A stretch of DNA of 36,396 bases from Chitinispirillales bacterium (GTDB taxonomy: Bacteria > Fibrobacterota > Chitinivibrionia > Chitinivibrionales > Chitinispirillaceae), in contig JAITFQ010000052.1 of the NCBI GenBank assembly GCA_031281225.1, positions 1 to 36,396 on the forward strand, given 5' to 3'. Shown piece by piece: positions 1 to 36,396 of this stretch (position 1 is the first letter of the stretch; each line of letters opens with the position of its first letter). The notes beneath the pieces are model-generated. The model was not told the DNA's origin. It saw only the letters and a list, made by a program, of their open reading frames with translations, and ran no database searches. A program made the position numbers and the translations under genes.

Positions 1-45
1 TTGGGACGGGGGTTGCCTTGTACAAAAAGGTTTATTAAAGTTTTT

Positions 46-59
46 CCCCCCCCCCCCCC
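46..59. repeat. Poly-C homopolymer tract (14 C)
   Basis: Direct reading: ttttt-cccccccccccccc-agcaaat. Confidence 0.9.
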
Positions 60-206
60 AGCAAATATCGTGCCATAACTCTTAAGTGCCTTTTATACCC
101 GTTCTTTCTACTAATAATACTAACCAATGCCACAACCTCATTCGCCCAAGACCTGCCGAAAATCGCGGTCTACGTCACCGGCGATGTCCTCGACAATGAA
201 AAGCGG

Positions 207-2066
207 GTGCTTGGCACAAGGATGCTGGCTTCGCTTATTAACAGCGGGCGGTACATAGGTATCGAACGCTCCAACGCATTTCTTGCCGAAATTGAGCGCG
301 AACAGGTAAAGCAGCGCAGCGGTGCCATTGATGACAACCAAATTAGCGAATTAGGCCGCCAGTTCGGTGTCGATTACATTTGCATAGCCGACATCACGCC
401 GGCATTCGGCGAGTTTCAGGTTTCCGCCCGTATAGTCGACGTTGAAACTGCGGTAGTTGTCTTTATTGGCGACGCTTTCAGTCCGCTGAGAACACCGGAC
501 GACCTTACGCAAGTTTCGGAAGAAGTTATCAAAAATATGTTTAGCAGGCAAGCAACAATGCCTAAACCCGAACCTGCCGCACCGTCACCACTACTGCTCC
601 CTCCCGTCGTCGTCACTCAAGCGACAGGAGCGGGGACAGGAACGGGTGATATAGCCACGGTAGAGAATGTGGTGAGAAGTGGCGAAGCTGAAATAGATAT
701 GGTGTTTGTGCGGGGCGGAACATTTGATATGGGGTGCACGGATGAGCAAAGCGGGTGCAGGCGATGGGAAAAACCGGTGCGTAGCGTAACGGTCAGCGAT
801 TTTTACATCAGCAAATACGTGGTAACGCAGGCTCTGTGGAGGGCGGTGATGGGTGAAAACCGTTCTATGCCCAAAAAATTCAGAGGCGACGATTCGCCGG
901 TTGTAAATGTTCGTTGGAGGGATGTTCAGGAATTCCTTACGAGATTGAATGAGACCACAGGAAAACAGTTCCGTTTGCCAACAGAAGCGGAGTGGGAATA
1001 CGCAGCCCGCGGCGGAACACAAAGCAGGGGTTACATGTATGCCGGAAGCAATAATATTGACGATGTAGCGTGGCATAAAGGCAATAGCGGGAAAAATATA
1101 CCTTCGGTTGGCGGCAAAATGCCCAATGAATTGGGTATATATGACATGAGCGGTAATGTGTTTGAGTTGGTTAGCGACAGGTTCGGGTGGTATGGTTCAT
1201 CAAGCGAGATCAATCCTGAGGGCCCCGGCTCAGGTTCCGGCCATACGATTCGCGGCGGTAGCTGGCGCGGATTTTCAGAGTTCAGCCAAAATTCCTACCG
1301 CAACGGTATCTTTCACAATGGTGTTCCTTTTACCAGTACCAATATGCGACCTTTCCGTAGTGGTTCTTGGAGGTGGAGTATACCCCTTGTAGGCATTCGT
1401 TTAGCCCACGATTTCAATCCAGACGTTGTGGTGGCGTCTTTGGAAAAACCAGCGGGTGGTTTGACTCAAACGGAAAATGGCGAGACAGGTCCGAGAGGAT
1501 TTTTTCCACGTTCGATTGGCGGTGGAACGTATTTTACTAATAATAGAGGAATTGTAGGGGACTGGGGAAAGGGTGGGATTGATGGACGTCTAACCTACAA
1601 CGACGGGGGAATTTACATATTCTTTACTGAGGTTTTCGGTAACTTTATAGTAGGATTTTCTGCTGGAATTTCTTTTGGAAGCGCAAACCTGAAAGAAGAA
1701 GATGAATGGGATAGAACCGTCATAAGTAATTTTGATGTGCCATTTACAAGCGTTGGTTTTGGTAGTTGCTTTAGGGTCCCGATTCATCTTTCAAGAAATA
1801 TGATAATTTTCCCGTTTATTCTTGAAGGACATATCTCATATATCTCACAGTTGTTTTCTAAAAAAACGGAATTTGACTTTGGTGGAATTCGGATAAACTT
1901 AGGAATAGGAGTTGGTGCCGATTTCAATCTGAGTGAGAGAACATTTTTGCGCCCTGAATTATTATACGGTTGGGGTGTAGATGAACTCGTATTTCGCAAT
2001 GAAAATCGTTTTAACGGAATGGGACACGGCTTGACCCTGAAACTAAGCTCCGGCTTCCGGTTCTGA
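207..2066 (+). CDS. Secreted/outer-membrane protein: CsgG/TolB-like N-terminal region, SUMF1/FGE-sulfatase-like domain, C-terminal beta-barrel-like region
   Basis: FGE-like motifs GGTFDMGC, RLPTEAEWEYAARGG, YDMSGNVFEL, IRGGSW, VGIRLAHD. The same frame is open upstream and encodes ITLKCLLYPFFLLIILTNATTSFAQ, a signal-peptide-like sequence, so 207 (GTG) is probably not the true start. Confidence 0.75.
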   Translation: MLGTRMLASLINSGRYIGIERSNAFLAEIEREQVKQRSGAIDDNQISELGRQFGVDYICIADITPAFGEFQVSARIVDVETAVVVFIGDAFSPLRTPDDLTQVSEEVIKNMFSRQATMPKPEPAAPSPLLLPPVVVTQATGAGTGTGDIATVENVVRSGEAEIDMVFVRGGTFDMGCTDEQSGCRRWEKPVRSVTVSDFYISKYVVTQALWRAVMGENRSMPKKFRGDDSPVVNVRWRDVQEFLTRLNETTGKQFRLPTEAEWEYAARGGTQSRGYMYAGSNNIDDVAWHKGNSGKNIPSVGGKMPNELGIYDMSGNVFELVSDRFGWYGSSSEINPEGPGSGSGHTIRGGSWRGFSEFSQNSYRNGIFHNGVPFTSTNMRPFRSGSWRWSIPLVGIRLAHDFNPDVVVASLEKPAGGLTQTENGETGPRGFFPRSIGGGTYFTNNRGIVGDWGKGGIDGRLTYNDGGIYIFFTEVFGNFIVGFSAGISFGSANLKEEDEWDRTVISNFDVPFTSVGFGSCFRVPIHLSRNMIIFPFILEGHISYISQLFSKKTEFDFGGIRINLGIGVGADFNLSERTFLRPELLYGWGVDELVFRNENRFNGMGHGLTLKLSSGFRF

Positions 2067-2172
2067 CGGCAAGCACCTAAAATCCCGCCGTTAGTTTAAG
2101 GCAGGTAAAAGTTATCGGCTGTCCCAGTTTTTTCTTTTCGTGTCATTTTTTGTTTTTGGCGTTTGGCGGGTA

Positions 2173-2448
2173 TTATACGTCTACATACTTCCACTCCCAA
2201 TCAAGCGAATTTATAGCAAGCGCCGGACGCCCAGCCATCTCGCCGAACAGCTCTCGCCGCCCCTCAAAAATCGCCCCTAACGTCGAACACAAAAGAGACT
2301 TGCCGAAACGGCGCGGGCGGGACAGGAAAAAGGGCTGCCCGGAACCGGTGAGAAGCTCATGGATTCGGGCCGTCTTGTCCACATAAACAAAACCGCCCTC
2401 GCGGAGCTTGGGAAAGTCTTGAATGCCGATGGGGAGTAAGCGTTTCAT
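2173..2448 (-). pseudogene. Truncated AAA-ATPase-like protein (N-terminal fragment only)
   Basis: MKRLLPIGIQDFPKLREGGFVYVDKTARIHELL...FFLSRPRRFGKSLLCSTL matches the start of the AAA-ATPase-like family (PF09820 type, Walker A RPRRFGKSLL). It stops at 91 aa; family members are normally several hundred aa. Confidence 0.75.
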
Positions 2449-2496
2449 GTATATAAAATATGATATTGCGGGGGCAAAGTCAAAATAATGAATTCA

Positions 2497-2595
2497 AAAG
2501 TCAAAACCTGTTTTTTATAAAAGGTATGGCACAGAATCTGATTTTGCGGAACCATCGCCCGCACGAAGCGGTCGTATTTTAGAATTAAATCCGGG
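2497..2595. repeat. Dispersed repeat, copy 1
   Basis: aaagtcaaaacctgtttttt...tatggcaca...gattttgcgga...tcgcccgcacgaagcgg...attaaatc recurs at 34427-34528 in the same orientation. Confidence 0.85.
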
Positions 2596-2838
2596 ATGAT
2601 ATACCCGTCCCGCTTGAAAACAGCCTGCAGATGAGGTTGCCTTCGACAGGCTCAGGGGGCCGATCGACCCTACAGATACCGATTTATAAGTGTGTGGAAA
2701 GCATTCTATGTGCGCACGTAAAAAGTCAATATTAAAAAAAATTAAAAAAAATGTTGCGTTTTTCGGTAAAACCCTTTATTTTTATAATATACGGCAAAGT
2801 ATTCAACCCACAAACTCGAAACGCAGGGGGGCAGTCCT

Positions 2839-4326
2839 ATGAAAAAGACTTTTTTTGCGGTTACGTTGATTACAGTATTTCTTATCGGTGTTTTGGTTGT
2901 AGACGTATCCGCCCAAGACGCAAAATGGCTTTCCAGCTACTGGGACGGCTGTAAACCCACCTGTTCCTGGTTTCAAAACATACCGAGAGATTCGGAACTT
3001 GGTCTTAGCAAGGCCTGCGACGCCAACGACGTGGAGCTTTTTTTGGGCGACATAGCCGAAGCACCGTGCAACAAGGATGGCGGCCCGGCTCATACCTGCT
3101 GGGATCAGATCCCGTTTGTTGATCCCGGCAATCCGCTTATCGCCTACGGTTTTGGAGCCACCAGCGAAGCGGCGTGCGGCGAGTGCTTTGAGGTAACGTT
3201 CACCGGCGGATACCCGCACGGTAACCCCATGCCCATGCATACTGCGCTTGCTACCGCCAGCAGCGGTAAGAGAGTCGTTATAATGGGCCGCAATACGGGC
3301 GGCGATGTCGCTCCCAATCAAATTGACTTTATGATACCGGGCGGCGGCCTCGGAATGTTTGACTGCTTCTCTCATCAGCTTGGTTTGCCCGAGCGGTCAC
3401 CGCTATTAGGAAATCAGCACGGCGGTCTTTTAAGGGATTGCATAGACGCTGCCATACAGGAGTTTAGTGGAAACTGGAATGCGCCCGGTGTTATGAATTT
3501 TGTTCAAAACTGCCATAGAAACAGCTGCAACACAATATTTGGCGCGCCCGAACACGCCGTGCTTTTGAAGGGTTGCCTATTTCACGCCGATTGGATGATG
3601 TCCGCGCCCAATCCGCAGGGAACTGTAAGGATAGTGCCGTGTCCGCAGGCGCTGATTGATGGATACAAACCCAAAAGTAGCGCGTGGACCATCATGATCA
3701 AAGGGATAAATCGTACCTCGAGTACCGGAACCGTAAACGAGAATATCAGTAACTTAACGGTTGGTGTTAATACGGGAACCACCCTTACTTTTAACATAAC
3801 AGCACCACATACCGGAGAGTACGACCTGTCATTCAGTGTCCAAACCGGAATTGAGACGGTCATTTCTGTAACGGTGAACGGCCAGCCTGCCGGATCGACC
3901 GGTGATATCAACCCAAACAACTGGAACGCGTTTACCCTTGTGCCGTTCGGTTCCAAAGTAAATCTTACAGAGGGTGCGAACACAATAGCGCTGAGTTTTG
4001 AATCTCACAGCGTCAATTTTGACTACTTCGTCCTCGTCGGCGAACAGCAGAGTTCAATAAGGCACACTGCCGCGAGAACATCCCGTCCGGCGGGCGCGAA
4101 CGTAACTGTCAGGTCGATTGCGAGAGGTTTCACCGCCGCTCTGCCGGCGGGGCACGGGTACACGTCCTACAAATTAATTGACTTGCAGGGCAGAAATGTC
4201 AGAAGTGGAAGAATAGGCGGCGGCGTAAACGACCTGCGGTTCAACAATCTGGGGCACAACGTATTTTTCCTGCGCCTTGAGGGGGCGAACATGGCGCCGC
4301 AGGTGGTGAGAGCGGTGACCTATTAG
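2839..4326 (+). CDS. GH45 endoglucanase with CBM-like module and C-terminal sorting-like domain
   Basis: Signal peptide MKKTFFAVTLITVFLIGVLVVDVSAQ; GH45 motif SSYWDGCKPTCSW; HTCWDQIPF; ECFEVTFTGG; PGGGLGMFD; FHADWMM with the second catalytic Asp candidate. C-terminus SYKLIDLQGRNVRSG...VFFLRLEG. Confidence 0.9.
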   Translation: MKKTFFAVTLITVFLIGVLVVDVSAQDAKWLSSYWDGCKPTCSWFQNIPRDSELGLSKACDANDVELFLGDIAEAPCNKDGGPAHTCWDQIPFVDPGNPLIAYGFGATSEAACGECFEVTFTGGYPHGNPMPMHTALATASSGKRVVIMGRNTGGDVAPNQIDFMIPGGGLGMFDCFSHQLGLPERSPLLGNQHGGLLRDCIDAAIQEFSGNWNAPGVMNFVQNCHRNSCNTIFGAPEHAVLLKGCLFHADWMMSAPNPQGTVRIVPCPQALIDGYKPKSSAWTIMIKGINRTSSTGTVNENISNLTVGVNTGTTLTFNITAPHTGEYDLSFSVQTGIETVISVTVNGQPAGSTGDINPNNWNAFTLVPFGSKVNLTEGANTIALSFESHSVNFDYFVLVGEQQSSIRHTAARTSRPAGANVTVRSIARGFTAALPAGHGYTSYKLIDLQGRNVRSGRIGGGVNDLRFNNLGHNVFFLRLEGANMAPQVVRAVTY

Positions 4327-4390
4327 TAATGTAATGCTTCATATTATACTATAAATCAATCCGTGATACGCGGAGGAGGGAAGGTTTTTG

Positions 4391-7171
4391 ATGAAAAGGA
4401 TGATTTTTGTTGTTGGGATGTTTATGGTGTTTTTTGCAGGTACCGCGAACGCGCAGACAAACGGCTGGATGTCGCGTTATTGGGATGGCTGCAAACAAAG
4501 CTGCTCCTGGAGTTCAAACGCCGGCGGTATCGCCAACGCGTGCAAGGAATGCGATCGGAGCAATAACCGGTTAGTGCCTACAAGCGATAACAACAGGAGC
4601 AGTTGCCAGGGGGGTAATTCCTACACTTGCTGGGATATGATTCCTTTCGCTGTCGACGATAATCTGGCTTACGGCTTCGTGGCCACAAACCCGCCCAATC
4701 AATGCGGTACGTGCTACGAGATAACGTTTACCGGCGCGGGCGAACATGGCACAAATGACAATCACCGGGCTATTCAGGGAAAAAGGATGATTGTGATGGC
4801 GGCCAATATAGGCGGCGACGTTGGCAACACTCAGCTTGACCTTATGGTTCCGGGCGGCGGGTTGGGGCTGTTTGACAGCTTTACCGGACAGACTGGCATA
4901 AGCACCCAGGCGCTTGGACACCAGTACGGAGGTATTTTGAGACAGTTTTGTGAGACCGGCACCGCCGCGGCACAACGGACTTGTCTCAGGGACAGGTGTA
5001 ATTCGGTATTCAGCGCCCCTGCTCATGACATGCTCAGGCGGGGTTGTGTTTTTTACGCGGACTGGCTTATGGCGGCGAGCAACCCGAGATATACTATGAG
5101 AACGGTTACATGCCCGCAGCTTTTGCGTGACATATACAGCGGCGCGGCTATCGGCGGCGGTGGCGGCGGCGGAACCCCTACCACATACACGCTAACCGTC
5201 AACCGCAACCCAACCGGCGGCGGCACCACCACGCCGGCGGCCAGTCAGGCAAATATCGCCGCGAATACCAACGTCAATATCTCGGCCACCGCCGCAAGCG
5301 GCTGGACATTCACCGGCTGGACAGCCGGCACGGGGGCGACAATTACCAACGTGAACGTCGCGTCCACGACGGTCAGGCTGACCGCCAACGCGACAATCAC
5401 CGCCAATTTCACACAGCAGACGACGCAAACGTATACGCTTACGGTCAACCGCAACCCGACAACCGGCGGCACTACCACGCCGGCGGCCAGTCAGGCGAAT
5501 ATCGCCGCGGGAACGGCGGTACCCATAGCGGCCACCGCCGCAGCCGGTCACAGGTTCGTCAACTGGACGGTGGTATCCGGCACGGCGACATTCGCTAACC
5601 CGAACTCCGCCAACACAACCGTCACCCTGAGTACAAACGCGACGATCCGCGCCAACTTCGTGCAAACGCTCACGCTTACGGTCAACCGCCTCCCGACGAA
5701 CGGCGGCACTACCACGCCGGCGGCTAACCAGGCGGATATCGCCGCGAACTCGCCGGTCTCCATCTCGGCCACGCCGGCGACCGGTTTCAGATTCGTCAAC
5801 TGGACTGTGGTGACCGGCACCGCGACATTTGCCAACGCGAACGCTCTCTCGACGACGGTCTCCCTGAGTACAAACGCGACGATTCGCGCCAACTTCGAGC
5901 CAACATTCACGCTTACGGTCAACCGCACACCAGCGGCCGGCGGCACCACCAGTCCGGCGACCAGTCAGGCGAACATCGCCTCGGGAACAGCGTTCCCCAT
6001 ATCGGCTACCGCCGCAGCCGGATACGTATTTAGCGGCTGGACTTTGGTGACCGGCACCGGCACCGCGACAATCGCAGCCCCGAACTCCGCTAACACAACG
6101 GTCTCCCTGACTACAAACGCGACTGTCCGCGCCAACTTTACGCAGCAGTCACAGACTGTAACGTACACGCTTACGATTAACCGCGCGCCGACAGCCGGCG
6201 GCACCGTCACCCCGGCAAGCGGCGGAAGCCATAACGCGGGAACGCCTATCGAGATAGCGGCCACCGCCGCAACCGGCTACACGTTCACCAACTGGACTGT
6301 AACGACCGGTACGGCAACATTCGCCAGCGCGAGCAACGCGGTTACAACCGTCACCCTAAGCTCAAACGCGACAATCACCGCCAACTTCACGCAGGGGCAG
6401 GCCCAAACATACACGCTTACAATCAACAGCTCCCCAACGGCCGGCGGCACCGTTACAGGCGCGGGAACCCATAACGCGGGAACGCCTGTCGAGGTAAGGG
6501 CTACCGCGGCGAGCGGCTACACGTTCAGCAACTGGACAGTAACAGGCAGCGGCGCAACAATTGCCAGCCCGAACAGCGCAACTACAACTGTTACCTTGAC
6601 CGCAAACGCGACAATCACCGCCAACTTCACGGAGAGCGGTAGCGGTGGAACGGACGACGGGTTCCTCGAATTTACGTTGAATATCCAGCCGCCGGGTTCC
6701 GGCCGGATCGAAGTCGTCCCCAATAAGGCTCTGTATCTGCAAGGTGAGCCCGTGAGCGTCACCGCGATCGCCAATCCGGGTTTTGAGTTCGAAATCTGGA
6801 ACAACAGCGGCGACCTGCACGGCGACAACCCCGAATTTAACACGCAGGTATGGTGGCACCGGGAGATTACCGCCCAGTTCAAAACCGGCGGCACCAACGT
6901 GATAACCGACCCCGCGAAAACGGCGCCCAACATGGTGCGCACGCGGGCCTCCATAGTCTCTGCACCCGGAGGCTTCACAGCGACGCTCCCCGCAAGCCAC
7001 ACGTTCACGTCTTACAGGCTGATTGACCTGCAAGGCAGGGAAATAAGAAGCGGCGCAATCAGCGGCGGCGTGACCGACTTGCGGTTCAGCAACATAAGGC
7101 GCAGCGTGCTGTTCCTGCAACTGAACGGGAGCGGTGTTTCGCCCGAAGTGTTGAAAGTAGTGACGTATTAA
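4391..7171 (+). CDS. GH45 endoglucanase with tandem InlB-like repeats and C-terminal sorting-like domain
   Basis: ATG at 4391 after a ggaggaggg SD; signal peptide MKRMIFVVGMFMVFFAGTANAQ; SRYWDGCKQSCSW, FYADWLM; repeats TLTVNRNPT.GGTTTPA...GW/NWT...ATI.ANF; C-terminus SYRLIDLQGREIRSG. Confidence 0.9.
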   Translation: MKRMIFVVGMFMVFFAGTANAQTNGWMSRYWDGCKQSCSWSSNAGGIANACKECDRSNNRLVPTSDNNRSSCQGGNSYTCWDMIPFAVDDNLAYGFVATNPPNQCGTCYEITFTGAGEHGTNDNHRAIQGKRMIVMAANIGGDVGNTQLDLMVPGGGLGLFDSFTGQTGISTQALGHQYGGILRQFCETGTAAAQRTCLRDRCNSVFSAPAHDMLRRGCVFYADWLMAASNPRYTMRTVTCPQLLRDIYSGAAIGGGGGGGTPTTYTLTVNRNPTGGGTTTPAASQANIAANTNVNISATAASGWTFTGWTAGTGATITNVNVASTTVRLTANATITANFTQQTTQTYTLTVNRNPTTGGTTTPAASQANIAAGTAVPIAATAAAGHRFVNWTVVSGTATFANPNSANTTVTLSTNATIRANFVQTLTLTVNRLPTNGGTTTPAANQADIAANSPVSISATPATGFRFVNWTVVTGTATFANANALSTTVSLSTNATIRANFEPTFTLTVNRTPAAGGTTSPATSQANIASGTAFPISATAAAGYVFSGWTLVTGTGTATIAAPNSANTTVSLTTNATVRANFTQQSQTVTYTLTINRAPTAGGTVTPASGGSHNAGTPIEIAATAATGYTFTNWTVTTGTATFASASNAVTTVTLSSNATITANFTQGQAQTYTLTINSSPTAGGTVTGAGTHNAGTPVEVRATAASGYTFSNWTVTGSGATIASPNSATTTVTLTANATITANFTESGSGGTDDGFLEFTLNIQPPGSGRIEVVPNKALYLQGEPVSVTAIANPGFEFEIWNNSGDLHGDNPEFNTQVWWHREITAQFKTGGTNVITDPAKTAPNMVRTRASIVSAPGGFTATLPASHTFTSYRLIDLQGREIRSGAISGGVTDLRFSNIRRSVLFLQLNGSGVSPEVLKVVTY
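5186..6890 (+). repeat. In-gene tandem array of about 80-aa InlB/Flg_new-like repeats (6 clear copies plus 1 degenerate)
   Basis: Copies begin near 5186, 5432, 5672, 5906, 6164 and 6410, with a degenerate copy from about 6669. Long DNA-level matches occur between copies 1 and 2, e.g. accacgccggcggccagtcaggc. Confidence 0.88.
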
Positions 7172-7182
7172 ATGTATGTTAA

Positions 7183-7220
7183 GGAACGGCGGCCGGAAAC
7201 GGCCGCCCGTCCTGTTTTTT
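7183..7220 (+). terminator. Rho-independent terminator of the second GH45 gene
   Basis: ggaacggcggccg-gaaa-cggccgcccgtcc followed by tgtttttt. Confidence 0.75.
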
Positions 7221-7349
7221 CTTCTGCCTGCTGACCCCCTCCCCCTGTTATTTGATTTTGTTGTTTTGACTTTATTTTTTTGTCGGGGCGGCATATATTA
7301 TATTAATATTTTATAAATAGCCCCCAAACAAAAAACAGGAGAAAAACTC

Positions 7350-9335
7350 ATGTCAACCCCAGTCACTGCCCCGGCAATCGGCGACGTCCGCCACGATGTA
7401 TCGCTGTTAACCGAGTACGACATATACCTGTTCAAGCAGGGCAGCCACTCCCGCCTGTTCGACAAGTTCGGCGCGCACGTGATGAAAACCGACGACAAAA
7501 TCCCCGGCACGTATTTTGCCGCCTGGGCGCCAAACGCCAAATACGTCTCGGTTGTCGGTGACTTCAACTCCTGGGACGCCGGCCGCCACCCGCTCTCCGC
7601 GCGTTCGGACGGCTCGGGGATATGGGAAGGGTTCATCCCGAATCTCGGCCAGGGCACGCTCTACAAGTTTCACATAAACTCAAACACCGGCAAGTACACG
7701 GTGAACAAGGGCGACCCGTTCGCCTACTTCTGGGAAACGCCGCCCGCCACATCGCCGGTCGTTTGGGACCTTGAATACAAATGGGGCGACAAAAGCTGGA
7801 TGCAGAGGCGCAGAGACAAAAACAGCCTCAACGCGCCGCTGTCAATATACGAAATACACCTCGGCTCATGGCGTCGCAAGAGCGAAGCCGCGGACGACTG
7901 GCTAAGCTACAGAGAACTCGCGCCCGAACTCGCCGACTACTGCAACAAACTCGGATTTACGCACGTTGAGTTTTTGCCCGTGATGGAACACCCGTTCGGC
8001 GGGTCGTGGGGATACCAGACCACCGGATACTTCGCGCCAACGAGCCGGTTCGGCACGCCGCAGGATTTCATGTACCTTGTCGACTACCTGCATCAGCACG
8101 ATATCGGGATAATTATCGACTGGGTGCCGTCGCACTTCCCAAGCGACGAACACGGGCTCGCCTACTATGACGGAACCTGCCTGTACGAACACTCCGACCC
8201 GAAAAAGGGTTTCCACCCCGACTGGAAGAGTTACATCTTCAACTACGGGCGCAATGAGGTGCAGGCGTTTCTTTTGAGCAGCGTTATATTCTGGTTAGAC
8301 AAGTACCACATAGACATGGTGCGCGTGGACGCCGTCGCCTCCATGCTCTATCTCGACTATTCGCGCAAAGAGGGCGAGTGGATACCCAACCAGTTCGGCG
8401 GCAGGGAAAATCTTGAAGCAATATCGTTCCTCAAACGGATGAACGAGGAGATATACAAGGCGTTCCCCGATGTCCAGACAATCGCTGAAGAGTCCACCGC
8501 CTGGCCGATGGTTTCACGCCCCGCCTACGTTGGCGGTCTCGGATTCGGGATGAAGTGGAACATGGGGTGGATGCACGACACGCTCCTGTATTTGAGCAAA
8601 GACCCGGTATACAGAAAATATCACCACAGCGAATTGACATTCAGCATGTTGTACGCGTTCACGGAAAACTACGTGCTGCCGCTGTCGCATGACGAAGTCG
8701 TACACGGTAAAAATTCTCTCGTCAACAAAATGCCCGGCGACGATTGGAGAAGGCTCGCCAACCTGCGCCTTTTGCTCAGCTACCAGTTTAACCATCCCGG
8801 CAAAAAGCTGCTCTTCATGGGCGGCGAGTTCGCGCAGTTTGTGGAGTGGAACCACGACAAGAGCTTAAACTGGGAGCTGACGCAGTGGGAGCGGCATAAC
8901 GGGATACAGCTTATGGTGGGAGATTTGAACCGGATGTACAGGCGGGAGCCCGCGCTGCACTACTACGACTTTGACCCCAAGGGGTTTGAGTGGATAGACT
9001 GCAACGACTGGGAGCAAAGTATTTTGGGTTTCATAAGAAAAGGCCCCGGTGAATTTGACCGCGTGCTCGTCGTCCTGAACTTCACCCCCGAACCGAGACA
9101 GGCCTATCGCGTGGGCGTGCCGATCGGCGGTTTTTGGGAGGAGATTTTCAACAGCGACGCGAAGGAGTACGGCGGCAGCGGCATAGGCAACTCCGGCGGC
9201 ATGGAGTCGGACGAACAGAAATGCCACGGCCACGCGCACTCGCTATTATTGACACTGCCGCCTTTAGGGGCCGTGGTGTTCAAGGTCAGGAAGCCGGAGG
9301 TTATAGCATCAACGAAACCTTCCAACATTCAGTAA
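7350..9335 (+). CDS. glgB: 1,4-alpha-glucan branching enzyme (GH13)
   Basis: CBM48-like WAPNAKYVSVVGDFNSWD; EFLPVMEHPFGGSWGYQTTGYFAPTSRFG; VRVDAVASMLYLDYSR; LSHDEVVHGKNSL; SD aggag upstream of ATG. Confidence 0.95.
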   Translation: MSTPVTAPAIGDVRHDVSLLTEYDIYLFKQGSHSRLFDKFGAHVMKTDDKIPGTYFAAWAPNAKYVSVVGDFNSWDAGRHPLSARSDGSGIWEGFIPNLGQGTLYKFHINSNTGKYTVNKGDPFAYFWETPPATSPVVWDLEYKWGDKSWMQRRRDKNSLNAPLSIYEIHLGSWRRKSEAADDWLSYRELAPELADYCNKLGFTHVEFLPVMEHPFGGSWGYQTTGYFAPTSRFGTPQDFMYLVDYLHQHDIGIIIDWVPSHFPSDEHGLAYYDGTCLYEHSDPKKGFHPDWKSYIFNYGRNEVQAFLLSSVIFWLDKYHIDMVRVDAVASMLYLDYSRKEGEWIPNQFGGRENLEAISFLKRMNEEIYKAFPDVQTIAEESTAWPMVSRPAYVGGLGFGMKWNMGWMHDTLLYLSKDPVYRKYHHSELTFSMLYAFTENYVLPLSHDEVVHGKNSLVNKMPGDDWRRLANLRLLLSYQFNHPGKKLLFMGGEFAQFVEWNHDKSLNWELTQWERHNGIQLMVGDLNRMYRREPALHYYDFDPKGFEWIDCNDWEQSILGFIRKGPGEFDRVLVVLNFTPEPRQAYRVGVPIGGFWEEIFNSDAKEYGGSGIGNSGGMESDEQKCHGHAHSLLLTLPPLGAVVFKVRKPEVIASTKPSNIQ

Positions 9336-9476
9336 TATCGCAGGGGCTCCCTGTCCGCGAGCGCAGGACAGGGGGCGTGAAGCGATTAACCGCAATTCAG
9401 GGCAAGCGGGCATTTCGGCATTTTGACAGGTCAATTCGGCGCTACGAAGACGGAAAAAGCCCCACCGCCGTCATCA

Positions 9477-9773
9477 TTATGCAGGGTAACGAGGCTCCCA
9501 TTTATCAGGAATGCGCTCTTCAAGCCCTTCCTTGCGCTTGCCGTTAATGAGCAACTGTTTGGCCCAAATGCCATCTTGAACCCTGTCGTAAACTTTGCGC
9601 TCTTCAAAAATAAACTCAAGGCCTTTTATCTGCTTTTCTGTGTGCTCAATATTAACTATCTTGTAATGATGATAGTAAACCTCTTCCATTTTAGGGTCTT
9701 TTTCGAATATATCGTTTATGAGGTTAAGCGAATAAACGGGCTGGGCAAGCGTCAGATCTATCCGCGCATCGCC
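9477..9773 (-). pseudogene. Rpn-family/PD-(D/E)XK nuclease-transposase remnant
   Basis: The minus-strand frame, read upstream of the predicted Met, gives GDARIDLTLAQPVYSLNLINDIFEKDPKMEEVYYHHYKIVNIEHTEKQIKGLEFIF, typical of the middle/C-terminal part of Rpn-family proteins. An in-frame stop precedes it and no N-terminal part is present. Confidence 0.6.
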
Positions 9774-9937
9774 CTATCCCTCCAATAAAGATACTTTATG
9801 TTGCGGGATTGGCGCAAGTTTTTTGAGGTTTATGGCTGGGGTTGTAGAGGAGGGCGGCGGTTTTGGGGGATGGAAAACGTGATAACGTATCCAAAATGTA
9901 ATAATTTACACAAAAATCACATTTAAGCGGAAAAATA

Positions 9938-9954
9938 TCTTATATTGTATATAT
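9938..9954 (+). promoter_or_regulatory. Putative promoter of the GH43-CE15 unit
   Basis: tcttatattgtatatat, identical 17-mer at 14083-14099 upstream of the GH11 gene. Confidence 0.55.
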
Positions 9955-10003
9955 GGTGTCGCGCTTAAACGATAATCATAATCAATAAAATAAGGAGAGC
10001 GTT

Positions 10004-11716
10004 CTGAAAAAAGGAAAATTTATCCGCCTTCTCACTTTGGCGGCCGTCGCCGTCAGTACCATCGCCGTGCCGCTTTTGGCTAATCCCATCCTCAGCCACA
10101 AGTATACCGCCGATCCCCAACCCATCGTTTGGAATAACAGGCTTTATGTTTACGCTTCGAACGATGACCAAAGCACAAACCCCGACGACGGATACATGAT
10201 TCAGGCGTACACGTTGGTGTCTACCGATGATATGGCGAACTGGACAGACCACGGCGAAGTGTTCAGGGTGCCGCGCGACTGGAACCGCGGGACTGCCGCT
10301 ACTGCCCGTGCGTACGCTCCGGGAGCGGCGGTACGCAACGGGATAGTTTATCTCTACCCCTGCGGCGCCGGAGGCCCGGTTGGGGTTGTCACCGCCGAGC
10401 GCCCAGAAGGCCCCTTTACGGATGTATTGAACGGAAGGCCGCTTGTTGACGGGAATACGTGTACAAACTGCAATGTTCCCTGGTTATTCGATCCTGCCGT
10501 GTTTATTGACGATGACGGTCAGGCGTATCTGTATTACGGCGGCGGCGACGCGAGCTCCACTCCCGGCCCCGGCAGCAATCTGCGCGTGATAAGGCTCAAT
10601 GACGACATGATTTCTCTGCCGCCGGGAGCCAACGCGATAACCATTGACGCGCCCCGCTCCTTTGAAGCCGCTTATATGCACAAACGCGGGGATATATACT
10701 ATTTTTCATACGTCAATAATTTTTCCGGCGGCGACGAACATCCAAACGCGGCCATCATGTATATGACGGGCAGCAGCCCCGAGGGGCCGTTCACTTTGAG
10801 AGGCCCGGTGCTGCGCAATCCGGCAATCGGCAACCAAAACATCAACAGGCACAACAACAATCATCAAGGGATTGTAGAATACAACAACCGGTGGTACATG
10901 TTCTATCACGACCGCAGGGTGGCAAACGCCAATAATGTCCCAAGCAATAACGCCAATCAGCGAAATATCAGCGTAGACTCTTTGGTGTACAATGCCGACG
11001 GTACGATGAGGGAGGTCATCGTTACCGAAAACGGTGTTGCGCAAATAAAAAACTTTAATCCCTACGATACCGTAAGAGCGACGACCATCAACAGGCAGTC
11101 GGGGATAAAAACCGCATTGGACGACAACGTTGGGATGATCGTTACATCCATTTCCGATGGGAGCTACATCCGTCTTAAAGGCGTGGATTTCGGCGACGGC
11201 GCCACGGGATTTACGGTGCGGGCGGCGAGCGGGTCGGCGGGCGGGCGGATTGAATTGAGAACGGGAAGCCCCGCCGGAACTCTGGTGGGGACTTGCGACA
11301 TCGCGCCGACCGGCGGCTGGAATACGTGGAGAAATTTTGAAGCGGATATTTCGGACTGCGCCGGCGTCAAGGATTTTCTCTATCTCGTGTTCAGGGGGAC
11401 GGGGGAACCGTTCCGGTTGAGCTGGTATCAGTTCCATGGGGGCGAGGACATAACATCAATGCGCCATACCCAAACCGCGCGGCGCAATGCGTCTTCGTTG
11501 ATAACGGTCAGATCAAAAACACTCACCGTCAACGAATCGCCCGAAACGATGGTGCGGATAAGGGTGGTGAACTTGACCGGCAAGACGGTAGCGTCTTTCA
11601 ACACAAACGGCGGCTCAAACCTGTCACTGCGAAAAATCCCGACCGGCGTATACATCATCGAGGCCCAAAGGGTAAGGGACGGGTTGAGGACGATGTCTAA
11701 TGTGGTATTGAGATAG
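10004..11716 (+). CDS. GH43 family glycosidase with CBM6-like module and C-terminal sorting-like domain
   Basis: SHKYTADPQPIVWNNRLYVYASND; WLFDPAVFIDDDGQAYLYYGG; RSFEAAYMHKRGDIYYFSYV (GH43 Asp/Asp/Glu pattern). SD aaggag at 9992-9997 then CTG at 10004 gives (M)KKGKFIRLLTLAAVAVSTIAVPLLANP. The supplied ORF track starts at TTG 10037. Confidence 0.88.
   Translation: MKKGKFIRLLTLAAVAVSTIAVPLLANPILSHKYTADPQPIVWNNRLYVYASNDDQSTNPDDGYMIQAYTLVSTDDMANWTDHGEVFRVPRDWNRGTAATARAYAPGAAVRNGIVYLYPCGAGGPVGVVTAERPEGPFTDVLNGRPLVDGNTCTNCNVPWLFDPAVFIDDDGQAYLYYGGGDASSTPGPGSNLRVIRLNDDMISLPPGANAITIDAPRSFEAAYMHKRGDIYYFSYVNNFSGGDEHPNAAIMYMTGSSPEGPFTLRGPVLRNPAIGNQNINRHNNNHQGIVEYNNRWYMFYHDRRVANANNVPSNNANQRNISVDSLVYNADGTMREVIVTENGVAQIKNFNPYDTVRATTINRQSGIKTALDDNVGMIVTSISDGSYIRLKGVDFGDGATGFTVRAASGSAGGRIELRTGSPAGTLVGTCDIAPTGGWNTWRNFEADISDCAGVKDFLYLVFRGTGEPFRLSWYQFHGGEDITSMRHTQTARRNASSLITVRSKTLTVNESPETMVRIRVVNLTGKTVASFNTNGGSNLSLRKIPTGVYIIEAQRVRDGLRTMSNVVLR
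11528..11716 (+). repeat. C-terminal cassette copy 1 (GH43)
   Basis: Same length as and colinear with 13859-14047, with exact matches such as ggtgcggataagggtggtgaacttgac and gcgtctttcaacacaaacggcggc. Confidence 0.8.
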
Positions 11717-11797
11717 GAAAAAAATCTGAAATTGCCGGCTTTGCCGTCACAACAAACAATCGAAGATTGTCACAACAAACAAAGGATGTTGAATATT

Positions 11798-14047
11798 ATG
11801 AAAAAGGCGCTTGTTGTTCTGTTTTTCCTTGCCGTCGCTCTGCCGGTTTTCGGGCAGCAGGTGTTTAATTCCTGTGTGGAGAATGAGACCGTGGATTGTC
11901 CGGTCACTCTGCCGTCCGCGTTTACCACGGCCAATAGCAGGCTGCCCGACCCGTTCATGAAATTGGACGGGACGCGCATGACCGCGAGAGAAGAGTGGGC
12001 TTGCAGACGGCAGGAAATATTGAGGCTTGCGGAGCGGACGATTTACGGCGTGAAGCCGCCGAGGCCGTCGAGTGTGACGGGGACGGTCACCAACACATCA
12101 ATTACCGTGAATGTTTCGGAAGGCGGCAGGAACGGTTCGTTTTCGGTTACGGTTACTTTGCCGACCACCGGGACCGCGCCTTATCCGGCGGTGATAATGT
12201 ATGGCAACGGCGGAGCCAGCGCGGCGACGATCAGGGCGCGGGGGGTTGCGACAATAAACTACACCGCTACCACTATCGGCGCGGAATCGGGCGGCAACCG
12301 CAATAACAAATCGGGTCTGTTCTACACGATATATGGCACAACTCACAGGGCGGGGACGCTCGTCGCGTGGGCATGGGGCGTGAGCCGGATCATTGACGTT
12401 ATTGAAAGCGACCCGAACAATTTGCTTGACCCCACGGCCATAGGCGTTACGGGGTGTTCGCGTTTCGGCAAGGGGCCGTTCGCGGCGGGAGCGCTTGATT
12501 CACGCATCGCCCTGACCATGCCTATGGAATCCGGCACCGGCGGCACTAACATTATGCGCGGCGCGTTTGCCGACCGTGATCAGAGCGGCGGCAGCAACGG
12601 CGCACAGTCGCCAAGTTCCGCCTACGGCGAGCAGCCGTGGTTAGGCGATGATTTCAGTTCTTTCACAAACAACCCCAACAACCTGCCTATTGATATGCAT
12701 CAGGTTGTAGGTCTGATCGCGCCGCGCGGGTTTCTCGTTTTGGACAAAACAGCCTCATCGGCGGGGCAGTGGCTGAATATTCCATCCTCGCACGCTTCCG
12801 CGCTTGCCGGGGCGGAAATCTATAAGGCGCTTGGGGTTGGTGGCAACATGCACTACATAAATACGCCGACCACGCCGCATTGCCAGTGGGATAACTCGTA
12901 TAATGCGCATTTGCAAAATTTCATAGACATATTCCTGCTCAGGACAGGAGAACCCGGTACGACGCCGCTTTTTAACGCCACTACCGCCAACGCGCCAAAC
13001 ATGAACAACTGGATTGACTGGACGACCCCGACCCTCACGGGGCAGCTTACTTTGGGCGGATGCGGCGACCCGCCCCCGCCGCCGACGGGTTTTACCCTCA
13101 CGGCAGCCGCTTCCCCCGCAATAGGCGGCACGGTGAACCGTGATCCCACGCCGCCCGCGAGCGGCAGGTATGAGGATGGGACGGCGGTCACCCTCACGGC
13201 AGTTGCGGAGACTGGATGGAGGTTTGACGGCTGGAGCGGCGATCTCACCGAAGCTGCAAGTCCCGCGTCTGTCACCATGAACGCGAACAAAACTGTCACC
13301 GCAAGATTTTTACCTACAGCCGACGGTACCGATAATCTTATCAGAAACGGCAATTTCGCCAACACCCAAAACTGGACGCTCAACACATGGCAAAATTCGG
13401 CGGCGACGTTTGGAGTTTCAGGCGGGGCGGCCAACATCACCGGTATCACTCGGCCCACCGGCACCGGCGCGGCCGACCACAGTTTGCAGCTCGTCCAAAA
13501 CGGCATTCCGCTGCATCATGGGATAACCTACCGCCTGACATTTGAAGCGTCAGCCGCCGCGGCTAGAGATATAAGCGTTTACATACAGATGGACGCCGAG
13601 CCGTACACATCGTACCTGACGGAAACCGTCTCCCTGACTACCACGAGGGAACAACCGTTCACCTATACGTTTACAATGGACGCTCCCACCAACGAAAACG
13701 CGCGGATAGCGTTCAACTTCGGCGGTGCGACTCCCAATGTCAGCATAAGCAACGCGAGGCTTGTTTGGACAGCGGAGGAAACAAGCTCCGCCCGCAATGT
13801 TCAAAACACGGTGCGTGCCCATGGCCCGTTAGTAACGGTCCAGGCCAAGACGCTTGTTGTCAACGAATCACCCGAAACGGCGGTGCGGATAAGGGTGGTG
13901 AACTTGACAGGCAGGACAATCGCGTCTTTCAACACAAACGGCGGCGCGAACCTGTCACTGCGGAAAATTCCGGCCGGTGTGTATATCATTGAGGCCAAAA
14001 GGGTAAGGGATGGGGTGAAGATGATGTCTAATGTGGTGTTGAGGTAA
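11798..14047 (+). CDS. CE15-like glucuronoyl esterase with InlB-like repeat, CBM4/9-like module and C-terminal sorting-like domain
   Basis: Signal peptide MKKALVVLFFLAVALPVFGQ; nucleophile motif GVTGCSRFGKGPFAAGALD; PMESG; TPHCQW; NLIRNGNF...W module. Confidence 0.88.
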   Translation: MKKALVVLFFLAVALPVFGQQVFNSCVENETVDCPVTLPSAFTTANSRLPDPFMKLDGTRMTAREEWACRRQEILRLAERTIYGVKPPRPSSVTGTVTNTSITVNVSEGGRNGSFSVTVTLPTTGTAPYPAVIMYGNGGASAATIRARGVATINYTATTIGAESGGNRNNKSGLFYTIYGTTHRAGTLVAWAWGVSRIIDVIESDPNNLLDPTAIGVTGCSRFGKGPFAAGALDSRIALTMPMESGTGGTNIMRGAFADRDQSGGSNGAQSPSSAYGEQPWLGDDFSSFTNNPNNLPIDMHQVVGLIAPRGFLVLDKTASSAGQWLNIPSSHASALAGAEIYKALGVGGNMHYINTPTTPHCQWDNSYNAHLQNFIDIFLLRTGEPGTTPLFNATTANAPNMNNWIDWTTPTLTGQLTLGGCGDPPPPPTGFTLTAAASPAIGGTVNRDPTPPASGRYEDGTAVTLTAVAETGWRFDGWSGDLTEAASPASVTMNANKTVTARFLPTADGTDNLIRNGNFANTQNWTLNTWQNSAATFGVSGGAANITGITRPTGTGAADHSLQLVQNGIPLHHGITYRLTFEASAAAARDISVYIQMDAEPYTSYLTETVSLTTTREQPFTYTFTMDAPTNENARIAFNFGGATPNVSISNARLVWTAEETSSARNVQNTVRAHGPLVTVQAKTLVVNESPETAVRIRVVNLTGRTIASFNTNGGANLSLRKIPAGVYIIEAKRVRDGVKMMSNVVLR
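13859..14047 (+). repeat. C-terminal cassette copy 2 (CE15)
   Basis: See 11528-11716. Confidence 0.8.
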
Positions 14048-14082
14048 GGGCGTAAAAAAAAGTGGCGAAAGGCAGGAACATG

Positions 14083-14099
14083 TCTTATATTGTATATAT
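14083..14099 (+). promoter_or_regulatory. Putative promoter of the GH11 gene
   Basis: tcttatattgtatatat identical to 9938-9954. Confidence 0.55.
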
Positions 14100-14217
14100 A
14101 CGATGTTGATGTTCGGCGGATGGGTGGTTACCGTCCGTTGATGTTGGGGTGATTTTAATTAAATTTCTAAAATTTCAAGAAATGGGCGGCAGGTTGCCGT
14201 CTATACGGAGGGTGTTT

Positions 14218-16101
14218 ATGAATTTATTCAAAAAAGTCCTGCCTTTTATAGTGGTGTTGGCCGCCGTGTATCCGGCGTTTGCGCAGTGTCCTACTGCACC
14301 ATGGACTAGTACCGGTAATACTCAGGAACGGTACGTAGCGGAGCCTTGCAACGGCTATGACTACGAACTTTGGAATCAATACCGTGCTGGCACTGCTACA
14401 ATGACTCTCACGGGAGATAATGGCATAGGCGCCAACGCAAGAGGCGGAACATTTACTGCAAGTTGGACTAACACATGTAATGTTCTTTTCCGTTCCGGCA
14501 GAAAATGGAGTCCAAGTACCCAAAACCATACACAAATTGGCAATATGACCGTTGATTACGCCGCTACATGGAGTTCCAACGACGGCGCGAGAATGCTTGG
14601 CATATACGGTTGGGCGTATTTCACATCAAACAGAGTGCCGACAACAAGGGAAAACGGTCAGAGTACCAGTTTCTCCAATCAAATAGAATACTACATCCTT
14701 CAAGACCGCGGCGGCTATAACCCGGCTACAAATACGAGTTTGTGTAGAAGTACTCCTTACGGCGAAGCTACAATTGACGGCTTGGTATATGAATTCAGGG
14801 TATGCGACAGGATAGGCCAACCGGCATTGACCGGAAACAATGTCAACTTCAAGCAATTCTTCAGTATTCCGAAAAGCACTTCTGACCATAGAACAAGCGG
14901 AACAATCGATGTTACCGCTCACTTTAACGCATGGCACGCCGCCGGTATGTATATGGACGGCCCGTTATACGAAGTAGCGATGAAGTTGGAATCCTATAAC
15001 TGTGGAAACGGTCAGAATCAACAGTCTAATTTTCAAGGTAATGGCACGGGGAGCGTAACGAGAAATATTTTGACTATTGGCGGCGGAACCACACCCGGCA
15101 ACTTCACGCTCACAACCAACGTGACTCCGGATGGCGCGGGTACTATTACGAGAAGCTCAAATCCCGCAGGCGGTTACGCCCCCGGCACACAAGTGACGCT
15201 CACGCGCCCAACCTCGGCCGACTGGGTTTTTTCCGGCTGGAGCGGCGGCGGCTGCACCGGTACCGGAGCGACGTGTGTGGTGACAATGAACGCGAACACA
15301 ACCGTCACGGCGGCATACACGCGTTCGCCCGACGCGAATTTAATTGAGAACGGCAACTTTCCGGGAACGAGCCTCCCCACAGGCTGGACACTTAACGCCG
15401 GCGAGGGTTACGGTGGTTCGGTCGCTACGGCGAGTGTGAGCAACAATAGAGCTACGATAAATATTACATCCACCGGTACCAATGTGTGGGAACCGCAGCT
15501 TACGCAGCGGGGTATAGAACTGGAACAGGGAAGAAACTATGTCCTCACTTTCACCGCACAGTCTGTGGGCGGGGGGAGAAATATGGAAGTTTTGGTACAA
15601 AGAGTCGGGGAAGGCAGTACCGGCTGGACTACCTATGCGCAAAATGAATTTTCGCTGACGACCGCTTCGCAGAACTTTAGCCTCCCTTTCACAATGGACG
15701 CCGCAAGCGATCCCAATGCCCAGTTAGCGTTCAACCTCGGCGGGTCTACTAACAACGTGATAATAAGCAACGTAAGCCTGACGCGCTCGTCGACAACGAA
15801 CATTTGCTTGAGAAATACTGCCGCACAAACAAACAGGCAGGGCCTGCGCGCGACAATGGCGCCAAACGGCGGGGTCAATGTGGCGTTTATGGCAGCGGGC
15901 AGCGGAACGGCGACGATAAATTTGTATAACCTGAAGGGCAAACAGATAGCGTTGGAGAGGATACGGACGGTATCGGGGATGAACTATTCCCATACGTTCA
16001 ACCCTATTAATTTGCCTAACGGGATTTATGTTGTGGGCGTACGGGGCGGCGACGGGCGCACTGAGCAAGCGCGGGTTGTTGTCCAGGGTAAAAAATATTG
16101 A
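14218..16101 (+). CDS. GH11 endo-1,4-beta-xylanase with InlB-like repeat, CBM4/9-like module and C-terminal sorting-like domain
   Basis: SD ggagg then ATG 14218; NQIEYYILQDRGGYNP, FKQFFSIPKSTSDHRTSGTIDVTAHFNAWHAAGM, LYEVAMKLESY; C-terminus INLYNLKGKQIALERI...LPNGIYVVGVRG. Confidence 0.9.
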   Translation: MNLFKKVLPFIVVLAAVYPAFAQCPTAPWTSTGNTQERYVAEPCNGYDYELWNQYRAGTATMTLTGDNGIGANARGGTFTASWTNTCNVLFRSGRKWSPSTQNHTQIGNMTVDYAATWSSNDGARMLGIYGWAYFTSNRVPTTRENGQSTSFSNQIEYYILQDRGGYNPATNTSLCRSTPYGEATIDGLVYEFRVCDRIGQPALTGNNVNFKQFFSIPKSTSDHRTSGTIDVTAHFNAWHAAGMYMDGPLYEVAMKLESYNCGNGQNQQSNFQGNGTGSVTRNILTIGGGTTPGNFTLTTNVTPDGAGTITRSSNPAGGYAPGTQVTLTRPTSADWVFSGWSGGGCTGTGATCVVTMNANTTVTAAYTRSPDANLIENGNFPGTSLPTGWTLNAGEGYGGSVATASVSNNRATINITSTGTNVWEPQLTQRGIELEQGRNYVLTFTAQSVGGGRNMEVLVQRVGEGSTGWTTYAQNEFSLTTASQNFSLPFTMDAASDPNAQLAFNLGGSTNNVIISNVSLTRSSTTNICLRNTAAQTNRQGLRATMAPNGGVNVAFMAAGSGTATINLYNLKGKQIALERIRTVSGMNYSHTFNPINLPNGIYVVGVRGGDGRTEQARVVVQGKKY

Positions 16102-16134
16102 CCCGTCAGCGCCGCATCATGTATATTTGCCTGC

Positions 16135-16893
16135 ATGAGCGATAAAAAAATATTAACGGGCATCCGGAAAGCCAAGGCGGAAAACCGCCGCGCCCATTGG
16201 GTGCTTTTAGACCCCGACGACTTTACAATAGATAAAGCCGTGGAGACCGCCCGTGTGTCGCAGGACAGCGGTGTCGGCGCGTTGCTTGTGGGCGGCAGCC
16301 TGCTGCATACAAACCAGATCGACACGTTTGTCAAATCGTTGCGGGAGGCGGTGACAATCCCCGTGATTCTGTTCCCGGGCGACGCGACACAGCTTTCAAG
16401 GCACGCGAGCGCGCTTCTGTACCTCTCGCTGATATCGGGGCGCAACCCCGTCAACCTGATAGGCGAGCATGTAAAAGCCGCGCCCATCATCCGCCAGTAC
16501 GGGTTAGAGCCGATACCGACCGGTTACATGCTTGTAGAATCCGGCGCGGTAACCTCCGTAGAATTCATGAGCGGCACCCGCCCGCTGCCCCGCTCAAAGC
16601 CGAGCATCGCCGCCGCCCACGCCCTCGCCGCGCAATATTTGGGGATGGACATGATCTACCTTGAAGCGGGAAGCGGGGCGTCGCTAACAGTCCCGCCGGA
16701 AATGATCGCCGCGGTGCGGGCTTGCGTCGACATCCCGATAATCGTCGGCGGGGGGATACGCGACAGGGAGGCCGCCGTCGAAAAGCTAAAAGCCGGCGCG
16801 GACATAATCGTCACCGGCAATCTCCTGCAAAAGGAAAACGGGCTTGAACGGGTGAGGGAGGTTGCGGGGAGCGTGAGTAAGTTTTGCGAGTAA
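16135..16893 (+). CDS. Geranylgeranylglyceryl/heptaprenylglyceryl phosphate synthase family protein (GGGPS/PcrB)
   Basis: HWVLLDPDDF; GVGALLVGGSLLHTNQID; PVILFPGDATQLSRHASALLYLSLISGRNP; IPTGYMLVESG; DMIYLEAGSGAS; PIIVGGGIRD; ADIIVTGNLLQ. Confidence 0.9.
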   Translation: MSDKKILTGIRKAKAENRRAHWVLLDPDDFTIDKAVETARVSQDSGVGALLVGGSLLHTNQIDTFVKSLREAVTIPVILFPGDATQLSRHASALLYLSLISGRNPVNLIGEHVKAAPIIRQYGLEPIPTGYMLVESGAVTSVEFMSGTRPLPRSKPSIAAAHALAAQYLGMDMIYLEAGSGASLTVPPEMIAAVRACVDIPIIVGGGIRDREAAVEKLKAGADIIVTGNLLQKENGLERVREVAGSVSKFCE

Positions 16894-18287
16894 GAATAAT
16901 TTTTTTTGCGGCTTGCCTGCTTCTTTGCGGGTATATCTTTGCGGAATCGGAAGATATCCAGCCATCAGCCGGTGCGCCGGTGTACATTCGTGTAATTGAT
17001 ATCCACGGTAACGTCACCACACGCCCCCAAACACTCGAAGCGTTTTTCGATTTTAGGATTGGGGAGGAGCTTGATACCGCCAAACTGCGTTCTACCCGCG
17101 AAAATATTTTGAGGACACAGCTATACACAGAGGTCGACATCGCTGCGTATATGCTTGATGACGGCGCGCGCATCGTGGTTACCGTCAAGGAGGCGGTGCG
17201 GCTGCAACTTATTTGGGGCGGGTCTTACAGCACCACACGGTACGGAGTGCCGGATTTATGGATCGTTCTCCGCGGCGGCGCAACTTTATATAATTTCAGG
17301 GGGCGGATGGAGGAACTCTCGATAGAGGGGAAAGTTTGGGCTCTCCGCGGCGTCAACGCGCTTTGGACAAAGCCGTTTTTGTCGACGCCCTACTACATAT
17401 CCGCCGGCGCGGGCGTAGAAACTTACCCCGACGAGGCCCTGCCGCTGGATTTTGTCGATTTGTTTGTCACGATGGCAGCCGGAAAAATGTTGGGCAAACA
17501 TTCAAAAATCGCCCTGAGCGCGACTCCCATGCGCCAAAACAACCGCGTCGTGGAATCCCAAATGGACGATTCTCCCATTCCCACCCCCAACATCCCCGAA
17601 TACCGCAGCTTGTACGAGGCGTTTGGCGCGGTTACTTTCACAAGCGATTACCGTAACTCGCGGTTCGACACGCGCAGCGGCTGGTACGAAACTTTCGACG
17701 TCCGCACAAACTGGCTCTACCATGATAACGTCATCCCCGGCGTCTACACGCCATTCTTTGAGTTCACGAACGATTTTAAATACTACCTGCCGCTGCTGTT
17801 CGGCGACGTACTTACGACGCACCTGCGCCTCACGATGCGTGACACCGACGCCGGCACCTACCATCGTCTGACTTACGGCGGCACAGGGTCGATGCGCGGC
17901 TACCACGACAAGGCGTTAGGGTGGAACTTCGTGGCAAACAGCGCCGCGTTCGTCTCGCTGAAATACACAAAACCTATCTGGAAAACTCAGCCGCTCAATA
18001 TACCGCTCGTTGAGTCCATTTACCAAAACGCCGGCCTGATTACCATCCGGTTCGACCTGTCGCTAATAGCCGACTACGTGCGCCTGTTCGACAAGCCGCT
18101 CGGACCGCTGGCGCTCGAAAGCCAAACGCAGGACGCTCTCGGATTAGGCTTCGGCCTCAGAACTTCGTTTCTAGAATTAAGGCAAAGCGGTAACGTTGAA
18201 GTTGTTTTCGGAAAAAGGGAAAGACCCGATCACTCGGGATTCGACTGGAAACCTATGCTGCATTTCTCTTTGGACAGAGGTTTTTGA
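16884..18287 (+). CDS. Omp85/BamA-like outer-membrane protein with N-terminal POTRA-like domain
   Basis: TTG start overlapping the upstream stop; signal peptide MRVRIIFFAACLLLCGYIFAE; VYIRVIDIHGNVTTRPQTLEAFFDFRIGEELDTAKL; GGTGSMRGYHD near the C-terminus, like the surface-antigen RGY motif. Confidence 0.78.
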   Translation: MRVRIIFFAACLLLCGYIFAESEDIQPSAGAPVYIRVIDIHGNVTTRPQTLEAFFDFRIGEELDTAKLRSTRENILRTQLYTEVDIAAYMLDDGARIVVTVKEAVRLQLIWGGSYSTTRYGVPDLWIVLRGGATLYNFRGRMEELSIEGKVWALRGVNALWTKPFLSTPYYISAGAGVETYPDEALPLDFVDLFVTMAAGKMLGKHSKIALSATPMRQNNRVVESQMDDSPIPTPNIPEYRSLYEAFGAVTFTSDYRNSRFDTRSGWYETFDVRTNWLYHDNVIPGVYTPFFEFTNDFKYYLPLLFGDVLTTHLRLTMRDTDAGTYHRLTYGGTGSMRGYHDKALGWNFVANSAAFVSLKYTKPIWKTQPLNIPLVESIYQNAGLITIRFDLSLIADYVRLFDKPLGPLALESQTQDALGLGFGLRTSFLELRQSGNVEVVFGKRERPDHSGFDWKPMLHFSLDRGF

Positions 18288-18288
18288 C

Positions 18289-18966
18289 TCACACCCCATC
18301 CCCCGCCATCTCCTCCAAGTGCCGCTCAATCCTCTCTTCAATATGCCGCTTGACCTCCGGGTTTTCGCTTGTTTCGTAGAGAAACAGGAGGATGTCGAGC
18401 GCCTCGGTGTCCCTGCCGGCGTTGTTGTAGAAGGTCGCGGCTAAGGAGGCCAGCCTTCCTTGATGATTGCCCGGCGCCTGCGCGGCTATCGCGAAATTTT
18501 CGGCGGCGCGGTCGGGGTCCTGATAGTACCTGTGGTAGACCATCGCCAGATAAAACGGGACGTTCCACTTGGACTTGCCGAATACGTTCATCCCGCGCTC
18601 GAGGATCACCTTGGCCGCGCCGGGGTTGTTGCTCATCCCGGGGATCATAAGCCCCGCGAACTCGTAAGCCTCGTTGAAATGCGGGTGGAGGCGCGTTATC
18701 ATGTCGATCATCTCCACGAGCCAGTCAAACTGCCTGTCGCCCATGAATTGCCCGCCGCTGTAAATTACGGTTCTTATCCACAGGTAGTGGGCATACGTTG
18801 TGTTGAAGCCGAGCATGAACGGTTTTACGCGTTCGCTGCCGGGGAGGTAGGCCATGCTTTCAAGCGGCGGGGCGGAGCCGCGGATGGCGGTCAGACGGTT
18901 TTTGGTTAGGGTGATGCAGGCGAGGAGCGCGATGGTGATTATTATTAGCGTTACCGGTTTTTTCAT
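18289..18966 (-). CDS. Membrane-anchored TPR-like protein of unknown function
   Basis: N-terminal TM segment KPVTLIIITIALLACITL; helical repeats; immediately adjacent to the ABC permease gene. Confidence 0.65.
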   Translation of the reverse strand: MKKPVTLIIITIALLACITLTKNRLTAIRGSAPPLESMAYLPGSERVKPFMLGFNTTYAHYLWIRTVIYSGGQFMGDRQFDWLVEMIDMITRLHPHFNEAYEFAGLMIPGMSNNPGAAKVILERGMNVFGKSKWNVPFYLAMVYHRYYQDPDRAAENFAIAAQAPGNHQGRLASLAATFYNNAGRDTEALDILLFLYETSENPEVKRHIEERIERHLEEMAGDGV

Positions 18967-19733
18967 TACAAATCCTTTCTAGAGAAAAGAATTGATGAAA
19001 ACAGGAGCAGCAGGGCCGCGTAAAGGACTCCGTATATGGCGGCGAAAGTTATGTGGCCGGGGGCTATCGGCAATTCGAACACTACCTGGGTGCGGATGTT
19101 GAAGAACTCTAAGTTGGGGAGCGCGTAGTGCAGGATGATTAGTATCGTTTTCAGGATCGGGTTGTTCTGGATGTCGGCGTTTAGGGTTATCAGGTCGTTT
19201 AGATGGCCGGAGACGTAGAAAGCCAAGGTGAAGATGGCGGCTAAGGTGGGGGTGGTGAAGCATGACCACATTATGGCTGCGGCGATTATTATCGACATCT
19301 CGATCATCAGCAAAAATATGGAGTAGAAAATTTCCGGCTGGGGCGCGTGGCCGGTCATCAAAGTTATGGCGGTGATGAATATCAGCGCTATCAGGAGAAA
19401 ATTCAGGGCGAGTGTGGCGAACAGGCCCGAAAATTTGCCTATGATGAACTGAATCCTGTCGACGGGCTTGCAAAGCACGCCGTAAACGGTCTTGTCGGCA
19501 ATCTCGGAGCCAAGCACGCCTACGCCGATAAAGACGGCAAGCAGCAGGCCGGTGAGAGACATGGTGGCGAGGCCGAAGTCGGACATCACCTGCACGCGCG
19601 ACATGACGGAAAGATCGCCAAACGACATGGCGAGAAGAAGCACCACCGCGGCGACAAGGAGGATGTTGTACAACACCTTGTTCCGTATCGTTTCTTTGAA
19701 CGTATTAAGCGCGACAAGCCAAATCACCCTCAT
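18966..19733 (-). CDS. ABC transporter permease (ABC-2 type)
   Basis: VIWLVALNTFKETIRNKVLYNILLVAAVVLLLAM and several hydrophobic segments; overlaps the downstream and upstream ABC operon genes. Confidence 0.85.
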   Translation of the reverse strand: MRVIWLVALNTFKETIRNKVLYNILLVAAVVLLLAMSFGDLSVMSRVQVMSDFGLATMSLTGLLLAVFIGVGVLGSEIADKTVYGVLCKPVDRIQFIIGKFSGLFATLALNFLLIALIFITAITLMTGHAPQPEIFYSIFLLMIEMSIIIAAAIMWSCFTTPTLAAIFTLAFYVSGHLNDLITLNADIQNNPILKTILIILHYALPNLEFFNIRTQVVFELPIAPGHITFAAIYGVLYAALLLLFSSILFSRKDL

Positions 19734-20686
19734 GACACACCTCCGTCCCCGGCTGTATTGGCCAACCCGTCATTAGCCCCGTATAATAACGATTCTAATG
19801 GCATGGTGCGCTTTTGTATCGACAAACAAAAAATCCCCTGCTCATAAAGCTTGCGCTGATACGCCGCCGGGTTTTTGGGCGCGGGGATTAATATAAGCGT
19901 TTCATCGCCCGGCGAACGGGAGACCTCCAAGCCGTCGGCGCGCAGGTCGGCGGTTAGATTATCCGGCAGCGACGAAACAACAAGCTCCGTGCCCAGCGCC
20001 CCCTTTTCCAAAAGGGAGGCCACGCTGCCGGTAAAGCGCAGCTTGCCGCCGTCGAGCACAACTACGTCCCTGCACACGGCCTCTATATCTTCAAGCACGT
20101 GGGTGCTGAAAAAGATAGTTTTGCCCTCGTCGCCGAGTTTTTTGAACAGGCTCCTGAACAGGCGGCGCGAGGGGGGGTCAAGCCCGCTCATCGGTTCGTC
20201 GAGAATAAGCAATTTCGGATCGCCCAAAAGCCCGGAAGCCATATTGAGGCGTTGCTGCTGCCCTTTTGACAGGCTGCGCACTTTTGCTTTCTCACGCCCG
20301 GTGAGTTCAACGGCTTCGAGCACCCTTTTACGCTCCGAGTCGACGGCCGCGCGTTTGATGCCGACTAAACGCGCCGAAAAATCTATGGTTTCGCCGACCG
20401 TGAGATGCTTGTAGAAATATGGCTGCTCGGAAACGTAGGAGACGCCGGCTCTCGAAGCGGTGGATTCCGCTGGCTTGCCCATCATGGTGACGCGGCCGGC
20501 GGTCGGCCTCACGAGGCCCATGATCATCTTGATAGTGGTGGTCTTCCCCGCGCCGTTTGGGCCCACGAAGCCGGTGATGTGGTTCTCGGTCAGCGAGAAA
20601 GCCACGTCCTGCACGGCTGTGACACGGGTGCCTTTGAAGCCGCGGCGGTAGATTTTGGTTATCTTGTCGACGTTCAGTATATCCAT
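19730..20686 (-). CDS. ABC transporter ATP-binding protein
   Basis: MDILNVDKITKIYRRG; Walker A GPNGAGKTTTIKM; signature LSKGQQQRL; Walker B LLILDEPMSGLDP. Start placed at ATG 20686. Confidence 0.93.
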   Translation of the reverse strand: MDILNVDKITKIYRRGFKGTRVTAVQDVAFSLTENHITGFVGPNGAGKTTTIKMIMGLVRPTAGRVTMMGKPAESTASRAGVSYVSEQPYFYKHLTVGETIDFSARLVGIKRAAVDSERKRVLEAVELTGREKAKVRSLSKGQQQRLNMASGLLGDPKLLILDEPMSGLDPPSRRLFRSLFKKLGDEGKTIFFSTHVLEDIEAVCRDVVVLDGGKLRFTGSVASLLEKGALGTELVVSSLPDNLTADLRADGLEVSRSPGDETLILIPAPKNPAAYQRKLYEQGIFCLSIQKRTMPLESLLYGANDGLANTAGDGGVS

Positions 20687-20789
20687 TTCATAGTAATATA
20701 CGTAATATCCGATAAGAAATTCAACAAAAAAAATAAAAACCGTTTTTTGGGTTTTGATTTTGACATTGACATTATATATATTTGTTTTT

Positions 20790-21593
20790 ATGGATATGGA
20801 CTCGTCATCATTTTTCCCCAAAAAGAGAATCGCCGCGCGGTTTGGCCGCGCCGTTGATTCCTACGAAACCGGCGCCAACGTACAAATGGCGATCGCGAAG
20901 CGGATATCGCTGCGCATGAAAGGCGAAATCCGCGAAAATCAGCTTTGGTGCGACCTCGGGAGCGGCAGCGGTATGTTGCTCGAATATTTGGGGCCGACGC
21001 CAAGCGAGACCCGTTTCGTATGCCTCGACCTCTCTTTCGCGCCGCTGCGCCGCGCCTTGCAGGCAAGACGCACCGTCCTCGCGGTAAACGGCGACATAGA
21101 CTTCCTGCCCATCCGCCCCGAAGCGTTCGATGGCGGGGTCATATCGTCTGTGCTGCAATGGGTCGAATCGCCGGAAGCCGCCCTGCGCGGCATAGCGCAA
21201 ATGTTAAAACCGGCGACGCAGCTCCATTTCTCGGTATTCGTCGACGGTTCGTTCACGGAACTGATAGAAATAAGGGCGCGCATGGGCCTGTCCGCCGGAG
21301 TTTGGCTGCCAAGCGTGAGCGAGCTCCTCACGACATTCGACAAGGCGGGCCTTGATGTATCGACGGAAGATATCGAATACTATGACGAAAAGCAAAATTT
21401 CAAGGACGCCCTCTCCGCCCTCGGAAGCCTGAGCGACATAGGCGTCACCGCGACGGGGGGCCGGCTGCTCAACAGAACCGAACTCGACAAACTGTGCAGG
21501 GATTACACGCTGACATTTATGAAAAACGGAAAAATCCCGCTGACGTACCGGGCGGTAATCGGCACAGCGCGTAAAAACACCATGGAATCATAA
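20790..21593 (+). CDS. bioC: Malonyl-ACP O-methyltransferase BioC-like
   Basis: RFGRAVDSYETGANVQMAIAKRI; LWCDLGSGSGMLLEYL; GGVISSVLQWVESPEAAL; bioD/bioA lie in the same window. Confidence 0.8.
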   Translation: MDMDSSSFFPKKRIAARFGRAVDSYETGANVQMAIAKRISLRMKGEIRENQLWCDLGSGSGMLLEYLGPTPSETRFVCLDLSFAPLRRALQARRTVLAVNGDIDFLPIRPEAFDGGVISSVLQWVESPEAALRGIAQMLKPATQLHFSVFVDGSFTELIEIRARMGLSAGVWLPSVSELLTTFDKAGLDVSTEDIEYYDEKQNFKDALSALGSLSDIGVTATGGRLLNRTELDKLCRDYTLTFMKNGKIPLTYRAVIGTARKNTMES

Positions 21594-21633
21594 ATCCGCA
21601 TTGAAGCGCCAACCGGTTGGGCCGGAGGATTTT

Positions 21634-21690
21634 ATGACAAAGCATGGCATAGCCGAGGAAAATTTTAGAGAGAATCAGGATCGTTTATAA
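21634..21690 (+). CDS. Putative 18-codon leader ORF overlapping pyrR
   Basis: SD gccggaggatttt then ATG: MTKHGIAEENFRENQDRL*; the stop overlaps the pyrR start as TAATG. Confidence 0.4.
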   Translation: MTKHGIAEENFRENQDRL

Positions 21691-22244
21691 TGAAAAAACT
21701 TGAACAGATAATGGATGCCCACGCTCTCGATCTCGCGCTGACGCGCATCACGCATGAGATTTTGGAGCGGCACAGCGATCTGCCCGCTCTGTGCGTGGTG
21801 GGGATGCAGAGCAGGGGCGTGTTTTTGGCGCGGAGGATCGCCGCGAAAATCAGCGCGATGGAGAAGGTCACGCTGAAAACCGGGACGCTCGACGCCACGC
21901 TCTACCGAGACGACTACCGCTACCGTATGCCTTTCAGGCAGCCGCAGGTGCGCGTTACCGATATCCCTTTTGATATCAACGAGAAAACGGTGATCCTTGT
22001 GGACGACGTGCTGTTCACCGGCCGCACGACGCGGGCGGCGCTCGACGCGCTCATGGACCACGGGCGCCCGCGCATGATACAGCTCGCGGTGCTAATCGAC
22101 AGAGGCCACCGCGAACTCCCGATAAGGGCGGATTACTTAGGAAAAGAGATCACCACATTAGCCAAACAGGAGGTCGCGCTCAAGGTGAGCGAGATTGACA
22201 GGGAAGACTCCCTGTGGCTGATGGAGATAGAGGAAAGCGACTAA
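21690..22244 (+). CDS. pyrR: Bifunctional pyr operon regulator/uracil phosphoribosyltransferase
   Basis: LCVVGMQSRGVFLARRIA; VILVDDVLFTGRTTRAALDALMDHGRPRMIQLAVLIDRGHRELPIRADYLGKEI. Confidence 0.95.
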   Translation: MKKLEQIMDAHALDLALTRITHEILERHSDLPALCVVGMQSRGVFLARRIAAKISAMEKVTLKTGTLDATLYRDDYRYRMPFRQPQVRVTDIPFDINEKTVILVDDVLFTGRTTRAALDALMDHGRPRMIQLAVLIDRGHRELPIRADYLGKEITTLAKQEVALKVSEIDREDSLWLMEIEESD

Positions 22245-22247
22245 TCC

Positions 22248-23174
22248 ATGAAACTTCAAGCGCGGCACCTGCTGGGTTTGGAGGGTATGTCCGGCGGCGA
22301 TATAAACCTTATCCTCGACACCGCCGATTCGTTCTACGGGGTTTTGCAGCGCGACGTAAAAGTCGTGCCGACGCTGCGAGGAAAGACCATCGTCAACCTG
22401 TTTTACGAAAACAGCACGCGCACGCGCATATCTTTCGAACTCGCCGAAAAACGCCTCTCGGCAAGCCCGCTGAATTTTTCCGCGTCGACAAGCTCAATCC
22501 ACAAGGGGGAGGGGCTAAGGGATACGATACGCAATATTGAGGCGATGAAAATAGACATGGTGGTGGTGCGCCACAGTTGCGCCGGCGCGCCGTATTTCCT
22601 TACGCAATGCACAGACGCCGTAATCATAAACGCCGGCGACGGGCTGCACGAACACCCTACTCAGGCATTGCTCGACATGATGACAATCCGCCAGAAATTA
22701 GGCCGCCTTGAAGGATTAAAAGTCGCCATAATCGGCGACATATTTCACAGCCGCGTGGCACGCTCAAACGCGTGGGGGATGAAGACGATGGGGATGGACG
22801 TAATACTTTGCGGCCCGCCCACATTTCTGCCCCAGCACCACGATTGCCTCGGCGTCCCCGTCACCGACAATATAGACGAAGCGCTCGAAGGGGCGGATGT
22901 GGTGATGCTGTTGCGCGTCCAGCTCGAACGGCAGTCAAGCGCGGTTTTTCCGTCTGTACACGAATACCGCGACAGGTACGGGTTTGACATCGACCGCCTC
23001 TCAAAGCTGAAGAAAGACGTAATCATCATGCACCCCGGGCCGATAAACAGGGGGGTTGAGCTTGCGTCAAACGTTGCGGATTCGGAACACTCGGTGATTT
23101 TGGATCAGGTGACGAACGGGGTGGCGGTAAGGATGGCGGTTCTCTATCTATTGGGAGGCGGGGAAAATGGTTAA
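22248..23174 (+). CDS. pyrB: Aspartate carbamoyltransferase catalytic subunit
   Basis: NLFYENSTRTRISFELAEKRL; VVVRHSCAGAPYFL; HEHPTQALLDMMTI; IIMHPGPINRGVEL. Confidence 0.96.
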   Translation: MKLQARHLLGLEGMSGGDINLILDTADSFYGVLQRDVKVVPTLRGKTIVNLFYENSTRTRISFELAEKRLSASPLNFSASTSSIHKGEGLRDTIRNIEAMKIDMVVVRHSCAGAPYFLTQCTDAVIINAGDGLHEHPTQALLDMMTIRQKLGRLEGLKVAIIGDIFHSRVARSNAWGMKTMGMDVILCGPPTFLPQHHDCLGVPVTDNIDEALEGADVVMLLRVQLERQSSAVFPSVHEYRDRYGFDIDRLSKLKKDVIIMHPGPINRGVELASNVADSEHSVILDQVTNGVAVRMAVLYLLGGGENG

Positions 23175-24507
23175 AAGAAATTTCGGCACGGTGACGTATC
23201 CGCTCTCCGGCGGCTCGCAGTCAAAACCGTTGGTCATTACAAACGCCCGCGTTATAGACCCCGCGCAGGGGATTGACGGGAAATATAATATCGTGCTCGA
23301 CGGCGGCATCGTCAAGTCAATAACGGAAGAAACCCCGCCGGGCTGCAACGGCGGCGCCGACATAATCGACGCCTCCGGCCTTTGGGCGGTTCCCGGCCTT
23401 GTCGACATGCACGTCCACCTGCGCGAGCCGGGGCGCGAGGACAAGGAAACTATCGCCACCGGCACCTGCGCCGCCGCGGCCGGCGGGTTCACGGCGGTCG
23501 CCTGTATGCCAAACACGAACCCCGTCCTCGACGAGGAAGCAAAAATCCGCTATGTCATTCAGCGCGGCGAAGACTGCCCGTGCCGCATATACCCCGTCGG
23601 CGCGATAACAAAAGCGCTCGAAGGCGAGGAACTCGCCCCCGTCGGCGAGATGGTGAAAGCCGGCGCCGCCGCGGTATCGGACGACGGGAAAACCGTCGCC
23701 AAATCAAACGTAATGCGCAACGCGCTAAACTACTCAAAATCGTTTGACATCCCGGTAATCTGCCACTGCGAGGACGCCGCCCTGTGCGCCAAGGGGCACA
23801 TGAACGAGGGCCTCGTGTCTACAAAACTCGGCGTGAGGGGGATTCCGGTAATATCTGAGGACATAATCGTATCGCGCGACATACTGCTTGCCGAATACAC
23901 CGGCGCGCGTATCCACATCGCCCACGTGTCGACGGCCGGTTCCGTGCGGCTCATCCGCGAAGCGAAGTCGCGCGGGGTTAAGGTGACGGCGGAGACGTGC
24001 CCGCACTATTTTACGCTGACGGACGAAGACGTTGGGATGTACGACACAAATAAAAAGATGAACCCCCCGCTGCGCACCGCCGTTGACAGAGATGCGGTAA
24101 TCGCCGGATTGGCGGACGGGACGATCGATGTGATAGCGAGCGATCACGCCCCGCACGTTTCCGAGGAGAAGGATGTGGAGTTCGACACCGCCGCGTTTGG
24201 CGTGGTGGGGCTTGAGACGTCGCTTGGGGTGGTGCTGACCGTTTTGGTTAGCAGGGGCCTGCTGACGCCGTCGCAGATGGTAGAGCGTATGAGCGCCGCG
24301 CCGAACAGGATTTTGGGGTTGCCGGGCGGTTCGCTAAAAACCGGTTCGCCCGCCGATGTAACGATAATCGACCCATCGGTAAAATGGACGGTAGACCCCG
24401 CCGCGTTCTTCTCAAAATCGCGAAACTCGCCGTTTATAGGGATGGGGCTTGAAGGGGCGGCTGCTGTTACGATTTTGGGCGGCAGGGTTGTTTACCGGCG
24501 GGGGTGA
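23167..24507 (+). CDS. pyrC: Dihydroorotase
   Basis: VDMHVHLREPGREDKETI; CMPNTNPVLD; HCEDAALCAKGHMNEG; HIAHVSTAGSVRLI; VIASDHAPH. Confidence 0.96.
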   Translation: MVKRNFGTVTYPLSGGSQSKPLVITNARVIDPAQGIDGKYNIVLDGGIVKSITEETPPGCNGGADIIDASGLWAVPGLVDMHVHLREPGREDKETIATGTCAAAAGGFTAVACMPNTNPVLDEEAKIRYVIQRGEDCPCRIYPVGAITKALEGEELAPVGEMVKAGAAAVSDDGKTVAKSNVMRNALNYSKSFDIPVICHCEDAALCAKGHMNEGLVSTKLGVRGIPVISEDIIVSRDILLAEYTGARIHIAHVSTAGSVRLIREAKSRGVKVTAETCPHYFTLTDEDVGMYDTNKKMNPPLRTAVDRDAVIAGLADGTIDVIASDHAPHVSEEKDVEFDTAAFGVVGLETSLGVVLTVLVSRGLLTPSQMVERMSAAPNRILGLPGGSLKTGSPADVTIIDPSVKWTVDPAAFFSKSRNSPFIGMGLEGAAAVTILGGRVVYRRG

Positions 24508-24513
24508 GGCCCA

Positions 24514-25674
24514 TTATGGCAGCGCCCACCGCCCCAGCGGCTCAACCTTAGGGCTCATCCCCGACGCCCACGGCACCGTCTTCCCACATATAAACGCGTC
24601 TACCGTTAATCCCAGTGTCAACGGTATTTTCATATCGGCGGGTATGTTCAGCTCTTCCACGCTGCGCACGGGGATCGTGTCGAAAGACGCTTTCAGAAAA
24701 TCTAAGAGCGCTAAGTTGTTCGCTCCGCCGCCGGATACCCACAGGGCTTCCGGTTCAGCGGATTCCCTGTATTCCCTTCTGTAAAAGTCATACATGCTTT
24801 TTGCCGTAAGCGCGGTTACCGTTGCCAGTTTGTTGATGTTGTTCAACGGTTTCAGGCACGGGTGGTTGAGCATGTGGGTGAATATCTCCGGCGATGCTTG
24901 TTTGGGGGCGGCTTTGGCTAGCCACGGATCGGCAGCCAAAACTTCCAGGCACTCCGCATTGGGGGCACCGCCGGATGTTAGCTTACCGTCGCGGTCGAAA
25001 CCATCGGGACAGTTGGCCTCCTGCGCACATTTGTCGATGAGGACGGTGCCGGGGCCGATGTCGGATTCAAAAAGCATGGCCTGCGCTTTTTTGTCGATGA
25101 TTGTCATGCGCGATACGAGGCCAATGTTGACAAAAAGGCCAACGCCGTTTGTTTTTTCTGCGACCATCAAATTTCCGGGAAATGTGGGCAGCACGCCAGG
25201 GCCGCCGGCGAGGATATTGTGGCGCACAAACCCTGACAACGTCGGGATACCAAGCGAGTTTGCGAGGTGGAGCTCGTCGCCAATTGTAAGATTCCAACTG
25301 CTCTGCTGGAGGTTTTCTCCGGTCGCGCCTTTCCAAAGCGTCGGCTTGTTGAGCACCGCGTAGTGTGGGTCGCCTATCGCTTTGGGCGTGTTTGCCAGCA
25401 CACTTCTTACGCTGTCTACGAATAGCATCGTAACCTTGTAGTCGAGCCAGCCTACATCCGAGAGCGCGACGGGGTCTTGTGTTTCGCTCAACCGCACGAT
25501 GAGTTCCGTGACTTTTTGAGGATAGGGGAGAAACGCCTTGGAGTAAATCTCCCAGCCGTCATTTGAAAAACCCAAATAGAGTGTCTGTATACCGCTTCGC
25601 AGCCCGCCCGCGGAGACGATGACGGCACGGCGTTTTTTCAACTGTTTGAGTTTGGAATGCAGTGAGTTGGTCAT
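24514..25674 (-). CDS. Divergent AnmK-like (anhydro-N-acetylmuramic acid kinase family) protein
   Basis: GIPTLSGFVRHNILAGGPGVLP, NIGLVSRMTII, ESDIGPGTVLIDKC and VSGGGANN match AnmK-family motifs, but the canonical N-terminal MSGTSxDG motif reads GLRSGIQTLYLG. Confidence 0.7.
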   Translation of the reverse strand: MTNSLHSKLKQLKKRRAVIVSAGGLRSGIQTLYLGFSNDGWEIYSKAFLPYPQKVTELIVRLSETQDPVALSDVGWLDYKVTMLFVDSVRSVLANTPKAIGDPHYAVLNKPTLWKGATGENLQQSSWNLTIGDELHLANSLGIPTLSGFVRHNILAGGPGVLPTFPGNLMVAEKTNGVGLFVNIGLVSRMTIIDKKAQAMLFESDIGPGTVLIDKCAQEANCPDGFDRDGKLTSGGAPNAECLEVLAADPWLAKAAPKQASPEIFTHMLNHPCLKPLNNINKLATVTALTAKSMYDFYRREYRESAEPEALWVSGGGANNLALLDFLKASFDTIPVRSVEELNIPADMKIPLTLGLTVDAFICGKTVPWASGMSPKVEPLGRWALP

Positions 25675-26009
25675 ATAAGCAAAGCCTCCTTGGACGATGT
25701 TGTTCCAGCACTAATATTAATATAGTTCTTAAAAGCAAAAAAATCAAATTAAATGTTGCACTTGCAGCGCCCGCCAGTTGCACGACAGCGGTAATAAAGA
25801 AAAAATGTGTTTTTTCGCAAGTATCAAAAAAATACTTGCTGTTACCTTGGCATTATAGTATCTTTATTGGTTGTGTCTGAACGGTGTAGCGAAAACGCTC
25901 ATCGGTAAGTTGGTGGCTGTAGCGCGGCTGATATAAGTTATCGCGGTAATTTAAGAATCAATAACCCTACGCACGCGGTTTATCGCGCCCGTATTTTGGA
26001 CAAGCAACA

Positions 26010-26711
26010 ATGGCAACAAAAGGCGTTTTTATAACCGGCAGCGGGACTGCCGTCGGAAAAACCTACGTATCCGCGCTGTTGCTGAAAGGTTTTTCGGAAC
26101 TTGGCCACAAGACGACCTACATGAAACCCGTAGAAACCGGCTGTGAAGACGCGCCGCTGTCGGATAAAACGCCTGTGGGCGTCGATACCCTCTACGCGCT
26201 AAAATTTGCATCCTGCAAAACCGACTTCAACCTGCACTCGCCTTACCGGTTCTCCCCTGCCTGTTCCCCGCATCTAGCCGCGCGGATAGACGGCAGCGAA
26301 ATTAAAGTAGAGAACATCGTGTTGACATACGGAAATCTCAACAAAAACACCGCCGCAAATATCGTACTTGTGGAAGGGGCGGGCGGCCTGCTTGTCCCTG
26401 TCAACGATAAGGAATATATCACCGACGTTATAAAAGCGCTCGGGATTCCGGTAATACTTGTCGTCACCCCCGGCCTCGGAACGCTCAACCATACGTTTTT
26501 GTCACTCCGTGTACTTGAGCAGTATAAAATTCCCGTCGCCGGCATAGTTATAAACAACGCGCAAAATATTAAACGCAATTTTATTTACGAAGATAACGTG
26601 AACACAATCCGCCTGCGCACAAGCCCAATCCCGTGCCTCAACACGGATTACAATGCGCAGGCAGACAATAAACTGACGGAGTTTTGCGATGAAGTCATTG
26701 CCCGCCTTTGA
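26010..26711 (+). CDS. bioD: Dethiobiotin synthetase
   Basis: GVFITGSGTAVGKTYVSALLLKG; MKPVETG; LVEGAGGLLVP. Confidence 0.95.
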   Translation: MATKGVFITGSGTAVGKTYVSALLLKGFSELGHKTTYMKPVETGCEDAPLSDKTPVGVDTLYALKFASCKTDFNLHSPYRFSPACSPHLAARIDGSEIKVENIVLTYGNLNKNTAANIVLVEGAGGLLVPVNDKEYITDVIKALGIPVILVVTPGLGTLNHTFLSLRVLEQYKIPVAGIVINNAQNIKRNFIYEDNVNTIRLRTSPIPCLNTDYNAQADNKLTEFCDEVIARL

Positions 26712-28029
26712 CCGCTTGTGGATGCCTTTCACATCCCATCAGGATTACGAAGATTGCCCGCCCGTTGTGATAAACAGGGGCGAGGGTATCTACCTGTACG
26801 ACACAGACGGCAAACGCTATATCGACGCCGTCGGCTCGTGGTGGGTGAGTTCGTTTGGCCATTGCAATCCGGAGATCAGCGCAGCCGTCAAAGCCCAGCT
26901 CGACAAATTAGAACACGTGATGATGGCGGGATTTATATCCGACGCCACGATGGAACTGACAGCGGCGCTAAGTGAAATTCTCCCAAAGCAGCTAACGAAA
27001 ACTTTTTATTCCGACAACGGTTCGACGGCCGTCGAGGTCGCCATGAAAATCGCGATACAGTACCACGCGCTGCGCGGCAGTGAAAGGCGAGCGTTCGTAT
27101 CGCTTGGCGGCGGTTACCACGGTGACACGCTTGGGGCGATGTCGGTTGGGGCGATACCGCTTTACCATGACCTTTTTCACAAGCGATTCAAAGAACAATA
27201 TTTCACAGCTTCCCCCTACTGCTTCCGTTGCCCCGCTGGGAAATGCTCCAAAGATTGCGACGCCGACTGCATGAATTCCCTGGCCCATATTTTGGAACAG
27301 CGCGGGAACAACATCGCCGCCTGCGTTTTCGAACCGATGGTTCAGGGCGCCGCCGGTATGCGTATCTATCCTACAAAAGTGTTGCGCCAGATTTTTGACC
27401 TATGCCGCCAGTATGGAGTAATCACCATCGCCGACGAGGTCGCCACCGGCCTCGGCAGAACGGGAAAAATGTTCGCTTGCGACCACGTCGGGATTACGCC
27501 CGATATAATGTGCGTGGCCAAAGGTTTGACGGGAGGATATTTGCCGATAGCTGTCACGGCGGTAAGCGAAGAGATTTACAGCGAGTTCAAAGGCGATCAC
27601 CTTGCGTCAAACCGAATTCTGAACCACGGCCACACATTCACCGGCAACCCCCTCGCCTCTTCAGCCGCCGTTGCCGCGATAAAACTAACCCGCGAAAACG
27701 CGTTAACCGAATCGGCGCGGGCATCCATGGCACACTTCTCCGAAATGCTAAAACACCTCGATGACCGCGCGCACATATCAGGCATAAGAAGCTTAGGCTT
27801 TGTCGGCGCATTTGAACTCGTAAAGGACAAAAACACCAAACAAAAATTCCCTCCGGAAGCGCGCGTTGCGTTCAAACTGTCGCAAAAAGCCTTGGAAAAA
27901 GGCCTGATTCTGCGCCCCCTCGGCGATACCGTTTACTTCATGCCGCCGTTCAATGTTACCGCAAAGGAGTTAGACGAGATTTTCACACTAACAAAGGAAG
28001 CGCTTAATGAGGCATTGGCCTCAGTATGA
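26689..28029 (+). CDS. bioA: Adenosylmethionine-8-amino-7-oxononanoate aminotransferase
   Basis: LWMPFTSHQDYEDCPPVVI; DAVGSWWVSSFGHCNPEI; YSDNGSTAVEVAMKIA; GGGYHGDTLGAMSVG; ITIADEVATGLGRTGKMFAC. Overlaps bioD. Confidence 0.96.
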   Translation: MKSLPAFDRLWMPFTSHQDYEDCPPVVINRGEGIYLYDTDGKRYIDAVGSWWVSSFGHCNPEISAAVKAQLDKLEHVMMAGFISDATMELTAALSEILPKQLTKTFYSDNGSTAVEVAMKIAIQYHALRGSERRAFVSLGGGYHGDTLGAMSVGAIPLYHDLFHKRFKEQYFTASPYCFRCPAGKCSKDCDADCMNSLAHILEQRGNNIAACVFEPMVQGAAGMRIYPTKVLRQIFDLCRQYGVITIADEVATGLGRTGKMFACDHVGITPDIMCVAKGLTGGYLPIAVTAVSEEIYSEFKGDHLASNRILNHGHTFTGNPLASSAAVAAIKLTRENALTESARASMAHFSEMLKHLDDRAHISGIRSLGFVGAFELVKDKNTKQKFPPEARVAFKLSQKALEKGLILRPLGDTVYFMPPFNVTAKELDEIFTLTKEALNEALASV

Positions 28030-28094
28030 AAAGTTTTGACAATATCAATTGCAGGTTAAATCATTTTTGAAAGCATTAATGTCTATGCCGATAT

Positions 28095-29000
28095 TCATAG
28101 CCGTTTTTTCCTGATTTTATGAATTTTTTTATAAATTTTATATCCTATAATACCCAAAAAAGGTACCCTGTTTATTACGCTTATAACATTATTTTTCATA
28201 GAATACGCTTCCACGAGAGCATACTCTGACAGCCTTTCGAATAATTTTTCACACAATACCGCTGATACCCCCCCCCCCCCTATACATATATCAACACCTA
28301 TATCACTCTTTTTGATTATAACAATATCTACCCTATCCTCTGAAGTATTTTCTATAATAACTTCCGCATGTTCACTCAATATTTTTGATACGTTGTATTT
28401 ATCATTTTGCCGCCAAATTATAAAATCACCGTTTTCAACACTAAGGTTCCACTGATGAAACCCGTGATAACTTTCCTCCTCCGCTTCGTTTTTGGTGTGC
28501 TGTAAAACTATTTTCCCGTCTTTTTTGCAGATTGCCATCATCTGCATAATACCGAATATCGGATTAAACGCGTGGTCAAGCGAGTTACGCATGTGTACTA
28601 TATCAAATGTGTTATGTTCAAATTTATCCGTTAACCTCTCAACCATACAATACTCCGGTGCAATGCCGGCGGTGATATTGCGTTTTTTTCTTAAAATTTT
28701 ATAACTGTGCGCAAGCGGATCCACCGCGATGATGCGCAGTTTGGTTTTATCCGTTTTGCTTCCGCATGTCGACAGCGGCCCGCTTCCTATGTCGATACAA
28801 AAAGTTTCCGGCGAGTCAAAATATTGTTCGATGTTACACTGGCGCTCATTTGAAATACGGTCGCGAAAATCTGGCCAGTTCTTTTCCATCGCGCGTCTCC
28901 AGTGACCGACTTCCGACGGTATGCCTTTCAACCAGGTTTCTAAATATTTTTCATACGCGTTCAAGTCAAAATAAAATTCACTTAATGATTCAATCAGCAT
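28095..29000 (-). CDS. SAM-dependent methyltransferase containing a poly-G tract
   Basis: FCIDIGSGPLSTCG; IIAVDPLAHSY; FDIVHMRNSLDHAFNP; KIVLQHTKNEAEE. The 13-G tract encodes CIGGGGV. Confidence 0.78.
   Translation of the reverse strand: MLIESLSEFYFDLNAYEKYLETWLKGIPSEVGHWRRAMEKNWPDFRDRISNERQCNIEQYFDSPETFCIDIGSGPLSTCGSKTDKTKLRIIAVDPLAHSYKILRKKRNITAGIAPEYCMVERLTDKFEHNTFDIVHMRNSLDHAFNPIFGIMQMMAICKKDGKIVLQHTKNEAEEESYHGFHQWNLSVENGDFIIWRQNDKYNVSKILSEHAEVIIENTSEDRVDIVIIKKSDIGVDICIGGGGVSAVLCEKLFERLSEYALVEAYSMKNNVISVINRVPFLGIIGYKIYKKIHKIRKKRL
28268..28280. repeat. 13-nt poly-C (poly-G on coding strand) tract inside CDS
   Basis: Direct reading: gctgata-ccccccccccccc-tataca. Confidence 0.92.
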
Positions 29001-29011
29001 AAAATTGCCTC

Positions 29012-30133
29012 TTATTTGTCCGCTTTAAATTTAAACAGTTCCAAAGTTTCCCGTGCCGCCTTTTGCCAGCAGTATTTCGCTCTAACGGCGCCGCATTTTC
29101 TTTTGAGTTCGGCCAGCGCTTCTTCCGATTCCAGTAGCCGCCGCATTGTCAAGGCAATCTCTTCGGTGCTGTACGGATCAACATAAGTGGCCGCTTCGCC
29201 TAATATTTCCGGCAAGGCTGAGTTGTTCGACGCTAACACCGGCGTATCGGAATAGACGGATTCAAGCGCCGCTATCCCGAACCCTTCATACAAACTCGGA
29301 AACGCGAAAAGCGTCGCCCCTCTGTAAAAAAGCGGCAGCTCGCAGTCTTCCACATAGCCGGTAAAGATAACCCTGTCCGAAATTCCAAGCTCCTTAACCT
29401 TGTGATAAGTCTGCTCATACCACCAGCCCTGTCCCCCAACTATCACTAAATCGTGTTTGATGTTGTCTTTTATCATCGAATACGCGCACAGCAGTCTCTC
29501 CAAATTTTTCCGTGGTTCCAAAAACCCAATGAAAAGTATATACTCGCGATTGATATTGTATTTCTTCTTAACATCTGTTATCCGCTCAATTGCCGGTTCG
29601 TCCAAAAACTTGATATCAGCCGCTTCATGGACGACACAAATTTTCTTTTCGTAGGGGCCGATATATTTGAGGATGTCGGCCTTTGTGAAATTTGACACGG
29701 CTATGACCCTGTCGGAAAACTTTACGGATAAACGGATTATCTGTTTGAAAAAACGCCGCGAACGCGGATAGTATTTTGCCATTGGGAAAAAGCTTAAGTC
29801 GTGAATAGTTACCACAGAATAAAGTCTAGGATGAAACGGCGGCGCCGTATAGTTGGGTGAAAACAAAACACGAATTTTGAATTTTTTGCATAGAATCAAG
29901 GGCAAAAACGTCAACTCCCACAGTAAACGCGGCAACGTTTTCGACGGCGCACAAGGTATAATTTTGAAATTTGACGGCAGATTCAAAAATTGATCTTTCA
30001 CGGCGCTTGTCGTGAAAATAAAATATCTGTTATCGAAATCAACTTGAGCCAAAGCGTTGACGATATTCAATATATAAAATGACGCCCCGCCCTTTTGGGT
30101 GCTCAATGCCGACGCGTTGATTCCGATATTCAC
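29012..30133 (-). CDS. Glycosyltransferase family 4/GT1-type
   Basis: MNIGINASALSTQKGGASFYILNIVNAL; YILFIGFLEPRKNLERLL; VIFTGYVEDCELPLFYRGATLFAFPSLYEGFGIAALESVYSDTPVLASNNSALPEILGEAA. Confidence 0.93.
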   Translation of the reverse strand: MNIGINASALSTQKGGASFYILNIVNALAQVDFDNRYFIFTTSAVKDQFLNLPSNFKIIPCAPSKTLPRLLWELTFLPLILCKKFKIRVLFSPNYTAPPFHPRLYSVVTIHDLSFFPMAKYYPRSRRFFKQIIRLSVKFSDRVIAVSNFTKADILKYIGPYEKKICVVHEAADIKFLDEPAIERITDVKKKYNINREYILFIGFLEPRKNLERLLCAYSMIKDNIKHDLVIVGGQGWWYEQTYHKVKELGISDRVIFTGYVEDCELPLFYRGATLFAFPSLYEGFGIAALESVYSDTPVLASNNSALPEILGEAATYVDPYSTEEIALTMRRLLESEEALAELKRKCGAVRAKYCWQKAARETLELFKFKADK

Positions 30134-31161
30134 GATTTCACTCCCGCCGAAAATAACTCCCTGTTAAGCCACTCAGCGGTCTTTCGAGTCCCCTCCTTAA
30201 TGTCGGTATTGGGGGAATAACCAAGCGTGTTTTTTATTTTGTTTGTACAAACGATATTCACGTTTTTAGTCGTCCAAAATACCGTCTCTCTAGAAAAGAA
30301 AGGTTTTTTTGAAGTTTTTGAAATAATCGGCGGAAAGGGTAAAATTTTTGCCGCGACTTCCCAGCACAAACCCAAAAAGTTCGCGACGAAGATTGGGATG
30401 TAGATAAATTTTATTTTTTTATCCATACCTGCGGCGATGTTCAACACCACCTCCTTTATAGAGTACGACCGCTCGTCGGAAATATAAAAAAGTTCGTTGG
30501 CCGCTTCCTTTTTTTCTCCGGCTAAAACAATCCCGTTGACCGCGTTGTCAACGTAGCAAAATTCCATTTTCGCTGACCCTCTGCCAATAAGCGGATAGAT
30601 TCCTCTGCGCACCGGCCCGAACATTTTGGGGACAATGAGGAACGTGCCGGGTCCGTATATCATCGGCAGCCGTAACGCCGTGCATTCCATCGGCCACGCA
30701 CCGGACAACACTTGCTGTTCCGCCAGCAATTTACTTTTGCCGTAATTGTTGACAGGATTCGGCTCGTCGGTCTCTTTTCTCGGCGACACCCCGTCACCAA
30801 ACCCTGCCGCTTCTACTGTGCTTGTAAAAACAAATTTCTTAACACCGGCCCTTTGAGCCTCTTCAAGGAGGTTTATCGTACCTTGAACATTCACAGCATA
30901 AAAATCGTTCCACGTCTTGCTCAAATCATTTCTCGCAATGGCCGCGAGATGGTAAACGGTATCAATTCTGTCCATCAATCCCGATACAGATTTTTTATCG
31001 CTGATGTCAATTTTTTTAATATCAACTTCGTTTGGGCGGAAAAAATACAGTTTGGAATTGCCGCCTGACACGGCGCGGACGAAATGGCCATCGTCGATCA
31101 TCTTTCTTGTAAGATGCTGCCCTATGAAACCGTCCGCGCCTGTTATCAGTATGTTTGGCAT
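30130..31161 (-). CDS. NAD-dependent epimerase/dehydratase (extended SDR)
   Basis: MPNILITGADGFIGQHLTRKMI; YHLAAIARND; FVFTSTVEAAGFG; NNYGKSKLLAEQ. Start moved to ATG 31161. Confidence 0.92.
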   Translation of the reverse strand: MPNILITGADGFIGQHLTRKMIDDGHFVRAVSGGNSKLYFFRPNEVDIKKIDISDKKSVSGLMDRIDTVYHLAAIARNDLSKTWNDFYAVNVQGTINLLEEAQRAGVKKFVFTSTVEAAGFGDGVSPRKETDEPNPVNNYGKSKLLAEQQVLSGAWPMECTALRLPMIYGPGTFLIVPKMFGPVRRGIYPLIGRGSAKMEFCYVDNAVNGIVLAGEKKEAANELFYISDERSYSIKEVVLNIAAGMDKKIKFIYIPIFVANFLGLCWEVAAKILPFPPIISKTSKKPFFSRETVFWTTKNVNIVCTNKIKNTLGYSPNTDIKEGTRKTAEWLNRELFSAGVKS

Positions 31162-31165
31162 TATT

Positions 31166-32029
31166 TTACGCTCCACACGAGCCGGTTTGCGTAAATGGCA
31201 AGACATAATCCTGTTTATATCTGTTGCACGGAGAGTCCAACCCTTTTATGGGATATTTTTCTCTTGACGGTGCCACGCTTCCAGTTATCAGGTTTTTATT
31301 TATAAGCGTTACTTCTATGATATTTGGTATTTCCGTATTTTCAACCAAGCCGCAGTAATTATTTCCATGCACATGGGCAATGTAAAATTTCTCCAGCAAC
31401 ATATCAAGCAGTTTTATAAATTCGCCACCGCGGGTTGCGAGAAAATGAACCTCTATCGCTATTCCGTTGATTTTATCCAAATGTTTCACAAGTTGCGGCA
31501 ACGTATCGTATTCGGCTCCTTCAATATCCATTTTTAAAAAAATCGATGTGTCGTCGACATTTCCTAACTCTTTGAATACCGTGCCAAGGCTCGTGTGAGT
31601 GTCGTCGTCGCGTGTTCCAAGGTATTTTGGAATGAAATGCCTCTCTTTTTTGCTGTTAAAAAACCTGTAAAACTTTGATTTCAAACAAATTTGCCACAAG
31701 TGTTCTTTGGCCCGGTACGGATTAAGTCGCGCTAAATTATATACAACACCCGCGCATGAACGTAAAGAAAAGCGTATCCAATACCATGCGCTTTTTTCCA
31801 AAAGTTCTTTTGTCGAGAGGTCGTAGGCGTATATTTTTACATTTTTTCTTTTGAAAAATGCTTTTTCAAAAGCCCAGTCTAACTGTACCCCGAAAGACAA
31901 AATAGTTTTTGTTTTCTCTATTTGCCTTTTAGCGAGAATATATCCACCGTCGTATTTGCCTCCAAGACGAATCAGGTCGTCCAATTCAATAGGCTGGAAT
32001 TTATTAAAGTCAAACATCGTTATTTTCAC
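31166..32029 (-). CDS. FkbM family methyltransferase
   Basis: LGGKYDGGYIL; SFGVQLDWAFEKAF; IFLKMDIEGAEYDTLPQLV; SD ggaggtgaaaataacg before ATG. Confidence 0.78.
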   Translation of the reverse strand: MKITMFDFNKFQPIELDDLIRLGGKYDGGYILAKRQIEKTKTILSFGVQLDWAFEKAFFKRKNVKIYAYDLSTKELLEKSAWYWIRFSLRSCAGVVYNLARLNPYRAKEHLWQICLKSKFYRFFNSKKERHFIPKYLGTRDDDTHTSLGTVFKELGNVDDTSIFLKMDIEGAEYDTLPQLVKHLDKINGIAIEVHFLATRGGEFIKLLDMLLEKFYIAHVHGNNYCGLVENTEIPNIIEVTLINKNLITGSVAPSREKYPIKGLDSPCNRYKQDYVLPFTQTGSCGA

Positions 32030-32082
32030 CTCCGAACGAGCTTTTTTTGTTGTGAGTTATTGTATCATCCGCAAATTTCATA

Positions 32083-33657
32083 TCAGCATCCCGCCACGGT
32101 GATTTTTTTTCCGTCCACGACTTCTTCCCTCATGTAAACTTTTTCGTCCCATGATTTTTCTGTGTCGCGGTCGAAGATAACGAGCCATCCGGTGTCTGAG
32201 CCGACTTTGTCCATGTATTGGGATATTTGGTCGAGTGATTTGGAGCGGTCTCTTATGTTTTGCAGGATTTTGAGTTCGATGGGGTACTTGTGCCCCTCGT
32301 AGACGACACACAGGTCTGCCCGTTTTTTGCCCAAAGCCATTTCGCGGATGATCTGGCCGCCGCTGTTTACGATTCTTTGCAAGAATGCCTGTATGACTAA
32401 GTGCGCGGCGGCTTCGTCGTATTCGTAGAGGTTTGTTTTGTAGCGTTTCACCCAAATTTCGCTGTTCTCGCGCCAATATGTCTGAAAATCCTTTATCAGG
32501 AAGTTCATATCAATCTTACCGTCTTTCAGGTAACGCGGGATAGTGTAGTTTTCGTACCCTCTCTCTATTGATTTCAGGGCATCCCAGTTCAAAGTCCTGA
32601 TCATCAGGTTTGCGTAGATAGGGTTTGCCGGTTCAACCCTGCCGTTACTCTCCCTTATAAGACCTAAATCTCTCGCGTACAGATAGTCATTCGAACGCTC
32701 ACTTGTCTCAATATCTTCGCCTAAAATAAGCGGTTTTATGATATTGCGCACTCGCGGCTCTTTCAGTCTCTCCATCATGCTGTCGAAATGCGTGCCCCAT
32801 TTGGTGATGAGGTTTTGGATGGCCTGTTCCGCCATATCTTTTGTGATGGGTATTAAGTAATCTTTTTTGGTTATTTTTTCTGCGGATTCGCAAGCAATAG
32901 CGTTTACAAGCCAAGGCTGTCCCTGCGTTTGCTCAAAAACATAGTCCACAACTTGCGACTCAAACACTTGCCCCGTTTCAATCGTATGCTGTGCGTAAAG
33001 TTCAGCAACTTCCAGTTGTGTAAAATTTCTTAAACTAAAACTTTTTTTCATAATATTAAACGGGCTTGCGCTGCCGACCGTTTCGGAATTGGGGCGAATC
33101 AGGGACTTGTAGTCCCGAATGTTCCGCATCCCAACAAGAGCAACGGAGTGGACAAACGGAATATCAGACCTGTTTATGTAGCCTTCCCGCAACTGTCTTA
33201 AAAACGCGATCAAGGTACCGTTAGACAGGCAGTCCGCTTCGTCAAAAAATATAACTAACGGTTTGTCAAGCGAGCGGCAGTATTTCACAAGTGTAGATTT
33301 CAGCACATTGGCGATATCGTCGTAATCAGCGTCTCTCGCGAACCCTTCCGGCAACCCTCGCTCTTCAATACAGTTTTTTATTTTTTTTACCACCGCCGGG
33401 ATACCGTCTTTCGGGTCAGCAATCCCCTGTATGGCTTCTAATGAGCAATACAGGGAGTAATACTTCCCCTCCGCGTTTATTTTGCGGTTGAGCTCCTGAA
33501 GCAGCGTCGTTTTCCCGCTCTGGCGGGCCGCGTGGATGACGAAATAGTGTTCGCTGTCGATAAGGTCCATAAGTTCATCGACAATGCCCCGAAACGGGTC
33601 GAGCATATAGTGCTTGCTCGATACGCATGGGCCGGCTACGTTAAAAAATTTAGGCAT
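32083..33657 (-). CDS. AAA-like ATPase with C-terminal PD-(D/E)XK nuclease-like region
   Basis: Walker A HAARQSGKTTLLQEL; Walker B LVIFFDEADCL; C-terminal KRADLCVVYEGHKYPIELKIL matches a D...ExK nuclease core. Confidence 0.8.
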   Translation of the reverse strand: MPKFFNVAGPCVSSKHYMLDPFRGIVDELMDLIDSEHYFVIHAARQSGKTTLLQELNRKINAEGKYYSLYCSLEAIQGIADPKDGIPAVVKKIKNCIEERGLPEGFARDADYDDIANVLKSTLVKYCRSLDKPLVIFFDEADCLSNGTLIAFLRQLREGYINRSDIPFVHSVALVGMRNIRDYKSLIRPNSETVGSASPFNIMKKSFSLRNFTQLEVAELYAQHTIETGQVFESQVVDYVFEQTQGQPWLVNAIACESAEKITKKDYLIPITKDMAEQAIQNLITKWGTHFDSMMERLKEPRVRNIIKPLILGEDIETSERSNDYLYARDLGLIRESNGRVEPANPIYANLMIRTLNWDALKSIERGYENYTIPRYLKDGKIDMNFLIKDFQTYWRENSEIWVKRYKTNLYEYDEAAAHLVIQAFLQRIVNSGGQIIREMALGKKRADLCVVYEGHKYPIELKILQNIRDRSKSLDQISQYMDKVGSDTGWLVIFDRDTEKSWDEKVYMREEVVDGKKITVAGC

Positions 33658-33660
33658 GGG

Positions 33661-34374
33661 TCAAATCGCCCTTTCCAAACTATTTTTAATATCCTCCGCC
33701 GCTTTTCCCGGGTTCTCCGCCCCAGTAATCGGTCGTCCGACTACGAGCAGGGTCGCGCCGTTTTTTATCGCCCATTCGGGGGTGGCGACGCGCTTTTGGT
33801 CGTTGACGTCGGCGCCGGCCGGGCGTATGCCCGGGGTGACGATCTCGAAGCCGGCGGGGATTGACGGGGCGACCGCTTCCAAATCCGCCGCCGAGCAGAC
33901 AATCCCGCCCAACCCCGCCTCAACCGCTTTTTGCGCGAGGTGCAGGACGTATTCGTTAGTGGGCATTGATACGCCGAGTTCGCAGTTGAGCGCGGATTGA
34001 TTGATGCTTGTGAGGAGCGTTACGCCCAAAATTTTCGGGCGGTGCGCCGCTTTCGCGGCTTCCTCGGCGGCGGCTTTCATCATGTCGATTCCGCCCTGGG
34101 TGTGTATCGTCATGTAATCCACATTAAGCCCGCAGGCCGCCCGCACAGCTTTGGCGACGGTGTTTGGGATGTCGTGGAATTTGAGGTCTAAAAATATCTT
34201 ACGGCCGGCGGAACGTACCAAATCAAGTACCCCTGGCCCGAAGCGTGTAAACTGCTCCAAACCGAGTTTGTACACGCCGACGCTGTCCGACGTTTCCCGG
34301 ATGAGCGCTTCAAGCGCGCCGGTGTCGTCGATGTTGTCCAAGGCTAAAGCGATATAATCACGTGTGTTTTTCAT
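33661..34374 (-). CDS. pyrF: Orotidine 5'-phosphate decarboxylase
   Basis: IALALDNIDD; FLDLKFHDIPNTVAKAV; LGVTLLTSI; IVTPGIRPAG; LVVGRPIT. ATG at 34374 preferred over GTG 34380 because TATATT lies directly upstream. Confidence 0.94.
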   Translation of the reverse strand: MKNTRDYIALALDNIDDTGALEALIRETSDSVGVYKLGLEQFTRFGPGVLDLVRSAGRKIFLDLKFHDIPNTVAKAVRAACGLNVDYMTIHTQGGIDMMKAAAEEAAKAAHRPKILGVTLLTSINQSALNCELGVSMPTNEYVLHLAQKAVEAGLGGIVCSAADLEAVAPSIPAGFEIVTPGIRPAGADVNDQKRVATPEWAIKNGATLLVVGRPITGAENPGKAAEDIKNSLERAI

Positions 34375-34426
34375 AATCACAATATAATATTTGGGACACT
34401 TGATTTAACGAATATTCCTTAAAAAT

Positions 34427-34549
34427 AAAGTCAAAACCTGTTTTTTGAAAAAGCCAAGTATGGCACAATTTTTGATTTTGCGGAATCCTCGCCCGCACGA
34501 AGCGGTTATTTCTGGATTAAATCGGAGAGGGTGCTTCGTGCAGGCGAGG
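34427..34549. repeat. Dispersed repeat, copy 2, followed by an inverted-repeat arm
   Basis: Copy of 2497-2595. In addition cctcgcccgcacgaagc (34487-34503) pairs with gcttcgtgcaggcgagg (34533-34549), 16 of 17 positions. Confidence 0.85.
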
Positions 34550-34674
34550 GTACTTAGAGACCAAAGGGTGGTTACTTGCTTGGATTTTTCAAAAAAATGA
34601 TTTTGATTTTATCTTTTTTTAATAAAAATGTATTTTTAAGTAACAAATTTTCCCTCCAAGGGTGTTTCAATTAT

Positions 34675-35184
34675 ATGAACCAAACAAAATCGGGCGTCTA
34701 TACTCCGGATACGGAAGCCCTTTTCAGAAAATATGGCTCCATGGTGCTGCGGCGGTGCCGCTTGCTCCTTGGGGATGATAACGCTGCCGCCGACGCGGCG
34801 CAGGAGGTTTTTGTGAAAATTATTGAGAATAAACACCGCCTGAACGCAAAATACCCGTCAAGCCTGTTGTTTACAATGGCGACAAACCATTGCCTGAACC
34901 TGATACGCGACGGCAAGCGCCACGGGGAGGGCGCCGACGGGGAATCACTTTTGCAACGGATCGCCTGCGCCGACGATGTGGAAGAGCGGCAAGGGCACCG
35001 CGATACGCTGCGAAAACTGTTCCGCCGCAGCCCGGAATCGAGCCGCGCCATCGCGGTATTTCATTATGTGGACGGAATGACGCTTGAAGAAACTGCCCGC
35101 GAAGTCAAAATGTCTGTAAGCGGGGTGCGCAAGCGGCTAATCACGTTGCGCAAAACCTTGGCGGAATTGGAGGGGGTGGGGTAA
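34675..35184 (+). CDS. ECF-like RNA polymerase sigma factor
   Basis: LFRKYGSMVLRRCRLLLGDDNAAADAAQEVFVKII; FTMATNHCLNLIRD; MTLEETAREVKMSVSGVRKRL. Start moved to ATG 34675. Confidence 0.85.
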   Translation: MNQTKSGVYTPDTEALFRKYGSMVLRRCRLLLGDDNAAADAAQEVFVKIIENKHRLNAKYPSSLLFTMATNHCLNLIRDGKRHGEGADGESLLQRIACADDVEERQGHRDTLRKLFRRSPESSRAIAVFHYVDGMTLEETAREVKMSVSGVRKRLITLRKTLAELEGVG

Positions 35185-35251
35185 TGCGAAATTTGAAATG
35201 CGAAATGCGAAATAAAAACAAGAAAAAATATTATGTTGGATTGGAGGGGGT

Positions 35252-36106
35252 ATGAATAAAAAAGTTATTTCTGATTGGAAAATTGAACGCTACCTCCTCG
35301 GTGAATTGCCGGAGGGAGAGATGGAAGCGTTGCGGGCGCAGGAAGAGTCTGATTTGAGTTTGCAGAAAAAAATCGCTGAATTGCGGGCGAGTGACGCTGA
35401 ACTGCTCGGCAGGCATCCGCCGGAAGTTATGGCCCGAAAAATAGACGCGGCCGTGGATTCCAAAAAACACGCCGCGCCGAAACCGTCGCGTTTCGTATTG
35501 ACGGGGAAGGCGGCGGGTACGTCACTATTACACGGATGGAAAGGCATCCCCCGCTGGGCGGTGATTCCCGCTTTTGCCTGCGCGCTTGTTTTGCTGACGC
35601 TTCCGTTGCGGCTAATCCCGTCCGTTCCTGTTAAAGACGACGGCGCGGAGCTTGCGCTTCTTCCGGGTGACGCGGACGACGGTACCCGAATCAAGGGTTT
35701 CGAATCCCGTTTGGAAGTGTGGCGGAAAGTCGGCGCGTCGGCCGAAAGGCTCGCGCCCGGCGCCGACGCGGCGCAAGGGGACGTAGTTCAACTGCGCTAC
35801 CTTGTGCCGGAACCTTGCTACGGAACCATCGTCAGCATAGACGGCCGGGGGCATTTGACCGTACATCTATCAGGCGAAGCCGGCCGGGCAATCCCGCTGA
35901 CACCGGGCAGGCCCGTAGCCTTAGAACACTCCTACGAGCTTGACGACGCGCAAAAATTTGAAATTTTCTATCTAATCACCGCATCCCAAAATTTCAATAC
36001 AGACACGGCAGCGCAATCGTTGCTAAAATCAAACAATAAACACAGGCCGTCTTTACCAAGAGGCCAGCAAGTTACAATTTTTGCGTTACGGAAGATTGGG
36101 GGGTAA
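35252..36106 (+). CDS. Putative membrane-bound anti-sigma factor with C-terminal DUF4384-like region
   Basis: Follows the sigma gene; YLLGELPEGEMEAL, a zinc-finger-less anti-sigma-like N-terminus; TM segment WAVIPAFACALVLLTLPLRLI; periplasmic part LRYLVPEPCYGTIVSIDGRGHLTVHL. Confidence 0.6.
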   Translation: MNKKVISDWKIERYLLGELPEGEMEALRAQEESDLSLQKKIAELRASDAELLGRHPPEVMARKIDAAVDSKKHAAPKPSRFVLTGKAAGTSLLHGWKGIPRWAVIPAFACALVLLTLPLRLIPSVPVKDDGAELALLPGDADDGTRIKGFESRLEVWRKVGASAERLAPGADAAQGDVVQLRYLVPEPCYGTIVSIDGRGHLTVHLSGEAGRAIPLTPGRPVALEHSYELDDAQKFEIFYLITASQNFNTDTAAQSLLKSNNKHRPSLPRGQQVTIFALRKIGG

Positions 36107-36130
36107 AGCCTTAAAATTTTTAAGATATTT

Positions 36131-36257
36131 TTTTGAGGACGGGGCTCGGACAAGATAAAAACATTAAAATTCTTTTGAGGACGGGGCTCTGCCCCGTAAC
36201 GCCCCGACATATCAGCCCCCCGCGGCCCCCCATAAAAGATGAACTTTTATGGGGGGC
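36131..36257. repeat. Direct repeats and hairpins: ttttgaggacggggctc x2, acggggc-tct-gccccgt, and a 14-bp hairpin gccccccataaaag/cttttatggggggc
   Basis: Direct reading at 36131-36147, 36173-36189, 36181-36197, and 36225-36238 paired with 36244-36257. Confidence 0.85.
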
Positions 36258-36283
36258 GTGGGGTGTAAACGTGGGCAAAAGTC

Positions 36284-36396
36284 AAAAGAAACCACCCCGC
36301 CCTACGGGCACCCCTCCAAGGAGGGGAATTAAAGGCATTTGATGTTATTCCCCTCCTTGGAGGGGTGGACGCGGAGCGGACGGGGTGGTTTCTTTT
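36284..36396. repeat. Large nested inverted repeat at window end
   Basis: Outer arms aaaagaaaccaccccg (36284-36299)/cggggtggtttctttt (36381-36396); inner arms acccctccaaggaggggaat (36310-36329)/attcccctccttggaggggt (36347-36366). Confidence 0.92.

What the first reader, a model, noticed from the sequence alone, without database searches (positions are those of the whole stretch)
28268..28280. Possible phase-variable poly-G tract inside a surface-glycan methyltransferase
A 13-G run sits in the coding strand of the 28095-29000 methyltransferase (CIGGGGVSAVL). With 13 G the ORF continues 57 codons past the tract. With 14 G it would hit TGA shortly after (GGT ATC AGC GGT ATT GTG TGA), and with 12 G it enters another frame that also ends early. 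Long poly-G tracts in glycan genes are established phase-variation switches in other bacteria such as Campylobacter. The gene lies at the end of a glycan operon, fitting a surface-variation role.
Basis: partly seen in the sequence, partly recalled or inferred. Interest (0 to 1): 0.72.

Follow-up and report, generated by a model that had tools for sequence, protein, structure and literature searches.

The report
Slippery G-tract in a methyltransferase gene
A run of 13 Gs near the end of a methyltransferase gene in an uncultured Chitinispirillales bacterium, probably from a termite gut, is real and could work as a random on/off switch; it is one of dozens of long G/C runs that mark this whole genus, many of them just in front of genes for secreted proteins, which suggests a little-known gut symbiont varies its surface the way some pathogens do.

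Summary
The + strand has 13 C at 28268-28280, which is G13 in the coding strand (codons 241-245) of a 301-aa SAM methyltransferase. With 10, 13 or 16 G the protein is full length; 14 stops at 250 aa and 12 at 267 aa. Chance predicts about 0.002 such runs in the window. The only ortholog found (82% identity, same genus) has no G-run and no Gly4, yet codons after the tract are under purifying selection (dN/dS about 0.09), so 13 is the ON frame. The catalytic domain lies upstream, so switching would swap the C-terminal tail.

The wider result is stronger than the single site. Long G/C tracts (12 or more, usually 13-29) occur 27-38 times per genome in four congeneric MAGs. Poly-A is not expanded, and mutS/mutL are found in most genus members. 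Homologous genes are caught in both states: a prepilin-like gene is in frame in one species and out of frame in another, and a second methyltransferase is out of frame while its orthologs are intact. Tracts lie preferentially 5' of secreted-protein genes with C on the coding strand. Phase variation is likely but unproven: no reads were available. It is a new member of a known kind.

The parts
28268..28280 (-). poly-G tract, G13 on the coding strand (13 C on +)
28095..29000 (-). class I SAM-dependent methyltransferase, 301 aa; tract at codons 241-245; Pfam Methyltransf_23/11 at residues 68-194
28095..28250 (-). C-terminal segment, codons 251-301 plus stop, conserved in the ortholog (dN/dS about 0.09); lost or replaced at 12 or 14 G
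29012..30133 (-). GT4 glycosyltransferase immediately upstream, likely same operon; order also seen in the sister genome
30130..31206 (-). NAD-dependent sugar epimerase/dehydratase (SDR)
31166..32029 (-). FkbM-type methyltransferase
46..59 (+). second long tract of the window, C14 on the coding strand, within or just 5' of the N-terminal (signal-peptide) region of the 207-2066 gene
207..2066 (+). secreted-type protein gene behind the C14 tract (FGE-sulfatase domain; N-terminal 'AVYVTGD' domain shared by many paralogs in the genus, several with the same kind of 5' tract)

Best explanation
The G13 run is a hypermutable simple-sequence (contingency) site inside a methyltransferase gene, one of a genus-wide set of long poly-G/C tracts in uncultured Chitinispirillales (Fibrobacterota). 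Slipped-strand mispairing would gain or lose single Gs: n = 10, 13 or 16 keeps the full protein (ON), n = 14 stops at residue 250 and n = 12 at residue 267 with a foreign tail. Because the predicted catalytic domain lies before the tract, the switch acts as C-terminal phase variation: it removes or replaces the conserved basic, hydrophobic tail and so probably changes localisation or activity of an enzyme that modifies a cell-surface glycan. Shown: the tract, the frame consequences, purifying selection on the downstream frame, the genus-wide tract set, and homologous genes in and out of frame in other members. Inferred: slippage in living populations, the effect on the enzyme, the glycan target and any selective advantage.
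For: Tract and frames. Far above chance. Codons after the tract stay under purifying selection (dN/dS 0.088, 49 codons) like the core (0.07), while the roughly 14 codons round the tract are saturated. The sister ortholog lacks the tract and Gly4, so the run is not kept for a protein motif. Own-genome run lengths are bimodal (9-10, none of 11-12, then 13 or more). Genus-wide excess of G-runs of 12 or more (27-38 in four genomes; most other genomes 0-6). Not matched by poly-A. A prepilin-like gene is in frame at C15 in G000 and out of frame at C15 in G002. A G002 methyltransferase with G17 is out of frame while G007 (87%) and G010 (71%) orthologs are intact without the tract. Tracts sit 5' of ORFs on the C strand (71 vs 24, p about 1e-6), 49/71 with signal/TM-like N-termini vs 45/134 controls.
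Against: No reads or second isolate were available, so length variation is not shown. The single ortholog lacks the tract, so there is no conserved switch at this site. Most tracts in the genus are 5' of genes with C on the coding strand; this one is intragenic with G on the coding strand, the minor class, and could be neutral. The tract falls in a variable linker outside the catalytic domain. The AlphaFold model was unusable (pLDDT 31), so the effect of losing the tail is unknown.
Confidence: 0.62

Rival explanations
1. Neutral expansion: a lineage-wide mutational tendency lengthens G/C runs wherever they are tolerated; this one sits in an unconstrained linker and has no switching role.
For: The linker is saturated in divergence and the sister ortholog has no tract; many tracts are outside genes; several tracts are parts of dispersed repeats.
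Against: Tracts are not randomly placed: strand bias 71 vs 24 and enrichment 5' of secreted-protein genes; G000's 9-10 G runs, by contrast, lie inside ORFs, 17 of 17 in the loci tested; mutS is found in 6 and mutL in all 8 genus genomes, so no general loss of repair explains it; poly-A is not expanded.
Confidence: 0.25
2. Assembly or sequencing artefact: the tract length, or the tract itself, is an Illumina poly-G product.
For: 25 of 33 tracts in G000 lie within 150 bp of a contig end, and flanks there are G-rich and error-laden.
Against: This tract is internal, with homologous coding sequence in one frame on both sides. At the C16/C146 contig pair, errors after the run are to G when read along the G strand and to C when read along the C strand, the mark of a real homopolymer and not of dark-cycle G calls.
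Confidence: 0.05
3. RNA-level switching: RNA polymerase or ribosomes slip on the G13 tract, so one DNA sequence yields a mixture of C-termini.
For: Long homopolymers can promote transcriptional slippage (general knowledge, not tested here); all three frames give proteins of 250-301 aa.
Against: Does not explain tracts in non-coding positions 5' of genes or the genes found out of frame in assemblies.
Confidence: 0.08

Closest known systems
Campylobacter jejuni Cj1426c, a phase-variable capsule O-methyltransferase controlled by a poly-G tract (PMC8355987; PhasomeIt survey PMC6321876)
   Same: Poly-G in the reading frame of a methyltransferase lying with glycosyltransferases; frameshift by single-G slips; part of a genome-wide poly-G phasome.
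   Different: Different phylum; no homology to Cj1426c tested; the tract here is longer (13 vs mostly 8-11) and lies after the catalytic domain; length variation not observed.
C-terminal phase variation in Helicobacter canadensis (PMC2823697)
   Same: Poly-G of 10 or more late in the ORF, so each frame gives a protein with a different C-terminus; includes glycan genes such as rfbB.
   Different: Here the alternative tails change length by 34-51 residues, not a few; no length heterogeneity measured.
Promoter poly-G/C phase variation such as Neisseria meningitidis porA (PMC3639595)
   Same: For the other tracts of the genus: poly-C 5' of secreted-protein genes, 18 of 128 with a TTGACA within 60 nt upstream.
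   Different: Spacing to a -10 box does not fit a 17-bp spacer at present lengths; promoter activity not shown; does not apply to the methyltransferase tract.

Membership tests
SSR-mediated phase-variable (contingency) locus | pure mononucleotide tract above the length where slippage is frequent (G/C of 7-9 or more) | tested here: met
   13 G, uninterrupted
SSR-mediated phase-variable (contingency) locus | plus or minus 1 unit changes the product | tested here: met
   250, 301 or 267 aa at 14, 13 or 12 G
SSR-mediated phase-variable (contingency) locus | tract length varies between cells or isolates | not testable with these tools
   no reads; one genome per species; the ortholog lacks the tract
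SSR-mediated phase-variable (contingency) locus | homologous loci found in both ON and OFF states | tested here: inconclusive
   not for this gene; seen for a prepilin-like gene and for another methyltransferase in the genus
SSR-mediated phase-variable (contingency) locus | reversible change of expression or phenotype | not testable with these tools
   needs culture or reporter
C-terminal phase variation (H. canadensis type) | poly-G of 10 or more in the last fifth of the ORF with distinct C-termini in all frames | tested here: met
   tract at 0.80 of ORF
Cj1426c-like capsule O-methyltransferase | class I SAM methyltransferase domain | tested here: met
   Methyltransf_11 21.7 bits (cut-off 21.2), Methyltransf_23 26.2 (cut-off 27): marginal
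Cj1426c-like capsule O-methyltransferase | located in a capsule or other surface-glycan locus | tested here: inconclusive
   GT4, epimerase and FkbM neighbours, but no capsule export or polymerase gene seen
Cj1426c-like capsule O-methyltransferase | sequence homology to Cj1426c | not tested
   -

The most novel reading that the evidence does not exclude
A genus of uncultured gut Chitinispirillales (Fibrobacterota), apparently from termites, runs a genome-wide surface phasome: dozens of poly-C tracts (C on the coding strand) about 150-310 nt 5' of genes for secreted proteins and lipoproteins, spread partly as a dispersed 5' cassette (TTGACA...Cn with palindromic flanks), plus intragenic tracts in prepilin-like and methyltransferase genes, of which the window's G13 is one.
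Probability: 0.4. Interest if true: 0.68.

Novelty: new member of a known kind. Interest (0 to 1): 0.52.

Why it matters
Poly-G/C phase variation is known mainly from host-adapted mucosal bacteria. A large set of such tracts in an uncultured gut symbiont of another phylum would show that stochastic surface variation also evolves outside pathogens, perhaps under phage or host pressure. It also gives a directly testable set of loci: existing metagenome reads can be re-examined for tract-length mixtures. In practice, 25 of 33 tracts in this MAG lie at contig ends, so they probably cause assembly breaks and false pseudogenes in this lineage.

Tried and rejected
Mismatch-repair loss as cause of the tracts: mutS was found in 6 of 8 genus genomes (not in two MAGs that are 68% complete) and mutL in all 8, and poly-A runs are not expanded. 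Protein-level Gly4 motif: rejected, the ortholog has none. Promoter role of the tract on the + strand: no + strand gene starts nearby. AlphaFold of the two-sequence alignment: pLDDT 31, not used. PDB profile search: no hit at E up to 1. Viral contigs: no relative. Phylum-wide search (168 genomes) gave no further full-length ortholog. The -35/-10 spacer model for the 5' tracts was considered but spacings do not fit well. Papers were read only through term searches of their text; PMC3639595 only by its abstract.

Full report
What is there. The window (52% GC) is contig C72 of a 2.57-Mb, 163-contig genome. The only named relative with this gene is a MAG labelled Chitinispirillales bacterium Spi319_bin3. 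The sample name and a published termite survey suggest termite gut, but I did not confirm that, and I do not know the window's own host. On the + strand 28268-28280 reads 13 C, which is G13 in the coding strand of ORF 28095-29000(-). The run starts at codon 241 in phase 0. In the whole window no other C-run exceeds 6 and no G-run exceeds 7, except a C14 at 46-59; a first-order Markov model expects about 0.002 runs of 13 or more.

Frame consequences. Computed directly: 10, 13 or 16 G give the full ORF (300-302 aa); 11, 14 or 17 G stop after 249-251 aa; 9, 12 or 15 G stop after 266-268 aa with the tail ...YQRYCVKNYSKGCQSMLSWKRIL. Pfam places the methyltransferase domain at residues 68-194 (Methyltransf_23 just below and Methyltransf_11 just above their cut-offs). 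A slip therefore alters the C-terminal 57 codons and leaves the predicted domain intact. The normal tail ends ...INRVPFLGIIGYKIYKKIHKIRKKRL, a basic and hydrophobic stretch; membrane association is my inference.

Comparison with the ortholog. Among 41 relatives, and then 168 genomes of the phylum, only the congener G001 has a full-length ortholog (82% identity), next to the same GT4 gene. It has no G-run and no Gly4: IGVDICIGGGGVSAVLCEKLFERL against VEIDKDLQKSLIK-ILDEKLFERL. Nei-Gojobori estimates give dN/dS 0.072 for codons 1-230 and 0.088 for codons 251-301, while codons 236-250 are saturated. So the frame read with 13 G has been conserved on both sides of the tract, and the tract sits in a fast-evolving linker.

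The tract is one of many. In the own genome, runs of 9 or more G/C number about 55. Apart from G-rich contig ends they fall into two groups: 9-10 (17 of 17 tested lie inside ORFs) and 13 or more, with none of 11 or 12. Runs of 12 or more number 33 in G000, 27 in G001, 38 in G002, 29 in G007, 13 in G003, 8 in G004, 5 in G005 and 0 in G006. Most of the other 53 genomes searched have 0-6, with a few at 8-11, so the excess is strongest in, but not unique to, this genus. Poly-A runs of 12 or more are 0-4 per genome. mutS is found in 6 of 8 genus genomes (the two without it are 68% complete), and mutL in all 8.

Are the tracts real? 25 of 33 in G000 lie within 150 bp of a contig end, and flanks there are often G-rich. 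The ends of contigs C16 and C146 overlap across one tract (G14 in one, G17 in the other) inside a sensor-kinase-like gene. Errors in the overhangs are 16 of 17 to G on one side and 5 of 6 on the other, written on the G strand. Since one contig was extended along the C strand, its errors were calls of C. This fits loss of phase after a true homopolymer and not dark-cycle G. It also means assembled lengths at contig ends are not reliable. The window's methyltransferase tract is internal, and both flanks are supported by homology.

Signs of switching elsewhere in the genus. (a) A prepilin-like family (GSxIVGVxxALVFIGIV): the G000 copy has C15 in its leader and is in frame; the G002 copy has C15 and runs from its ATG into TAA just after the tract, open again at 14 or 17; a G004 copy has C18 at a contig end; the other 15 family members found have no tract. 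(b) A second methyltransferase in G002 carries G17 and is out of frame, while its orthologs in G007 (87%) and G010 (71%, another genus) are intact and lack the tract. (c) In G000 a further methyltransferase has a C13 directly before its N-terminal region at a contig start, and a G20 precedes a type IV pilin N-methylation motif.

Placement of the tracts. Across seven congeneric genomes an ORF of 150 aa or more starts within 450 nt on the C strand at 71 places and on the G strand at 24 (p about 1.5e-6). Of the 71, 49 have a signal- or TM-like N-terminus by a simple hydropathy rule, against 45 of 134 control ORFs from the same loci (Fisher p about 1.8e-6) and 3 of 24 on the G strand; distances are mostly 150-310 nt. 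Many of these ORFs belong to one loose cluster of paralogs (37 members), so the counts are not independent, and start codons are unrefined. 18 of 128 tracts have TTGACA within 60 nt 5' of the C-run, but spacings to a -10 box do not fit a standard promoter.

Interpretation. The best reading is a contingency locus of the C-terminal kind (compare H. canadensis, PMC2823697), in a genus with many such tracts. The nearest functional parallel is the phase-variable capsule O-methyltransferase Cj1426c of C. jejuni (PMC8355987). The missing proof is length variation within a population. Neutral expansion in a tolerant linker remains the main rival. A search of the held literature for phase variation together with Fibrobacter found 11 papers; the 8 listed are not about phase variation in that group judging by titles and abstracts, and that search covers open-licence papers only.

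Noticed in passing
window 46-59: Second long tract, C14 on the coding strand, at or before the signal-peptide region of the 207-2066 gene; the in-frame upstream reading hits a stop just before the tract, so the assembled state may be OFF, but the contig begins here.
   Followed up: partly
L092/L273 (G002 C1:19874-20480): Methyltransferase with G17 out of frame; orthologs in G007 and G010 intact and without the tract.
   Followed up: yes
L053/L223 (G000), L214/L235 (G002), L087/L239 (G004): Prepilin-like genes with poly-C in the leader, in frame in one species and out of frame in another.
   Followed up: yes
L093, L170, L172-L174, L178, L179 (G001); L113, L122, L129, L130, L205 (G007): Dispersed repeats round the tracts: TTGACAAAACTG-Cn in G001 and CTTGACAAAATGAGAAATA-Cn-ATGTTTTAA in G007, often with a palindrome downstream; function unknown.
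   Followed up: partly
L039 and L080 (G000 C16 and C146 ends): Two contig ends are the same locus across a tract (G14 vs G17) with homopolymer-directed base errors; tracts probably fragment these assemblies.
   Followed up: yes
window 32083-33657(-): AAA-type ATPase gene of 524 aa next to the glycan genes, no NCBIfam match.
   Followed up: no
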